A DNA stretch of 64,000 nucleotides, from contig NZ_BMYU01000006.1 in NCBI RefSeq assembly GCF_014652435.1, positions 62,001-126,000 of the forward strand, read 5' to 3'. This stretch comes from Cognatundibacterium squillarum. GTDB lineage: Bacteria; Pseudomonadota; Gammaproteobacteria; Burkholderiales; Burkholderiaceae_D. Of this stretch, positions 1 to 64,000 are shown in pieces (positions within the stretch are counted from its first letter, which is position 1; each line of letters begins with the position of its first letter). The notes beneath the pieces are model-generated. The model was not told the origin of the DNA. It saw only the letters and a program-made list of their open reading frames with translations, and searched no databases. The translations under genes were made by a program, and so were the position numbers.

Positions 1-1
1 T

Positions 2-1216
2 GTCGCAAGTGATCTGAAACCGGTGGCAGGCATTCGTCTCGGACACGCTGAAGCTGGCATCCGTAAGGCAAATCGTAAAGACGTGTTAGTCATGGAACTG
101 GCGCCGACAGCCACCGTTGCCGGCGTGTTCACCACTAACCGTTTTTGCGCCGCACCGGTGCAAGTCTGTAAAGCGCATCTGGAAAGCAGCAATATGCAGG
201 CTGGTCCGATTCGCGCACTGGTTGTGAATACCGGTAATGCGAATGCGGGTACGGGCGATGCCGGTCTGGCGAATGCAAATAAAACCTGTGAAGCACTGGC
301 TGCGTTACTGGGTTGTGACGCTTCCCAGATTCTGCCGTTTTCTACCGGTGTGATTCTGGAGCCGTTGCCAGTAGATCGTCTGATCGCCGGTTTGCCACAG
401 GCAATTGCGAATCTGCAGGAAGATAACTGGTTTGCCGCTGCAGAATCGATTATGACAACCGATACGCAGCCGAAAGCGGCATCCGCGAGCATTGTAATCG
501 GCGGTAAAACCGTGCAAATGACCGGTATCTCTAAAGGTGCCGGCATGATCAAGCCGAATATGGCAACGATGCTGGGTTATCTGGCGATGGATGCGCGCAT
601 TGCACAACCGGTGCTGGACCATCTGGTAAAACGTACCGCAGACAAGTCGTTTAACTGCATCACGATTGACGGTGATACCTCGACCAATGATTCGTTTATG
701 CTGATTGCCACCGGTGCCGGTTCACTGGAAATCAATGAAATTGATACACCGGAATACGCGGAACTGGAAACAGCAGTCATCGCGCTGGCGCAAAAGCTGG
801 CACATATGATTATTCGTGACGGTGAGGGCGCAACCAAATTCATTACGGTCGCCGTCGAAGAGGGCAGCAGCGTCGAAGAATGCCGCAAAATTGCTTACTC
901 TATCGCGCATTCACCGCTGGTGAAAACAGCCTTCTTTGCCTCCGATCCTAACCTCGGCCGTATTCTGGCAGCGATTGGTTATGCAGGTGTGGATGATCTG
1001 GATGTCAGCAAACTCAATCTGTATCTGGATGATGTCTGGGTTGCCCGTAACGGTGGCCGTCATCCTGATTACAAAGAGGAAGACGGTCAGCGCGTGATGA
1101 AGCAGAGCGAAATCACCATTCGCGTCCGTCTGGCACGCGGCAATGCGGAAGCGACGGTCTGGACTTGTGATCTGTCGCACGACTACGTTTCGATCAACGC
1201 AGACTATCGTTCCTGA
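2..1216 (+). CDS. argJ: ArgJ, bifunctional ornithine acetyltransferase / N-acetylglutamate synthase (5' end outside window)
   Basis: ArgJ moves the acetyl group from N-acetylornithine to glutamate, recycling acetyl in arginine synthesis; many homologues also make N-acetylglutamate from acetyl-CoA. The reading frame is open from base 2 ([14 protein letters not shown]), so only the first few codons lie outside the window; the GTG at 23 is an internal valine. The self-cleavage region is visible as [14 protein letters not shown], where the Thr of ATML is the expected nucleophile that splits the precursor into two subunits. The C-terminus SINADYRS is typical. The TGA stop overlaps the ATG of the next gene (ATGA), so the two are probably translationally coupled. 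Confidence 0.95.
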
Positions 1217-2121
1217 TGATGAGTTCTGCCGCAATGGAACACTTGCTGGCGCGTGCTGAGCGCGTGCTGGCAAGGCTGGAAGCTGTCTTGCCGGCGGCAT
1301 CTGCTGCGCCGGACTGGGATGCAGGTATCGCATTCCGCTGGCGCAAACGCAGTGGTGCCGGTTTTCTGCAGGTGGTGCGCCATACGGCAAATATTGGTTT
1401 GCCGGACCTGCATCACATTGGTCCGCAAAAAGAGCAGATCGAACGGAATACCCGTCAGTTCGTACACGGTGCACCGGCAAACAATGTGTTGCTGACCGGC
1501 GCGCGCGGCACAGGTAAATCTTCACTGATCAAAGCTTGTCTGACCGAATTTGCTGCGCAAGGGTTACGCCTGATCGAAGTAGATAAAGCAGATCTGGCTG
1601 ACTTACCGGATATCGTGGAACTGGTCGCCACACGTCATGAACGTTTCATTATTTTCTGTGATGATTTGTCGTTCGAGGAAGGTGAGGCGGGTTACAAGGC
1701 GCTGAAAGTTGCGCTGGATGGCAGTATTGCTGCCGCCAGTGACAATGTGCTGATTTACGCCACGTCGAACCGTCGGCATCTGTTGCCTGAAAAAATGTCG
1801 GATAACGCCAGTTACCGCCATACCGAAGACGGTGATCTGCATCCTGGCGAAACGGTTGAAGAGAAAATCTCGTTATCTGAACGCTTTGGTTTATGGATTT
1901 CGTTTTATCCGTTCGGGCAGGATGACTACCTCGGCATCGTTGCGCACTGGTTGCGCAGCTTTGGCTGTGATGAGGCGCAGATTGCGGATGCACGACAGGA
2001 GGCATTACGCTGGGCTTTACAGAGAGGCTCACGATCCGGTCGTGTAGCATGGCAGTTTGCGAAAGACTATGCAGGACAATGGAAGGAGCGTGACCATGTC
2101 GGAAATAGCAAGTCTGAATAA
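1216..2121 (+). CDS. DUF815-family AAA+ ATPase
   Basis: A 301-residue ATP-binding protein of the DUF815 family, whose cellular role is not established. A helical N-terminus of about 85 residues precedes the P-loop GARGTGKSS (residues 95-103) and a Walker B-like stretch FIIFCDDLSFE. The sequence NRRHLLPEKMSDN resembles the sensor region of family members. The start overlaps the argJ stop; a second ATG lies one codon downstream (1219) and cannot be excluded. Its 3' end overlaps mutT by 26 bases. The argJ-ATPase-mutT order recurs in Burkholderiales, pointing to a housekeeping rather than arginine-specific role. Confidence 0.85.
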   Translation: MMSSAAMEHLLARAERVLARLEAVLPAASAAPDWDAGIAFRWRKRSGAGFLQVVRHTANIGLPDLHHIGPQKEQIERNTRQFVHGAPANNVLLTGARGTGKSSLIKACLTEFAAQGLRLIEVDKADLADLPDIVELVATRHERFIIFCDDLSFEEGEAGYKALKVALDGSIAAASDNVLIYATSNRRHLLPEKMSDNASYRHTEDGDLHPGETVEEKISLSERFGLWISFYPFGQDDYLGIVAHWLRSFGCDEAQIADARQEALRWALQRGSRSGRVAWQFAKDYAGQWKERDHVGNSKSE

Positions 2122-2524
2122 GCGTCCGATTGATGTCGCAGTCGGGATTCTGATGCAAGCGGATGGCGATGTGCTGATGGCACAGCGTCCGTCCGGCAAG
2201 CCGTACGAAGGTTACTGGGAATTTCCGGGCGGGAAAGTGGAAGCTGGCGAAGATGTGCTGGCTGCGCTGAAACGGGAATTTCTGGAAGAGCTGGGCGTAC
2301 GTATTCTTGAAGCAGAACCCTGGGTTGGCGTCGAGCATGTGTATCCGCATGCGCATGTACGGCTGCATTTTTATATTTGCCGTCGCTGGGAAGGCGAGCC
2401 GCAAAGTCTCGAAGGTCAGGCATTTGCATGGCAGGGCAAGGTTGCCGTAGAGCCTGTATTACCTGCCACCATTCCCTTACTGGAAGATCTGGGATTATTG
2501 CAGGCTGACCGCATCGCTGCCTGA
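2096..2524 (+). CDS. mutT: MutT-type 8-oxo-dGTP diphosphatase (Nudix)
   Basis: Hydrolyses oxidised guanine nucleotides such as 8-oxo-dGTP to the monophosphate, keeping them out of DNA. This is a 142-residue protein with the Nudix box at about residues 46-68: GGKVEAGED followed by REFLEELGV, with the REFLEE metal-binding core intact. I chose ATG 2096 because GGAAGGAG sits 7 bases upstream and the homologous sequence starts at this point; an upstream ATG at 2057 would add 13 residues with no support. It lies inside the 3' end of the ATPase gene and ends the argJ operon, followed by a hairpin. Nudix substrate assignment rests on family resemblance. Confidence 0.88.
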   Translation: MSEIASLNKRPIDVAVGILMQADGDVLMAQRPSGKPYEGYWEFPGGKVEAGEDVLAALKREFLEELGVRILEAEPWVGVEHVYPHAHVRLHFYICRRWEGEPQSLEGQAFAWQGKVAVEPVLPATIPLLEDLGLLQADRIAA

Positions 2525-2541
2525 ATCCTTGCACTACACTG

Positions 2542-2577
2542 AAAGCCACCGCCAGCCTTGCTGCCGGTGGCTTTGTC
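2542..2577 (+). terminator. Hairpin terminator after argJ-ATPase-mutT
   Basis: A stem of 14 pairs with one mismatch (AAAGCCACCGCCAG / CTGCCGGTGGCTTT, loop CCTTG) begins 18 bases after the mutT stop. The T-tract is short (TTTGT), so termination may be partial. Confidence 0.65.
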
Positions 2578-2661
2578 ACATTCACGCAACCACTGCGTAG
2601 TTTCACTTATTGCTGCCGCCTGTCGCTTCCTGCGAATATCCTTATGCTTAATTTACTGAAG

Positions 2662-2781
2662 TGTATTTTTTTTAGTACAGTGTATTTATTTGTGTACACT
2701 GTTATGTAATGTGTACGCTTCAGAGAGAAAAGCCACAGAATATGAAAGCCGGATGAGGTGGGGTGTACAGAAATTTGTACA
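2662..2781 (+). promoter_or_regulatory. Array of four TyrR-type 18-bp operator boxes
   Basis: Four 18-bp sites fit the TyrR-box layout (TGTAAA-N6-TTTACA): TGTATTTTTTTTAGTACA at 2662, TGTATTTATTTGTGTACA at 2681, TGTTATGTAATGTGTACG at 2700 and TGTACAGAAATTTGTACA at 2764. Each keeps the G and C separated by 14 bases that mark E. coli TyrR boxes. The first three start exactly 19 bp apart. They lie about 100 to 200 bp upstream of the predicted sigma-54 start site, the usual place for enhancer sites. The TyrR-like activator encoded at 5930-7489 is the obvious candidate ligand; that link is inferred. Confidence 0.7.
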
Positions 2782-2844
2782 GTCAGAATTCGCCGGTTTT
2801 TTCATTCTGCGCTAAGTGTTTGAATTTTATTGATCTTTTTTGAG

Positions 2845-2860
2845 TGGCATACACATTGCT
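2845..2860 (+). promoter_or_regulatory. Sigma-54 (-24/-12) promoter of the alr-dadA block
   Basis: TGGCATACACATTGCT matches the sigma-54 consensus TGGCACG-N4-TTGCW at both conserved cores, with GG (2846-2847) and GC (2858-2859) at the required spacing. It predicts a start near 2871, about 28 bases ahead of the alr ATG. Upstream boxes and a GAFTGA-containing activator in the same operon support it. Confidence 0.75.
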
Positions 2861-2898
2861 ATCAGAGGGCTATTTCTCTGGCGATGGAGTGCTGAATA

Positions 2899-4026
2899 AT
2901 GCAAGTAAATACCGGACGGGCTGGTGCGATACTGCGGATCGATCTGCAGGCACTGAGAGCCAATTATCAGATACTGAAAACGCAACTGGGATCAGCGGCC
3001 TGCGGTGCAGCTGTGAAAGCGGATGCGTACGGCCTCGGCGCTGCAGAAGCAGCGCCGGCATTGTATCTGGAAGGCTGTCGTCACTTTTTCGTTGCACATC
3101 TGGAAGAGGGCATTGTCTTGCGCCCGCTGCTGCCGGCGGATGCGATGATTATCGTGATGCACGGCTCACCAGTCGGCTGTGAAGCAGATTTGCTGTCGAA
3201 TGGACTGACACCAGTGCTGAACAGTCTGCAGCAGATTGCGGCCTGGAATGCTCTGGCAACTGACAAACAAACCCGCCTTCCGGCATTTGTGCAGTTTGAT
3301 ACCGGCATGGCGCGTATGGGTTTGTCACCCGCAGAAGTCGATGTACTGCGGGCCGATCCACAGCGTTTTGCGGCGATTGATGTGCTGTATGTGATGAGTC
3401 ATCTGGTCAGCGCAGAAGATCAGATGAATCCGGTCAATCGTGAACAGCTCGAAAAATTCCGTGCATTACGCGCGCTGTTTCCGGCAGCAAAAGCAACGCT
3501 GGCCAATTCTTCCGGTATTTTTCTGGGCAAGGATTTTCACTTCGATCTGGCGCGTCCGGGCGCAGCGTTGTACGGCGTGGCACCCGTAGCAGGACAAGCG
3601 AACCCTATGCGCGCAGTCGCCCACTTGCAGGGCCGCATTATTCAGACGCGCGATATTCCGGCAGATACCGGTGTCGGTTACGGCAGTACCTGGCGGAGCA
3701 GCCGTCCGTCACGTATTGCGACCGTGGCGGTCGGCTATGCCGATGGCTGGCTGCGCAGTCTCAGTAACCGTGGCACGGTGCAAATCGCAGGTCACGACGT
3801 GGCAATGGTCGGCAATGTATCCATGGATACGATCACGCTGGATGTCACAGGCTTGCCGGACGACATACTGGCGGAAGGCGCACTGGTGGATTTGCTGTCA
3901 GATCAGCTGACCGTTGATCGCGTTGCCAGTGCCGCACGCACCATAGGCTATGAAATCCTGACCAGCCTCGGACACCGTTATGCACGGGTTTACAGCGGTT
4001 CAGAACCAATCTCAAAAACAGTTTAA
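2899..4026 (+). CDS. alr: Alanine racemase, probably catabolic (DadX-like)
   Basis: PLP enzyme interconverting L- and D-alanine. The protein is 375 residues, the normal family length. The PLP lysine is Lys40 in [10 protein letters not shown], and the C-terminal half carries [10 protein letters not shown], the catalytic-tyrosine region, and [12 protein letters not shown]. Because the next gene is D-amino acid dehydrogenase, it most likely works as the catabolic DadX: L-alanine to D-alanine, then oxidation to pyruvate and ammonia. A biosynthetic Alr for peptidoglycan would be expected elsewhere in the genome. GGAG lies 9 bases before ATG 2899. It is the first gene behind the sigma-54 promoter. 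Confidence 0.93.
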
Positions 4027-4052
4027 AAATTCAGGGACACAGGAGCAGAAAA

Positions 4053-5342
4053 ATGAAAGTCATCGTATTAGGTTCAGGCGTTATCGGTACTGCATCCGCT
4101 TATTATCTGGCCAAGGCCGGTCACGAAGTGACAGTGATTGAGCGTCAGAGCGCACCGGCACTGGAAACCAGTTTTGCGAATGCCGGTGAAGTGTCTCCCG
4201 GCTATTCCGCACCGTGGGCTGGCCCGGGCGTGCCGCTGAAAGCGATTAAATGGCTGATGATGGAACACAGCCCGCTGGCAATCCGCCCTACGCTGGATGC
4301 GAACACATGGCGCTGGGTGTTCCAGATGCTGATGAACTGCACAACATCTGCGTATGAAGTGAATAAAGGCCGTATGCTGCGCCTCGCTGAATACAGCCGC
4401 GATGTACTGCAGCAATTGCGTGCCGATACCGGTATCAGCTATGACGAGCGCACACAGGGCACGCTGCAATTGTTCCGTAATGAAGCACAGCTGGAAGCCG
4501 CTGAAGGCGATATCGCGATTCTGAAACGCTACGATGTGCCATACGAAAAACTGGATAAAGCAGGCTGCCTGAAGGTGGAACCGGCGCTGGCCAAAGTACA
4601 GGATAAATTCGTCGGCGCGCTGCGCCTGCCGGGTGATGAAACCGGTGACTGCTTTAAATTTACCCAGAATCTGGCCAAGCTGGCGGAAGGTCTGGGCGTG
4701 AAATTCCAGTTTGGCGTACAGATTGAACGTCTGCTGTTTGAAGGCGACAAAATCACCGGCGTGAAAACATCCGCCGGTACGCTGACCGCAGACAGCTATG
4801 TGCTGGCGCTGGGCAGCTATTCGCCACTGATGCTGAAAGAGCTCGGCATCCGTATTCCTGTGTATCCGATCAAAGGCTACTCGATCACCGTACCGATCAC
4901 CAATCCGGACGGTGCACCGGAATCCACGGTGATGGATGAAACCTACAAAGTAGCGATTACCCGTCTGGGCGACCGCATCCGCGTTGGCGGTACTGCAGAA
5001 ATTACCGGTTATAACCTCAATTTGCGCGCCGATCGCCGTGCAACGCTTGAGTTCTCTGTCAGCGATCTGTTCCCCGCAGGCGGCGATGTGTCGAAAGCGG
5101 AATTCTGGACGGGTCTGCGTCCGATGACACCGGATGGTACGCCGGTGGTCGGCCCGACACCTTACCGTAATCTGTTCCTGAACACCGGCCACGGCACACT
5201 GGGCTGGACTATGGCCTGCGGTTCCGGCCAGTTCATTGCGGATGTGGTTTCCGGTAAGCGTCCTGCTATTTCGACTGAAGGTCTGTTTATGGACCGTTAC
5301 GGCAACAACCGCCCGCTGATCCTTCCCAAGGAGTTGGCATGA
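4053..5342 (+). CDS. dadA: D-amino acid dehydrogenase (DadA)
   Basis: FAD-dependent, membrane-associated oxidation of D-alanine and other D-amino acids to 2-oxo acids, passing electrons to the respiratory chain. It is 429 residues long. The N-terminal dinucleotide fold is [19 protein letters not shown], followed by the acidic residue in VIERQ. The C-terminal region [16 protein letters not shown] and [16 protein letters not shown] is characteristic of DadA and related DAO-fold enzymes. CAGGAGCAGAAAA before ATG 4053 provides a ribosome site, and the gap after alr is 26 bases. Its stop overlaps the following regulator gene by four bases (ATGA). Confidence 0.94.
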
Positions 5343-5899
5343 GCCAGTCTGAACAACTGTTTTCAACCACGCAGGTATTTGCAGACCCTGGTCTGAATAC
5401 CCGGTTTTACACTGCCGTCGAATTGCTGGCGCAGGTCATGATGGTGATGCCGCGTGCAATCACCGTGACCAGTCTGGCGGAAGCGACAGGTAAAACACCG
5501 CGCAGTATCCGTTCTATCCTGAGCATGTTAAGTCAGGACGGACTGGTCAGCCGCGACAGCAAAGACAAAGAAGCCTGGCACTGCCGGGATTGCAACGGCG
5601 TGATTACGCTGGGTGATGTCTATCGCTGTTTTGCGGAAGCGGAAGCCCGCGTGGCAATGAAAGCAGCCGGGAAAGCGCAGAAAGAGACTGCGGTTTCCGG
5701 GTTGGCAGGCGAGTCTGCCAGAAGTTCAAACCAGCAAAGTGTGGATCTGCTGATGATACAGGTCCGCATGACTCTGAACCGCGCCATGCTGCAGCAACTG
5801 GAACAGTTTGATCTGAGCCGCTTGCGCGGTCTGGCCGCGTCAACCGCCACGCGCAGCGTGCAACACCGCCTGCGCCCTTACGTGGCCGAACCTTACTGA
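5339..5899 (+). CDS. Rrf2-type winged-helix transcriptional regulator
   Basis: A 186-residue protein with an N-terminal winged helix resembling Rrf2 regulators: [29 protein letters not shown] is the helix-turn-helix and [14 protein letters not shown] matches the conserved segment after the wing. Only one CxxC (CRDC, near residue 83) is seen, not the three-cysteine cluster of IscR/NsrR, so an iron-sulfur sensor role is doubtful. The C-terminal half is specific to this protein. It is translationally coupled to dadA (ATGA overlap), so it presumably regulates or tunes the D-alanine operon. Family assignment is moderate and the ligand is unknown. Confidence 0.6.
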
Positions 5900-5929
5900 G
5901 CTGATCCCGCTGCGGCGGGAACTTAACGC

Positions 5930-7489
5930 ATGCGCATTGATATCTGTTTCCGCGACCGGGTGGGAATTGCCCATGAAATTCTGGCGGTGCTGGCGACCCG
6001 CAGGCTGAATGTGGTGGCGGTGGAAGTCGATCCGCCGCATATCTATATCGACAGTCCCGAATTGCATGAGCGCATGCTGGATGACCTGCGTGCAGCCTGC
6101 CTGCAGGTGGAAGGCGTGACCGGCCTGCAAGTGATTGATGTGATGCCCGGTGTACGCCGCCGTTTACATCTGGATACCATGATGGCGGTGATGGAAGATC
6201 CGGTCGTGGCGGTTGACGGGCAGGCAAGGCTGGTGGTCGCAAATGCCGCGGCCAGCGCAGTCACAGGCTTGCCGGAAGCCAGCCTGTGTCAGCTGATGCT
6301 GGCCGATATTCTGGATGAACCGGGCTTGCAGGAAGAATTGCTGCAGTCCGGATTCCATCTGCCCAGCCGTGAAGTTCGTCTGCGCGGCGAACCGTTTCTG
6401 CTGGATGTAAAACCGGTGTCTGAACCGGAACTGGCTGTGCAGACGCCGCTCAGTCGTCTCGTCGGCGCGGTGCTGACTTTCCATGCGCCGTCACGTATCG
6501 GCAGCCACATCCATGCACTGCAAAATGCCAGTGTCGATGGTTTTGATCTGATCATCGGTGATTCTGAACAAATGCGCGCACTGAAAGCCCGCGCATTGCG
6601 GATGGCGGCTGTGGATGCACCTTTACTGATTACCGGCGAAACAGGTACCGGTAAAGAATTGCTGGCGCAGGCGTGCCACAGCGTTAGTCCGCGTGCGAAT
6701 GCGCCGTTTCTGGAACTGAATTGCGCAGCTTTGCCGGAAAGTCTGGCGGAAAGCGAATTGTTCGGCTACATGCCGGGTGCGTTCACAGGCGCACAAAAAG
6801 GTGGCAAGCCCGGTCTGTTTGAAATGGCGGACGGCGGCACCGTGTTTCTGGACGAAATCGGCGAGATGTCGCTGTATCTGCAGGCCAAGCTGTTGCGTTT
6901 CCTGAATGACGGTAAATTCCGCCGTATCGGCGGCGATAAGGAAATCCGCGTCAATGTGCGCATTATCAGCGCCACGCACCGCAATCTGCATCAGATGGTC
7001 AGGGAAGGGCAGTTCCGCGAAGATTTGTTTTACCGGCTGAATGTGCTGCATCTGGATATGCCAGCGCTGCGCGACCGTCCTGACGATATCCTGCCGCTGG
7101 CACGGCATTTCATCGAAGGTGCCTGTACGCAGGCGCAAAAGCCGGTTTGCCGTCTGCATTCTTCCGCATGCGCTGCACTGCTGGCCAACCGCTGGCCCGG
7201 CAATGTACGGCAACTGCAAAACGTGGTGTTCCGTGCGATTACGATGTCTGACCGCCGCACGCTGGAAGCGCAGGATCTGGACTGGGCGGAAGGGAGTATC
7301 GCTACCGATCAGCCCGGTATTGCAGACAATGAAGACTGGGATGAGGCAATGGCGCGTTATGAGCGCCGTTTGCTGGAGCAGTTGTATCCGCACTATCCGT
7401 CCAGCCGCAAACTGGCAGCGCGCCTGAACACTTCCCATTCTATGGTGGCTGGCAAGCTGCGCAAATACGGCATCCCGCACAGCCGCTGA
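5930..7489 (+). CDS. TyrR/PhhR-like sigma-54-dependent activator (ACT-PAS-AAA-HTH)
   Basis: 519 residues with the TyrR domain order: N-terminal ACT domain (MRIDICFRDRVGIAHEIL, about 1-75), a PAS-like domain (about 80-190), AAA+ domain with Walker A GETGTGKE (236-243) and Walker B TVFLDEIGEM, and a C-terminal helix-turn-helix (SSRKLAARLNTSHSMV). Unlike E. coli TyrR, which lacks it and works with sigma-70, this protein keeps an intact GAFTGA loop (283-288), as needed to contact sigma-54. ACT and PAS modules suggest direct amino-acid sensing. As last gene of the dad block, with TyrR-type boxes and a -24/-12 promoter in front of alr, it probably activates D-alanine catabolism; this is inferred. 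Confidence 0.85.
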   Translation: MRIDICFRDRVGIAHEILAVLATRRLNVVAVEVDPPHIYIDSPELHERMLDDLRAACLQVEGVTGLQVIDVMPGVRRRLHLDTMMAVMEDPVVAVDGQARLVVANAAASAVTGLPEASLCQLMLADILDEPGLQEELLQSGFHLPSREVRLRGEPFLLDVKPVSEPELAVQTPLSRLVGAVLTFHAPSRIGSHIHALQNASVDGFDLIIGDSEQMRALKARALRMAAVDAPLLITGETGTGKELLAQACHSVSPRANAPFLELNCAALPESLAESELFGYMPGAFTGAQKGGKPGLFEMADGGTVFLDEIGEMSLYLQAKLLRFLNDGKFRRIGGDKEIRVNVRIISATHRNLHQMVREGQFREDLFYRLNVLHLDMPALRDRPDDILPLARHFIEGACTQAQKPVCRLHSSACAALLANRWPGNVRQLQNVVFRAITMSDRRTLEAQDLDWAEGSIATDQPGIADNEDWDEAMARYERRLLEQLYPHYPSSRKLAARLNTSHSMVAGKLRKYGIPHSR

Positions 7490-7525
7490 ACCTCGGTACT
7501 GTGCAGAAATCAGCATTCGAAAAAA

Positions 7526-7554
7526 AACAGGGGGTCCGTAGGCCCGCTGTTTTC
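7526..7554 (+). terminator. Hairpin terminator after the dad block
   Basis: AACAGGGGG (7526-7534) pairs with CCCGCTGTT (7543-7551) with one mismatch and is followed by a short T-run. It lies 37 bases after the activator stop; moderate strength. Confidence 0.5.
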
Positions 7555-7845
7555 GCCGACAATGGTGATAGCAGGTACTTTTTCTGTGCCTAACACCGCA
7601 TTTCAGGCACTTTTTACCCTCATTCTGGGAAGACGTACAGACTCACTGGCAGCGTGTGGTTTTGCCACACTGCGGGTCATCATTGGAAATTGGTCAGCCG
7701 GAAATCAGTCAGAGATCAGGCACTGACGGTGGCGCGAACGTTTTCAGTCAGGCGGTATCAGGCATTATCCGACAAGCGGCATCACCGATGCCTGCGCTGA
7801 AACGCGGGCAGTGCCGGATATGCGGAGAAACAGAGAGCGTCAGCC
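7555..7845. other. Gap between convergent dad and yacG units
   Basis: No convincing gene. It holds one strong hairpin, GTGTGGTTTTGCCACAC (7653-7669), which may end the minus-strand yacG transcript although no T-tract follows it. A reading frame opening here on the plus strand runs antisense through yacG and is not credible. Confidence 0.4.
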
Positions 7846-8031
7846 TTATTGCAATTCCGGCGGCAATTCACCGGGATCAGGCTGGGTCGTGGAAGGAATG
7901 CTGTATTTTTCCTGCGCCCATGCCCCCAGATCGGTTTGCTTGCAGCGTTCCGAGCAGAAAGGACGCCACAGACTTTCTGGCGTCCACGGGACATCTTTTT
8001 TACAGCAGGGGCATTGAACGACAGTGGCCAT
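7846..8031 (-). CDS. yacG: YacG, zinc-binding DNA gyrase inhibitor
   Basis: A 61-residue zinc protein. Four cysteines in the arrangement CPCC...CSERC (residues 7-30: [26 protein letters not shown]) match YacG, which in E. coli binds GyrB and inhibits gyrase. The conserved [13 protein letters not shown] segment is present. It lies just downstream of zapD (10-base gap) in the coaE-zapD-yacG arrangement common in proteobacteria. It starts at the ATG complement of 8029-8031. Function is assigned from the family. Confidence 0.88.
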
Positions 8032-8041
8032 CAGGAAAAAC

Positions 8042-8797
8042 TCAGAAATTACAAAGGGTTAAATCAAACGCGGTATCCGATTCAAACATGCGCGGCTTTT
8101 CATCGCCATCCTGACACATGAAGCGTATCCACAGCATGTATTTATTCGCTGAAATCTCCGGAATGGCTAAGGCATCTTCCGCCAGCGTTACGCGCACCAG
8201 CTGGTACACCTTGCCCTGCAGCATTTGCTGGTAACTGCCAGCCTGCGCAATCATACGCGTCGTGGTGCCGGATTCGCGCAGCAAGCGCAGTACCACCTGA
8301 ATTGCTGCAAATAATGGCGCAACCGGTGCAAACCATTGTTCGATATCGCGCACACGCTGTTCCTGCGTTTTGTGCTGCCAGGCATGATAACTGGGTAAAT
8401 CAAATTCACAGGCACCGCCAGGGATGATGGTGCGTCCGCGTATGCTCATCAGCCATTCATTTTCGCGGATATGCTGACCGGTTTTGCCGGTACATGCCAT
8501 CAAAGCAGAACTGACCTGATCGACTTCTTCGATCACATTGTCCAGCATTTCAGACTGCACATTCGGATTATTACGGAAGCTGACCAGCGTGGATTTCTGG
8601 CGTTCCAATTCTTGCAGCAGATCCGATTTTAAATCGGCACGACCAGCGACTTCGAGCATCTCGAAAATCGTGGACAGCGCAATCTGGTGCTGTAAATGGT
8701 GAGACTGACGCAGAAAAAATCGGAATTTTTCGTACAAGTCTTCCAGTCGCAACAGCGTGCGAATACGCTCATTAAATGGGTATTCGTAGACGATCAA
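8042..8797 (-). CDS. zapD: ZapD, FtsZ-ring associated cell division protein (TTG start)
   Basis: ZapD bundles FtsZ filaments and stabilises the division ring in the cytoplasm. The C-terminal beta-rich part and conserved stretches [37 protein letters not shown] and NKYMLWIRF are diagnostic. I place the start at TTG (8795-8797), giving 251 residues beginning [13 protein letters not shown] as in homologues; AGGGA lies 7 bases upstream. A GTG at 8833 would add 12 residues and lacks a clear ribosome site. It sits between coaE and yacG on the minus strand. Confidence 0.85.
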
Positions 8798-8910
8798 AAT
8801 AGTATCCCTGACAAGTGAAAAGGTGCTAAGCACAACCTGACGTGATTCTGAACCATACTGTCAGAAAATACAAACGACAATGCAGAATTCCTGCACAGAG
8901 CGTGTTCAAT

Positions 8911-9522
8911 TCAGACGTTTGTCTGACTCAGTGCAAGATAATGCTGATGCAGTGTCGTCAGTAACGGCAGATTTTCGGTCAGGGGGACATCGTTAACAAC
9001 AACATCATCGGCAACTGCCAGCCGCGCAGTACGACGTGCCTGCGTCGCCATAATGGCTTCGACCTGTTCGCGGCTGAAACCGTTTCTTTGCATGACGCGT
9101 TGCTGCTGCAAAGTTTCAGGGCAGTCGACAACCAGAATCCGGTTGACCCGTTCGCGCCATCCGCCGGATTCCACCAGCAGCGGCACTACAAAAATAACAT
9201 AAGCGCTGGTTGCTGCCAGCGCTTCGCGTTCGCATTCAGAGCGAATCAGCGGATGCAGAATGGCCTGCAATTGCTGACGCGCTTCAGGACGTTTAAACAC
9301 CAGTTCACGCATTTTTGCGCGATCCATCGCGCCGTCTGCATCGACAAACTCGGATCCGAATTGCCGGCGGATAGCATCCATCGCCAGACCACCCGGACGG
9401 GTCAGACTGTGCGCAATCAGATCGGTATCAATCAGCGTTGCGCCCTGATCTGCAAACCAGTTGGCGATCGTGGTTTTACCGCTGCCGATACCACCGGTCA
9501 GCCCGACTGCAAAGCGTGTCAA
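8911..9522 (-). CDS. coaE: Dephospho-CoA kinase
   Basis: Last step of coenzyme A synthesis: ATP-dependent phosphorylation of the 3'-hydroxyl of dephospho-CoA. 203 residues; the P-loop [12 protein letters not shown] lies at about residues 8-19, followed by [11 protein letters not shown] and the lid region with HPLIR (about residue 88) and [11 protein letters not shown]. Its ATG overlaps the pilD stop by four bases, so it is probably cotranscribed with the pilB-pilC-pilD genes, an arrangement common in Pseudomonadota. Confidence 0.95.
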
Positions 9523-10385
9523 TGCAGGACTCCGAGATAAGCCGATACGATTTTTTCACCCCATAACAGCGCGATCAGTCCGGCACATGCCAGATACGGG
9601 CCGAAGGACAAACGAGTGGAAAAACCCATCCGCGACATCAGAATCAGCGTAATGCCAATGACAGAACCGGTTGCAGACGACAACAGAATAATCAGCGGCA
9701 ACATTTTCCAGCCCATCCATGCGCCGAGTGCAGCCAGCAATTTGAAATCGCCTTGACCAAAGCCATCCTGCTTTTTCCACAGTTTGTACACGCTATTCAC
9801 CAGCAAAAGCACCAGATAGCCTGCGGCGGCACCAATGATGGCACTGACCGGGTCGGTGAAAACAGACCGACTATTCAGCAGCAAGCCTATCCACATCAGT
9901 GACAGCGTCAGGTCGTCCGGGAGTAGCTGCACATCCGCATCAATCATCGTCAGCGTGATCAGGAAAAACAAGAACACCACAGCCGCCAGACCGGCGATGC
10001 CACTACCCAGCATCCAGATCAGGCCACCAGTTGCGAGACCTGTCACCAGTTCCACCAGAGGATAGCGTACCGAGATCGGCGCTTTGCATTCGCTGCATTT
10101 GCCCCGCAGGAACAGATAGCTGATGACGGGAATATTTTCCAGCGCAGTAATCTGATGTCCGCAATGCGGACAGGCTGAGCGCGGCACTACCAGGTTGTAT
10201 GCGTCCTGATGCGGCAGTGGTTCATTGCGGTGCTCTGCAACGGCGTTTTCCGTTTCCCGGTCAATCATGCGCGGATAACGGTGTATCACCACATTCAGAA
10301 AGCTGCCGATCAGCAAGCCAAAGATGCCAAGCGAAATGGCGCTGAGCCAGTCGCCCGGCGCCTGAAAAAAAACAGCTTCGAACAT
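9519..10385 (-). CDS. pilD: PilD, type IV prepilin peptidase / N-methyltransferase
   Basis: Inner-membrane aspartyl protease that cleaves prepilin leader peptides and methylates the new N-terminus. 288 residues with about eight hydrophobic segments. The cytoplasmic loop has paired zinc motifs (CPHC and CSEC, around residues 73 and 97). The two catalytic aspartates are in [12 protein letters not shown] and [14 protein letters not shown]. It follows pilC (one-base overlap) and precedes coaE. Besides pilins it may process type II secretion pseudopilins if these exist elsewhere. Confidence 0.95.
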
Positions 10386-11611
10386 CAGACCACCGAACCC
10401 AGTTTGAAGATAGGCAGATACATCGCAACGACGAGACCACCAATCAGCACGCCCAGAATCACCATAATCAGCGGTTCCATCAGGCTGGATAAAGAGGCAA
10501 CGGCTTCATCGACTTCTTCTTCGTAAAAGTCCGCAACTTTGCCCAGCATCGCATCCAGTGCACCGGACTCTTCACCAATCGCCACCATCTGGGTCACCAT
10601 GTTCGGGAAGACGCCGGCATTTTGCATTGCTACGGTCAGACTGGTACCGGTACTGACTTCTGTCTGAATTTTGATCGTGGCATCCATATACACCGCATTA
10701 CCGGAAGCACCACCGACGGAATCCAGTGACTCGACCAGCGGAACACCTGCGGCAAACATGGTTGCCAGTGTGCGTGTCCAGCGGGCAATCGTTGCTTTGC
10801 GGATCACCACGCCAAAGATAGGCAGTTGCAACAGGATACGGTCCATCGCACGCTGCATAGGAACCGAACGACGCCAAGTCTGGAAAAAGAAGTAAATCGC
10901 ACCAAACAAGCCGCCGAAAATAATGTACCAGTTAGCGACAAAGAAATCGGACAAGGCCATCACAAACAGTGTCGGTGCAGGCAAATCTGCACCGAAGCTG
11001 GTGAATACTTGTTTAAACGCCGGTACCACCCAGATCATAATCACGGCGGTCACAATAAACGCCACGGACAGAATCGCAATCGGATAAGTCAGTGCAGATT
11101 TAATTTTCTTTTTGATCGCCAGCGTTTTTTCTTTGTACAGCGCCAGACGTGTCAGCAAGTCTTCCAGAATACCTGCCTGCTCACCGGCGCCGACCAGATT
11201 ACAGAACAAGGCATCAAAATACAGCGGATATTTACGGAATGCCTGATTCAGACTAGTACCGGTTTCGACATCGCCGCGAATGTCCATCAGCAGCTTGGAA
11301 ACGGAGGGGTTAGCGTTACCTTTTGCAACAATATCGAAAGACTGCAGCAAAGGTACACCGGCTTTCATCATGGTGGCCAACTGGCGTGTGAACAGTGTAA
11401 TATCGGTATCGGTAATCCGTTTGCCGGAGCTGTAACTTTTCTTTTTCAGCTTGGTAACCAGAATGCCCTGACGACGCAGTGTCGCGTTAACGATGGCCTG
11501 ACCACCGGCACGCATTTCACCCTGTACCTTCTTGCCAAATTTATCTTTGCCTTCCCATGCGTACAGGACTTCTTTACTCTGTCGCGCCGGTTTGGCGGAA
11601 TTGGTTGCCAT
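10385..11611 (-). CDS. pilC: PilC, type IV pilus inner-membrane platform protein
   Basis: Platform protein of the pilus motor that couples PilB/PilT ATPases to pilin assembly. 408 residues, with two repeated T2SSF domains (around residues 70-195 and 275-395) each followed by hydrophobic segments, such as ALTYPIAILSVAFIVTAVIMIWVV and LIMVILGVLIGGLVVAMYLPIF. The motif MMKAGVPLLQSF in the first domain and MFAAGVPLVESL in the second show the internal duplication. The gap to pilB is 14 bases. Confidence 0.95.
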   Translation of the reverse strand: MATNSAKPARQSKEVLYAWEGKDKFGKKVQGEMRAGGQAIVNATLRRQGILVTKLKKKSYSSGKRITDTDITLFTRQLATMMKAGVPLLQSFDIVAKGNANPSVSKLLMDIRGDVETGTSLNQAFRKYPLYFDALFCNLVGAGEQAGILEDLLTRLALYKEKTLAIKKKIKSALTYPIAILSVAFIVTAVIMIWVVPAFKQVFTSFGADLPAPTLFVMALSDFFVANWYIIFGGLFGAIYFFFQTWRRSVPMQRAMDRILLQLPIFGVVIRKATIARWTRTLATMFAAGVPLVESLDSVGGASGNAVYMDATIKIQTEVSTGTSLTVAMQNAGVFPNMVTQMVAIGEESGALDAMLGKVADFYEEEVDEAVASLSSLMEPLIMVILGVLIGGLVVAMYLPIFKLGSVV

Positions 11612-11625
11612 TTGCCTTGCTCCGC

Positions 11626-13350
11626 TTATTCGTTAGTACATCCGAGAACTTCTTCCAGACTGGTCACGCCTTGTTTGACTTTAACCAGACCGGACTGGCG
11701 CAGATTGCGCACACCCTCGCGTTGACACTGTTCTTCGATTTCCATCGCTGTGCCATTGGAAAGAATGATACGCTCAATTTCCTCCGAAATCGGCATCAGT
11801 TGATAGATACCAACACGGCCTTTGTAACCGGTTCCGTTACATCTGTCGCAGCCAACCGGGCCGTAAGGCTTCCAGGAGCCATCCAGATCGTCCTCTTTAA
11901 AACCGGCTGCCAGTAATACTTCATCCAGCACTTCAATCGGTTGTTTACAGGTACACAAACGGCGTGCGAGACGCTGCGCTGTAATCAGAATAACGGACGA
12001 TGCAATATTGAAAGGCGCAACACCCATATTCATCAGACGGGTCAGTGTCGACGGTGCATCATTGGTATGCAATGTCGAAAACACCATATGGCCCGTTTGC
12101 GCGGCTTTAATAGCGATGTCTGCTGTTTCCAGATCGCGAATCTCACCAACCATGATGACGTCCGGATCCTGACGCAGGAAGGACTTCAGTGCTGCTGCGA
12201 ACGTCAGGCCGGCTTTATCATTCACGTTGACCTGATTAATGCCGGGCAGGTTAATCTCTGCCGGATCTTCCGCAGTCGAAATATTAATACCCGGCTTATT
12301 AATTACATTCAGACAGGTGTACAGCGATACCGTTTTACCGGAACCGGTCGGGCCTGTGACCAGTACCATGCCGTAAGGGCGCTGAATTGCATTCATCAGC
12401 ACTTCTTTCTGATACGGCTCATAGCCCAGTGCATCAATGCCCAGCTGGGCCTGAGACGCATCCAGAATACGCATTACAATTTTTTCGCCGAACAGTGTTG
12501 GCAGAGTGCTCACACGGAAGTCGATTGATTTGCTGCCAAGGTTTAACTTCATCCGGCCATCTTGCGGAACACGTTTTTCTGAAATATCTAATTTAGAAAT
12601 AACTTTGATACGGGACGCCAGTTTGTCACGGATAGACAGCGGTGGCTGGGCGATTTCCCGCAACTCGCCATCAATACGGAAGCGGATGCGGTAAAATTTT
12701 TCAAATGGTTCAAAGTGCAAATCTGACGCGCCCATATTGATGGCGTCGATCAGCATTTTGGTCAGGAATTTAACGATAGGCGCATCATCAACTTCATTTG
12801 CCTGCGCATCCGGTACAGCGGCGGCTACATCTTCTTCTTTGAAATCAACATCGAAATCATCGCTGCCTAAATCATTCAGTGCCTGCTCTGAAGTTTTGCT
12901 GATTTTCTCAATGATTTTGCTCAGTACATCGTGATGCACGATGACGAGTTCCAGCGCCAGACCGCTCTGGAATTTGACCTGATCCAGAACCGAATTATTG
13001 GTCGGATCAGACACTGCCAGATACAGCTTGTTGCCTTTTTTTGCAATCGGCAAAATCTTCTGTGTGATGATCAGCTTCAGCTCAACCAGTTTTTCCGGCA
13101 GCATGCTTTCATTCAGCGCACTGATATCCAGTAACGGATAGCCGAAGGTCTCTGAGCAAAATGTCGCCAGATCACGGGCTGGAAGTTCGCCGGACAGCAC
13201 CATGGCATCTACAAAGGAAATCTTTTCAGCGCCGGCTTTTTTGACGATGGTTTCGACTTGAGCTGCGTTTAGCAGATTGCCCTGCATCAGCGCGCGTGCG
13301 AGGCCAGGGGTGGCATTCTGTGTCGGGGTATTCGGTGGGACGGCAGACAT
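11626..13350 (-). CDS. pilB: PilB, type IV pilus extension ATPase
   Basis: Hexameric cytoplasmic ATPase that powers pilus extension. 574 residues: an N-terminal MshEN-type domain (about 20-170), then the secretion-ATPase core with Walker A GPTGSGKTVSLYTCL, Asp box, Walker B in VIMVGEIRDLETAD, and His box GHMVFSTLHTNDAP. A tetracysteine zinc site (CTCK near residue 460 and CDRCNG near residue 500) is complete, as in PilB/GspE. First gene of pilB-pilC-pilD-coaE; pilA is not in the window. Confidence 0.96.
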   Translation of the reverse strand: MSAVPPNTPTQNATPGLARALMQGNLLNAAQVETIVKKAGAEKISFVDAMVLSGELPARDLATFCSETFGYPLLDISALNESMLPEKLVELKLIITQKILPIAKKGNKLYLAVSDPTNNSVLDQVKFQSGLALELVIVHHDVLSKIIEKISKTSEQALNDLGSDDFDVDFKEEDVAAAVPDAQANEVDDAPIVKFLTKMLIDAINMGASDLHFEPFEKFYRIRFRIDGELREIAQPPLSIRDKLASRIKVISKLDISEKRVPQDGRMKLNLGSKSIDFRVSTLPTLFGEKIVMRILDASQAQLGIDALGYEPYQKEVLMNAIQRPYGMVLVTGPTGSGKTVSLYTCLNVINKPGINISTAEDPAEINLPGINQVNVNDKAGLTFAAALKSFLRQDPDVIMVGEIRDLETADIAIKAAQTGHMVFSTLHTNDAPSTLTRLMNMGVAPFNIASSVILITAQRLARRLCTCKQPIEVLDEVLLAAGFKEDDLDGSWKPYGPVGCDRCNGTGYKGRVGIYQLMPISEEIERIILSNGTAMEIEEQCQREGVRNLRQSGLVKVKQGVTSLEEVLGCTNE

Positions 13351-13853
13351 AATGATCTATCGGTAAGAATGGGCCGAACCGGAAATAGTTAAACGCAACG
13401 CTGCTGTGCCGCTGGCTGAAAAATTCAGCTGCAGCGGAGCAGAGTGGCGCGCAAACTGTAAGAAGTCGGTTCGGATACGCATGTGGGAAAACCAGAAAGC
13501 GTTGTCCGTCTTGGCAAAGCGGTATCAGTTATCTGCTTTGAAGTTGCCGGACCGGCCTGCTGCCAGCTTCACTGCCTGCCGCTGGATTGCATCAGTCACA
13601 TGTTTGCCACGATATACCTGAAGGGGTATCAGGCGCGGATGATGTGAATGCAGACGGTGCGGAAAGGATGTGTGTAACGGCGCAGGATTGCCTCACGATA
13701 ATGCAACCAGTGTCCGGATTTGTAAAGAGATACTACTTTTTTTTACAACTACAACGTGAAATAACGCAATATCGGCGGGTGTTCAGTGCGGTTCCGGCCA
13801 GTTGTCAGAAATAACAGGAGATTCTGCTTGTCTGAAAAAGCGGAGGGCGGGGA
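13351..13853. other. Leader region upstream of pilB
   Basis: About 500 bases with no supportable gene; short frames here have unlike codon use and no ribosome sites. It should hold the minus-strand promoter of pilB, but I could not pick a clear -35/-10 or -24/-12 pair. No pilin-like sequence is encoded. Confidence 0.4.
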
Positions 13854-13884
13854 ATAAAAAAAGGATGTCCGACGACATCCTTTT
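13854..13884 (-). terminator. Strong intrinsic terminator of ispB
   Basis: A perfect 11-pair stem AAAAGGATGTC / GACATCCTTTT with loop CGAC, followed on the minus strand by a run of seven T. It starts 23 bases after the ispB stop. Confidence 0.88.
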
Positions 13885-13906
13885 CTCTGAAGCATGAAGC
13901 CTGTAA

Positions 13907-14887
13907 TCAGTGATTGCGGCTGACCGCAAAACGGCTCAGGCGTATCAGTGCTTCTTTGTATTCAGATTCAGGCAGAACAGACACAGCAGCTTCTGCACGC
14001 GCGGCAGCATCTTCTGCTTCCTTGCGTGTGTAATCCAGTGCACCAGATTGTGTGATGGCTTGCAGAATATCCGCGAAGCGGCTTTCATCGCCTTGTTCGA
14101 TGCAGTCACGTACCAGCTGACGTTCTTCTTCGCTGCCGTTTTTCATCAGATAAATCAGCGGCAGCGTTGGTTTGCCTTCGCGCAGATCATCGCCGACGTT
14201 TTTGCCGATTTCATCCGAGTTGCCGGAGTAGTCCAGTACGTCGTCGATCAGCTGGAAAGCGGTGCCGAGGCAACGGCCATATTCGCCGGCGGCGCGGATT
14301 TGCTCTTCGCTTGCACCAGCGATCAGTGCGCCGATTTCGCCAGCTGCTTCAAACAGCTTGGCTGTCTTGGATTCGATGACTTTCAGGTAACGCTCTTCGG
14401 TGACATCCGGATCGTGCATGTTCAGCAATTGCAGCACTTCACCTTCGGCGATCACGTTAGTTGCATCTGCCAGAATCTGCATGACGCGCATACTGTTGAT
14501 GTTAACCATCATCTGGAACGCACGTGAATACAGGAAGTCGCCGACCAGTACCGACGCAGCATTGCCGAACAGCGCATTGGCTGTCTGGCGACCACGGCGC
14601 AGGGAGGATTCATCAACCACATCATCATGCAGCAGGGTTGCTGTGTGGATAAACTCCACAATTGCGGCCAGATCATAATGATGCTTGCCCTGATAATTGC
14701 AGGCATTCGCCATCAGTAATACCAGTACCGGACGGATGCGTTTGCCGCCTGCGCTGATGATGTACTCGGCGATCTGGCTGACCAGTGCGACGTCGGAATG
14801 GAGTTGTTGCCGGATTACCTGGTTCACGGCATTCAGGTCTGGCGCGATGAGATCGGTGACCGGATTCGGTTGTACGGGGGAAGACAA
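13907..14887 (-). CDS. ispB: Octaprenyl diphosphate synthase (TTG start)
   Basis: Trans-prenyltransferase making the C40 side chain of ubiquinone. Both Asp-rich motifs are present: LLHDDVVDESSLRRG and QLIDDVLDYSG. I place the start at TTG (14885-14887), giving 326 residues, close to the usual 323; AGG lies 9 bases upstream, and a TATAAT at 14921-14926 lies just ahead. An ATG at 15004 would add 39 residues without similarity to the family and lies upstream of that -10 box. It is divergent from rplU, a classic ispB | rplU-rpmA arrangement. Confidence 0.9.
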   Translation of the reverse strand: MSSPVQPNPVTDLIAPDLNAVNQVIRQQLHSDVALVSQIAEYIISAGGKRIRPVLVLLMANACNYQGKHHYDLAAIVEFIHTATLLHDDVVDESSLRRGRQTANALFGNAASVLVGDFLYSRAFQMMVNINSMRVMQILADATNVIAEGEVLQLLNMHDPDVTEERYLKVIESKTAKLFEAAGEIGALIAGASEEQIRAAGEYGRCLGTAFQLIDDVLDYSGNSDEIGKNVGDDLREGKPTLPLIYLMKNGSEEERQLVRDCIEQGDESRFADILQAITQSGALDYTRKEAEDAAARAEAAVSVLPESEYKEALIRLSRFAVSRNH

Positions 14888-14920
14888 GGTCTTTACCTGC
14901 AAGAATTTCGAAATGCGCAG

Positions 14921-14926
14921 ATTATA
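14921..14926 (-). promoter_or_regulatory. Candidate -10 box of ispB
   Basis: A perfect TATAAT on the minus strand 33 bases before the chosen TTG start. No good -35 hexamer is seen at 16-18 bp, so this is tentative, but it supports the shorter ispB start. Confidence 0.4.
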
Positions 14927-15053
14927 CGACGATGGACAGAAAATTGCTGTTTCTGCAGCGGAAGCAATTGCAGTAAATGGTTTCGCGGGTTGAAAAACCA
15001 ACATCGCCGGCAGGGTTTATCTGCGGGCTGCTCAAAAAATACGCAAATTTGTT

Positions 15054-15082
15054 TTGACGTGATTTTCGGGTCTCTGTATAAT
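15054..15082 (+). promoter_or_regulatory. Sigma-70 promoter of rplU-rpmA
   Basis: TTGACG (15054-15059) and TATAAT (15077-15082) are separated by exactly 17 bp, a near-consensus promoter with an expected start around 15089, about 65 bases before rplU. Confidence 0.88.
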
Positions 15083-15153
15083 TACGCGTTTTCCCGCGAG
15101 CAGTTTACTGTTGGCAGGAAAAATTTCTAGATTATTTATATACGAGGTTAACC

Positions 15154-15465
15154 ATGTACGCGGTCATAAAAACCGGCGGCAAACAGTATAAAGTTGCTGC
15201 TGGCGAAAAACTCAAAGTAGAACAGATACCAGCTGACATCGGCGCCGAAATCACTCTGGATCAGGTGCTCGCAGTGGGCGCAGGTGAGTCCATCAAATTT
15301 GGTGCTCCGCTGGTCGAAGGTGCAACGGTGCTGGCTACAGTAGTAAGCCACGGTCGTCACGACAAAGTACGTATTTTCAAAATGCGTCGTCGTAAGCACT
15401 ACCAGAAACGTCAGGGCCATCGCCAGAACTACACTGAACTGCAAATCGTTGCTATCAACGGTTAA
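15154..15465 (+). CDS. rplU: 50S ribosomal protein L21
   Basis: Large-subunit protein that binds 23S rRNA near L20. 103 residues, beginning [14 protein letters not shown] and ending with the basic region [28 protein letters not shown]; both are highly conserved in bL21. ATACGAGGTTAACC before the ATG supplies a ribosome site. It is transcribed with rpmA, 40 bases downstream. Confidence 0.98.
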
Positions 15466-15505
15466 TTCAGCAAGTTATCACACTATTTTTAGGAGCTAAT
15501 TAAAA

Positions 15506-15763
15506 ATGGCACACAAAAAGGGCGGCGGCACCACGCGCAACGGTCGTGACTCAGAATCGAAACGCCTTGGCGTTAAAGTTTACGGCGGCCAAAAAATCAA
15601 TGCTGGCGGCATTATCGTTCGTCAACGCGGCACACGTGTTCACGCAGGTGAAAACGTAGGTGTGGGCAAAGACCACACTCTGTTCGCACTGACAGACGGC
15701 ACAGTGAAGTTCGCAATCAAAGGTGCTGCAAAGCACCAGTACGCGATCGTTGTTGCAGCATAA
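15506..15763 (+). CDS. rpmA: 50S ribosomal protein L27
   Basis: 85-residue bL27, whose N-terminal tail reaches the peptidyl-transferase centre. The start [16 protein letters not shown], the core LGVKVYGGQ and [13 protein letters not shown] are diagnostic. The tail begins directly with AHKKGGG, so there is no cleavable extension of the Firmicutes type. AGGAGC precedes the ATG. A strong terminator follows. Confidence 0.98.
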
Positions 15764-15801
15764 TCCGGATATACCCGGATCCGGCTGTAGCCACTACAAT
15801 G

Positions 15802-15832
15802 AAAAGGCTCTGCCCTGTGCAGGGCCTTTTTA
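15802..15832 (+). terminator. Intrinsic terminator after rpmA
   Basis: A 12-pair stem with one G-U pair (AAAAGGCTCTGC / GCAGGGCCTTTT, loop CCTGT) followed by T-rich sequence. It separates the ribosomal genes from obgE. Confidence 0.88.
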
Positions 15833-15900
15833 GTTTTAAGAAATCCTCTATAAATCCGGTGTGCTTAACCAGGTTCAGGGATTTATATAAGCTTTTTTAG

Positions 15901-17022
<1,122 letters not shown>

Positions 17023-17042
17023 TTTTCGTCGCCAGTACTTGC

Positions 17043-17069
17043 AAAACCCGGCCTTGCGCCGGGTTTTTT
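17043..17069 (+). terminator. Intrinsic terminator after obgE
   Basis: Perfect 10-pair stem AAAACCCGGC / GCCGGGTTTT with loop CTTGC and a T6 tract, 20 bases after the obgE stop. Confidence 0.93.
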
Positions 17070-17216
17070 ATTGCCACTGTGTACCGCAGTTGCGCTGCTT
17101 TATGATCAGGAAAACAGCAGATTTCTAATTTGTGCGAAAAATATACTGTAAATTTGAAATATAATTCAGTAATTAATCGGTGTTTCTGAATAAAGTAAGA
17201 TCATAACAGGTGAGCA

Positions 17217-18335
17217 ATGAGTGCAGTGATACAGCAGGCGAAACGCATCATTATTAAAGTAGGGTCATCGCTGGTGACCAATGACGGGCAGGGGCTGGAT
17301 CAGCGGGCGATTGCGAACTGGGCACAACAGATTGCCGCGCTGCGCGCCGCCGGTAAAGAAGTCGTGCTGGTCAGTTCCGGTGCGATTGCAGAGGGACGGC
17401 AGCGGCTGGGGTTTGCCCGCAGGCCGACAGCGATTCATGAATTACAAGCCTGCGCGGCAGTCGGTCAAATGGGGCTGGCACAGATTTACGAGACCTGTTT
17501 CGCCGCATTCGGCATGCGTACCGCGCAGATTCTGCTGACCCATGCCGATCTGGCCGACCGCGAACGCTATCTGAATGCGCGCTCCACGCTGTTCACACTG
17601 CTGGGACTGGGCGTGGTGCCGGTCATCAATGAAAACGATACCGTGGTCACCGATGAAATCAAATTCGGTGATAACGATACGCTCGGGGCACTGGTTGCGA
17701 ATCTGATTGAAGCCGATGCGCTGGTGATTCTGACGGATCAGACCGGTCTGTACACAGCCGACCCGCGCAAGGTGCCGGATGCACAACTGGTACGCGAAGG
17801 CCGTGCCGGTGATCCTGCGCTCGAAGCGATGGCAGGCGGCGCCGGCAGCAGCCTTGGACGCGGTGGCATGCTGACAAAAATTCTGGCGGCGAAACGTGCC
17901 GCGAAATCCGGCGCCAGTACGGTGATTGCCTGCGGGCGGGAAGCTGCGGTGCTGCAGCGGCTGGCGGCCGGCGAAGCAATCGGTACGCAATTAAATGCAG
18001 CGACTGCGCCGCTGGCAGCGCGTAAGCAGTGGATGGCAGATCATTTGCAGACGGCTGGCAGCCTGACGCTGGATGACGGTGCAGTTGCCAAGCTGACCCG
18101 TGAAGGCAAATCTTTGCTGCCGATCGGCGTGACTGCAGTGCAGGGTGAGTTCAGCCGCGGTGCGGTGGTGACTTGTCTCGATAGTCAGGGGCAGCCGGTG
18201 GCGCGTGGCTTATGCAATTACGCCAGTTCGGATGCGCGCCGTATTCTGCGCAAACCTTCGTCTGATATCGCGGCGATACTGGGGTTTATCGAAGAACCTG
18301 AACTGATCCATCGCGACAATCTGGTACTGCTGTAA
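17217..18335 (+). CDS. proB: Glutamate 5-kinase with PUA domain
   Basis: First step of proline synthesis: ATP-dependent phosphorylation of glutamate to gamma-glutamyl phosphate; normally inhibited by proline. 372 residues: amino-acid kinase domain with [35 protein letters not shown] and GGMLTK, then a C-terminal PUA domain (about 280-370). AACAGGTGAGC precedes ATG 17217. A TATAAT at 17160-17165 could be its -10 but lacks a clear -35. proA is not adjacent. The obgE-proB-cnp1-rppH order is typical of Burkholderiales. Confidence 0.95.
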
Positions 18336-18390
18336 GGATGGCAAGCAGGGAAGGCCTGAAATCGGTCTGAAAGCGGCCCAAAATGCCTCA

Positions 18391-18475
18391 AATGCGGATT
18401 CTGGCATAGCGATCCGGCGGTCGTCGGCAGAAACTCTGGCGCTCCGAAAATATCTGATGCGGAGTTCTGCATAAT
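18391..18475. repeat. Dispersed intergenic repeat, copy A
   Basis: 85 bases that align without gaps to 30603-30687, with about 66 identities by hand count. The middle contains an 18-base identical core GGCGGTCGTCGGCAGAAA. The right end carries ATGCGGAGTTCTGCA, and the left end a degenerate copy of it. The middle GCAGAAACTC is the inverted form, so the unit could fold. It lies between proB and the terminator of the cnp1 unit. No coding sequence overlaps it. I do not recognise it as a named element. Confidence 0.7.
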
Positions 18476-18494
18476 GTCAGCAAGCATGACGGCA

Positions 18495-18529
18495 ATAAAA
18501 AACCGTTCCGGCCGGTGGCGGGAACGGTT
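18495..18529 (-). terminator. Intrinsic terminator of the rppH-cnp1 unit
   Basis: AACCGTTCC (18501-18509) pairs perfectly with GGAACGGTT (18521-18529); on the minus strand the stem is followed by TTTTTTAT. It lies 60 bases past the stop of the CNP1-like gene. Confidence 0.85.
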
Positions 18530-18588
18530 GAGTGACTTCATTAGCTTGCAAAGATATACGCTGAACGAAGCTCCGGTTCGAGCTGCAA

Positions 18589-19101
18589 TCAGATTTTCTT
18601 TTGCGGATAACGCTGACCTTTTAAGCGCTGAATCATGTCCGGCACTTTACCGGCAATCGTATTGCCATCGCATAAAAACTCGGTGTACAGCACATGATGC
18701 TGTTTGTTTGCATCGGTTTGCGAAATCCGTGTCCAGTCTGCGCGGCGCGCATTAGACCAGCTGCCGTCAGAGCGGCCGAACGCAAACAGTTTTTTCTCAT
18801 ACGTGGAACAGCGCAAGCCTTCGTAACTCACGTTACGCGCACCGGCAGCGCTGGTGGCAACCAGTGTGTAACGGATGGTGCCATCGGGCGCGATGCTGAG
18901 CGAGTTGGCATCAATCTGAAACTGAATAGTACCGGTCTGATGGAAAGTCAGTAAGGCATCTGCGGCTGGCGCGGCAGGTAACTGCAGCGCCGCTTCGGTC
19001 CATTCTTTTTCATCTTCCGCCTGCGCAGGAATCTGCAGCGCAGCGCCAAATACAGCTGCCAGCAGGGCGCAGCGAATTACAGAAAAACGGGATGATTTCA
19101 T
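18589..19101 (-). CDS. CNP1-like exported protein
   Basis: A 170-residue protein of the CNP1-like family (named after a cryptic neisserial protein), function unknown. It has a signal peptide (basic start [10 protein letters not shown], hydrophobic core, cleavage probably after AQA near residue 28). The family segments [39 protein letters not shown] and [14 protein letters not shown] are recognisable, and FLCDG near the C-terminus may form a disulfide with the earlier cysteine. It overlaps rppH by four bases and is probably translated with it. Periplasmic location is inferred. Confidence 0.8.
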
Positions 19102-19682
19102 TCCTGACCTGCCTCCTCGGGCGTGGCCTCAGTTACCGGCCGGTTGGTATGGGTGGGGATGCGCGGAGTGCGCTGCTGATGGTGCTGACGACGCTGACGC
19201 GCGTGATCGGGACGATTCAGGAAACGGGATAATTCCTGCAGCGCCAGTTGGTAGACGCCGCGCTTGAATTCAATCACCACATCCAGCGGCACCCAGTATT
19301 CATGCCAGCGCCATGCATCGAATTCGGGATGATCGGACGCGCGCAGATTCACATCACAGTCACGTCCCAGCATGCGCAGCAGAAACCAGATCTGCTTCTG
19401 ACCACGGTAATGGCCACGCACTTCACGTTTAATGAAATGATCCGGCACTTCATAGCGCAGCCAGTCGCGGGTGCGGCCGATGATTTTCACATGCTGTGGT
19501 AACAGGCCGGTTTCTTCTTCCAGCTCACGAAACATAGCCTGTTCCGGCGATTCACCATATTTGATGCCGCCTTGCGGAAATTGCCATGAATGTTCACGTA
19601 CCCGCTTGCCCCACCACACCTGATTGTTGGCGTTCAGCAAAATTATGCCTACGTTAGGGCGAAAGCCTTCACGGTCTAGCAT
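19098..19682 (-). CDS. rppH: RppH, RNA 5'-pyrophosphohydrolase (Nudix)
   Basis: Removes pyrophosphate from the 5' end of mRNAs, triggering RNase E decay. The family start [17 protein letters not shown] and [28 protein letters not shown], which includes the complete Nudix box, are present. I chose ATG 19682 because GAGG sits 6 bases upstream; this gives 194 residues. The last 45 residues are a basic, His/Arg/Gln-rich tail ([11 protein letters not shown]), longer than in E. coli. It is divergent from proS. Confidence 0.93.
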
Positions 19683-19902
19683 AGTTAACCTCAATACTTT
19701 CTGTGACTAATTGTGCAACTTTCTCTACGCGGGTAATGCGTGGCCGGGCCGTTCAGGTCTGCGGCCAGTGCTCAGGAGGTCTGAAAACAATCATGTAATT
19801 CCGAATTTCCATCATGTTGCGCGTAAAGAAGTCGGCGCATTAGCCAACTAATCCTTTAAAATTGAGTTGATTATAACCTTCCATTTAAAAAGAATCACTG
19901 CC

Positions 19903-21633
19903 ATGCGAGCTACACGATTTTTTATTTCGACTTTAAAAGAAGCACCGGCTGATGCAGAAATCATCAGCCACAAACTGATGATGCGCGCCGGTATGATTAA
20001 ACGTCTGGGTTCCGGCATCTACAATTACATGCCGATGGGCCTGCGCATTATTCGTAAAGTGGAAAATATCATCCGCGAAGAAATGAACCGCGCGGGCGCA
20101 ATTGAAATGCTGATGCCGGTCGTGCAACCGGCGGAACTGTGGCAGGAAACCGGCCGCTGGGACAAAATGGGCCCGGAACTGATGCGCGTGAAAGACCGGC
20201 ACGGTCGCGATTTCATCATCCAGCCGACTTCCGAAGAAGCAATCACCGACGTTGTACGCAGCGAAATCCGCTCTTACCGTCAGTTGCCGGTGAACTTCTA
20301 TCATATCCAGACCAAATTCCGTGACGAACGCCGTCCGCGCTTCGGTCTGATGCGTGGCCGCGAATTCACCATGAAAGATGCGTATTCTTTCGACCGTGAT
20401 GTTGATGGTCTGAAAAAATCGTACCAGATCATGTACGACGCTTACACCAGCATTTTTCAGCGTTTCGGCCTGCAGTTCCGTGCGGTTGCAGCAGATAACG
20501 GTGCCATCGGTGGTTCCGGTTCGCATGAATTCCACGTGATCGCAGAAACCGGTGAAGATGCACTGGTGTACTGCCCGACCTCGGATTACGCTGCCAATAT
20601 GGAAGCAGCAGAAGCACTGGCACTCAGCGACAGCCGTGCTGCCGCCTCTGCAGCAATGGCAAAAACCGCAACGCCGGGCAAAGAAAAATGCGAAGACGTC
20701 GCTGCATTGCTGAATCTGCCGCTGACCGCCACTGTGAAATCCATCGTGCTGGCAGTGGATGCTGACGAAGGCAAGGAAAAACAGATCTGGTTGTTACTGT
20801 TGCGTGGCGATCACGAACTGAATGAAGTCAAAGTCAGCAAAGTTGCTGGTCTGGCTAATTTCCGCTTCGCGTCGGAATCTGAAATTGTTGAATACTTTGG
20901 TTGCAAGCCGGGTTATCTCGGTCCGGTCGGTACTGTGAAACCAGTGAAGGTTGTGGCTGACCGCACTGTCGCGAACATGGCAGATTTTGTCTGTGGCGCC
21001 AACGAAGAGGGCTATCACCTGACCGGCGTCAACTGGGGCCGCGATCTGCCGGAACCTGTCGTTGCTGATCTGCGTAATGTCGTTGCCGGTGATCTTTCTC
21101 CGGACGGTAAAGGCGTACTGGCAATCCAGCGCGGTATTGAAGTCGGCCACGTATTCCAGCTCGGCACCCGTTATTCGGAAGATATGAAAGCCACCTTCCT
21201 CGATGAAAACGGTAAACCGCAACTGTTGCAAATGGGTTGCTACGGTATCGGCGTGACCCGTATTCTGGGTGCTGCAATCGAGCAAAACTACGATGACAAA
21301 GGCATTATCTGGCCGACAGCGATTGCACCGTTTGAAGTGGTGATTTGTCCTATGGGGATGGATCGCAGCGAAGCCGTGCGTACAGAAACAGAGAACCTGT
21401 ATCAGGCTCTGCTGGCTGCTGGCGTAGACGTGATTCTGGATGACCGTGGTGAGCGTCCGGGCGCGATGTTTGCAGACTGGGAACTGATCGGTGTGCCGCA
21501 CCGTGTGGTGGTCGGCGACCGTGGTCTGAAAGAAGGCAAGCTGGAATATGTGGCGCGTCGTGGCGGCGAGGCAGTGCATGTGCCGGTCGCTGAAATGGCG
21601 GCGTTCATTCAGGCTCGTCTGGCAGAACAATGA
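19903..21633 (+). CDS. proS: Prolyl-tRNA synthetase
   Basis: Charges tRNA-Pro. 576 residues from ATG 19903 ([20 protein letters not shown], the family start). Class II motifs are visible: motif 2 [17 protein letters not shown] and motif 3 [17 protein letters not shown]. The INS editing domain typical of the bacterial form occupies about residues 230-400 and includes [15 protein letters not shown]. The C-terminal anticodon-binding domain begins near FEVVICPM. An upstream in-frame start at 19867 is unlikely. No strong ribosome site is seen. Confidence 0.97.
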
Positions 21634-21672
21634 TGCAGCAACCCGGCTGTGCCCTGGCTTAACCGGGTCTGT

Positions 21673-22314
21673 ATGATGTCACTGATGCGTACTACTGTAG
21701 CAAAGCTTGCTGCGCAGCTGACGCTGACTGCAGCAGGCGTATTCCTGCTGTCCGGCGCTGCTCAGGCAGGCAATCAGAAGGAAGAAGCAATGGCGGATTC
21801 GGTCAGGCTCGCGCTTGCCCGCGCTATTGCTGATGCAGCCCCGCCTAAGCCAAAGTTCGAGCGTATCGAAGACCGTATTCAGTATCTGAACTGGCTGGGT
21901 GAAATGTCGTCGCGATTAAAGCGCCGTATTCCTGATTATCAGACCCGTATCGAATTGCTGGAAACGATCTGGTACGAGTCACGTCGTGCCGGACTGGAAC
22001 CGGCGCTGGTTATGGGGCTGATGCAGGTGGAATCGGGTTTCCGCAAATACGCCACATCGATTGTCGGCGCACGCGGTTATATGCAGGTGATGCCGTTCTG
22101 GTCACGTGTGATCGGTGACGGTGATCCGGCCAAGCTGTTTAAGATGCAGGCGAATCTGCGTTATGGCTGCTCGATTCTGCGCATGTACATCGATATGGAA
22201 AAAGGCGATTTATATTTAGCGCTGGGCCGTTATAACGGCAGTCGCGGTAAACCGGAATATCCGAATGCGGTGTTGTCGAACTGGAAGAACTGGGAATACA
22301 AACCGCAATCCTGA
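21673..22314 (+). CDS. Lytic murein transglycosylase (SLT domain)
   Basis: A soluble lytic transglycosylase-like protein that would cleave peptidoglycan glycan strands in the periplasm. A signal peptide is evident (KLAAQLTLTAAGVFLLSGAAQA). The SLT core is LEPALVMGLMQVESGFRKYATS with the catalytic Glu in VESGF, then ARGYMQVMPFW and LRYGCSILRMYI. About 213 residues. The start is uncertain among ATG 21673, 21676 and 21685; all keep the signal peptide. It is 39 bases after proS and probably cotranscribed, as in other Burkholderiales, with a terminator following. Confidence 0.85.
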   Translation: MMSLMRTTVAKLAAQLTLTAAGVFLLSGAAQAGNQKEEAMADSVRLALARAIADAAPPKPKFERIEDRIQYLNWLGEMSSRLKRRIPDYQTRIELLETIWYESRRAGLEPALVMGLMQVESGFRKYATSIVGARGYMQVMPFWSRVIGDGDPAKLFKMQANLRYGCSILRMYIDMEKGDLYLALGRYNGSRGKPEYPNAVLSNWKNWEYKPQS

Positions 22315-22339
22315 TGATACCGTGTTTCGGATCACCATG

Positions 22340-22367
22340 AAAAAAGCCCGCTGATGCGGGCTTTTTG
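22340..22367. terminator. Bidirectional terminator between the transglycosylase and SWIB genes
   Basis: AAAAAGCCCGC / GCGGGCTTTTT, loop TGAT: a perfect 11-pair stem with A and T tracts on both sides. It can end both the plus-strand proS unit and the convergent minus-strand SWIB gene. Confidence 0.92.
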
Positions 22368-22414
22368 CGATCTGCGCTGCCAACACTGACAGCGCATCTG
22401 CCGGTGTTCCGGTA

Positions 22415-22723
22415 TCAGGACAGGTGAGCAGAGATCAGCTTTGTCATTTCAAACATGCTGACTTGTGCTTTGCCGCCGAAAACAACTTTCAGCTTGTCAT
22501 CTGCATTGATGTTGCGTTTGTTCGCAGCGTCTTGCAGGTTGTGCTTCTTGATGTATTCCCAGACTTTTTTAGTCACTTCAGTACGTGGTACCGGAGTAGA
22601 ACCGATCACAGCAGCCAGTTCTTTGGAGATGTTCATCGGTTTCATGAACGCAGCGTTTGGCTTGCGCGCAGCTTTACCGTCTGTACCTGGTTTTTCTTTT
22701 GGATCTTGTGGTGCTGTTGCCAT
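22415..22723 (-). CDS. SWIB/MDM2-domain protein
   Basis: A 102-residue protein whose C-terminal 75 residues form a SWIB domain: MKPMNISKELAAVIGSTPVPRTEV, VWEYIKKHNLQD and INADDKLKVVFGGKAQVSMFEM. SWIB domains occur in eukaryotic chromatin-remodelling complexes and in small proteins of chlamydiae and some proteobacteria, where the role is unclear. The first 25 residues are basic and disordered-looking (MATAPQDPKEKPGTDGKAARK) and resemble the start of the H1-like protein at 42574. AGGAGG lies 7 bases before ATG 22723. DNA or chromatin association is inferred. Confidence 0.88.
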   Translation of the reverse strand: MATAPQDPKEKPGTDGKAARKPNAAFMKPMNISKELAAVIGSTPVPRTEVTKKVWEYIKKHNLQDAANKRNINADDKLKVVFGGKAQVSMFEMTKLISAHLS

Positions 22724-22942
22724 TAAAGGCCTCCTATTTATGAATTGCTGAACAGGCGCCGGCTGCACTTGCCGGCCCTTTTAGAGCGTGAAAATTAACG
22801 CACGGCTAATAGTGGTGCGTATTTAACCACGATGCAAGCTTTTTTTCGCGAAAACCTGCTAAAACACGGGTTTTTGATGCAGGAAACGTCTATGCAGACA
22901 TGGCTTTTGCCGGTTTCTTCCATCGTCTCGGCGTGCCGGAAA

Positions 22943-24313
22943 TCAGCGACGGCCGCCCGGCATCATGCCCTTCATACTGCGCAGCATCTTCATCATGCCG
23001 CCACCGCGCAGTTTTTTCATCATGCTCTGCATTTGCTCGAATTGCGCCAGCATACGGTTTACTTCCTGAATCTGCACACCGGCACCGGTCGCAATACGGC
23101 GTTTGCGCGACGCTTTGATCAGTTCCGGTTTGGCGCGTTCGGCCGGCGTCATTGCATTGATGATACCTTCCATACGGCGAATCTGCTTTTCAGCCACATC
23201 CATGTTCGCTCCGTTGGCAGCTTGTTGCAGCTGCGCTGGCAGTTTATCCATCAGACCAGACAGACCGCCCATGTTTTTCATCTGGGAGATCTGCATTTTG
23301 AAGTCATTCATGTCGAACTTGCCGCCATCCTTGATTTTGTGTGCAAGGTTTTGTGCCGCTTCGACGTCAATGCTTTTCTGAGCAGATTCCACCAGCGCCA
23401 GAATGTCACCCATACCCAGCACACGGTTTGCCATACGCTGCGGATCAAACGATTCCAGGCCATCCAGTTTCTCGGCTACACCGACGAATTTCACTGGCTT
23501 ACCGGTGATATGGCGCACAGACAGGGCTGCACCGCCGCGTGCATCACCGTCCAGCTTGGTCAGCACCACGCCGGTCAGTGGCAATGCATCATTAAATGCT
23601 TTGGCGGTATTCACAGCATCCTGACCCAGCATCGCGTCAACCACGAACAGGGTTTCAATCGGATTCAGTGCACTGTGAATAGCAGCAATTTCCTGCATCA
23701 TCGCTTCATCAATACCCAGACGACCCGCGGTATCGACGATCAGCACATCGTGATAATGTTTTTTCGCGTAATCCAGCGCTGCCAGCGCAATATCCACAGG
23801 TTTGTCAGTAGCAGAAGACGGGAAGAAATCTGCACCAACCTGCTCAGTCACGGATTGCAGCTGCGCAATCGCCGCAGGGCGGTACACGTCAGCGGAAACT
23901 GTCAGTACTTTTTTCTTTTTCTGTTCTTTCAGATACTTCGCCAGCTTACCGGCGGTGGTGGTTTTACCCGCACCCTGCAAACCGGCCATCAGAATAATCG
24001 CCGGTGGCTGACAGGCAAAACTCAGTTGCGATGCTTCCGGACCCAGATCGGCACCCATCAGATGCGCCATTTCCTTTTGCACCACGCCGACCAGCGCCTG
24101 GCCCGGCGTCAGTGAGCCGATGACTTCTTCACCCATGGCTTTTTCTTTGACACGGGCGATCAGGTCGCGCACTGCAGGCAATGCCACGTCGGCTTCCAGC
24201 AATGCCATACGCACTTCACGCAGCATTTCAGCGGTGTTCGATTCAGTCAGGCGAGCCTCGCCGCGCATGGTTTTTACCACTTTGGCAAGGCGTTGGGTCA
24301 GATTATCAAGCAT
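22943..24313 (-). CDS. ffh: Ffh, signal recognition particle protein (SRP54)
   Basis: GTPase of the bacterial SRP, pairing with 4.5S RNA and FtsY to target inner-membrane proteins. 456 residues from ATG 24313 (MLDNLTQRLAKVVKTMRGEARLTE). N domain, then G domain with GLQGAGKTTTAGKLA, DTAGRLGIDEAMM and TKLDGDARGG, then the methionine-rich M domain (MNDFKMQISQMKNMGGLSGLM, MMKKLRGGGMMKMLRSMKGMMPG). An upstream start at 24379 adds unrelated residues. In related genomes ffh is often next to a ypjD-like gene; here about 9 kb of accessory genes separate them. Confidence 0.96.
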   Translation of the reverse strand: MLDNLTQRLAKVVKTMRGEARLTESNTAEMLREVRMALLEADVALPAVRDLIARVKEKAMGEEVIGSLTPGQALVGVVQKEMAHLMGADLGPEASQLSFACQPPAIILMAGLQGAGKTTTAGKLAKYLKEQKKKKVLTVSADVYRPAAIAQLQSVTEQVGADFFPSSATDKPVDIALAALDYAKKHYHDVLIVDTAGRLGIDEAMMQEIAAIHSALNPIETLFVVDAMLGQDAVNTAKAFNDALPLTGVVLTKLDGDARGGAALSVRHITGKPVKFVGVAEKLDGLESFDPQRMANRVLGMGDILALVESAQKSIDVEAAQNLAHKIKDGGKFDMNDFKMQISQMKNMGGLSGLMDKLPAQLQQAANGANMDVAEKQIRRMEGIINAMTPAERAKPELIKASRKRRIATGAGVQIQEVNRMLAQFEQMQSMMKKLRGGGMMKMLRSMKGMMPGGRR

Positions 24314-24457
24314 AGTTTTCAGGCTTTCAGAGTTCAGGCAAGTCCGTGCATGGCCACTGGATTCTTCACAGGCAGCCATCCGTGCCGGACGGTTAACCTG
24401 TGCATTTTACCTGAAGCTGTCGCACATCCGGCTAACTCTGCGGGGATTTTGCGCGAA

Positions 24458-24476
24458 CGCACAAGCCGCTTGTGCG
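24458..24476 (+). promoter_or_regulatory. Palindrome, candidate upstream activator site
   Basis: CGCACAAGCCGCTTGTGCG is a perfect inverted repeat with 8-base arms and a 3-base centre. It lies about 142 bp upstream of the start site predicted for the sigma-54 promoter at 24583, the typical enhancer distance, and may bind the DctD-like activator encoded at 29157-30509. A CGCACA half-site also occurs at 24421. It could instead act as an RNA hairpin. Confidence 0.55.
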
Positions 24477-24582
24477 GATTTTCAGACCGGATGCGGGCGT
24501 TTTTCCGGAAAACCGCACAGCAAAATACCTGCAGACCCCGGTGAGTACCGATAAATCAAGCACTTATCTTTATCCGTCGTGC

Positions 24583-24598
24583 TGGCACACTCTGTGCA
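24583..24598 (+). promoter_or_regulatory. Sigma-54 (-24/-12) promoter of the ABC importer operon
   Basis: TGGCACACTCTGTGCA matches the consensus with a perfect TGGCAC and a TGC core; GG (24584-24585) and GC (24596-24597) are correctly spaced. The predicted start is near 24609, 52 bases ahead of the first gene. The operon itself encodes a GAFTGA-type activator. Confidence 0.78.
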
Positions 24599-24660
24599 AG
24601 CGACTACACTGCAGTCGTCACACCGTGGCGGACACAAATCAAAAATCAAGGAGATCTGCA

Positions 24661-25626
24661 ATGCTGAAAAAAACGATGGTACTGGCAGGCTTGCTGGCGA
24701 TGGCCGGCGTTACTCAGGCCGAAGAAGTGGTGCGTCTGGGCAATCTGAAGTTTGCACATTACGGCGCGGTATCGTACATCAAAGAGATTGCACCGAAGTG
24801 CGGCATCAAAGTCGAAGAGCGCGTATTTGCCAAAGGGCTGGATGCAATGCAGGCAGTGATTGCCGGTGAGCTGGATGTGGGTGCGGTATCTTCTGAAGCC
24901 GCCATTTCAGCGCGTGCCAGCGGTACGCCGATCACGCTGGTTGCCGGTTTTGCCAAAGGCGGTGCGCGTCTGGTCGGACGTGCTGATCTGAAAATCAGTT
25001 CTGTGAAAGACCTGAAAGGTAAAAAAGTCGGCGTCACGCGCGGTGGTATTCAGGATATTCTGCTGGCTGCAGAACTGGCACAAAACGGTCTGACTTTCTC
25101 AGATCAGCCTGGTAAAGATGTGCAAATTATTTACCTCGGTTTTCCGGATCTGAATCAGGCACTGCTGGGTAAAAATATCGATGCCATCATGCAGTCCGAG
25201 CCTTACTCATCACAAGCGATTAACAAAGGTTTTGGTAAAGAAATTATCAAGCCCTACGACACACCGATTGGTGAACCGGTACGTACGATGGTGATGACAG
25301 ATAAGTTCATCAAAGAACGCCGTCCGGTCGCAGAAAAATTCATGCGCTGCTTTGTAGAAGCTACCCGTACGTTTATCGATAAGCCGGAAATCGCGGAAAA
25401 ATACGTGCGTGAAAATATGTTCAAAGGCCAGATCACACATGATGATTTTGCGGATGCGATCGAAAATTCCCCTTACAGCTACGATGTCACGGCAGAGCAT
25501 ATTCAGATCACCACAGATCTGATGCAGAAATACGGTATCGGCAAAATGAGCAAACCGCCGGTAGCGAAAGAATGGGTGAAAACCGACTTACTGGATCAGG
25601 CAAAGAAAGCCCTGAACGTCAAATAA
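24661..25626 (+). CDS. SsuA/TauA/NMT1-type ABC transporter substrate-binding protein
   Basis: Periplasmic binding protein, 321 residues, with a signal peptide (MLKKTMVLAGLLAMAGVTQA, cleavage before EEVV). The fold family is that of SsuA, TauA and ThiY: LGNLKFAHYGAVSYIKE, GLDAMQAVIAGELDVGAVSSEAAISA and GKKVGVTRGGIQDILLAAEL are typical. The substrate cannot be read from the sequence; alkylsulfonates, taurine, nitrate, pyrimidine precursors and aromatic acids are all known in this family. AAGGAG precedes ATG 24661. First gene of importer-kinase-activator operon behind the sigma-54 promoter. Confidence 0.88.
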   Translation: MLKKTMVLAGLLAMAGVTQAEEVVRLGNLKFAHYGAVSYIKEIAPKCGIKVEERVFAKGLDAMQAVIAGELDVGAVSSEAAISARASGTPITLVAGFAKGGARLVGRADLKISSVKDLKGKKVGVTRGGIQDILLAAELAQNGLTFSDQPGKDVQIIYLGFPDLNQALLGKNIDAIMQSEPYSSQAINKGFGKEIIKPYDTPIGEPVRTMVMTDKFIKERRPVAEKFMRCFVEATRTFIDKPEIAEKYVRENMFKGQITHDDFADAIENSPYSYDVTAEHIQITTDLMQKYGIGKMSKPPVAKEWVKTDLLDQAKKALNVK

Positions 25627-25696
25627 AAATATCCGGCGTATAACGCACCGGTGGCTGAAAAAGCTGCCGGTGCAGCCGGTGAATAACGGAGACTGT

Positions 25697-26515
25697 ATGA
25701 AAATAAAATGGCGTGAAGCGGGCGCGGGCCTGGTGGTGCCGGCGATTCTGATCGCAATCTGGCACATCGTCACCAGCGCTGAAATGGTGAACCCGCAAGT
25801 ATTACCTGCACCCATGGCAGTGGTGCGTAAATGGCTGGAATATGCTTCCCCGACGGAAGCTTATGATGCCGCCACCATGAGCTGGCTGGCATGGGCTGTA
25901 TCCGGTGAACTGATCCGTGACACCATCGGCAGTATGTATCGCGTACTCGCCGGTTTTGTCGTTGGTGCGGGTCTGGCTTTGCCGCTGGGCATCGCGATGG
26001 GCGCTAACCAGCGCGTGTATGCTTTCATGAATCCGCTGATGCAGGTATTGCGTCCGATTCCGCCGATTGCCTATATTCCTTTATCGATTTTGTGGTTTGG
26101 TCTCGGTAATCCGCCGGCCATTTTCCTGATCGCGATTGGTGCTTTTTTTCCGGTGCTGATGAATACGATTGCCGGTGTGCGCCATGTTGACAGCATCTAC
26201 ATTCGTGCCGCACGTAATCTGGGTGCATCGCAATGGACGATTTTCCGTCGCGTGATGCTGCCTGCCGCTGTGCCTTATATTTTGTCCGGTGTTCGGATCG
26301 GTATCGGCACCGCTTTCATCGTGGTGATTGTGTCGGAAATGATTGCCGTGAATAACGGTCTGGGTTTCCGCATTCTGGAAGCGCGTGAATATTTCTGGTC
26401 TGACAAAATTATCGCAGGCATGATCACGATTGGTATGCTGGGCCTCAGCATTGATCTGATCATGAACAAAATCAATAATTACTTGCTGCGCTGGCACCGT
26501 GGTCTGGAGAACTGA
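25697..26515 (+). CDS. ABC transporter permease (SsuC/TauC type)
   Basis: Inner-membrane permease of 272 residues with about six hydrophobic segments. The coupling loop is visible as ARNLGASQWTIFRRVMLPAAVPYI, the EAA-type motif that contacts the ATPase. The segment RPIPPIAYIPLSILWFG is characteristic of the SsuC/TauC/NrtB group. ATG 25697 follows ACGGAG. The stop TGA and the ATG of the ATPase gene are adjacent (26515 and 26517), implying coupled translation. Confidence 0.93.
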   Translation: MKIKWREAGAGLVVPAILIAIWHIVTSAEMVNPQVLPAPMAVVRKWLEYASPTEAYDAATMSWLAWAVSGELIRDTIGSMYRVLAGFVVGAGLALPLGIAMGANQRVYAFMNPLMQVLRPIPPIAYIPLSILWFGLGNPPAIFLIAIGAFFPVLMNTIAGVRHVDSIYIRAARNLGASQWTIFRRVMLPAAVPYILSGVRIGIGTAFIVVIVSEMIAVNNGLGFRILEAREYFWSDKIIAGMITIGMLGLSIDLIMNKINNYLLRWHRGLEN

Positions 26516-26516
26516 A

Positions 26517-27314
26517 ATGAGTGAAGCCCATATTGTTGTGAATGGTGTTAATAAAGTATTTCAGACAGCTGACAAAGAAGTGATTGCGCTGAAAGATATA
26601 CAACTGACGATTCCGCGTGGCCAGTTTGTCTGTCTGCTTGGTCCTTCCGGTTGTGGTAAATCAACTTTGCTGAATGCGATTGCTGGCTTTTCACTGCCGA
26701 CTTCTGGCACGATCACGGCTGATCAGCAAATCATTCGTGAACCGGGGCCGGACCGCGGCATGGTGTTTCAGGAATATGCACTGTTTCCGTGGATGACGGT
26801 GGCGCAGAATATTGCGTTTGGTTTGGAAATCAAAGGCATGGATAAAGCAGCGATCAGCGAGCGTGTGCAGGGCTTGCTGAAGATGCTGGGCTTGTCGGAT
26901 TTTGCGCAGCGTTTTCCGAAAGATTTGTCCGGCGGTATGCGTCAGCGGGTAGCGATTGCGCGCGTACTGGCGCTGGATTCGCCGGTGATGCTGATGGATG
27001 AACCTTTCGGTGCGCTGGATGCCTTAACCCGCCGTAATCTGCAGGATGAATTGCTGGATATCTGGGCGCGCACCCGCAAAACGATTGTATTTGTGACGCA
27101 CAGTATTGAAGAAGCCGTGTATCTGGCGGATCGTATCGTGGTGATGACGTATCGCCCCGGTACGGTGAAGCGCGATATGCTGATAGAACTGCCTCATCCG
27201 CGTGACACCAGCTCACCGGAGTTTGCTGCGTTAAAACGTGAGCTGGGCATACTGGTAATGGAAGAGCAGCAACGTCATCATACGGATGAAATCAGGATGG
27301 CCGCTGTCGATTAA
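26517..27314 (+). CDS. ABC transporter ATP-binding protein (SsuB/TauB type)
   Basis: 265-residue ATPase driving the importer. Walker A GPSGCGKST, Q-loop VFQEYALFPWMTV, signature LSGGMRQR, Walker B VMLMDEPFGALD and the switch histidine in VTHSIEEAV are all present. It starts at ATG 26517 after GGAGAACTGA. The kinase gene begins 10 bases after its stop with a strong AAGGAG site, so transporter and two-component system form one operon. Confidence 0.94.
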   Translation: MSEAHIVVNGVNKVFQTADKEVIALKDIQLTIPRGQFVCLLGPSGCGKSTLLNAIAGFSLPTSGTITADQQIIREPGPDRGMVFQEYALFPWMTVAQNIAFGLEIKGMDKAAISERVQGLLKMLGLSDFAQRFPKDLSGGMRQRVAIARVLALDSPVMLMDEPFGALDALTRRNLQDELLDIWARTRKTIVFVTHSIEEAVYLADRIVVMTYRPGTVKRDMLIELPHPRDTSSPEFAALKRELGILVMEEQQRHHTDEIRMAAVD

Positions 27315-27324
27315 GGAGAATGTG

Positions 27325-29151
27325 ATGTCCACGAAAATGCCGCGCTCAGCAGTGATTGCCTTGCTGACAGCCGCTGCGATGGCGCTGATTTTCGTGGTAA
27401 CACTGATCACTTATCAGCAGGCAAACACCGCGAACCGCGCTGCGGCAGAGCGCCAGTTACAGTTAATTGCACTGGATCTGGATGCAGCGCTGGAGCGCCA
27501 CGAAATATTGCCGCACACCTTATCCCATCTGCCTTTGCTGTCGGCCGTACTGCAGCATCCGGAGCAAAGCGAACTGATTCACCAGCTGAATCAAACCTTT
27601 TCTGATATTCAAAAACAAGCCAGAGTTGCCACGATTTACCTGATGGATCAGCAGGGCAAAACGCTGGCCGCCAGCAACTGGGACAGCGAGCAAAGCTACA
27701 TCGGACAAAATTTCAGTTTCCGTCCGTATTTCCGCGATGCGATGCGTGACGGCGCACAAACCGGGCATTTCTATGCGATCGGTAACAAGACCCAGATTCC
27801 CGGGTATTTCATTTCCCGTCCCGTGATGGCCGATCCGCTGCATCCGGCCGGTGTCAGGCCGCTGGGCGTGATTGTGGTCAAAGTCAGTCTGCTCGATATG
27901 CAGCAAGCCTGGCGCAGCAATCCTGAACCGATTGCACTCAGCGATAAACACGGCGTGATTTTTCTTGGCAACCGTCCGGCATGGCAGTACCGCAGCCTGC
28001 AGGCGCTGGACAATGATGTGCAGACCGAATTACAGGCAACGCTGCAATATGCCGGTAAGCCGGTGCAGGCGGTCAGCACCTTGCCGCGCACCGAAAAAGA
28101 AGGCTTCGGTGATTATGTCAGTCGCAATATCGGGCGTTTAAGCTGGCAACTGATGTTATTTCCGGATCCGGCTGAGGCTCGTAAAGCCGCGATGGTGGCT
28201 GCGGGCCTGACAACCTTGCTGCTGATTCTGCTGGCCACAGGCGCGGCTGTGATTGATCAGCGTCGCCAGCGTTTGCGTGAACGCCGGCAAGCCGCGCTGG
28301 CACTGGAACAGGCCGCGCAGGAGTTGGAAAGCCGGATTGCGCAACGCACGCTGGAACTGACCGGTGCGAATACTCAGCTGGAACAGCGTTTGCAAACCCT
28401 GCAGCAGACCGAGCAAATGCTGCGCGCATCGCAGGATGAACTGGTGCAAACTGCCAAGCTCGCCTTACTTGGGCAAATGGCGGCTGGTATCACACATGAA
28501 CTGAGTCAGCCGCTGACCGCCATTCGTGCATTTGCTGATAATGCCCGTTTGCTGCTGCAGCGCGGTGACCATGATACGGCAGCGATGAATCTGCACCATA
28601 TCGGCGATGCAGTACAGCGTATGGGAAACATCATTTCCCAGTTAAAAGGTTTTGCGCGAAAAAGCGGAGACCATCTGCAACTGACCGATCTTAACCATTG
28701 CATACAGGCAGCGGTATCGCTGATTGGGAATGATCTGGAGCAGCAGGATATTCGTTTGCAACTGGACTTGCAGGGCGCACCGCAGGTGCGTGCTGATCCT
28801 GTAAGGATAGAACAAATCCTGATCAATCTGCTGCGCAATGCGGCAGATGCGATGGAAGGGCAGAGCCTGCGCTGCCTGTCAGTGCAGACGGAACTCAGTG
28901 CTGATGCAGTGCAGATACTGGTGCGCGACACCGGCCCCGGTATCGCTGCAACGGTTTTGCCGCATTTGTTCGAACCTTTCTTCACCACCAAACCCAGCGG
29001 TAAAGGGCTGGGACTGGGGCTGGCGATTTCTTTATCGATTGCACAAGCCATGGATGGCAATCTCAGTGCTGCCAATACCGGTAACGGCGCTTGCTTCTGC
29101 CTGCGCCTGCCACTGGCAGAACAGACAAACGCTGTTCAGGCTGCGGAGTAA
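27325..29151 (+). CDS. DctB-like membrane sensor histidine kinase
   Basis: 608 residues. One N-terminal membrane segment (about 10-30) and a second near 285-305 flank a periplasmic double-Cache-like sensor (IYLMDQQGKTLAASNWD, GQNFSFRPYFRDAM and GYFISRPV are DctB-type motifs). A coiled-coil linker (330-370) leads to the HisKA domain with His391 in GITHELSQPLTAIRAF, then the HATPase with NLLRNAADAM, DTGPGI and GLGLGLAIS. It should phosphorylate the DctD-like protein encoded next. DctB proteins usually sense C4-dicarboxylates; here the neighbour is an ABC importer, so the ligand may differ. Confidence 0.9.
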   Translation: MSTKMPRSAVIALLTAAAMALIFVVTLITYQQANTANRAAAERQLQLIALDLDAALERHEILPHTLSHLPLLSAVLQHPEQSELIHQLNQTFSDIQKQARVATIYLMDQQGKTLAASNWDSEQSYIGQNFSFRPYFRDAMRDGAQTGHFYAIGNKTQIPGYFISRPVMADPLHPAGVRPLGVIVVKVSLLDMQQAWRSNPEPIALSDKHGVIFLGNRPAWQYRSLQALDNDVQTELQATLQYAGKPVQAVSTLPRTEKEGFGDYVSRNIGRLSWQLMLFPDPAEARKAAMVAAGLTTLLLILLATGAAVIDQRRQRLRERRQAALALEQAAQELESRIAQRTLELTGANTQLEQRLQTLQQTEQMLRASQDELVQTAKLALLGQMAAGITHELSQPLTAIRAFADNARLLLQRGDHDTAAMNLHHIGDAVQRMGNIISQLKGFARKSGDHLQLTDLNHCIQAAVSLIGNDLEQQDIRLQLDLQGAPQVRADPVRIEQILINLLRNAADAMEGQSLRCLSVQTELSADAVQILVRDTGPGIAATVLPHLFEPFFTTKPSGKGLGLGLAISLSIAQAMDGNLSAANTGNGACFCLRLPLAEQTNAVQAAE

Positions 29152-29156
29152 AACGC

Positions 29157-30509
29157 ATGGCAGATTTCTTACGTGCGCAGACGGTGATTCTGATTGAAGA
29201 TGATTTCAGTATCCGGCTGGCGATGACACAAACACTGGAGCTGGCGGATTTTCGCGTGGCGGCTTATGAATCCGCAGAGCTGGCTTTACCGGCCATTCAG
29301 GCGGGTGAAGCGGCCATGGTGATTACCGATGTGCGTTTACCCGGTATGTCCGGACTGACGCTGCTGGCGCAACTGACGCGCAGCGATCCGGATTTACCGG
29401 TGATAATGATTACCGGTCATGGCGATGTGAGTATGGCGGTGCAGGCGATGCGCGACGGTGCTTACGATTTTCTGGAAAAGCCGTTTGCGGCTGAACGTTT
29501 GCTGGAAACCTGTCAGCGCGCGCTGGAGAAACGGCGGCTGGTACTGGATAACCGCCGCCTGCGCCAGACGCTGGCGTTGCATCCGGATACACCGCAACTG
29601 ATCGGTGACAGCGCACCGATGCTGAAACTGAAAGAACGCATACGCCATATCGGCCCCGTGCCGGTGGATGTGCTGATCCACGGTGCAACCGGCACCGGTA
29701 AGGAAGTCGTCGCGCGCCATTTGCATGATGCCAGTGGCAGGGCGGGGCCGTTTGTCGCGGTGAACTGCGGTGCATTGCCGGAAACCGTGTTCGAAAGCGA
29801 AATGTTCGGTCACGAAGCGGGCGCTTTCACCGGCGCGGGGAAGCGCCGTATCGGTAAGCTGGAGCATGCTTCCGGCGGTACTTTGTTTCTGGATGAAATC
29901 GAAAGTATGCCGCTGGCCTTGCAAGTGAAGCTGTTGCGCGCATTGCAGGAAAGGCAGATTGAAAGGCTGGGCGGCAATCAGCTGATACCGCTGGATTTGC
30001 GCGTGGTGGCTGCCACCAAGACCGATTTGCTGGCCTTATCGCAGCGTCAGCAATTCCGTGAAGATTTGTATTTCCGGCTGGCCGTGGTGCAACTGCTATT
30101 ACCGGCACTGCAGGATCGCCGTGATGATATTCCATTGCTGCTGCAACACTTCACTGCGCAGGCAGCGCAGCGTTTCGGTTTGCCGGTTCCTGCATGGAGT
30201 CCGCAGCAAATGCAGCAATGGCAGTTGCGCGAATGGCCGGGCAATGTGCGTGAGCTGAAAAACTTTGCGCATCAGCTGACTTTATCCATGACGCAGGATG
30301 ATGCAACGGCGGCGCAGACTGAACCGGAAATCGCCGATCACAGCTTCAGTCTGCCGCGCAAAGTAGAGCAGTTTGAAGCGGATCTGATTGCCGCCGCGCT
30401 GAAAGCGCATCAGGGGCAGGTGGCGGCTGCGGCGCAGACACTGGGGGTGCCGCGCAAAACCCTGTACGACAAATTGCGCAAGTATCAGTTAATGGCGGCG
30501 GAATCCTGA
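29157..30509 (+). CDS. DctD-like sigma-54-dependent response regulator
   Basis: 450 residues, NtrC/DctD architecture: receiver with acidic pocket IEDD and phospho-acceptor Asp58 in [14 protein letters not shown]+ with Walker [15 protein letters not shown] (222-227), Walker [13 protein letters not shown]-terminal Fis-type helix-turn-helix [22 protein letters not shown]. It starts at ATG 29157, five bases after the kinase stop, after CGGAG. As partner of the kinase it probably activates the sigma-54 promoter at 24583, closing a self-contained circuit; this is inferred from layout. Confidence 0.9.
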
Positions 30510-30601
30510 TCCGGTAATCACGCTGATCGTACGGTCATGCCTGTCAGCCGCCGGAACTACCTGAGCTGTAGTAGCGGCTCCCGGAGCACGATTTTCTGCT
30601 C
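30510..30601. other. Gap after the activator gene, left part
   Basis: No gene seen. GC-rich interrupted complementarity (GCCGCCGGAACTACC with later TAGTAGCGGCTCC) suggests weak RNA structure that may act as the operon end. It leads into the dispersed repeat. Confidence 0.3.
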
Positions 30602-30687
30602 ATTTGCGGAGTTCTGCACAGCGATCTGGCGGTCGTCGGCAGAAAGTCCGGCTCTCCGGAAAAGTGAAATGCGGACTTCTGCACAAT
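30602..30687. repeat. Dispersed intergenic repeat, copy B
   Basis: Second copy of the roughly 85-base element at 18391-18475, in the same orientation and about 78% identical by hand alignment. Here both ends are clear: TGCGGAGTTCTGCACA on the left and TGCGGACTTCTGCACA on the right, with the inverted motif GCAGAAAGTCCG in the middle. It sits between the importer-kinase-activator operon and the convergent S46 peptidase gene. Confidence 0.7.
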
Positions 30688-30835
30688 CCAAAGTATTTCC
30701 GGTGAGCTTTGCTCCAACGTTGACGTTGCAAAAACTTCCGCATTCAGGTCCGCTTCAGGTTCGCACTAAGCAGTGCACCAGCCTCCGCATGAGTATCCGT
30801 AAAACGGTATGCAGACACCGCATGCTGCTGACCAA

Positions 30836-30876
30836 AACAAAACGCCCCCGGCAAGCACCGGGGGCGTTTTGTTGTT
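30836..30876. terminator. Strong terminator between convergent units
   Basis: CAAAACGCCCCCGG / CCGGGGGCGTTTTG is a perfect 14-pair stem with loop CAAGCA, flanked by A-rich and T-rich sequence. It can stop the minus-strand peptidase transcript and any plus-strand read-through. Confidence 0.9.
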
Positions 30877-30915
30877 ACCCGCAGCGGCAGTGCCGCCGGG
30901 GTATCAGGGACACAA

Positions 30916-33078
30916 TTACTGTGCGCCCATTTCTTTCAGCAGACGGTCAGCTTTGTCAACATGTTTCATTTGCCACAGCATGTAGCGCAGATCCACCTGG
31001 ATAGAACGGGTATTCGCTGCATTGAAATCCCAGTCAGAAATGATGGAATCCAGTGTGCCGTCGAATGCCAGACCAATCAGTTCGCCTTTTGCATTCAGCG
31101 CTGCGGAACCGGAGTTACCACCGGTGATATCCAGTGTTGCCAGATACGCCAGCGGAACGGTTTTCAGCTTAGGATCAACGAAGTTACCGAAGTCTTTGGC
31201 TTTGATTGCATCCAGCTGTGCTTTCGGTGCATTGAACTCGCCCTGACCGGTTGCTTTGGCAACCACGCCATTCACGGTGGTGAACGGTGCCCATGCCAGA
31301 CCATCTGCTGTGCCGTGGTCGCGGCCAGCCACTTTACCGAAGGTCACGCGCAGGGTGCTGTTTGCATCCGGATATACCGGCAAGCCTTTGCTGGTCATGA
31401 AAGCGATTTTTGCTTTCATGTAGTTCGCGTAAGCCTGCTGCATTTTGCCGGCTTCTTCTTCCGCTTCGGCTTCACGCTTCAGGCTGCCTTCGTACATCGC
31501 CACAGCGGCTTTGATGAAGCTGTCGTCGCTGTTTTTGAAGTCTTCCGGTTTGGCTTTCAGCCATGCTGTACGCGCTTCGGTGTTACCCAGTTTGCTGCCT
31601 GCATACAGTTTATCAACGGCTGCGCTCAGCTCAGCGTCGGACATACCGGCGCGGATACCCAGTGCTGCATCTACATCGGCGTAGTGCTCAGATGCCGGCT
31701 GCGCTGCATATTTTTTCAGGCTGTGCATCACCAGTGCTTTATCGACGTTTTCAGCGTAAGTACCTTCCACCGATTTAACGCCTGCAGCAAAACGCGGCAG
31801 ATCACGTTCCTGGAAGCCGGCTTTACGCTCTGCATCCGGTTTGGTGCGCTCATTGGCCAGACGGTACAGCGTACGTGCTGTGCCCAGCAGACGCGGGAAA
31901 ATGCCATCAACGTTGACGTCACGTTTTGCTTTTTCCTGACGTTCAGCGATCAGTTTTTCCACTGTCGCCAGGTCCGCTGCGTACTCTTTAGCACGGGCAG
32001 GATTGCTGTTGACCCAGGCTTTCAGCTCTGCGTGTTCTTTGGTTTTGCGAGCCAGGAAATCGCTGTTCGCATAGCTGTCCAGCATACCCTGACGGTTTTT
32101 GTAGTAGTTGTTGATGCCGGCAACCATGCCTGCGTATTTCAGGCGTGCTGCATCATCAGTTTTGGTTTGTTCGCCGATAATCGCCAGACGTTCGCCGGAA
32201 GATTTCACGAAATTCGGATAATCCCAGCTGAATGTGAAGTCCACTTCGGATGGCAGACGGTGACGGTTAGTACGGCCAGGATAGCCCAGTACCATCACGA
32301 AATCGCCTTCTTTCAGACCGTCTTTCGCCAGTTTCAGGTGATGTTTCGGTACGTAAGGGACATTGTCTTTGCTGAAGTCAGCGGCTTTACCATCTTTGCT
32401 GACGTAAGCACGGTAGAAACCGAAGTCACCGGTGTGACGTGGCCACATCCAGTTATCGGTATCGCCACCGAATTTACCCACGCCGGCTGGCGGAGCATAC
32501 ACCAGACGCACGTCGCGGATTTCCATTTGTTTGATCAGGTAGTATTCCAGACCGCCGTAGTACGGATACACGTTGCAGCGATGACCTTCTTCTTTTTCGC
32601 AGGCAGCCACAATCGCTTTCACGTTTTTCTCGATCGCGTCAACGCGCTTTTTACCTTCCAGCGCAGCAGTCGCTTTGTCGATCACTTGCTGAGTCACATT
32701 GCGGACTTCTTTCGTCACGAACACGCGGGAACCCGGCGCAGCAGGGATTTCATCGCCCAGCGTTTTCGCCAGGAAACCGTCAGCCAGATAGTCACGGCCA
32801 GGTTTGGAGTTGTAAGCAACGCTGTTGTATACGCAGTGATGGTTGGTCGCGACCAGGCCTTCAGGGGATACAAACGATGCAGAGCAGCCGCCCAGACTGA
32901 CGATTGCGCCCATCGGGAATTCAGTCAGATTGGTCAGTGCTTTCGGATCCAGTTTCAGGCCGGCAGCTTTGAGTTGCTTCGCAACCTGTGGCAGTTGCTG
33001 CGGCATCCACATCCCCTCGTCCGCCTGTACAGCGGACACTGTGCTCAGCACAGCGAGTGTCAGAAAAGTCTTTTTCAT
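30916..33078 (-). CDS. S46-family dipeptidyl-peptidase (DPP7-like), exported
   Basis: Serine exopeptidase removing dipeptides from peptide N-termini, periplasmic or surface located. 720 residues from ATG 33078; signal peptide MKKTFLTLAVLSTVSAVQA. The chymotrypsin-like triad is split as in S46: His in NHHC (79-82), Asp in GGDTDNW, Ser656 in GGNSGSA. The S1-defining residue after AFD is Gly674; in characterised enzymes Gly gives the DPP7 preference for hydrophobic P1 and Arg the acidic preference of DPP11. An upstream ATG at 33123 would precede the signal peptide with charged residues and is rejected. It is monocistronic, ending at a strong terminator. Confidence 0.92.
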   Translation of the reverse strand: MKKTFLTLAVLSTVSAVQADEGMWMPQQLPQVAKQLKAAGLKLDPKALTNLTEFPMGAIVSLGGCSASFVSPEGLVATNHHCVYNSVAYNSKPGRDYLADGFLAKTLGDEIPAAPGSRVFVTKEVRNVTQQVIDKATAALEGKKRVDAIEKNVKAIVAACEKEEGHRCNVYPYYGGLEYYLIKQMEIRDVRLVYAPPAGVGKFGGDTDNWMWPRHTGDFGFYRAYVSKDGKAADFSKDNVPYVPKHHLKLAKDGLKEGDFVMVLGYPGRTNRHRLPSEVDFTFSWDYPNFVKSSGERLAIIGEQTKTDDAARLKYAGMVAGINNYYKNRQGMLDSYANSDFLARKTKEHAELKAWVNSNPARAKEYAADLATVEKLIAERQEKAKRDVNVDGIFPRLLGTARTLYRLANERTKPDAERKAGFQERDLPRFAAGVKSVEGTYAENVDKALVMHSLKKYAAQPASEHYADVDAALGIRAGMSDAELSAAVDKLYAGSKLGNTEARTAWLKAKPEDFKNSDDSFIKAAVAMYEGSLKREAEAEEEAGKMQQAYANYMKAKIAFMTSKGLPVYPDANSTLRVTFGKVAGRDHGTADGLAWAPFTTVNGVVAKATGQGEFNAPKAQLDAIKAKDFGNFVDPKLKTVPLAYLATLDITGGNSGSAALNAKGELIGLAFDGTLDSIISDWDFNAANTRSIQVDLRYMLWQMKHVDKADRLLKEMGAQ

Positions 33079-33333
33079 TATCGTTCTGGTCAGAAAATTG
33101 ATGGATAGGACAGGCCGCTGCACTCCGGCTGGCAGCCCGGCTGAGTGTCTTAGTATCTGCGCATGACAGAAAAGTTCCGGAAATATGTGAAAACCAGCAA
33201 AGATTCTGTGTTGCTGGAAAAGACGCTGATTGCGCGCGGGCGGGGGCTTGTCAGAAAACGGCGGATAGGGCGGTCAGGGAAAGGCCTTGGCAGAAATCAA
33301 AAAAAGCCGGGGCAGATGGTGTAAACTAAACCG
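33079..33333. other. Divergent promoter region between the S46 peptidase and ypjD-like genes
   Basis: 255 bases without a gene, expected to carry promoters in both directions. I saw no sigma-54 motif and no clear operator. Confidence 0.4.
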
Positions 33334-34143
33334 ATGCTAATTTATCTTTCCTTTCTTGCTGCCGCACTGTATCTGATTGCAGCCGCGCTGCCTTTTCAGC
33401 GTGCTTCACTCTCGGGCTGGATCGCCGGTGCCGGCTGGGTACTGCACGGTATTTCTTTATGGAGCCACGTATTCGCGGGCGATATGCTGCGCGTCGGCTT
33501 CTCGGTTATGTTATCGGCTGCATTATGGATGACAGTCACCGCATACAGCTGGGAAAACCGCGGTTTTCATTTCGGCGGGATCAAATATTTACTGTTGCCA
33601 CCTGCGGCACTGGCGGCCATCACCGGTGGCGTTTTTCCGGGCAATCTGGTTGCGCTTGCAGGTAAGCCGGTGATGTTTCCGTGGCATGTGGCGGTTGCGC
33701 TGATGGCCTACAGCACGCTGACGATTGCGGCTTTCCATGCCGCCATTATGCTGATGCAGGATAAGCATTTGCACCGCCTGCGTGCGCGCAGCCTGAAACC
33801 GTGGATGGCGCATCTGCTGGATCAGTTACCGGCACTGATGACGATGGAAAAAGTCTTGTTCCGCTTGCTTAGCGTCGGTTTTGTATTGCTGAGTCTGACG
33901 GTATTGTCCGGCGTTCTGTTTTCTGAGCAGGTGCTCGGTGTGGTATTCCGCTGGAATCATAAAGTCGTGTTGTCCTTGTTTTCCTGGTTATTGTTCGGCG
34001 TATTGCTGGCCGGACGTCACTGGCAGGGCTGGCGCGGTAAGAAGGTGCTGACCTTTACCTTGTCCGGCTTTATCTTTCTGTTGCTGGCGTATGTCGGCAG
34101 CCATTTTGTACTGGAAGTGATTTTGCACAGGAGCGCAGGATAA
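33334..34143 (+). CDS. CcsA/HemX-like membrane protein (YpjD family)
   Basis: Integral membrane protein of 269 residues with about eight hydrophobic segments, of the cytochrome c assembly protein superfamily. Family hallmarks are WHVAVALMAYSTLTIAAFHA and the C-terminal FRWNHKVVLSLFSWLLFGVLLAGRHWQGWRG. YpjD itself has no proven haem-delivery role, so the function should be left as membrane protein related to CcsA/HemX. It starts at ATG 33334. Stop TAA overlaps the ATG of the next gene by one base. The ypjD-PP0621-pilS-pilR order is common in Burkholderiales. Confidence 0.85.
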   Translation: MLIYLSFLAAALYLIAAALPFQRASLSGWIAGAGWVLHGISLWSHVFAGDMLRVGFSVMLSAALWMTVTAYSWENRGFHFGGIKYLLLPPAALAAITGGVFPGNLVALAGKPVMFPWHVAVALMAYSTLTIAAFHAAIMLMQDKHLHRLRARSLKPWMAHLLDQLPALMTMEKVLFRLLSVGFVLLSLTVLSGVLFSEQVLGVVFRWNHKVVLSLFSWLLFGVLLAGRHWQGWRGKKVLTFTLSGFIFLLLAYVGSHFVLEVILHRSAG

Positions 34144-34400
34144 TGCGTGTTTTATTCTGGCTGGCGCTGATCGTACTGATCTACGCCGCATTGCGTAAAA
34201 AAGCAGCGCAAAAAATGCGTGCAGCACAAGCGGAATATGAAGCGCAGGCGGCCCGCACACCACAGGCTGCACCGGCTGCAGCCGCAGAAAACATGGTGCA
34301 GTGTGCAACTTGTCAGGTGTATTTTCCTGAGTCTGAAGCTGTTGTGAAAAACGGTAAAACCTATTGCAGCCAGGAACACGCCGGCAGCGATCCGGTATGA
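34143..34400 (+). CDS. PP0621-family small protein with CxxC motif
   Basis: 85 residues: an N-terminal hydrophobic anchor (MRVLFWLALIVLIYAAL), an Ala/Gln-rich linker and a C-terminal MVQCATCQVYFPESEAV...YCSQEH segment, where CxxC plus C and H could bind zinc. It matches the PP0621 family, function unknown. It is coupled to both neighbours: TAATG overlap with the ypjD-like gene and ATGA overlap with pilS. The constant link to pilS suggests a helper role at the membrane, but nothing proves it. Confidence 0.8.
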   Translation: MRVLFWLALIVLIYAALRKKAAQKMRAAQAEYEAQAARTPQAAPAAAAENMVQCATCQVYFPESEAVVKNGKTYCSQEHAGSDPV

Positions 34401-36145
34401 ACCTGTTTCAGATCAGCCCGCTGGCGGGCTTTGGCAATCCGACGCCATCCTTCTGGCGCTCGCTGCAAACCTTCAATATCTCGCGGATTATTGTCGCCGC
34501 CTGTCTTTTGCTGTTGCTGAATCTGCGCAGTACACGTGAAGTCTGGCTGCTGACGCATCTGGCCGCGCGCAATATCTGCATTGTTTATCTGATCATCAGT
34601 ATCGGCTACGCCTTACTGAAGTTCTTTCATCAGCGTCATTTTATTGCGCAGTTATTGTCGCAGGTGCTGGTGGACTTATGTGTGATCGCGACCTTGTATG
34701 TGGGGTCTGGCGGTGGTCGCGGCGGGCTGAGTATTTTGTTTTTGTTCCCGCTGGCCGGACTGGCTATTCTTGCCCCGCTGGTACTGTCTCTTTTCTATTG
34801 CGCGCTGGTGACCTTGTTCCTGCTGTCGGATGCTGTTTTGCGGTCATGGGAATGGAATGACGGAACGCTGATTTCGCAGGCGGGCATATTCGGCGCGAGC
34901 TATTTTGCCGTCGCCTGGGTTGTCAGTCGCCTTGCCAGCAACCTGATCAGTCAGGAGCAACTGGCCGAGCAGCGCGGTAACGAACTGGCAATGCAGCAGG
35001 CGATTAACCGTCTGGTGATTGCCGACATGGACGCCGGAATTCTTGTGCTGGATCATTCCGGTCGCGTGTTTGAAATGAATCCGGCAGCAGAAAAAATGCT
35101 GGGCGGTCATCTGACCAAAGACATGGCGGGAATTAAGCTGGCGAATATTGTTGCATTGCGACCGCTGACCGAAGTGCTCAGCGATCTGGTGGAGCGCCAG
35201 CGCGAAAAACGCAGTCGTGTGCCGGATGATGATGTCAGCTTTGTGTCTATCCCGTCTTATGCCGAAGAGTTGCGTCGCATACCCGGTGAGCCAAAAGGCG
35301 AAAGACCGCACTTCATTCATCATCTGAAACTGCGCGTGATTCGCGTTGATGCCGCGGATATTCTGCACTTGTCCGCACCGTCAGCGCATTACACGATTTT
35401 ATTTCTGCAGGATGTATCGGATATTGAAAATCAGGCGCAGCAATTAAAACTCGCCTCAATGGGACGACTGACTGCCAGTATTGCGCACGAGGTCAGAAAT
35501 CCTCTGTCTTCGATTTCTTACGCCGCCTCTCTGCTCAGCGAAGATTTTGATCAGCCGGACTCCGCTCATCCGCAGGCAAGACGCTTATTGCGGATTATTG
35601 ATGATAATGTCGGCCGGCTGAATCAGCTGATTGAAGATATCCTGCGGTTGTCGCGTAAAGCCAAAACCGATATTCAGCCCTATCCTGTATTTCAGGTAGT
35701 GCATGAATGTGTGCAGGATTTTTGCGAGACCCGTCAGATCGAAGCAGCGCGCATCTTGGTGGATGACTCTGTCAGCTTTCATGTCAGCTTTGATCCCGGT
35801 CACTTATTCGAAGTACTGACGAATTTGCTGTCAAATGCTGTGCGCTATGCGAGCGGTAAGCCCGGCAGTATTCGTCTGTATGCAGTGGTGAACCCGTCCG
35901 GCAAGCAGGAACTGCATATTCAGGACGACGGCGCGCCAATCAGTTACGAAGTGCGAGCCCATTTGTTTGAACCGTTTTATACAACCTCGCGTCAGGGAAC
36001 AGGCCTCGGCTTGTATATGGCCCGTGAGTTATGTCTGAATAACCGGTCGCTGCTTGATTACGAATATCGCGTTGAAAGCGGTAACGGAGATCAGACAGAA
36101 GCGACCGGAAGATTTGTGATTAATTTTTCTGAAACAGGAATCTGA
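34397..36145 (+). CDS. pilS: PilS, sensor histidine kinase for pilin expression
   Basis: Membrane kinase of the PilS-PilR system, which senses pilin in the inner membrane and controls pilA transcription. 582 residues: six hydrophobic segments within the first 190 residues, a PAS domain (about 205-330; LVIADMDAGILVLDHSGRVFEMNPAAE), HisKA with His364 in SIAHEVRNPLSSISYAA, and HATPase with NLLSNAVRYA and GTGLGLYMAREL. It starts at ATG 34397 inside the preceding gene's stop. pilR follows after three bases. Confidence 0.94.
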   Translation: MNLFQISPLAGFGNPTPSFWRSLQTFNISRIIVAACLLLLLNLRSTREVWLLTHLAARNICIVYLIISIGYALLKFFHQRHFIAQLLSQVLVDLCVIATLYVGSGGGRGGLSILFLFPLAGLAILAPLVLSLFYCALVTLFLLSDAVLRSWEWNDGTLISQAGIFGASYFAVAWVVSRLASNLISQEQLAEQRGNELAMQQAINRLVIADMDAGILVLDHSGRVFEMNPAAEKMLGGHLTKDMAGIKLANIVALRPLTEVLSDLVERQREKRSRVPDDDVSFVSIPSYAEELRRIPGEPKGERPHFIHHLKLRVIRVDAADILHLSAPSAHYTILFLQDVSDIENQAQQLKLASMGRLTASIAHEVRNPLSSISYAASLLSEDFDQPDSAHPQARRLLRIIDDNVGRLNQLIEDILRLSRKAKTDIQPYPVFQVVHECVQDFCETRQIEAARILVDDSVSFHVSFDPGHLFEVLTNLLSNAVRYASGKPGSIRLYAVVNPSGKQELHIQDDGAPISYEVRAHLFEPFYTTSRQGTGLGLYMARELCLNNRSLLDYEYRVESGNGDQTEATGRFVINFSETGI

Positions 36146-36148
36146 AAC

Positions 36149-37645
36149 ATGGCGACTGCGTGCCCCCGTATTCTGGTGGTTGACGATGAAGCACATCTGC
36201 GCGAATTGCTGGAAATTACGCTGATCAAGATGGGGCTGGACGTTGACAGTGCAGAATCGCTCGGCATCGCCCGGCAATATTTGCAAAAGCAAAGCTATTC
36301 GCTGGTTCTGACCGATATGCGCTTGCCGGATGGTTCAGGCCTGGAGCTGGTTGAAGACATTGCGCAGCACTATAAGAACACGCCGGTTGCGGTGATTACG
36401 GCTTTCGGCAGTGCTGATAATGCCGTGGTGGCACTGAAGGCGGGGGCTTTTGATTACGTATCCAAGCCGGTTGCACTCGATCATTTGCGTAAGCTGGTAC
36501 GTTCTGCTTTAGAAATGCAATCATTGCCGTTACAGTCCGCAACAGCTGCGGCAGAAGCGGTAACCGCCAGTCATGTGACTGCCATGATAGGCAGCTCTTC
36601 CGGTATTCAGCAGGTAAGAGCGCAAATTCGTAAGCTTGCGCGCAGCATGGCACCAGTGATCATTACAGGTGAATCGGGTAGCGGTAAAGAACTTGCAGCG
36701 CGCGAGATCCATCATTGCAGTGCACGAGCACAGCAACCGTTCGTTGCCGTCAACTGCGGTGCAATTCCCGAAACTCTGATGGAAGCAGAATTTTTCGGAT
36801 ACCGCAAAGGCGCATTCACCGGTGCGACAGAAGATCGTGACGGTTTTTTTCAGGCAGCAAACGGCGGCACACTGATGCTGGATGAAGTTGCGGACTTGCC
36901 GCTGGCAATGCAGGTCAAACTGCTGCGTGCAATTCAGGAGCGCCGCGTCAGGAAAATCGGGGCTACGACTGAGGAATCTGTAGATGTCCGGATTATCAGT
37001 GCGACCCATCAGAATCTGGCGCGCTGCGTGGAAGAAGGGCGTTTTCGTCAGGATTTGTTTTATCGCTTAAATGTGATCGAGCTGCATTTGCCACCATTGC
37101 GCGAGCGCCGCGAAGATATTCCGGAACTGTCTGCCGGCTTACTCGGAAAACTGACAGATCATGCCGTGCAGTTATCTGCGTCAGCGATGCAGGCTTTGCA
37201 GAATTATGATTTTCCGGGCAACGTGCGTGAACTGGAAAATATCCTGGAGCGCGCTGTGGCATTTGCTGATCAGGGCGTCATTCAGGTCGATGATCTGATG
37301 TTACGTGGTGGTCGTGTGCCTTCGGAGCAGACGCAGGTCGCAGCGGTCACCGATGTGGTAGCGCCGGTTGTGCCGGTTATCCAGGCAACGGTTCCGACAC
37401 CTGTGAATGCTGCACTGCTGAATGCAATTCCTGCTTTTCATGCACCGGAGCCCGAGGCTGCCGCATTCAGTTTTCCGCCTTTACCTTGTGACTTGCCGCA
37501 ATTTCTCGAAGATGTTGAACGGGAAATGATCCGTCGAGCACTGGCACGAACACGCAATAACCGCACGCAGGCTGCTGAGCTGCTGGGCGTCAGTTTCAGG
37601 CAACTGCGGTATCAGATTCAGAAGCTGAAAATCAACGATGTTTGA
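36149..37645 (+). CDS. pilR: PilR, sigma-54-dependent activator of pilin genes
   Basis: 498 residues. Receiver with Asp56 in LTDMRLPDGSG; AAA+ with Walker A GESGSGKE, GAFTGA in YRKGAFTGATED, Walker B TLMLDEVADL and R-finger region; a long Ala/Pro/Val-rich linker (about 385-440); then a Fis-type helix-turn-helix RNNRTQAAELLGVSFRQLRYQIQKL. Target promoters (pilA) are not in this window. Third GAFTGA activator found here, so sigma-54 control is prominent in this region. Confidence 0.95.
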   Translation: MATACPRILVVDDEAHLRELLEITLIKMGLDVDSAESLGIARQYLQKQSYSLVLTDMRLPDGSGLELVEDIAQHYKNTPVAVITAFGSADNAVVALKAGAFDYVSKPVALDHLRKLVRSALEMQSLPLQSATAAAEAVTASHVTAMIGSSSGIQQVRAQIRKLARSMAPVIITGESGSGKELAAREIHHCSARAQQPFVAVNCGAIPETLMEAEFFGYRKGAFTGATEDRDGFFQAANGGTLMLDEVADLPLAMQVKLLRAIQERRVRKIGATTEESVDVRIISATHQNLARCVEEGRFRQDLFYRLNVIELHLPPLRERREDIPELSAGLLGKLTDHAVQLSASAMQALQNYDFPGNVRELENILERAVAFADQGVIQVDDLMLRGGRVPSEQTQVAAVTDVVAPVVPVIQATVPTPVNAALLNAIPAFHAPEPEAAAFSFPPLPCDLPQFLEDVEREMIRRALARTRNNRTQAAELLGVSFRQLRYQIQKLKINDV

Positions 37646-37856
37646 GGTCTGTTCCTTGCTGCCGGCTAGCTTTTGCTATCGGTCGCACACAGTTTTGCGA
37701 CAGCGTTAAACAACCCTTTTCACATGCCGGGTGTATTGTTGGTACTTACTATCGCGTAAGCGCTCCTTTTTTGACGGCTTGCTAAAGTCAATTCCTCCGG
37801 TAAAAAAAATATACCTGATTTCCGGTGCCTGAAGCGGTTGCACACATCGCTTCGTA
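37646..37856. other. Gap between pilR and nrdA, left part
   Basis: AT-richer non-coding DNA with no credible gene. No strong terminator for pilR was found. Confidence 0.35.
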
Positions 37857-37902
37857 ACACTAGAATTAGCGTCATTCAAATTTTCTGCACTACATATAGT
37901 GT
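37857..37902 (+). promoter_or_regulatory. Two tandem NrdR boxes upstream of nrdA
   Basis: Two 16-base sites resemble the NrdR consensus ACACTATATATAGTGT: GCACTACATATAGTGT (37887-37902, strong) and ACACTAGAATTAGCGT (37857-37872, weaker, about 12 of 16). They start 30 bp apart, the near-three-turn spacing typical of paired NrdR boxes. NrdR would repress nrdAB when dATP is high. The nrdA ATG is 188 bases downstream of the second box. Confidence 0.82.
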
Positions 37903-38089
37903 TTCGTAGTTGCAAGTTGTCTATTCTCGCAAATCAGTCTTTCAGGCGTTTTCTGTTTTAAATATCAGGAATTTTCGCGGCTTTCGGGCCGCGTTTTGCA
38001 GTCTGTAGTACCTAAGCGTTGATCAATTAACCCTTCAGTCCGGTTTTCCGGCTGAAATCCATTCGAATCTGATGAATTCAGGAGGCTCA

Positions 38090-40999
38090 ATGCACTCTTC
38101 TATTGAAACGACCACATACCCATCATCCGACCTGAACGCAGTGCCGGGATCGCTGGGAACACCATCGGTGACCAGTACCGATTACAGCCAGTTTCTGGTA
38201 ATTCGCCGTAATGGTGCAGTGGTTGGTTTTGAACCGGGAAAAATTTCTGTCGCGATGACCAAGGCATTTCTCGCTGTAAACGGCGGGCAGGGCGCTGCAT
38301 CGGCACGTGTGCGTGAGCTGGTGGAAAATCTGACCGCAACGGTCGTTACCGCACTGATCCGCCGTCAGCCTGCCGGTGGCACATTCCATATTGAAGATAT
38401 TCAGGATCAGGTTGAACTGGCACTGATGCGCTCCGGTGAGCATGATGTTGCGCGTGCCTACGTTTTGTATCGTGCTAAACACCAGGAAGAACGTCAGCGT
38501 GCGCTGGAAGCTCAGCGTGCAGCACAGGCAGAGCTGCCGACCATTCATTTAGTGGTTGATGGTGAGCGTGTTCAGCTGGATATTGAAAAAGTACGTGCAC
38601 TGATTCAGGCGGCTTGTGTCGGTCTGGAAAAATTCGCAGATGCTGAAGCTATCCTGACTGAAACCCTGAAAAATCTGTACGACGGTGTGCCGGTCGAAGA
38701 ACTGCATAAGTCTGCCATTCTGGCGGCACGTGCACTGATGGAGAAAGATCCTGCCTACAGTCAGGTAACTTCCCGTCTGTTACTGCATACAGTTCGTAAA
38801 GAAGTATTCGGTAAAGAAGTTGCTCAGGCTGATGCAACTGCAGAGTACATCACTTACTTCCCGCAATTCATCAGCAAAGGGATTGATGCGGAATTGCTGG
38901 ACCCGCGTCTGGCTGAGTTTGATCTGGATCGTCTGGCACGCGCACTGGTGTCTGAACGTGATCTGCAATTCAGCTACATTGGCCTGCAAACGTTGTATGA
39001 CCGCTACTTCCTGCACATCCGCGGTACCCGTATCGAAATGCCTCAGGCATTTTATATGCGCGTGGCGATGGGTCTGGCGCTGGAAGAAAAACAGCGTAAT
39101 GAGCGTGCGATCGAGTTCTATAATCTGCTGTCCAGCTTCGATTTCATGAGTTCAACGCCGACGCTGTTTAACTCTGGCACACGTCGTTCTCAGCTGTCTT
39201 CCTGCTACCTGACTACCGTGTCAGATGATCTGGCCGGTATTTACGATGCACTGAAAGAAAACGCGCTGCTGGCAAAATTTGCCGGTGGTCTGGGTAACGA
39301 CTGGACGCCGGTTCGTGCGCTGGGCGCGCATATTAAAGGGACAAATGGTAAGTCTCAGGGTGTTGTGCCTTTCCTGAAAGTTGTGAACGACACAGCCGTG
39401 GCTGTGAATCAGGGTGGTAAGCGTAAAGGTGCTGTCTGCGCGTATCTCGAGACATGGCACATGGACATTGAAGAGTTCCTGGAACTGCGTAAAAACACCG
39501 GTGATGATCGTCGCCGTACCCATGACATGAATACAGCGAACTGGATTCCTGATCTGTTCATGAAGCGCGTGATGGAAAAAGGTGACTGGACACTGTTCTC
39601 GCCGTCTGATGTGCCGGATCTGCACGATAAGTTTGGTAAGGATTTTGAACAGGCTTATCTGGCTTATGAGGCGAAAGCGGCCAGTGGTGAAATCGAACTG
39701 TCGAAAAAAGTGCCGGCAATGGATCTGTGGCGGAAAATGCTTTCCATGCTGTTTGAAACTGGTCATCCGTGGATTACCTTCAAAGATCCGTGCAATGTCC
39801 GTTCTCCGCAGCGCCATGTTGGCGTGGTGCACTCGTCAAACCTGTGCACTGAGATCACACTGAATACCAATGAAAGCGAAATCGCCGTATGTAATCTGGG
39901 TTCTGTGAATCTGACTGCGCATATGAAAAACGGCAAGCTGGATCACGACAAATTACAGAAAACGATCCGCACCGCAATGCGTATGCTGGATAACGTGATC
40001 GATATTAACTACTATGCTGTAGAAAAAGCGCGCCATTCTAATCTCCGTCATCGTCCGGTTGGTATGGGTATCATGGGATTCCAGGATTGTCTCCACATGA
40101 TGCGCGTGCCATATGCATCCGAAGAAGCAGTGAAATTTGCTGATACGTCGATGGAAGCAGTTTGCTATTACGCTTACTTGGCATCGACAGAGCTGGCCGA
40201 AGAGCGTGGTACTTACAGTACGTATAAAGGTTCTCTGTGGGATCAGGGCATTTTACCGCAGGACTCACTGAAGTTGCTGGCAGAAGAACGCGGCGGCTAT
40301 CTGGAAACGGATTTTTCTGAATCCATGGACTGGAGTGTAGTCCGTGATCGTATCCGTCAGCATGGCATGCGCAACTCGAACTGCGTTGCGATTGCTCCTA
40401 CAGCGACAATCTCGAACATTATCGGTGTGTCCGCCTGTATCGAACCAACGTATCAGAACCTGTATGTGAAGTCGAATCTGTCTGGCGAATTCACTGAGAT
40501 TAACGAATACCTGGTGCGCGATCTGAAAGACCGTGGTTTATGGGATGAAGTCATGGTTGCTGATCTCAAATACTTTGACGGCAGCCTTGCACGTATCGAC
40601 CGCGTTCCGCAGGATTTACGTGATCTGTATGCGACGGCATTTGAAGTGGATCCGAGCTGGCTGGTAGAAGCGGCGGCACGTCGTCAGAAATGGATTGATC
40701 AGGCACAGTCGCTGAATATCTATATGGCAGGTGTTTCCGGTAAAAAACTGGATGAGACATACAAGCTGGCCTGGTTGCGCGGTCTGAAAACGACTTATTA
40801 CCTGCGCACGATTGCAGCAACTCACCTCGAAAAATCGACAACCAAAGCAGGTGCCCTGAATGCTGTGTCAGTAGATGCAGTGAATTCCGCAATCAGCGCT
40901 GCACCTGCGGTTTCGGCTGCTCCTGAGATTCAGGAAGGTGCCGCATGTTATCTGCGTCCGGGTGACCCGGGCTTCGAGGAATGTGAAGCCTGCCAGTAA
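38090..40999 (+). CDS. nrdA: Class Ia ribonucleoside-diphosphate reductase, alpha subunit
   Basis: Catalytic subunit converting ribonucleotides to deoxyribonucleotides. 969 residues from ATG 38090, which has AGGAGG four bases upstream; an ATG at 38072 is less suited. Two N-terminal ATP-cone regulatory segments (about 35-130 and 150-240) precede the barrel. Active-site features include SQLSSCYL, NLCTEITLNTNESEIAVCNLGSVNL (with the Asn-x-Cys-x-Glu-like region) and PTATISNIIGVSACIEP. The C-terminus FEECEACQ carries the CxxC redox pair. About 970 residues is normal for Burkholderiales NrdA. Confidence 0.96.
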   Translation: MHSSIETTTYPSSDLNAVPGSLGTPSVTSTDYSQFLVIRRNGAVVGFEPGKISVAMTKAFLAVNGGQGAASARVRELVENLTATVVTALIRRQPAGGTFHIEDIQDQVELALMRSGEHDVARAYVLYRAKHQEERQRALEAQRAAQAELPTIHLVVDGERVQLDIEKVRALIQAACVGLEKFADAEAILTETLKNLYDGVPVEELHKSAILAARALMEKDPAYSQVTSRLLLHTVRKEVFGKEVAQADATAEYITYFPQFISKGIDAELLDPRLAEFDLDRLARALVSERDLQFSYIGLQTLYDRYFLHIRGTRIEMPQAFYMRVAMGLALEEKQRNERAIEFYNLLSSFDFMSSTPTLFNSGTRRSQLSSCYLTTVSDDLAGIYDALKENALLAKFAGGLGNDWTPVRALGAHIKGTNGKSQGVVPFLKVVNDTAVAVNQGGKRKGAVCAYLETWHMDIEEFLELRKNTGDDRRRTHDMNTANWIPDLFMKRVMEKGDWTLFSPSDVPDLHDKFGKDFEQAYLAYEAKAASGEIELSKKVPAMDLWRKMLSMLFETGHPWITFKDPCNVRSPQRHVGVVHSSNLCTEITLNTNESEIAVCNLGSVNLTAHMKNGKLDHDKLQKTIRTAMRMLDNVIDINYYAVEKARHSNLRHRPVGMGIMGFQDCLHMMRVPYASEEAVKFADTSMEAVCYYAYLASTELAEERGTYSTYKGSLWDQGILPQDSLKLLAEERGGYLETDFSESMDWSVVRDRIRQHGMRNSNCVAIAPTATISNIIGVSACIEPTYQNLYVKSNLSGEFTEINEYLVRDLKDRGLWDEVMVADLKYFDGSLARIDRVPQDLRDLYATAFEVDPSWLVEAAARRQKWIDQAQSLNIYMAGVSGKKLDETYKLAWLRGLKTTYYLRTIAATHLEKSTTKAGALNAVSVDAVNSAISAAPAVSAAPEIQEGAACYLRPGDPGFEECEACQ

Positions 41000-41067
41000 T
41001 GTCTGTTGAATAGCGGCTGCGTGCAAAATGCAGGTGGCCGCATCTTAAGAATGTAAGGAATTGTGAA

Positions 41068-42183
41068 ATGTTGAATTGGGATGACGAAGCACCGGTTGCC
41101 GCTGAGAAAGCGCCCGTGCTGCAAACGGTGGATTCTGCAATTGCCGGATCAAATGTGGATACCAGTCAGCGTGTGAACGCCGCTGACAAGCGAATTATTA
41201 ATGCGAAGACAGATGTGAATCAGTTAGTACCATTTAAATACAAATGGGCCTGGGATAAATATCTGGCAGGTTGCGCTAATCACTGGATGCCACAGGAAAT
41301 CAATATGCAGCGCGATATTGAGTTGTGGAAGAGCCCGAACGGGCTGACAGAAGATGAGCGCCGCGTCATTAAACGTAATCTGGGCTTTTTTGTGACAGCA
41401 GATTCGCTGGCAGCGAATAATATTGTGCTGGGTACTTACCGTCATATTACCGCACCGGAGTGCCGCCAGTATCTGTTACGTCAGGCTTTTGAAGAGGCGA
41501 TTCATACGCACGCATATCAGTATATTGTTGAATCACTCGGGCTGGACGAAGGAGAAATCTTCAATGCCTATAATGAGATTCCGTCGATTCGCGACAAAGA
41601 TCAGTTCCTGATTCCGTTCATTGATGTGCTGACAGATCCGACTTTCCGCACTGGTACGCTGGAGGCAGATCAGACATTATTGCGTTCGCTGATTGTATTT
41701 GCGTGTCTGATGGAAGGTTTGTTCTTCTATGTCGGCTTCACTCAGATTCTTGCTCTGGGACGTCAGAACAAAATGACTGGTGCGGCTGAGCAATACCAGT
41801 ATATTCTGCGCGATGAATCAATGCACTGCAATTTTGGCATCGATCTGATTAATACGATTAAGATGGAAAACCCGCAATTATGGACGCCAGCGTTCCGCGA
41901 AGAAATTAAATCGTTGTTTTCGCGCGCGGTAGAGTTGGAATATCGTTACGCAGAGGATACAATGCCGCGTGGAGTGCTAGGTTTGAATGCGCCGATGTTT
42001 AAAGGATATTTGCGCTTCATCGCTAACCGTCGTGCACAGCAGATTGGCCTGGACGCTTTATTCCCTCAGGAAGAAAATCCTTTCCCTTGGATGAGCGAAA
42101 TGATCGATCTGAAAAAAGAGCGCAACTTTTTTGAAACGCGTGTAATTGAGTATCAGACAGGCGGAGCTCTCAGCTGGGATTGA
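41068..42183 (+). CDS. nrdB: Class Ia ribonucleoside-diphosphate reductase, beta subunit
   Basis: Radical-generating diiron subunit. 371 residues. Metal and radical residues are in the expected pattern: Asp112 in VTADSL, Glu143 and His146 in [10 protein letters not shown], and the radical tyrosine Tyr150, equivalent to E. coli Asp84, Glu115, His118 and Tyr122. The presence of the tyrosine argues for a standard class Ia enzyme rather than a tyrosine-less class Ic. ATG 41068 is preceded by AAGGAATTGTGAA. The 68-base gap from nrdA has no terminator, so both form one operon. Confidence 0.96.
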
Positions 42184-42573
42184 TTTTCAGCAGACCGTCA
42201 TCTGATTCATACATGTGAGCAGTAACCAGAGTGGGCTCACCAGACCGAATGAACAGTTACAACCGCAATTGCTTTGTACTGTCGCTGCCGCTGTACCTGA
42301 TATTCTCAGGTAACGCGGCTTTTGGTCGTGGTTTGCGGACGTTGTGAATTCACGCCAGCTCCACAGCGGGCGTTTTTTTTGACTGGTGGTAGCCCGTGCC
42401 ATCGTCAGATGGCTGAAGTGCTGCATCTTGAGGGAGTGCAGCAGTTCAGCCGGTGCCCTATTCATTAGTGCAAATTTTCTGAAGTTTGTGCCTATGAATA
42501 ATCCGCTTGGATGAAACGGGAGCGGATTTAATTTTTTATCGGAATTTTTCCATCTCTTTGAAGGAGAAACAAA
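42184..42573. other. Non-coding region between nrdB and the H1-like gene
   Basis: 390 bases. Contains a small perfect hairpin ACCTGA-TATTC-TCAGGT (near 42296-42312), the terminator at 42352-42380, and an AT-rich leader before the H1-like gene that probably has its promoter. No gene seen. Confidence 0.4.
42352..42380 (+). terminator. Probable nrdAB terminator
   Basis: ACGCC-A-GC / GC-G-GGCGT imperfect stem followed by eight T. The stem is short but the T-tract is strong. Confidence 0.6.
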
Positions 42574-43482
42574 ATGGCAACAGCACCTCAACCAGGCAAG
42601 GATGGCGATAACAAACCAGAACCATCCGGCAAAAAAGCACCAGCTAAAAAAACGACTGCAAAAAAAGCGACTGTCAAAACTGCTGAGAAAAAAACTGCAG
42701 TGAAGAAAGTTGCTGAAAAACCTGCTGCAAAGAAAGCGGCAAAACCAGTGGCTAAACCTGCTGCAAAAGCAGCAGCAAAAGCGCCGGCAAAAAAAGCTGC
42801 TGAGAAGGCAGTGACAAAAGCAAAAACGACTGCAGTGAAAGCGACCGCGAAAAAAGCGGAAACAAAAGTCGCCGCCAAGAAAGTTGCGACTAAACCGGCA
42901 GCAAAAGCAACGAAATCAGTTGCAACTAAACCAGTAGCAAAGAAAGCGGAAGTGAAAGCGACTGCGAAAAAAGCAGCTGCTAAGCCTGCAGCAAAAGCCG
43001 TTAAAGCAACTGTAAAAAAAGCAGAGGCGAAGCCAGCTGCGAAAAAAGCAGTTGCAAAACCGGCGGCTAAAGCAGTAAAAGCAACGGTAAAAAAAGCAGA
43101 AGTAAAAGCAGCAACGAAAAAAGTTGCAGCGAAACCTGCTGCTAAAGCTGTTGTTGCAAAAAAAGCGGCTGTGAAGCCAGTGGCCAAGGCTACTAAAGCT
43201 GCTGCCAAGCCTGCGGCAAAAGCGACCAAAGCAGTGGCTAAACCAGCTGCAAAAGCTGTAAAGTCTGCTGCAAAATCAGCTGTAAAAGCTACTAAGGTCG
43301 CAGCGAAACCAGCTGCAAAAGCAACTAAAGCAGTAGCGAAGCCAGCTAAAGCAACAGCAAAAGTTGTTAAGGCAGCGGCTAAGCCTGCTGTGAAAAAAGC
43401 GCCAGCAAAGAAAGCGGCTAAACCAGCAGCAAATGCTGTGGCGGCCTGGCCTTTCCCAACCAGCGCTAACCGTCCAGCCTGA
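42574..43482 (+). CDS. Histone H1-like Lys/Ala-rich DNA-binding protein
   Basis: 302 residues, almost entirely Lys, Ala, Pro, Val and Thr, in loose repeats such as KPAAKA, KATVKKAE and AAKKVATKPAAKA, like the C-terminal tail of eukaryotic H1 and bacterial AlgP/HctB/BpH1 proteins. Expected to bind DNA by charge and affect nucleoid compaction or transcription. The start MATAPQPGKDGDNKPEPSGKK and the end AVAAWPFPTSANRPA are not repetitive and look conserved. AAGGAG lies 7 bases before ATG 42574. Repeat number is likely to vary between strains through slippage. Confidence 0.9.
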   Translation: MATAPQPGKDGDNKPEPSGKKAPAKKTTAKKATVKTAEKKTAVKKVAEKPAAKKAAKPVAKPAAKAAAKAPAKKAAEKAVTKAKTTAVKATAKKAETKVAAKKVATKPAAKATKSVATKPVAKKAEVKATAKKAAAKPAAKAVKATVKKAEAKPAAKKAVAKPAAKAVKATVKKAEVKAATKKVAAKPAAKAVVAKKAAVKPVAKATKAAAKPAAKATKAVAKPAAKAVKSAAKSAVKATKVAAKPAAKATKAVAKPAKATAKVVKAAAKPAVKKAPAKKAAKPAANAVAAWPFPTSANRPA

Positions 43483-43500
43483 TTAGTATTGCGCTTGGAT

Positions 43501-43561
43501 GCCTGATCTGAATCAGGCAAAATACCCACTGTGTACCTTTGTGCACCGTGGGTATTTTTTT
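43501..43561 (+). terminator. Double-hairpin terminator after the H1-like gene
   Basis: Two hairpins in tandem: GCCTGAT-CTGA-ATCAGGC (43501-43518), then AAAATACCCAC / GTGGGTATTTT (43519-43558) whose loop contains a further GTGTAC/GTGCAC stem, ending in seven T. Confidence 0.9.
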
Positions 43562-43575
43562 AAGGAAGATGAATT

Positions 43576-44103
43576 GTGATACACAATATTTTGTCATTGA
43601 TCGTCAGCAGTATCGCAGGCGTATTTGCCGGCTTCCTGTTTTTACGCTTTTGGATGCAAGTACAAAGAATCAGACCGCCAGCACAGCTCGCGCAGGCAAT
43701 TTTTCAGTTGACGGACTGGATTGTGCATCCGATACGCCGCATCGTTCCCGGTTACAGGGGATATGACTGGGCGAGTGTGATTGCTGTTTTACTGGTCGCG
43801 TTAATGGCCGTGTCGGTTACACGTTGGAGTTTATTGATGATCGCACCAGCGCAATTGCTGGTGTACGCAATAATTCAGACGGCACAGTGGGTGCTGTACA
43901 GTCTGTTCATGCTGCTGATTCTTGAAGTTATTTTCAGCTGGGTCAATCCACATGCGCCGCTGACCCCATTTGTGCGCGCACTGAATGAGCCATTACTTTC
44001 ACCAATTCGCCGTGTTGTGCCCGCAATTGGCGGGATTGATTTCTCACCGATGCTGCTGCTGCTTTTGCTGAACGCTCTCAATATGCTGCTGTCAGGATTA
44101 TAA
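43576..44103 (+). CDS. YggT-family membrane protein (GTG start)
   Basis: 175-residue membrane protein with two YggT repeats: LRFWMQVQRIRPPAQLA...DWIVHPIRRIVPGYRGYDWASV and EVIFSWVNPHAPLTPFVRALNEPLLSPIRRVVPAIGGIDFSPM. The Pro-I-R-R-x-V-P motif appears in both halves. YggT is linked to membrane maintenance, osmotic stress and, in some bacteria, positioning of cell-envelope machinery; its exact role is uncertain. GTG 43576 is the best start, with AAGGA upstream. Confidence 0.9.
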   Translation: MIHNILSLIVSSIAGVFAGFLFLRFWMQVQRIRPPAQLAQAIFQLTDWIVHPIRRIVPGYRGYDWASVIAVLLVALMAVSVTRWSLLMIAPAQLLVYAIIQTAQWVLYSLFMLLILEVIFSWVNPHAPLTPFVRALNEPLLSPIRRVVPAIGGIDFSPMLLLLLLNALNMLLSGL

Positions 44104-44119
44104 AAAGCAGCCTGAGCGT

Positions 44120-45130
44120 TTAATTGCTTTCGGCTGGGTGTGATGTTGATTGTCTGATGACCAGCTCAGGCGTCAGCATCTTACGCCTTACTTCGGAATC
44201 AGGATTGCCAATTCTCTCCACCAGAGTCTTCGCGGTCAGTTGTCCAATCTGATATTTGGGCTGCGCAATTGTTGTCAGCGGCGGCGTGCTGAAACTTGCC
44301 AGTGCGATATCGTCGTAACCAATGACAGAAAGATCCTGAGGAATTTTGACGCCAGCCTGATTTGCTGCGCAAATTCCGCCAATCGCCATCAGATCATTGC
44401 TTGCAAAAATGGCGGTTGGTTTTGGGTTCAATGCTAAAAGTTTTTGAAAAGCATTAAATCCACCTTCGCTGGTAAAGTCGCTGTGCACAATGAGGTCGTC
44501 GCAAACGGTGATGCCCGCTTCTTTCAGCGCCCGCTGGTAACCGGCAACACGTCCGCCGCTGGGTAATAATGTATCCGGACCAGCAACGCAGGCGATACGC
44601 TTGTGCCCAAGGCTGATCAGGTAACGCGTTGCTTCATATGCGCCTTGCACATGGTCAGCCTCAATCAGATCCGCTGCAACACCCGTTACTTCCCGGTCAA
44701 CGAGTACTTTCGGGATGACTTCATTGGCGAGCAGCATGCTCAAATCCTCATCTGAGCCGGAAGAAACCAGAATCAGACCGTCAATACGCTTTTCCATTAA
44801 AACCCGGATGTACGCAGCCTGTTTTTTAGGATCATCGTAGGAATTGCATAAAATAATGTTGTATCCGAGCTCGAACGAAGCGTCTTCAATGCCCTGAATT
44901 AATTCTGCGAAATACGGGTTAGAGTTATTCGGAATCATCATTCCAATCGTATGTGTACGATCATTCTTCAGGCTGCGGGCAACGGCACTGGGGATATAGC
45001 GTAATTCCTGAATGACCGACAATACTCTTTCACGCGCGTCTTCACTAACCACGCGAGTGTTGTTAATCACGTGTGAGACGGTTGTAGTTGAGACGCCGGC
45101 TTTTTCAGCCACCTGTTTCATCGTTGCCAT
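44120..45130 (-). CDS. LacI/GalR-family transcriptional regulator
   Basis: 336 residues: N-terminal LacI helix-turn-helix (MATMKQVAEKAGVSTTTVSHVINNTRVVSEDARERV) with the hinge helix IPSAVARSLKN, then a periplasmic-binding-protein-like effector domain (THTIGMMIPNNSNPYFAELIQGIE, GAYEATRYLISLGHKRIACVAGP, FASNDLMAIGG). It resembles RbsR/PurR most closely. It is divergent from the CodA-like deaminase across 91 bases, so this gene is the likely target and a nucleobase or nucleoside the possible effector; that is inferred. Confidence 0.92.
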   Translation of the reverse strand: MATMKQVAEKAGVSTTTVSHVINNTRVVSEDARERVLSVIQELRYIPSAVARSLKNDRTHTIGMMIPNNSNPYFAELIQGIEDASFELGYNIILCNSYDDPKKQAAYIRVLMEKRIDGLILVSSGSDEDLSMLLANEVIPKVLVDREVTGVAADLIEADHVQGAYEATRYLISLGHKRIACVAGPDTLLPSGGRVAGYQRALKEAGITVCDDLIVHSDFTSEGGFNAFQKLLALNPKPTAIFASNDLMAIGGICAANQAGVKIPQDLSVIGYDDIALASFSTPPLTTIAQPKYQIGQLTAKTLVERIGNPDSEVRRKMLTPELVIRQSTSHPAESN

Positions 45131-45164
45131 GTATGATTCCTGCCTTTCCGGGCGAGATTATGAT

Positions 45165-45180
45165 GCAGTTACGGGACTGC
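45165..45180. promoter_or_regulatory. Candidate operator between LacI-type regulator and deaminase
   Basis: GCAGT-TACGGG-ACTGC, a 16-base inverted repeat in the short divergent intergenic region. It is the only clear palindrome there, though it lacks the central CG usual for LacI-family operators. Confidence 0.4.
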
Positions 45181-45221
45181 GGTTAGAATTTTTATCTCTC
45201 TTTTTATTACAAGGATGCGCT

Positions 45222-46499
45222 ATGCACGATCTCTTGATCAAGAATGCAAGTTTACCTGATGGTCAGCGTGGAATCGATATTCTGATCAGGAATGGAAATA
45301 TTTCGGCGATCGGTCCGGCGATTTATGCAGATGGTATACCGCAAATTGATGCGGCGGGAGATCTGGTTTGTTCCCCGTTCGTTGATGCGCATTTTCACAT
45401 GGATGCAGTATTGAGTTATGGCTTGCCAAGAGTAAATGAATCCGGAACCTTGCTGGAGGGCATTGCTTTATGGGGAGAGTTAAAGCCACTGTTAACCAAA
45501 GAGGCACTGATTTCACGTGCTCTGAAATACTGTGAATGGGCGATTTCGCAAGGTTTGCTGGCGATCCGCAGTCACGTTGATATTTGCGATCCGCGTTTAC
45601 TTGCGGTGGAAGCTCTACTTGAAGTCCGTGACCGGATGAAGGAATTTATCGACATACAGCTGGTCGCATTCCCTCAGGACGGTTTGCTGCGTAGTAGCGG
45701 AGCCCATGCGCAGCTGATCCGCGCACTTGATATGGGCGTGGATGTGATCGGAGGAATTCCGCATTTTGAGCGAACAATGTCTGCAGGGGCGCAATCAGTT
45801 CAGGTTTTATGTCGACTGGCAGCAGAGCGTGGATTGATGGTGGACATGCATTGCGATGAGTCTGATGATCCCATGTCGCGCCACATCGAATCTTTGTGCG
45901 AGCAAACTATTCATTACGGATTGCAGGGCAAAGTAGCGGGATCGCATCTGACTTCTATGCATTCAATGGATAATTACTATGTAAGTAAGCTGCTGCCCTT
46001 AATGAAGGAATCTGGTGTTGCAGCGATTGCGAATCCACTGATTAATATTACTTTGCAGGGGCGTCATGACTCGTATCCGAAACGGCGTGGTATGACGCGT
46101 GTTCCTGAACTGCTTGAATATCAGATTCCGGTTGCCTTCGGCCACGACTGTGTTATGGATCCGTGGTACAGCCTGGGAAGCGGGGACATGCTGGAGGTGG
46201 CCAGTATGGGGTTACATGTTGCCCAACTCACTTCTCAAAAAGGCATGCGTGCATGTTTTGAAGCGGTTACGACGGCCCCTGCTGAAATTATGGGACTTAG
46301 CCAGTTCGGCTTGCGTCCGGGGTGCGAAGGAAGTTTAGTTATGCTGGATGCAGGTGATCCTGTTGAGGCTTTGCGACTCAAACCGGTCAGGCGCTATGTT
46401 ATCCGGCGTGGCCGGGTAATTGCGAAAACGGAAGTGCCAAGAACAAGGCTGATGTTAGGTGAGGATGCCAGCAATATAAGCCGGCGTTTCAATGACTAA
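45222..46499 (+). CDS. CodA-like amidohydrolase: cytosine or 5-methylcytosine deaminase
   Basis: 425 residues, colinear with E. coli cytosine deaminase CodA (427). Metal and active-site motifs match: FVDAHFHMD, VDMHCDES, SHLTSMHS, INITLQGRHDSYPKRRGMTRV and FGHDCVMDPWYSLGSGDM. Asp309 corresponds to the CodA metal ligand Asp313. The next residue is Cys310, where CodA has Asp314; loss of that Asp is the reported signature of bacterial 5-methylcytosine deaminases. It would convert the base to uracil or thymine plus ammonia. AAGGA precedes ATG 45222; longer in-frame starts run into the regulator gene. Divergent LacI-type control is likely. Confidence 0.85.
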   Translation: MHDLLIKNASLPDGQRGIDILIRNGNISAIGPAIYADGIPQIDAAGDLVCSPFVDAHFHMDAVLSYGLPRVNESGTLLEGIALWGELKPLLTKEALISRALKYCEWAISQGLLAIRSHVDICDPRLLAVEALLEVRDRMKEFIDIQLVAFPQDGLLRSSGAHAQLIRALDMGVDVIGGIPHFERTMSAGAQSVQVLCRLAAERGLMVDMHCDESDDPMSRHIESLCEQTIHYGLQGKVAGSHLTSMHSMDNYYVSKLLPLMKESGVAAIANPLINITLQGRHDSYPKRRGMTRVPELLEYQIPVAFGHDCVMDPWYSLGSGDMLEVASMGLHVAQLTSQKGMRACFEAVTTAPAEIMGLSQFGLRPGCEGSLVMLDAGDPVEALRLKPVRRYVIRRGRVIAKTEVPRTRLMLGEDASNISRRFND

Positions 46500-46506
46500 G
46501 CAGGTA

Positions 46507-46529
46507 CAGGACGTGCATTGCACGTCCTG
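46507..46529. terminator. Hairpin between convergent deaminase and hemL genes
   Basis: CAGGACGTGC-ATT-GCACGTCCTG, a perfect 10-pair stem between two gene ends. T-tracts are weak on both sides, so it may act as a shared but leaky terminator. Confidence 0.65.
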
Positions 46530-46537
46530 ATGTTTAA

Positions 46538-47818
46538 TCAGAGTTTTGAGAATGCAGCCGCTGCTGCCTGGAGCGTAGCGTCGATGACAGAATCAGTGTG
46601 CTGAATCGATACAAATCCAGCTTCAAATGCTGACGGAGCAAGGTAAACACCTTCGTTCAGCATCAGGTGGAAAAAGCGGTTGAATTTATTTTTGTCACTG
46701 GCCATCATTGCCGCATAACTGGCTGGAATTTCTTCGCTGAAATAAATTCCGAACATGCCGCCAACAGAGTCTGCACTGACAGCGTGTCCCGCAGCACGGC
46801 CTGCAACAGCAAGTCCGGATGCAAGTCGGGATGTTTGTTCGCTCAGCGTCTCATAGAAGCCGGCTTGCTGAATCAGTCGTAAAGTTGTCAGTCCAGCTGC
46901 TACAGCAACCGGGTTGCCGGATAATGTGCCAGCCTGATAGACGCCACCAACAGGTGCCATGTGCGCCATGATATCCGCACGTCCTCCGAATGCCGCGACA
47001 GGTAGACCACCTCCGATAATTTTACCCATACAAACAAGATCAGCCTGAATGTTGTACAGCGCCTGGGCGCCATGCAAACCAACCCTGAATCCGCACATGA
47101 CCTCATCAAAAATCAGGATGCTGCCATGGCGCGTACATAAATCACGCATGGTTTGCAGGAATTCCTGTGTCGCACGGATCAGGTTCATATTGCCAGCGAC
47201 CGGCTCCACAATAACACACGCAATCTGATCACCGATTGATGCAAATACTTCTTCGAGTTGTGCACTATTGTTATAGTCGAGGACAACGGTATGCTTACTA
47301 AAGTCCTCCGGAACACCGGCGGAGGTAGGGTTGCCAAAAGTTAATAAGCCGCTGCCAGCCTTCACCAGAAGCGAGTCGGCATGTCCGTGATAGCAGCCTT
47401 CAAATTTAATGATTTTGTCGCGCTTTGTTGCGCCTCTTGCGAGACGCAGAGCGCTCATGGTTGCTTCTGTTCCTGAAGAAACCAGTCTTACCTGCTCAAC
47501 CCCGGGGACCAGTCTGCACAACTCTTCCGCCATGATTACTTCAGCTTCTGTGGGAGCGCCAAAGCTGAGTCCAGATGCTGCTGCCTGCTGAACCGCGTGA
47601 ATGACTTCCGGGTGCGCGTGCCCGACAATTGCCGGCCCCCAGGAGCCGATGTAGTCAATATAACGGGTATCATCCGCATCCCAAAAATACGGGCCTTCAG
47701 CGCGGGTAATAAAGCGCGGCGTTCCGCCAACTGAACGGAATGCGCGGACAGGAGAATTAACACCGCCTGGTGTTGAACGTTGCGCACGTTCAAACAGAAT
47801 GTCGTTTTTACTGGTCAT
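46538..47818 (-). CDS. hemL: Glutamate-1-semialdehyde 2,1-aminomutase
   Basis: PLP enzyme making 5-aminolevulinate for haem by the C5 pathway. 426 residues from ATG 47818 ([27 protein letters not shown], the family start). [41 protein letters not shown] and the PLP lysine in [16 protein letters not shown] are all present. The much longer open frame upstream is within thiD and is not part of the gene; the true start overlaps the thiD end by 11 bases. The use of the C5 pathway fits a betaproteobacterium. Confidence 0.95.
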
Positions 47819-48677
47819 AACTGGGAGTTGATTCAGATTGAAATGGTTGGTCTTTGGCTGGTTCGGCGGATTCTTTTGCCCAGAAAAAACGATCCGGGAC
47901 GCGTTTCCCCATACCAAGTTGCTGTGAGTGCCTGAGTGTGGCATGGGTGTATTCTTGCGCTTCAAGAACAGCGTCCGCCATCTCCATGCCATTAGCGAGC
48001 AGTGCTGCAATCGCCGCAGAGAGTGTGCTGCCGGCGCCGCAATGTGTACCCGGAATGCGGGGCCATACGTACTTCTTCATCAGTCCGGACGGGCCGAATA
48101 GCTGATTTTCAATTTCGCCTGCTTCAGATGTGGTGCCTGTTACCAGTACATGCTCACATCCGCTGTCGATGACTGACATGACGCTGGCAGAGAGGTCCTC
48201 AGAAATCTGAGCTTCATCTCCTGATGCTGACATGCGTGCGAGCTCCACTGCTGAGATGACCAGCAGACTCGCCTGAGGCAGGAGTAGTTCCTGAATTGCC
48301 GTCAGGAGATCTTCAGCATCCGGAGTTTGCTCATCCAGTTCCGTATGCACTGGATCCAGCACAAGTGGCTGGTCAGGATAGTCGGCAGCGATCTCAGCAA
48401 TCACAGTAACATTTTCCACGCTGCCGACCAGCCCTACTTTGATGGCTGCAACCTGCATGTCTTCGAGAACCGTTCTGGCCTGATCGTCGACTAGATCAGC
48501 ATCAATCGGATAAAGACTGTCGGTCTGTGCAGTGTCTCCCGTCAGAATTGCAGTTACAACTGGCAAGCCATGGCAGCCCATTGCAGCAAAAGAGGCTTGA
48601 TCTGCGAATAGGCCTTGTGCACCGACCGGGTCCGTGGCACCAAAACTGACGATAAGTGGGGAAATTTGGTTTTGCAC
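47808..48677 (-). CDS. thiD: ThiD-like hydroxymethylpyrimidine / phosphomethylpyrimidine kinase
   Basis: Ribokinase-superfamily protein of 289 residues, similar to the ThiD homologues next to hemL in Burkholderiales ([49 protein letters not shown]). ThiD phosphorylates HMP twice for thiamine synthesis. The phosphate-binding segment reads [16 protein letters not shown]; canonical ThiD has GTGCT and most ribokinases GAGD, so the usual Cys or Asp at this place is Ser here. Activity and substrate are therefore less certain than the family name. It starts with GTG (48675-48677) and overlaps hemL. Confidence 0.75.
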
Positions 48678-48790
48678 GTTTCGTAGATTAATATAGTCGG
48701 CTCAATGAGACAGCAAGCACATAATAATTGCGCGTCACTGTTTCAAGTTTGTAGCAACGCAATATTCTACTTGATTGAAGGGTTTAAGTC

Positions 48791-48982
48791 GTGAGTGAAA
48801 ATATGAATGGTGCAGAGTGGAAAACCTGGATGTGTCTGATTTGTGGCTGGGTCTACGATGAGGAGCAGGGAATGCCAGAGGACGGTATTGCACCCGGGAC
48901 GCGATGGGAGGATGTGCCGCTTAACTGGACGTGTCCGGAGTGCGGTGCACGTAAGGATGATTTTGAAATGGTTGTGATTTAA
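48791..48982 (+). CDS. Rubredoxin (GTG start)
   Basis: 63-residue one-iron electron carrier. Four cysteines in two knuckles, MCLICGWVYDEEQG and WTCPECGARKDDF, with the usual GIAPGTRWEDVPLNW between. It may feed electrons to an alkane hydroxylase, an oxidative-stress enzyme or another oxidoreductase; no partner is adjacent. It starts at GTG 48791 and is divergent from thiD, as in many Burkholderiales. Confidence 0.96.
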   Translation: MSENMNGAEWKTWMCLICGWVYDEEQGMPEDGIAPGTRWEDVPLNWTCPECGARKDDFEMVVI

Positions 48983-49052
48983 CCGCAAATTGTCCGCAAT
49001 TCGTCTGATTTTCCTTGTGTTGAATGTTTATTCGGGGAAAATAAGAGGATTA

Positions 49053-49073
49053 TGTAACGGGATCTCTGTTACA
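49053..49073. promoter_or_regulatory. Inverted repeat upstream of the Pil-Chp operon
   Basis: TGTAAC-GGGATCTCT-GTTACA, perfect 6-base arms with a 9-base centre, 51 bases before pilG. It could be an operator or a leader hairpin. It does not fit the CRP/Vfr consensus (TGTGA-N6-TCACA). Confidence 0.45.
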
Positions 49074-49124
49074 GTTTTCCGCAGGAAAATGTCTTGTCTG
49101 GATTTGTCGGGAAGAGATTAGTTT

Positions 49125-49526
49125 ATGTCAACAGTGACTGGTAATGAAAATGTCAGAATCATGGTAATCGACGATAGCAGCACAATTCGTCGGTCAGCCG
49201 AGATTTTTCTGGGGCAGGCTGGCTATCAGATTGTTCTGGCCGAGGACGGCTTCGATGCACTGGCGAAAATTAATGACTCGCATCCGGATCTGATTTTCTG
49301 CGATATTCTGATGCCCCGGCTGGATGGGTATCAGACTTGTGCTCTGATTAAAAAAAGCGCCCGGTTCCGCGAGACACCGGTCATCATGCTTTCATCGAAA
49401 GATGGTTTGTTTGACCGTGCGCGTGGCGCAATGGTCGGTTCAGATGAATATCTGACCAAACCATTTACGAAAGACAGTTTGTTGAAAACTGTACGTCACT
49501 ACACGACAGCCGGGCAGGACAAATAA
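49125..49526 (+). CDS. pilG: PilG, twitching-motility response regulator
   Basis: 133-residue stand-alone receiver, CheY-like, with acidic pocket IDDSSTIRRSAE, phospho-acceptor Asp60 in FCDILMPRLDGY, SSKDG and the KPF lysine. In Pseudomonas PilG promotes pilus extension and cAMP signalling downstream of ChpA. GGAAGAG precedes the ATG. It is the first gene of pilG-H-I-J-chpA, with gaps of only 25-84 bases. Confidence 0.93.
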   Translation: MSTVTGNENVRIMVIDDSSTIRRSAEIFLGQAGYQIVLAEDGFDALAKINDSHPDLIFCDILMPRLDGYQTCALIKKSARFRETPVIMLSSKDGLFDRARGAMVGSDEYLTKPFTKDSLLKTVRHYTTAGQDK

Positions 49527-49551
49527 TCAGCTTTTATGAGGTATTGTTAAG

Positions 49552-49917
49552 ATGGCTATTCAAAAAATTCTGGTGGTTGATGATTCTCCTACCGAACGTT
49601 ATTTTCTGACAGATGTGCTTGTTAAAAACGGCTTTTCAGTTTCCACTGCTGAAAACGGAGAAGAGGCACTGTTGAAAATTAAAGCTGATAAGCCTCAGCT
49701 GATTCTGATGGACGTGGTTATGCCAGGTCAGAATGGCTTTCAGATTACACGCGCAATCGCTAAAGACCCTGATACGCAGGATATTCCAGTCATTATTTGC
49801 ACTAGTAAGAATCAGGAGACGGACCGGATTTGGGGATTGCGTCAGGGAGCCAGAGACTATTTGGTTAAGCCTATCGACCCGCAGGAATTACTGGCGAAAA
49901 TTGCCGCGCTCGGCTGA
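49552..49917 (+). CDS. pilH: PilH, twitching-motility response regulator
   Basis: 121-residue single-domain receiver (KILVVDDSPTERYFL; phospho-acceptor Asp54 in LMDVVMPGQNG; CTSKNQ; VKP lysine). PilH is the counterpart of PilG and is thought to promote pilus retraction or act as a phosphate sink. TATGAGGTATTG supplies the ribosome site. Order and length match the Pseudomonas locus. Confidence 0.93.
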   Translation: MAIQKILVVDDSPTERYFLTDVLVKNGFSVSTAENGEEALLKIKADKPQLILMDVVMPGQNGFQITRAIAKDPDTQDIPVIICTSKNQETDRIWGLRQGARDYLVKPIDPQELLAKIAALG

Positions 49918-49955
49918 TGCGCGATTGACTGTAAATTCTGACCCCGGATCCTGTT

Positions 49956-50528
49956 ATGACAGAGATTGTGAATGAAACCAACCCGGCCGATCGGGTTGTG
50001 CGTGCTTCAGATGGGCGTAAGCACACCCGTTTGCGTGAGTTTCAGGCGCAGCTGGTGGAGCGTATGCAGGCTGCTCAGCGTGGCGGCTTTGTTCAGTTAA
50101 GCCAGCTGGGCGTCATGATCGGAGGCAATCGCTATTTGCTCGACTTACGTGAGGCGGGTGAAATTGTCAGCGTAGGTACTTTATCTTCCGTTCCGTTGAC
50201 GCGTGACTGGTATAAGGGTTTGTCGAATATCCGGGGTAATCTGACAAGTGTTGTAGATTTATCCCGCTTTCTGGGTGGAGATCTGACGGAGGTCAATCCA
50301 TCCTGTCGTATTGTCGCATTTGCACCGGCGCTGATGTTTAACGCCGGGCTTCTTGTTTCTCAAGTATTCGGCTTGAGAAATCTGAATGACATGACGTTGC
50401 TGAGCGAGCAGGTTGTTGCCCGCGAGTGGTTGCCACGTCAGTTTGCAGACCAGGAAGGTCACATTTGGTCAGAACTGAGTCTTGCGACTCTTGTTCGTGA
50501 TCAGGATTTTTTACATATTGCGTTGTAA
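49956..50528 (+). CDS. pilI: PilI, CheW-like adaptor
   Basis: 190-residue CheW-domain protein linking the chemoreceptor PilJ to the kinase ChpA. The core is GGFVQLSQLGVMIGGNRYLLDLREAGEIVSV...GLSNIRGNLTSVVDLSRFLG, matching the PilI family. The C-terminal part DQEGHIWSELSLATLVRDQDFLHIAL closes the second sub-barrel. Confidence 0.9.
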   Translation: MTEIVNETNPADRVVRASDGRKHTRLREFQAQLVERMQAAQRGGFVQLSQLGVMIGGNRYLLDLREAGEIVSVGTLSSVPLTRDWYKGLSNIRGNLTSVVDLSRFLGGDLTEVNPSCRIVAFAPALMFNAGLLVSQVFGLRNLNDMTLLSEQVVAREWLPRQFADQEGHIWSELSLATLVRDQDFLHIAL

Positions 50529-50580
50529 TGCGGATTGCTAACGTAACCGCAGGCTTTTCAATCGTTTAGGAGACTTAGTA

Positions 50581-52899
50581 ATGGCATTTAATCTACCGTT
50601 CTTGTCCAAGGGAAAAGAAGATCCGGAAGTTGACGGAACAGAGGCTGAGGCAAGGTCACCTTTGAATGCCGGCACGGCAGAGATTGAAGAAGCTGCCAAT
50701 GTGCGTATTGTGACGGCAGACGCAGGTTCGGATGTCGCTAAATCAGCTCCTGCAGCAGAGCAGCATGCTGACGCAACTTTCATCGGCGATGCACTGGAAA
50801 AAGGCGGGGATATTCGTCTTCCGTTCATCGGTCATTTACCGTTGCAGCGTCAGTTGCGGATGTTGTCTGTTGCCATGGGCATTTCGTTGCTCGCAGGTGC
50901 AGGTTTTGTCGTTCTGAACGCGAGTCAGTCGGCTCTGATGTCGACCCAGGTGCAGATCGCGGGTGATGTGCTGATGCATTCTCAGCGTATCGGTAAAGCG
51001 GCACCGAACGCGATTCAGGGTAATCCGGAAGCGTTTAAGCAGCTCGAAGATAGTCGTAAAGAAGTTAATAATGATTTGAAAATTCTGCTGGAAGGCGGTT
51101 CGTATCAGGGGCGTAGCGTAAGTAGCGCAAATTCCAAGCTGACGCCGGTGCTTGAAGATACTGTAAAAGCCTGGCAGGCATCTAATAAAGCTGCGGAAAC
51201 CATTCTGAAGCATCGTAAAGAACTGACTGGTTTCGGTCAGACACAACAGAAGCTGAATGCATTGTCACCGACCTTGCTTGAGCTGACGGAACAGATTTCT
51301 ACACTTAAAGTGCAGGGTGGTGGTTCGGCGCGTGAAATTTCTGCGTCTGGACAGCTGGTGATGCTGACGCAGCGTCTGGGACGAAGTGCCAATGAATTTC
51401 TGACTTCAGAGGGTGTGAATCCTGAGACAGCTTTCTTGCTGGGTAAAGATTCGAATACTTTCCACGATCTGGTTGAAGGCTTTCTGAACGGTAGTGAAAT
51501 TTTACGTTTGAATCCGACTAAAGATGCTGATACGCGTGAGAAATTGCAGGAGCTGAAAAAAGTCTTTGAAGAGTATCAGATAGGCGTTAGCTCGATTCTC
51601 AGTAATTTGCAAAACTTTATCGCGACGAAGCAGTCCGAACAGCTGATTTTTAATGAAAATGAAAGTCTGAAAACCAAGCTGACTAAATTGCAAAAAACTT
51701 ACACCGACGAACAGGACTCGATCAGTCTGAGTTTCGTGATGCTGATGGTTTCTGCGCTTGCTGCGCTGGGATCTGCGGTTGGTATAGCACTCGTGCTGTT
51801 GCAGGATAGCCGTAATCGCGCAAAAGAGGCAAACGAACGTCGAATGGAAGCTGCTGCACAAATGCTGCAGGCGCAGAAACAGGAAGAAGAAGCTAAGCAC
51901 GCGAACGACCAAAATCAGGCTGCGATTTTGCGCCTCATGAATGAGCTGCAGGAAGTTGCGGACGGTGACTTGACGATTCAGGCAACCGTTTCCGAAGATA
52001 TTACCGGCGCGATTGCTGACTCGGTTAACTATACGGTGGAAGAGTTGCGCGGACTGGTAGGCCGTGTTACCAAAACAGCGGAAGAAGTTACAGCGGCATC
52101 TGACTCTGCGCAGAGTGTTTCTGTTGATCTGATGAATGCGTCTGAACAGCAATCACGCGAAATTACGGATGCGGGGCAGGCTGTTCTTGCAATGGCGGCT
52201 GAAATTACCGATGTATCCCGTTCTGCAAATGAGTCTGCTGAAGTTGCGCGTCAGTCGGTTGCGGCGGCGGAGCAGGGCGCTCATGCGGTGGAAAACGCGA
52301 TCAAAGGTATGAATGAGATTCGCGAACAAATTCAGGAAACATCTAAACGTATTAAACGACTTGGTGAATCTTCACAGGAAATTGGTGAAATTACCGAACT
52401 GATTTCTGATATTACTGAACAAACAAACGTACTGGCGCTGAATGCTGCGATTCAGGCAGCGTCTGCTGGTGAAGCAGGCCGTGGTTTCTCTGTAGTTGCG
52501 GAGGAGGTTCAGCGACTGGCGGAACGTTCTGCTGAGGCGACAAAACAGATTGGTGCGCTGGTTCGTACGATTCAGACCGATACCCATGATGCAGTTGCTG
52601 CGATGGAAAAATCGACACAGGGTGTTGTTGAAGGTGCAAAACTGTCCGATGCGGCAGGTACAGCGCTGGCTGAAATTCGTAGCGTTTCTAACCGTCTCGC
52701 TGAACTGATTCAAGGTATTTCTCTGGCTACGGAGCAGCAGGCGACTTCCGCGAATGGTGTTGCACAAAATATTCAGCACATTCTTGAAATTACCGAGAAT
52801 ACCCGTACCGGTACACAGCAAACAGCCGACTCGATTAAGCAACTGGCGATGCTCGCGGAAGAACTGAAAAACTCGGTATCCCGGTTCAAAATTGCCTGA
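50581..52899 (+). CDS. pilJ: PilJ, methyl-accepting chemoreceptor for twitching
   Basis: 772 residues. An acidic cytoplasmic N-terminus (1-85), first membrane segment (about 95-115), a PilJ-type sensor with two helical repeats ([15 protein letters not shown] and [13 protein letters not shown]), second membrane segment (about 380-405; [24 protein letters not shown]), HAMP, and a methyl-accepting signalling domain with the hairpin tip [44 protein letters not shown]. The signal probably concerns surface contact or pilus state. The N-terminal 85-residue extension is longer than in Pseudomonas PilJ. Confidence 0.94.
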
Positions 52900-52983
52900 T
52901 ACCGCTGATGCGGTAAGTATGATCAAATCTTTCTACCTCGCGACAGAGCTGGCTCTGTCGCGGCCAGCATTTGTGGGGTATGC

Positions 52984-55900
52984 ATGACATACGACGTATC
53001 CAGTCCGGCGGATTTTCCGCAGGAGCAGTTTGATACCGGACCTCTGTCCTGGGTTATCGCCGATATCAGGGAAGCGATTAATCAGGCCGGGAAAAAATTA
53101 TCTGAGGCGCTGAAACAAGATGAAGAAAGTCGTGCTACCTCGTTGTTGCATGCAAAAAACTTTCTGCATCAGGCGCATGGTGCACTGCAAATTGTCGATA
53201 TTGACGGCGTAGCGCTTCTGACAGAATCAATTGAAGACGTTCTGGAACGATTGCAGAACGGACAATTGAATATCAGCGATGATGTAGTTACTGGTGTACA
53301 GGATGCTTTTCACGCCGTACTGCGTTATCTGGAAGACTTGTTATCCGGTGCGCCCCATCAGCCTGTTCGTTTATTTCCTTATTATCGTACTGTTTTAGAG
53401 CTGAAGGGCGCTGAGCGTATTCATCCAGCAGACCTGTTTTTTCCTGCGCTGGTCGTTCAGGAAAAAATACCAGAGCTGACGCTCAGCTATCGTGGTTCTG
53501 CGCCGTCATACACTGGCTTACGCCAGCGTTTTGAAAAATTACTGCTGACTGTACTGACCAGTAAAGATGCAGAGGCACAACTGAAAGCGGTCTTGCAAAT
53601 GCGTGACCTGATTGCAGAAATTGATCAGGTACAAAGTACCCCGCAGGCGAAGGCTTTCTGGGTAGTTATGCGTGCGTTCACCGAGGCTGTTGAATCTGCT
53701 CGTATCCAGAACGAACAATACGTTAAGCAAATTCTCGGTCGTATCAATCTTCAGATACGCCGTCTGGTAGATGGTGGCACGGCGATTCCGGAGCGTTTGC
53801 TGCGCGATGCATTATTTTTTATTGCGCAGGTAAAGCAACCGACGCCACTGGTTGCGAGCATTCGCCAGGCTTACGCCCTTGAAAATGCGGTACCGGCGGA
53901 TTACGACAAGAAAAATTATGGAAGAGTCGCAGCCGGTGCATTGTCTGCAGCCAAAGAGCAACTAACTGCAGTTAAGAATCTCTGGGGGAGAATTGCGAAC
54001 GGCGAGCAGGGGCTCGCGGAGAAGTTCTCCCAGAAAATGAAGGACCTGGCTGAAACCGGCGAGTCGCTGAGCACTCCTGCGTTATCCAAGCTATTACGTG
54101 AGCTCAGTGGGATTGCGCGACATGTTGCGCATTCTGATGAAGGCAGTAAATTCGGTCTCGAGCTCGCGACCAGCTTATTGTTTGTTGAGAATGCGCTGGA
54201 TCAGATTACCCGATTGCCTGCGCATTTTCAGGATCGTGCAGAAGAAATTACTTCTCGTTTATTGTCTGCGGTCTCCGGTGATGAGCTGACATCGCAGGCT
54301 GCATGGATGGGGGAAATTTCCCGCGAAGCCCAACAGCGTCAGACTATGCATGTACTGGTAACCGAGATGCAAACCAGTCTGCGACAGATTGAGAAGAATC
54401 TCGACGAGTATTTCCGTGATCACACACAGACGGACTTGCTGAAGCCAGTTGACAGCGTATTACATCAAATCGGTGGAGCACTCGCTATTCTTGATCAGGA
54501 CGATGCAATGCGTGCTGTTGAGCATACGCGGGAACTTGTCGGTCGGTTTGGTGAGGCACTGATTTCTTCTAGTGAAGCCGAGCAAAACACATTACATCAG
54601 AATGTTGCTCAAAATATTGGCGCACTCAGCTTTTTCATCGAAACGATTCAAAGTCAGCCGGAAACAGCGAAGAAAAAGTTTACGTTTGATGAAGATACAG
54701 GTCTGTTCCGTTCACATTTGCTGGAAACCGGTAATCAGAAAGAGTTGCTACCGAACACAGATCAGCTTGTAATGCAGGAAGTGTATCCGCAGGAAGCTGT
54801 TCTGACTGCGGAAGAGGAGCTCACGCGCCAGCAGCAGGAGAGCGTTCGCCTTGCAGCTTCGCTGGCAGAGAGTCCGGATGATGCTGAGATTCGTGAGCAG
54901 CTCAAGCATTCGCTGGAAGCTGAACGTTCTGTTGCAACTTTGCTGGATGACGCAGAAGCCGGAGAGCGCGCGAAAGCGGCAATGGCTGCACTGGCACAAA
55001 CCGACGCTACAGAAGTATCGCAACTGGTGTCGCAACCGGTTGCTCCTCAGGTTACAGCTCTGGCACCTTCTTTAATGCCGGAGACAGATGACGCGGTTGA
55101 TGCTGAATTGCTGGAAATTTTCCTCATGGAAGCGGAGGAAGTCCTGCAGTTTGTGAGCGATACCTTACCGTTATCCCGTCAGGATACGGATAATCAGGAA
55201 TACCTGACGAGTCTGCGTCGCTCCTTCCACACACTCAAAGGCAGCAGCCGCATGGTTGGTCTGAATGTCTTTGGTGAAACTGCATGGAGCATCGAGCAGG
55301 TCATGAATTTGTGGCTGTCTGAATCGCGCCACGGAACTGAAGCACTGTACAAGTTGCTCGATCATGTCACAGCTGAGATGACATTGTGGGTAGCTGAGCT
55401 GCGTAGTTCCGGTAGCTCGTTCCGGAATGGTCAGGCTATCGTGACTGCAGCGCAGAAACTCAAGGCTGGTGAAACATCTGTTGAACTGATTGCCGAAGCT
55501 GCACCGTCTGCTCAGATAGAGGTTGTTGCTGCTCCTGCTGAACCGGATGCAATCCTGGGACATTCGGAATCATTTGTTGATCCAGCGCCTGTTGCTGACG
55601 ATGAATTGACTGTCCCTTCAACAGATGCAGAGTCAGTTGTTAGTGATGTTGCAGAGCAAACTGAGAACACTGTGTTGGCTGATGCACAGGAAGAAACGTC
55701 TTTTGAGTCTCAGGAGGAAATTGCGGAATTGCCTGCAGATATTTCTGTCTCTGGCATGGATGAATCTGCCGATGATGAAATTCGTGATCAGGTACTGCCA
55801 GAAAGCGCGCTGAATGTTGACGTTGAACTAGTCGCAGAAGAAGTATCTGATTCACTGACAGACTCGACGCTGCCGGAAATGCAAATCGAAGAGTCTGTAG

Positions 55901-58900
55901 CACAGCAGGTATCGGACAATGATTCTGTTCCTGCGGCAGACAACATATATACGCCTGCCCATGACGGGTCTGAAGTCTCCGCAGAGCATCGGGACACTAC
56001 TGAGATATTACCGGAAACAGTTATTGAACTTTTGCCGGTTATCGATGCAACAGAAGGTCTGACGGACGCTGCAGAAGAGTTATCGGTACTCACTGATGAC
56101 ACAGCTGCAGAACCGGTACAGTTTGTCGAGGCTGCAGCAGATCAGGTATCTGTTGTCGATGAGCATCTGACACCAGAACTATTGTCTGAACAAGTCGCAC
56201 ATGCTGAAGCAGTTGAAGATGAGGCTTTATCAGAAGAGTTTGCATTACCTGAGCTGTCTGAAGAACCAGATCTGCTAATACAGGCAGAAGCTTTACCGGA
56301 AATTGTTTCCGATGACGAACATGTGATTGATGCCGTTACAGCAGAGACTGTTTCCGTTTCTGATGACGATCAGTCGCCAGAACTGGTTGTAGCTGAATTT
56401 GCATCGGAAGAAGTCGCTGCTCCGTTACAAGATGCATTGTCCCCTGATTCTGAAGTCGCTACGGTTGTCAGCAGCGAACCAGTGACAGAAACCGAGTCTG
56501 ATCTGACTGTTGCGGATGACCAGGGCGATGACCACGCGGAGTTTGCTGCGCCGGATACCATTGTTGAAGACCTCGGTTCGGCATCCGTCGCTTCGGATGA
56601 AGCGCTGGCGGAAACTGCGCAAATTATTGAGTTCCCGGAAGTGAATAAGCCGGCACCGGTGCTGGACGATAATGTCAAACGGATTGGCGGACTGGAAATC
56701 AGCTTGCCGCTGTACGGCATCTATATGGCGGAAACAGATGAAATTGTGCGTTTCCTGACCCAGGATTTGTCTGAATGGCGTCACGAGCCGGAACGTGTTG
56801 TCTCCACACATGCGATCCATGCAAGCCATTCTTTAGCAGGCAGTTCTGCGACAGTAGGTTTGCGTCAATTGCAAGAACTCGCACACAGTATGGAACTGGT
56901 GCTGCAACGGCTGCAGCGTCATCCGGTCATGCTGCATTCGAACGAGTTTGACGTACTCGATGAAGCGCTGGATACCGCAAAACGCATGTTGCAGAAATTT
57001 GCGACATCAGAATTGCCGGAAGCAGCGCCGGAACAAATCCAGGCGCTGGAACACTTGCTGCAGGGCATTATCGCGCGTTCAGATGCAGGTGCTGATGAAG
57101 AGTTTATAACGTCCACTAACGAGCGTCTGAATCTCGAAGATCTGGCGCATCTGGCTCAGGATGACGCGGATTTACCGGAAACTGATCTGGTATCCGGTGA
57201 TATTGCGGCAACAGAAGTGCCTGTCGCAGAAGAAGTTCTGAGTGCCATTGTTGCGCCTGAAGCTTCGCAGGCAACAGTCACAAAGCTGAACGACGAGATT
57301 GATCAGGATTTACTGCCGGTCTTCCTTGAAGAAGGGCAGGATTTACTGCCGATGGTCGGAGAGTTGCTGCGCAGCTGGCAGGAGCATCCGGCTGACAGTG
57401 GTATTCCGCAGTCGATTGCCCGTCTGATGCATACGATCAAAGGTAGTGCCCGTATGGCCGGTGCTATGACACTGGGTCAGCATATCCACGATATGGAAAG
57501 CCGTATCGAAAGTATGGCGAATACCGGCGGTGCAGTGCGTCAGCCTTTGCTGGATGACTTGCTGGCCCGTCATGATCTGAGTATGCAGATGTTTGATCAA
57601 CTGCAGAATCCGCAGGCATATGTCGCACCTGAGGTTGCGGAAGTGCTGACTGCTGCACAAGAGCTCGATCGCTTCCAGGAAGAACTGATCGCTGGGACAG
57701 ATGCACCTGTTGCAGAGACTAAAACATCTGAACTGGTCAGCCTGAATCCGGTCATTCCTGTCAATGCAGGTGCGCAAGTCCGGGCAATGCCTGCGGCTGC
57801 GCCATTGAGTGCGCCGGTACAACCTGCAGGACCGGTTCCGCTGGTCCGTGTGCGTGCAGACGTACTTGACCGTCTGGTTAACCAGGCTGGTGAAGTGTCG
57901 ATTTCGCGTTCACGTCTGGAAAATGAAATTTCCACACTGCGGGCATCTTTGTCTGAGCTGACCGGTAACGTTGCACGTTTGCGTGATCAGTTGCGTGAAG
58001 TGGAAATTCAGGCTGAAAGTCAGATCACGGCACAAATGTCGCATGCCGGTGATCGTGACTTCGACCCGCTGGAGTTCGATCGCTTTACGCGCCTGCAGGA
58101 ACTGACCCGTATGATGGCGGAAAGCGTGAGCGACGTGGCGACGGTTCAGCAGAACTTGAACCGCACGATTGATGGCGCATCCAGCGATCTGCTGACTCAG
58201 GCACGCCTGACACGTGAATTACAACAGGATCTGATGCGGGTGCGCATGATTCCGTTCGCCAGTGCGTCGGAACGTTTGTATCGCGTGACCCGTCAGACAG
58301 CCAAAGAGCTCGACAAGCGGGTGAATCTGGATATCCGTGGTGCCGGCGTTGAAATGGACCGCGGCGTTCTGGAGAAAATGGTCGGACCATTTGAACATTT
58401 GCTGCGTAATGCCATTGTGCATGGCATAGAAAGTCGCGAAGAGCGTCGTCAGGCCGGAAAAAATGAAACCGGCGAATTGCTGATTGAAATTCGTCAGGAA
58501 GGTAATGAGGTTGTTATCCGCTTTAAAGACGATGGTCGCGGACTGAACCTTCCTTCGATTCTGAATAAGGCTCGCCAGTCAGGTCTGATCGGCAGCGACG
58601 AACAACCGGGCGAAGCAGAAACGGCGGCTTTGATTTTTGAACCGGGTTTCACAACCGCATCGGAAGTAACAGAGCTGGCCGGACGCGGTGTCGGTATGGA
58701 CGTCGTCCGTTCAGAGGCATCCTCGCTGGGCGGACGTGTGGAAGTCACGACATCTGCCGGGCAGGGTGCTGAATTCACTATTCGCTTGCCACTGACGCTG
58801 GCAGTTACGCAGGTAGTGTTGCTGAGTGCAGGTGGTAAAACTTTTGCGGTTCCTTCTGTTCTGGTGGAGCAGGTACAGCATTTGAAAGCCAATGCGCTGG

Positions 58901-59715
58901 CCAATGCCTATAACGATGGCGCTGTGATGTGGCAGGGGCAGCGAGTGGGCATGTATTTCCTCTCCACGCTGCTGGCCGATCATCAGGCTGTACCGATGTC
59001 ACTCCAATACACTCCGGTGCTGATCCTGAAGAGCGGTACAGACCGTGTTGCGCTGCACGTGGATGAAATTCTCGGTAACCGCGAGGTTGTCGTGAAAAAC
59101 ATCGGCCCTCAGCTGGCACGTATGGCTGGCATTGCCGGTGCAACGGTGCTGGGTTCCGGTGAAATTATTCTGATTCTGAATCCGGTGCCGCTGGCGGGAC
59201 GTTTTGAACAGTTGCAGCATGCGCGTTTGCCGCACCATGAAGCAGAAGCAGTGCAGGGTGCGGTTGCGAATCTGGAGCAGGCAGAGTCAGTGCAGACAGC
59301 TGCTACAGAACCTGTTCAGGGCTTGCGTAAGCAGCATACAGTAATGGTGGTGGACGATTCGCTGACCGTACGCCGTGTGACACAACGTCTGCTGACCCGC
59401 GAAGGTTATCAGGTCATTCTGGCAAAAGATGGTATTGATGCGCTGGAGCAATTGCAGTCGGTAACGCCGGATGTGATGCTGGTTGATATTGAAATGCCGC
59501 GTATGGACGGTTTCGACCTCACACGTAACGTGCGCAGTGACAACCGTACTTCGCATATTCCTATTATCATGATTACATCGCGTACTGCGGATAAACACCG
59601 TAACTACGCGAAAGAGCTGGGTGTGAATGAGTATTTCGGTAAACCTTATCGCGAAGATGATTTGCTGGAAGCGATTGTGCGGTTTATCGGTCAGGAAAAC
59701 GCAGTGATAGTCTGA
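52984..59715 (+). CDS. chpA: ChpA/PilL, giant CheA-type hybrid histidine kinase
   Basis: 2243 residues. Helical N-terminal region (1-650) with degenerate Hpt-like repeats; Hpt domains with His749 (SFHTLKGSSRM), His1282 (HASHSLAGSSA) and His1483 (MHTIKGSARMAG). Between about 836 and 1219 lies an acidic Glu/Asp/Val/Ala-rich linker. Then CheA dimerisation and HATPase (LLRNAIVHGIESREERR near 1805, GRGVGMDVVR), a CheW-like domain (about 1950-2090), and a C-terminal receiver (HTVMVVDDSLTVRR, VDIEMPRMDGF). It should phosphorylate PilG and PilH. Histidine number and linker length vary widely in this family. Confidence 0.93.
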   Translation: MTYDVSSPADFPQEQFDTGPLSWVIADIREAINQAGKKLSEALKQDEESRATSLLHAKNFLHQAHGALQIVDIDGVALLTESIEDVLERLQNGQLNISDDVVTGVQDAFHAVLRYLEDLLSGAPHQPVRLFPYYRTVLELKGAERIHPADLFFPALVVQEKIPELTLSYRGSAPSYTGLRQRFEKLLLTVLTSKDAEAQLKAVLQMRDLIAEIDQVQSTPQAKAFWVVMRAFTEAVESARIQNEQYVKQILGRINLQIRRLVDGGTAIPERLLRDALFFIAQVKQPTPLVASIRQAYALENAVPADYDKKNYGRVAAGALSAAKEQLTAVKNLWGRIANGEQGLAEKFSQKMKDLAETGESLSTPALSKLLRELSGIARHVAHSDEGSKFGLELATSLLFVENALDQITRLPAHFQDRAEEITSRLLSAVSGDELTSQAAWMGEISREAQQRQTMHVLVTEMQTSLRQIEKNLDEYFRDHTQTDLLKPVDSVLHQIGGALAILDQDDAMRAVEHTRELVGRFGEALISSSEAEQNTLHQNVAQNIGALSFFIETIQSQPETAKKKFTFDEDTGLFRSHLLETGNQKELLPNTDQLVMQEVYPQEAVLTAEEELTRQQQESVRLAASLAESPDDAEIREQLKHSLEAERSVATLLDDAEAGERAKAAMAALAQTDATEVSQLVSQPVAPQVTALAPSLMPETDDAVDAELLEIFLMEAEEVLQFVSDTLPLSRQDTDNQEYLTSLRRSFHTLKGSSRMVGLNVFGETAWSIEQVMNLWLSESRHGTEALYKLLDHVTAEMTLWVAELRSSGSSFRNGQAIVTAAQKLKAGETSVELIAEAAPSAQIEVVAAPAEPDAILGHSESFVDPAPVADDELTVPSTDAESVVSDVAEQTENTVLADAQEETSFESQEEIAELPADISVSGMDESADDEIRDQVLPESALNVDVELVAEEVSDSLTDSTLPEMQIEESVAQQVSDNDSVPAADNIYTPAHDGSEVSAEHRDTTEILPETVIELLPVIDATEGLTDAAEELSVLTDDTAAEPVQFVEAAADQVSVVDEHLTPELLSEQVAHAEAVEDEALSEEFALPELSEEPDLLIQAEALPEIVSDDEHVIDAVTAETVSVSDDDQSPELVVAEFASEEVAAPLQDALSPDSEVATVVSSEPVTETESDLTVADDQGDDHAEFAAPDTIVEDLGSASVASDEALAETAQIIEFPEVNKPAPVLDDNVKRIGGLEISLPLYGIYMAETDEIVRFLTQDLSEWRHEPERVVSTHAIHASHSLAGSSATVGLRQLQELAHSMELVLQRLQRHPVMLHSNEFDVLDEALDTAKRMLQKFATSELPEAAPEQIQALEHLLQGIIARSDAGADEEFITSTNERLNLEDLAHLAQDDADLPETDLVSGDIAATEVPVAEEVLSAIVAPEASQATVTKLNDEIDQDLLPVFLEEGQDLLPMVGELLRSWQEHPADSGIPQSIARLMHTIKGSARMAGAMTLGQHIHDMESRIESMANTGGAVRQPLLDDLLARHDLSMQMFDQLQNPQAYVAPEVAEVLTAAQELDRFQEELIAGTDAPVAETKTSELVSLNPVIPVNAGAQVRAMPAAAPLSAPVQPAGPVPLVRVRADVLDRLVNQAGEVSISRSRLENEISTLRASLSELTGNVARLRDQLREVEIQAESQITAQMSHAGDRDFDPLEFDRFTRLQELTRMMAESVSDVATVQQNLNRTIDGASSDLLTQARLTRELQQDLMRVRMIPFASASERLYRVTRQTAKELDKRVNLDIRGAGVEMDRGVLEKMVGPFEHLLRNAIVHGIESREERRQAGKNETGELLIEIRQEGNEVVIRFKDDGRGLNLPSILNKARQSGLIGSDEQPGEAETAALIFEPGFTTASEVTELAGRGVGMDVVRSEASSLGGRVEVTTSAGQGAEFTIRLPLTLAVTQVVLLSAGGKTFAVPSVLVEQVQHLKANALANAYNDGAVMWQGQRVGMYFLSTLLADHQAVPMSLQYTPVLILKSGTDRVALHVDEILGNREVVVKNIGPQLARMAGIAGATVLGSGEIILILNPVPLAGRFEQLQHARLPHHEAEAVQGAVANLEQAESVQTAATEPVQGLRKQHTVMVVDDSLTVRRVTQRLLTREGYQVILAKDGIDALEQLQSVTPDVMLVDIEMPRMDGFDLTRNVRSDNRTSHIPIIMITSRTADKHRNYAKELGVNEYFGKPYREDDLLEAIVRFIGQENAVIV

Positions 59716-59743
59716 TGTAAATATTCTGATTCATAACGGAAAT

Positions 59744-59773
59744 AAAAAACGGAGCATTTTGCTCCGTTTTTTT
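59744..59773. terminator. Bidirectional terminator after chpA
   Basis: AAAAACGGAGC / GCTCCGTTTTT with loop ATTTT; perfect 11-pair stem, T7 on the plus strand and A-tract serving the convergent phrB gene on the minus strand. Confidence 0.92.
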
Positions 59774-59804
59774 ATGTGCACGTAAATCGGCAGAAAAATA
59801 CCAG

Positions 59805-61268
59805 TCACATTACCTGTTTAACGACGGCATAGCGATCCAGTGTACGCTGGCGTGCTGCATCATGCTGTACCAGCGGATGCGGATAATCGGCACCGAGTTT
59901 GACGCCCGCATGGTTCAGCAACAGGGCACCGGCTTTCCATGGTGCATGAATCGTTTTGTTATCCAGCTTTGCCAGTTCAGGGCAGTAACGTCTGATAAAT
60001 TTCCCATCGGCATCAAATTTTTCAGATTGTGTTACCGGATTGAAGATACGGAAATAGGGTTGAGCATCACAGCCCGATGACGACGCCCATTGCCAGCCAC
60101 CATTGTTTGCGGCCAGATCAAAATCCAGTAATTGCTTTGCGAAATACGCTTCACCACGTCGCCAGTCTATGCCCAGATCTTTAATCAGAAAACACGCAGC
60201 CACCATGCGCAGACGATTATGCATATAGCCGCTCTGATTGAGCTGACGCATTGCTGCATCAACCAGTGGATAACCGGTTCTTCCTTCGCACCACGCAGCA
60301 AAATCAGCATCTGCCTGCGCGCCACTTTCCCAGCGAATCGCGTCATACGCAGGCTTGAATGAAGACTGTGTAACGCGCGGATGATGGTGCAGGATCATGA
60401 AATAAAAATCACGCCAGATCAGTTCACTCAGCCAGGTTTGTGCACCTTCGCTGTTATTCAGTGTGATTTCCTGCAGCGCCAGTCTGACCAGATGGCGTAT
60501 CGAAACCGTTCCGAAGCGCAGATGCACGGACAAATACGACGGGCCTTTCACGGATGGAAAATCACGCCGGGTATGGTAGCTGTGGATCCGTGTCAGAAAA
60601 TCGGCGAGCAGTGTTTCAGCGGCGCTGCTGCCGCCGTGAACACCGGCAGGTAGCGGGTCTGGCTGAAAGCCCATCTCGGCCAGCGTCGGACGTGACGGCC
60701 AGCGGTGACTGGCCAGATGGCTGGTGTATTTTTGTACCGGATAGGCGCGACTGAAAAAGTCAGTATCCTGTGCAGCCAGTTTTTTCAGCCAGGCATTTTT
60801 GTATGGTGTGAAAACAGAAAAGGGCGTACCGGCTTGTGATAACACTTCATCCTGTTCAAAAATGACTTGGTCTTTACTGCTGAAAAAGCAGCGGCCACGG
60901 GCTTTGAGTTCATCGGCAATTTTCCGATCACGCAATATGGCCTGTGGTTCGTAATCGCGGTTAGTAAAGACAGCATCAATTTGCAAATCGGATGCGAGTT
61001 GCGGAATTGCATTTTCCGCGTGGTCAAACAAAACGATCAGCTCGCCACCGGCTTCGCGCAACTTGTTTTGCAGTTCGGAAACGGCTTCATCGATAAAGCC
61101 AAGACGCCGGTCATTTTCCGGCAATGATTGCAAAATTGTTTTATCGAAAACAAACACACAATAGACTTGCTGACTGGCGCGCAAAGCGTGATACAGCGCA
61201 GCATGGTCATCGCAGCGCAGGTCGCGGCGGAACCAGACAAGCGCACGGGAAAAAGAAGGTACTGACAT
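59805..61268 (-). CDS. phrB: Deoxyribodipyrimidine photolyase
   Basis: Blue-light-driven repair of UV pyrimidine dimers. 487 residues: N-terminal antenna domain (ALVWFRRDLRCDDHAALYHAL) and C-terminal FAD domain (LSELIWRDFYFMIL, GRTGYPLVDAAMRQL, SGYMHNRLRMVAACFLIKDLGIDWRRGEAYF, DFDLAANNGGWQWASSSGCDAQPYFRIFNP). The tryptophans of the electron chain and the NNGGWQW motif place it with class I CPD photolyases rather than cryptochromes. It is monocistronic and convergent with chpA. Confidence 0.95.
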   Translation of the reverse strand: MSVPSFSRALVWFRRDLRCDDHAALYHALRASQQVYCVFVFDKTILQSLPENDRRLGFIDEAVSELQNKLREAGGELIVLFDHAENAIPQLASDLQIDAVFTNRDYEPQAILRDRKIADELKARGRCFFSSKDQVIFEQDEVLSQAGTPFSVFTPYKNAWLKKLAAQDTDFFSRAYPVQKYTSHLASHRWPSRPTLAEMGFQPDPLPAGVHGGSSAAETLLADFLTRIHSYHTRRDFPSVKGPSYLSVHLRFGTVSIRHLVRLALQEITLNNSEGAQTWLSELIWRDFYFMILHHHPRVTQSSFKPAYDAIRWESGAQADADFAAWCEGRTGYPLVDAAMRQLNQSGYMHNRLRMVAACFLIKDLGIDWRRGEAYFAKQLLDFDLAANNGGWQWASSSGCDAQPYFRIFNPVTQSEKFDADGKFIRRYCPELAKLDNKTIHAPWKAGALLLNHAGVKLGADYPHPLVQHDAARQRTLDRYAVVKQVM

Positions 61269-61350
61269 GATAATGACAGGAAATCAGCGGTTTTCTGACA
61301 GGACTGCCGGAAGATAGCACACATCGAAAAAGCCCGCTAAAACTGCTAAA

Positions 61351-62040
61351 ATGCCGCCTATGGCGAAGCAAATCCCCCCCTTTTCAGTTGATTCCGGCGA
61401 TGACCTGCGTACATCGTCCGATTCAGCTGTTTCTGAACAAACGACATTACCTTCTGATCAAGTTTCTTCCGGTGAACTGAACCTGACAGACCATTTTCTG
61501 ATTGCGATGCCTGCAATTCAGGATTCGGTCTTTGAAGGCGCGGTTGTTTATATGTGCGAGCACAACGCCCGTGGTGCTCTCGGTATCGTGATCAACCGGC
61601 CAACGGAAATGACGGTGGCCAGCTTACTCGACAAGATCGATCTGACCGTTTCCGGCCATCCGGAGCAGAATCCACTGCACAAGATGCCGGTGATGTCCGG
61701 TGGCCCGGTGCAGGAAGACCGCGGATTTGTGCTGCATGAACCGGCTGGCAGTTACAGCTCATCTCTGAAAGTTACGCCGGATGTAGCGTTTACGACTTCG
61801 CGCGATATTCTGGAAGCGGTTGCTGCTGGCAACGGGCCGGATCGTGTGCTGGTGAGTGTTGGTTACGCTGGCTGGGGTGCCGGTCAGCTCGAAAAAGAAT
61901 TGCTGTCTAACAGCTGGCTTACCGTGCAGGCGAATACAGAAATCCTGTTTGATCTGCCACTGGAGCAGCGCTTTGAAGCTGCGATCCGTCTGCTGGGCAT
62001 CGACCCGTGGATGCTGACGGCAGAAGCGGGGCATGCCTGA
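61351..62040 (+). CDS. YqgE/AlgH-family protein (UPF0301)
   Basis: 229 residues; a Ser/Asp-rich variable N-terminus (1-45) followed by the UPF0301 domain: LNLTDHFLIAMPAIQDSVFEGAVVYMCEHNARGALGIVINRP, GGPVQEDRGFVLH and LVSVGYAGWGAGQLEKELLSNSWL. Function is not settled; AlgH was tied to alginate regulation in Pseudomonas. The start is uncertain (ATG 61351 or 61360), with no clear ribosome site. Its stop overlaps ruvX (ATGA), the usual yqgE-yqgF pairing, and the pyrimidine genes follow. Confidence 0.88.
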   Translation: MPPMAKQIPPFSVDSGDDLRTSSDSAVSEQTTLPSDQVSSGELNLTDHFLIAMPAIQDSVFEGAVVYMCEHNARGALGIVINRPTEMTVASLLDKIDLTVSGHPEQNPLHKMPVMSGGPVQEDRGFVLHEPAGSYSSSLKVTPDVAFTTSRDILEAVAAGNGPDRVLVSVGYAGWGAGQLEKELLSNSWLTVQANTEILFDLPLEQRFEAAIRLLGIDPWMLTAEAGHA

Positions 62041-62435
62041 TGAATCTTTCCGGCGGAACCCTACTGGCTTTTGATTTCGGACTCAAGCGTATTGGTGTTG
62101 CCGTCGGTAATACGGTCACGCGCAATGCCAGTCCGCATAAAATTATTCATGCTCCCACTAACGACGGTAAATTTGCTGAAATCGCCGCGCTGATCAGCGA
62201 ATGGCAACCTTTTTGTCTGGTCGTTGGTGTGCCGCGCCATCCGGATGGTGCCGAACATGAAATGACGGTGCGATGCCGTCGTTTTGCAAACCAGCTTAAT
62301 GGGCGTTACAACCTGCCGGTGGTGCAGGTGGATGAGCGTTACTCATCAGCAATTCTTCAGGCCGGACAAGGCGAATACATCGACGATGCGTCGGCGGCTG
62401 TCATTCTTCAACAATACTTCGACGAAAACCCATGA
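62040..62435 (+). CDS. ruvX: RuvX/YqgF, pre-16S rRNA nuclease (Holliday-junction resolvase-like)
   Basis: 131-residue RNase H-fold nuclease that in E. coli matures the 5' end of 16S rRNA. The metal site includes the Asp in LLAFDFGLKRIGVAVGN, Glu in VQVDERYSS and the Asp pair in YIDDASAAVILQQYF. It starts at ATG 62040 overlapping yqgE, and its stop overlaps pyrR by four bases. Confidence 0.93.
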   Translation: MNLSGGTLLAFDFGLKRIGVAVGNTVTRNASPHKIIHAPTNDGKFAEIAALISEWQPFCLVVGVPRHPDGAEHEMTVRCRRFANQLNGRYNLPVVQVDERYSSAILQAGQGEYIDDASAAVILQQYFDENP

Positions 62436-62941
62436 CGACGGACACAACTTTGCATGCAGAACAACTGTATCAGCAATTGCTGGAACAGATCCGCCCGCTG
62501 GCAGCGGCGCATCCGCAACTGGCGGTCGTTGGTATTTATTCCGGCGGCGCGTGGATTGCGGAGCGTCTGGTACGTGATCTGCAACTGAACACAGCAGCCG
62601 GTTCGATTGACGTATCTTTTTACCGCGATGATTACGCGGAAAAAGGTTTGCGTTCCGGTGCCAAACCGAGCCATATCCCGTTTTCTGTCGATGGCGCACA
62701 GATTCTGCTGGTCGACGATGTGCTGTACACAGGCCGCACCACCCGTGCGGCGATTAACGAATTATTCGACTACGGGCGGCCTGCCCGTATCTGGCTGGCT
62801 GCACTGGTTGACCGTGGTGGTCGCCATTTGCCGGTTGCGCCGGATTTTGTTGCACAGGTTTCTTCATTTGAATCCAGTGTGTCCGTGAATCTGCAACGCG
62901 CAGACGATGGCACCTTCCGTATCTCTATCGACCATGCATAA
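62432..62941 (+). CDS. pyrR: PyrR, pyrimidine regulator / uracil phosphoribosyltransferase
   Basis: 169-residue type I phosphoribosyltransferase with the PRPP loop [21 protein letters not shown] and the family motif [15 protein letters not shown]. In Bacilli PyrR binds pyr leader RNA; in proteobacteria it is often a UPRTase with unclear regulatory role. No obvious pyr attenuator is seen ahead of pyrB, which starts inside pyrR, so RNA-based control at that junction is unlikely. It is coupled to ruvX and pyrB by overlaps. Confidence 0.92.
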
Positions 62942-63905
62942 TCCACAGCTTAATAAACACGGTGAGTTACAGCATTTGCTGACGACCGAAGGTTTGCCGA
63001 AGGCCGTGATCCATCATATTCTGGATACCGCCTCGTCGTTCGTCAGTATCGGCGACCGTGAAGTGAAAAAAGTGCCTTTGCTGCGCGGTAAAAGCGTTTT
63101 CAATTTGTTTTTTGAGAACTCTACCCGTACCCGCACCACGTTTGAAATTGCTTCCAAACGTTTGTCGGCAGACGTGATCAATCTGAATATTGCGGCATCC
63201 AGCACCAGTAAAGGTGAGTCGCTGCTCGATACCATCGACAATCTGGCAGCGATGCATGCTGACATGTTTGTGGTGCGTCACTCAATGTCCGGTGCACCGT
63301 TTCTGATTGCCAAGCATCTCAACGATACGCGCCAGAATCATGTACACGTGGTGAATGCCGGTGACGGCCGCCATGCGCACCCGACACAGGGTTTGCTGGA
63401 CATGTACACCATCCGCCATTACAAAAAAGAATTTCATAATCTGACCGTGGCGATTGTCGGCGACGTACTGCACAGCCGTGTTGCACGTTCGGATATCCAT
63501 GCGCTGACCACACTCGGCGTGCCGGAAGTACGTGTGATTGGTCCGCGCACGCTGTTGCCGGGCGGGCTGGATCAGCTCGGTGTGCGCACCTTCCATAATA
63601 TGGATGAAGGCCTGAAAGGCGTGGACGTCATCATCATGCTGCGTTTGCAGAATGAACGTATGAACGGCGCGCTGCTGCCGTCGGCGCAGGAATACTTCAA
63701 ACACTATGGCCTGACACCGGAACGTCTGGCGCTGGCGAAACCGGACGCGATCGTGATGCATCCGGGACCGATGAACCGTGGCGTGGAAATTGATTCTGCC
63801 GTTGCGGACGGTCCGCAGGCAGTGATTCTGCCGCAGGTCACTTTCGGTATCGCAGTGCGTATGGCGGTGATGAGTATTCTGGGCGGCAACAGTGGTGAGG
63901 CGTAA
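62934..63905 (+). CDS. pyrB: Aspartate carbamoyltransferase, catalytic subunit
   Basis: Condenses carbamoyl phosphate and aspartate in pyrimidine synthesis. 323 residues from ATG 62934 ([16 protein letters not shown]). Carbamoyl-phosphate loop [44 protein letters not shown] and [13 protein letters not shown] are typical. It overlaps pyrR by eight bases and is followed after six bases by the dihydroorotase gene, whose product (often inactive PyrX-type) commonly associates with this PyrB class. Confidence 0.96.
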
Positions 63906-63911
63906 GGAGCG

Positions 63912-64000
63912 ATGATGAAAACAGTAATACGAAATGGTCGTGTCATCGATCCTGCCAGCGGTCTGGATCAGATCGCTGATCTGGTGATTGAAAACGGGAA
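63912..64000 (+). CDS. pyrC: Dihydroorotase-type protein (PyrC/PyrX), 5' fragment
   Basis: Only the first 29-30 codons are present: KTVIRNGRVIDPASGLDQIADLVIENG, the usual start of the long dihydroorotase family placed after pyrB. AAGGAGCG precedes two candidate ATGs (63912 and 63915). Whether it is an active PyrC or an inactive PyrX-type partner of PyrB cannot be judged, because the metal-ligand motifs lie beyond the window. Confidence 0.8.
   Translation, partial: MMKTVIRNGRVIDPASGLDQIADLVIENG

Follow-up and report, generated by a model that had tools for sequence, protein, structure and literature searches.

TyrR-type boxes upstream of alr-dadA in Cognatundibacterium squillarum as the probable enhancer of a sigma-54 promoter

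What controls the alanine-catabolic operon alr-dadA of Cognatundibacterium squillarum, in front of which 18-bp inverted repeats of the TyrR-box type are arrayed? The operon lies in a 64,000-nucleotide stretch of contig NZ_BMYU01000006.1 (positions 62,001 to 126,000, forward strand), the whole of which we call the window. An earlier note, made from the letters of this DNA, had described four such boxes, three of them 19 bp apart, and had suggested that D-/L-alanine catabolism was rewired to a TyrR-class sensor encoded in the same operon. Our analysis partly supports this interpretation. The regulator class stands, but the mechanism was incomplete, as the sigma-54 side of the circuit (a GAFTGA loop in the activator and a −24/−12 promoter) and an IHF-like site had been missed. 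Judging by its sequence, the region is very probably the upstream activating sequence of a sigma-54 promoter, to which a TyrR-like activator of alanine catabolism would bind in response to its presumed ligand.

All four boxes with the G-N14-C hallmark are indeed found upstream of alr. Three match the TGTA-N10-TACA core without mismatches, all on the forward strand: box 1 (2662..2679, TGTATTTTTTTTAGTACA), which has counterparts in 12 relatives, box 2 (2681..2698, TGTATTTATTTGTGTACA), 19 bp from box 1, and box 3 (2764..2781, TGTACAGAAATTTGTACA), 83 bp from box 2. The fourth (2700..2717, forward strand, TGTTATGTAATGTGTACG) has two mismatches to the core. The series of starts at 2662, 2681 and 2700 is thus real, but its last member is weak: in an alignment inspected by eye, 6 of the 7 genus rows, of which two are nearly identical, retain the G-N14-C of the 2700 box, whereas none of the 6 other loci does, and we regard this box as a weak genus-level extra at most. 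The conserved unit is formed by the boxes at 2662, 2681 and 2764.

When the 374-bp intergenic region (2525-2898) was shuffled 20,000 times with its dinucleotides preserved, perfect boxes arose with a mean of 0.0088 per shuffle; one perfect box was present in 176 shuffles, two or more in none, and the 19-bp pair in none. Predicting a regulon from single boxes proved uninformative, with 36 perfect sites in the genome as against 37 for a reversed-pattern control. Besides the three alr boxes, no two of these 36 listed sites lie less than 200 bp apart, as judged by eye. In a search for the 19-bp pair that allowed up to two mismatches, the sole exact match in the genome was the alr upstream region; inexact pairs are meaningless at this threshold, since there were 7 matches in all and 20 in the control.

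The operon begins with alr (also dadX; 2899..4026, forward strand), encoding an alanine racemase (PF01168, PF00842, TIGR00492), and continues on the same strand with dadA (4053..5342) for a D-amino acid dehydrogenase (PF01266; NF001933, 709 bits). The dadA stop is overlapped by a gene for an Rrf2-like winged-helix protein (5339..5899, forward strand), whose match to PF02082 is below the cut-off. The fourth gene (5930..7489, forward strand) encodes the predicted activator, a TyrR-like sigma-54 enhancer-binding protein with ACT, PAS, AAA+ and HTH_50 domains. Its ACT and PAS matches are below the Pfam cut-offs; residues 1-190 align with E. coli TyrR (2JHE) and the HTH aligns with a TyrR homologue (1G2H). 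The AAA+ domain matches PF00158 (Sigma54_activat) with 232.5 bits and has the Walker motif GETGTGKE and the GAFTGA loop. A loop of this type is present in all 14 aligned activators, with G, F, G and A invariant and either T or S after the F. In two of them (L012 and L015, the activators of G021 and G025, both from genomes without dadA at the locus) the loop reads GAFSGA or GSFSGA, and the activator of L011 likewise has GAFSGA.

The domain order and the HTH are those of TyrR, and the NCBIfam TyrR model is the best match of the activator (473.7 bits), as might be expected if an aromatic-responsive TyrR regulator with its classical boxes had taken over D-alanine catabolism. We nevertheless consider such a takeover improbable. 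The score remains under the equivalog cut-off of 576 (NF008085). A tree of 47 rows places the activator in a group of 32 rows (100/97) together with dadA-linked and GcsR-type proteins. Eight of the nine rows labeled as aromatic-type by similarity (for L109 also by a neighbor read by eye as phhA) lie apart from it; the ninth, L105, forms a long branch just outside the group. A reduced quick tree, which omitted three outgroup rows and three long rows (L105, L113, L219), recovered the dadA-linked/GcsR group (99, 31 rows) and joined the 20 dadA-linked and allied rows into a single clade with only 58. The branching order of dadA-linked and GcsR-type proteins is settled by neither the full nor the reduced tree.

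Gene neighborhoods within this clade also speak against an aromatic regulator: leaving aside L044, L098, L100, L219 and L225, the neighbors that we identified are alanine or glycine genes. A relative of the activator adjoins dadA at L102, L104, L217 and L218, glycine cleavage genes at L099, L101, L103, L224 and L227 (GcvH/GcvP of the first three recognized by eye), and a sodium:alanine symporter gene at L096 and L226, the symporter gene of L096 being divergent from the activator gene with the boxes between them. More distant activators (47–48% identical) with boxes at 19 and about 78 bp next to the gene occur at L220-L222, where a Cys/Met-metabolism PLP enzyme is encoded divergently from the activator at L221 (by Pfam) and L222 (by eye).

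Similar modules accompany these relatives. From 80 wider homologue loci we examined L096-L117, while L118-L175, where longer than 12 kb, served as random background only. Triple boxes, in which the 19-bp pair is joined by a third box, were present at 14 of 20 wider-group loci outside the family, with a distance of 76–82 bp between boxes 2 and 3 at 11 of these 14; the scan found no triple at L097, L098, L100, L219, L223 and L225, and none at the 12 aromatic-type or outgroup loci. Random 720-bp stretches contained a triple in 56 of 4428 cases, so that about 2.5% would be expected per locus, where two flanks were scanned. In several classes of proteobacteria, genes for TyrR-like activators whose enhancers are laid out in much the same way thus lie next to alanine and glycine genes. 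Since the relatives' modules precede dadA, the alanine dehydrogenase gene ald, alanine symporter genes or glycine-cleavage genes, an aromatic signal is unlikely. We infer alanine as the signal from gene context, because dadA is replaced by ald in one genome and by alanine symporters in two; a counterpoint is that the ald genes of G119 and G132 stand elsewhere without the pair.

To follow the module among closer relatives, we sampled 145 genomes of the family, 15 of which (that of C. squillarum included) carry a close activator orthologue with at least 62% identity, G009 being matched in part and the next best genome falling to E = 7e-81. Farther out the activator is rare: at E ≤ 1e-120, a search of 300 genomes from the order matched it in 5, namely our own, two from the genus and two more, and among 398 genomes from the phylum 23 had a match, which was mostly GcsR- or PhhR-like. 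We compared the window with 14 other family loci, and the module was alignable in 13 loci, the window and 12 others. In these, boxes 1 and 2 are always exactly 19 bp apart, box 2 is separated from box 3 by 68–83 bp, and box 3 from the −24 element by 73–92 bp, where box 3 and the −24 element are the best matches in their intervals. The boxes of the relatives are likewise the best-scoring matches, and since G-N14-C earned extra score, the invariance of both letters in the 39 boxes is partly due to selection.

Of the 15 activator-bearing family genomes, 12 have the exact pair, compared with 0 of the 130 without activator (Fisher p = 4e-15, uncorrected for shared descent), which bears out the earlier note's assignment of the boxes to the TyrR-class activator encoded in this operon. 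There are 13 sites in these 12 genomes, all no more than about 6 kb from the activator gene. The carriers without the exact pair are G063 and G104, each with a single deviating letter in box 1, and also G009. A reversed control pattern of the pair matched 20 of the 145 genomes, carriers and non-carriers alike.

One could also imagine that the boxes are bound by the Rrf2-like protein or by a DadR of the Lrp/AsnC type, while the activator acts elsewhere. The Rrf2-like gene is, after all, part of the operon, known dad operons use an AsnC-type DadR according to the excerpted text of one paper (PMC9714295), and one relative (L076) has an AsnC gene beside dadA. This is even less probable than an aromatic regulator, however, as the boxes persist at four loci (L037-L040) where no Rrf2-like gene was found, and the exact pair is absent from all genomes without the activator, including some where dadA adjoins mutT as in the window (L055, L063, L067; neighbors assigned by eye). 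Further, similar modules go with the activator's relatives in other classes. Pfam and NCBIfam searches gave no AsnC-type regulator among the four operon proteins. The Rrf2-like protein could be an additional regulator of alanine utilization. Homologues of it, with 34–39% identity, precede the activator gene at L042, L043 and L044.

We return to the TyrR-like activator as the protein that would bind the boxes. Their conservation upstream of alr or dadA in relatives, on which the earlier note had staked its reading, is found with one exception, G009 (L046, C160), where the activator stands beside dadA and no matching boxes were found at the locus; here the wiring has been altered or the boxes are located elsewhere. 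In G021 (L041, C40; reversed coordinates 562-2174), the pair and a sigma-54 site precede ald rather than alr-dadA, and the activator gene starts about 3.7 kb beyond ald; a run of N masks the middle of this module, which is why it is not among the 13 alignable loci. G021 is the only genome in which ald was found to take the place of dadA. The module of G025 stands ahead of just the Rrf2-like gene and the activator gene, with no dadA at the locus. At the three loci where genus members G119 and G132 have ald elsewhere, no 19-bp pair was found. One of them (L232, G132:C4) has two box-like sites 31 bp apart upstream of ald (1239-1287) and no sigma-54 match; possibly the same boxes are used differently there.

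The candidate −24/−12 promoter lies between box 3 and alr (2845..2860, forward strand, TGGCATACACATTGCT) and has one mismatch to TGGCAC-N5-TTGCW, with the GG-N10-GC of such elements in place. Matches to this pattern with up to two mismatches are common in the window (57 found, 53.6 expected), so that the match alone is not rare and its weight comes from position and conservation. Taken as the best match in the interval, the element agrees with the pattern in 10–12 of 12 positions in all 13 loci; the window's own agrees in 10, below 11 of the 12 other loci. RpoN is encoded in all 15 activator carriers, our genome included (PF04552). The start site would presumably lie near 2870, as placed from the −12 position by a spacing rule that we assume, and the centers of boxes 1, 2 and 3 would then be about 200, 181 and 98 bp upstream of it. 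Repression, or no more than modulation, of a sigma-70 promoter by the activator, in the manner of E. coli TyrR, would fit a box pair abutting the activator start codon in G095 but is the least probable of the alternatives, given the GAFTGA-type loop in every aligned activator, the −24/−12 element at 13 of 13 loci and a simple consensus scan that found no sigma-70-like site in 2500-2920 (shuffles give 0.6). The G095 pair (L045, C62, 4674-4710) is an exact one, exists besides the usual module before alr and suggests autorepression.

Between box 3 and the promoter there is an IHF-like site (2813..2825, reverse strand, TAAGTGTTTGAAT) with one mismatch to what we take to be the IHF consensus, relaxed by one position; the genus alignment shows the block CTAAGTnnTTGA here. 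The corresponding motif YAANNNNTTGAWW is located 31/32 or 41/42 bp ahead of the −24 element in 10 of the 13 loci, with no match in the other 3, and its strict form is present at three loci (L039, L043, L045). In the 121,095 bases of the loci, the pattern occurs 19 times, the ten promoter-linked occurrences included. In L037 and L039, which have the motif at 41/42 bp, the distance from box 3 to the promoter is likewise greater by about ten bp; bend site and enhancer may have been displaced jointly by one helical turn.

These parts would fit together as follows. On sensing alanine (presumably D- or L-alanine), the activator would assemble on the boxes, and a DNA bend between box 3 and the promoter, probably made by IHF, would bring it to sigma-54 RNA polymerase at 2845-2860. 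Its AAA+ domain, through the GAFTGA loop, would then drive open complex formation, leading to transcription of alr, dadA, the Rrf2-like gene and the activator gene, which we assume to be co-transcribed. L-alanine would be racemized to D-alanine and this oxidized to pyruvate and ammonia, while the activator would exert positive feedback on itself via its own operon. The loose idea of a TyrR rewiring thereby becomes a testable sigma-54 circuit with defined parts.

A circuit of this kind has precedent. As described in the available part of a paper on Azospirillum brasilense Sp7 (PMC6375630), TyrR is required there for dadA expression and for growth on D-alanine, the tyrR-dadA region has three TyrR boxes and −12/−24 elements, and the TyrR-like protein carries GAFTGA, which E. 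coli TyrR lacks. This contradicts the premise of the earlier note that known dad operons are not under TyrR control. Of the proposed rewiring, the regulator class stands, the kind of wiring was already known, and an aromatic signal is unlikely. To the extent covered by that text, the two circuits share a GAFTGA-bearing TyrR-like protein, three boxes, a −24/−12 element and dadA as target; they differ in that the A. brasilense genes are described as divergent, whereas here alr-dadA and the activator gene have the same direction and the racemase comes first. The same part of the paper leaves box binding and ligand for future work. In our tree the A. brasilense protein is represented by its nearest named stand-in, from Caenispirillum (L102).

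The nearest characterized kin of the activator, by sequence, is GcsR of Pseudomonas and not the aromatic TyrR/PhhR. Six Pseudomonas proteins (L097-L101, L103) are 55–57% identical to the activator, as compared to 37–44% for nine gammaproteobacterial rows of the TyrR/PhhR type. According to the portion available of the GcsR study (PMC4894688), GcsR binds three 18-bp repeats by EMSA and, on glycine, activates transcription from a promoter that has a putative RpoN site; in vivo mapping, in a similarly partial source (PMC9159945), puts its main site at this promoter, and support for any others is poor. Sigma-54 dependence and three 18-bp sites are thus common to GcsR and the system proposed here, but the half-sites differ (TGTAACG/CGTTCCG in GcsR, TGTATT/AATACA here), as do the target, which is the glycine cleavage operon instead of alr-dadA, and the signal, which is glycine. 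Among 11 loci of the GcsR clade, 4 have a layout of 19, about 81 and about 82 bp, 2 more have a gap of 58–69 bp, and 5 lack such a layout; several of the clade's −24/−12 matches reach only 9 of 12 positions. E. coli TyrR and Pseudomonas PhhR share the domain order and the 18-bp G-N14-C boxes with our system, but respond to aromatic amino acids. The dadRAX system of P. aeruginosa likewise combines a racemase and a D-amino acid dehydrogenase with a dedicated regulator; this is, however, an AsnC-type DadR, under which the available text of PMC9714295 places the Pseudomonas dad genes. Compared to the open-access literature, the spacing rule, the target swaps and the operon alr as the only racemase found in seven of seven genus genomes are new.

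In each of these seven sampled genomes, the single PF00842 racemase is always the alr of this operon. Of the eight other carriers, five have a single racemase located elsewhere, two (G115, G095) have such an enzyme in addition to that of the operon, and in G009, which is 80% complete, no PF00842 racemase was found. It is conceivable, though doubtful, that two generalizations hold jointly: that the genus lost its housekeeping racemase, leaving the catabolic-type operon alr as sole survivor and the D-alanine supply for the cell wall dependent on an alanine-gated sigma-54 switch, or at least sharing its promoter; and that the layout of 19, about 80 and about 80 bp marks a subfamily of small-amino-acid-sensing TyrR-like activators. 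A peptidoglycan enzyme looks to be placed behind an apparently substrate-gated promoter here, and if the cell has no source of D-alanine other than the operon alr, the supply of a cell-wall precursor hinges on a catabolic switch. The sole-racemase reading, if true, poses the question of basal expression, for which an undetected promoter or read-through from the upstream mutT could account. PF01168 searches of the window's genome yielded only the operon alr and a 236-aa open-frame protein, which we take to be YggS-like. Three racemases of the type located elsewhere were compared with the operon enzyme and are 29–32% identical to it.
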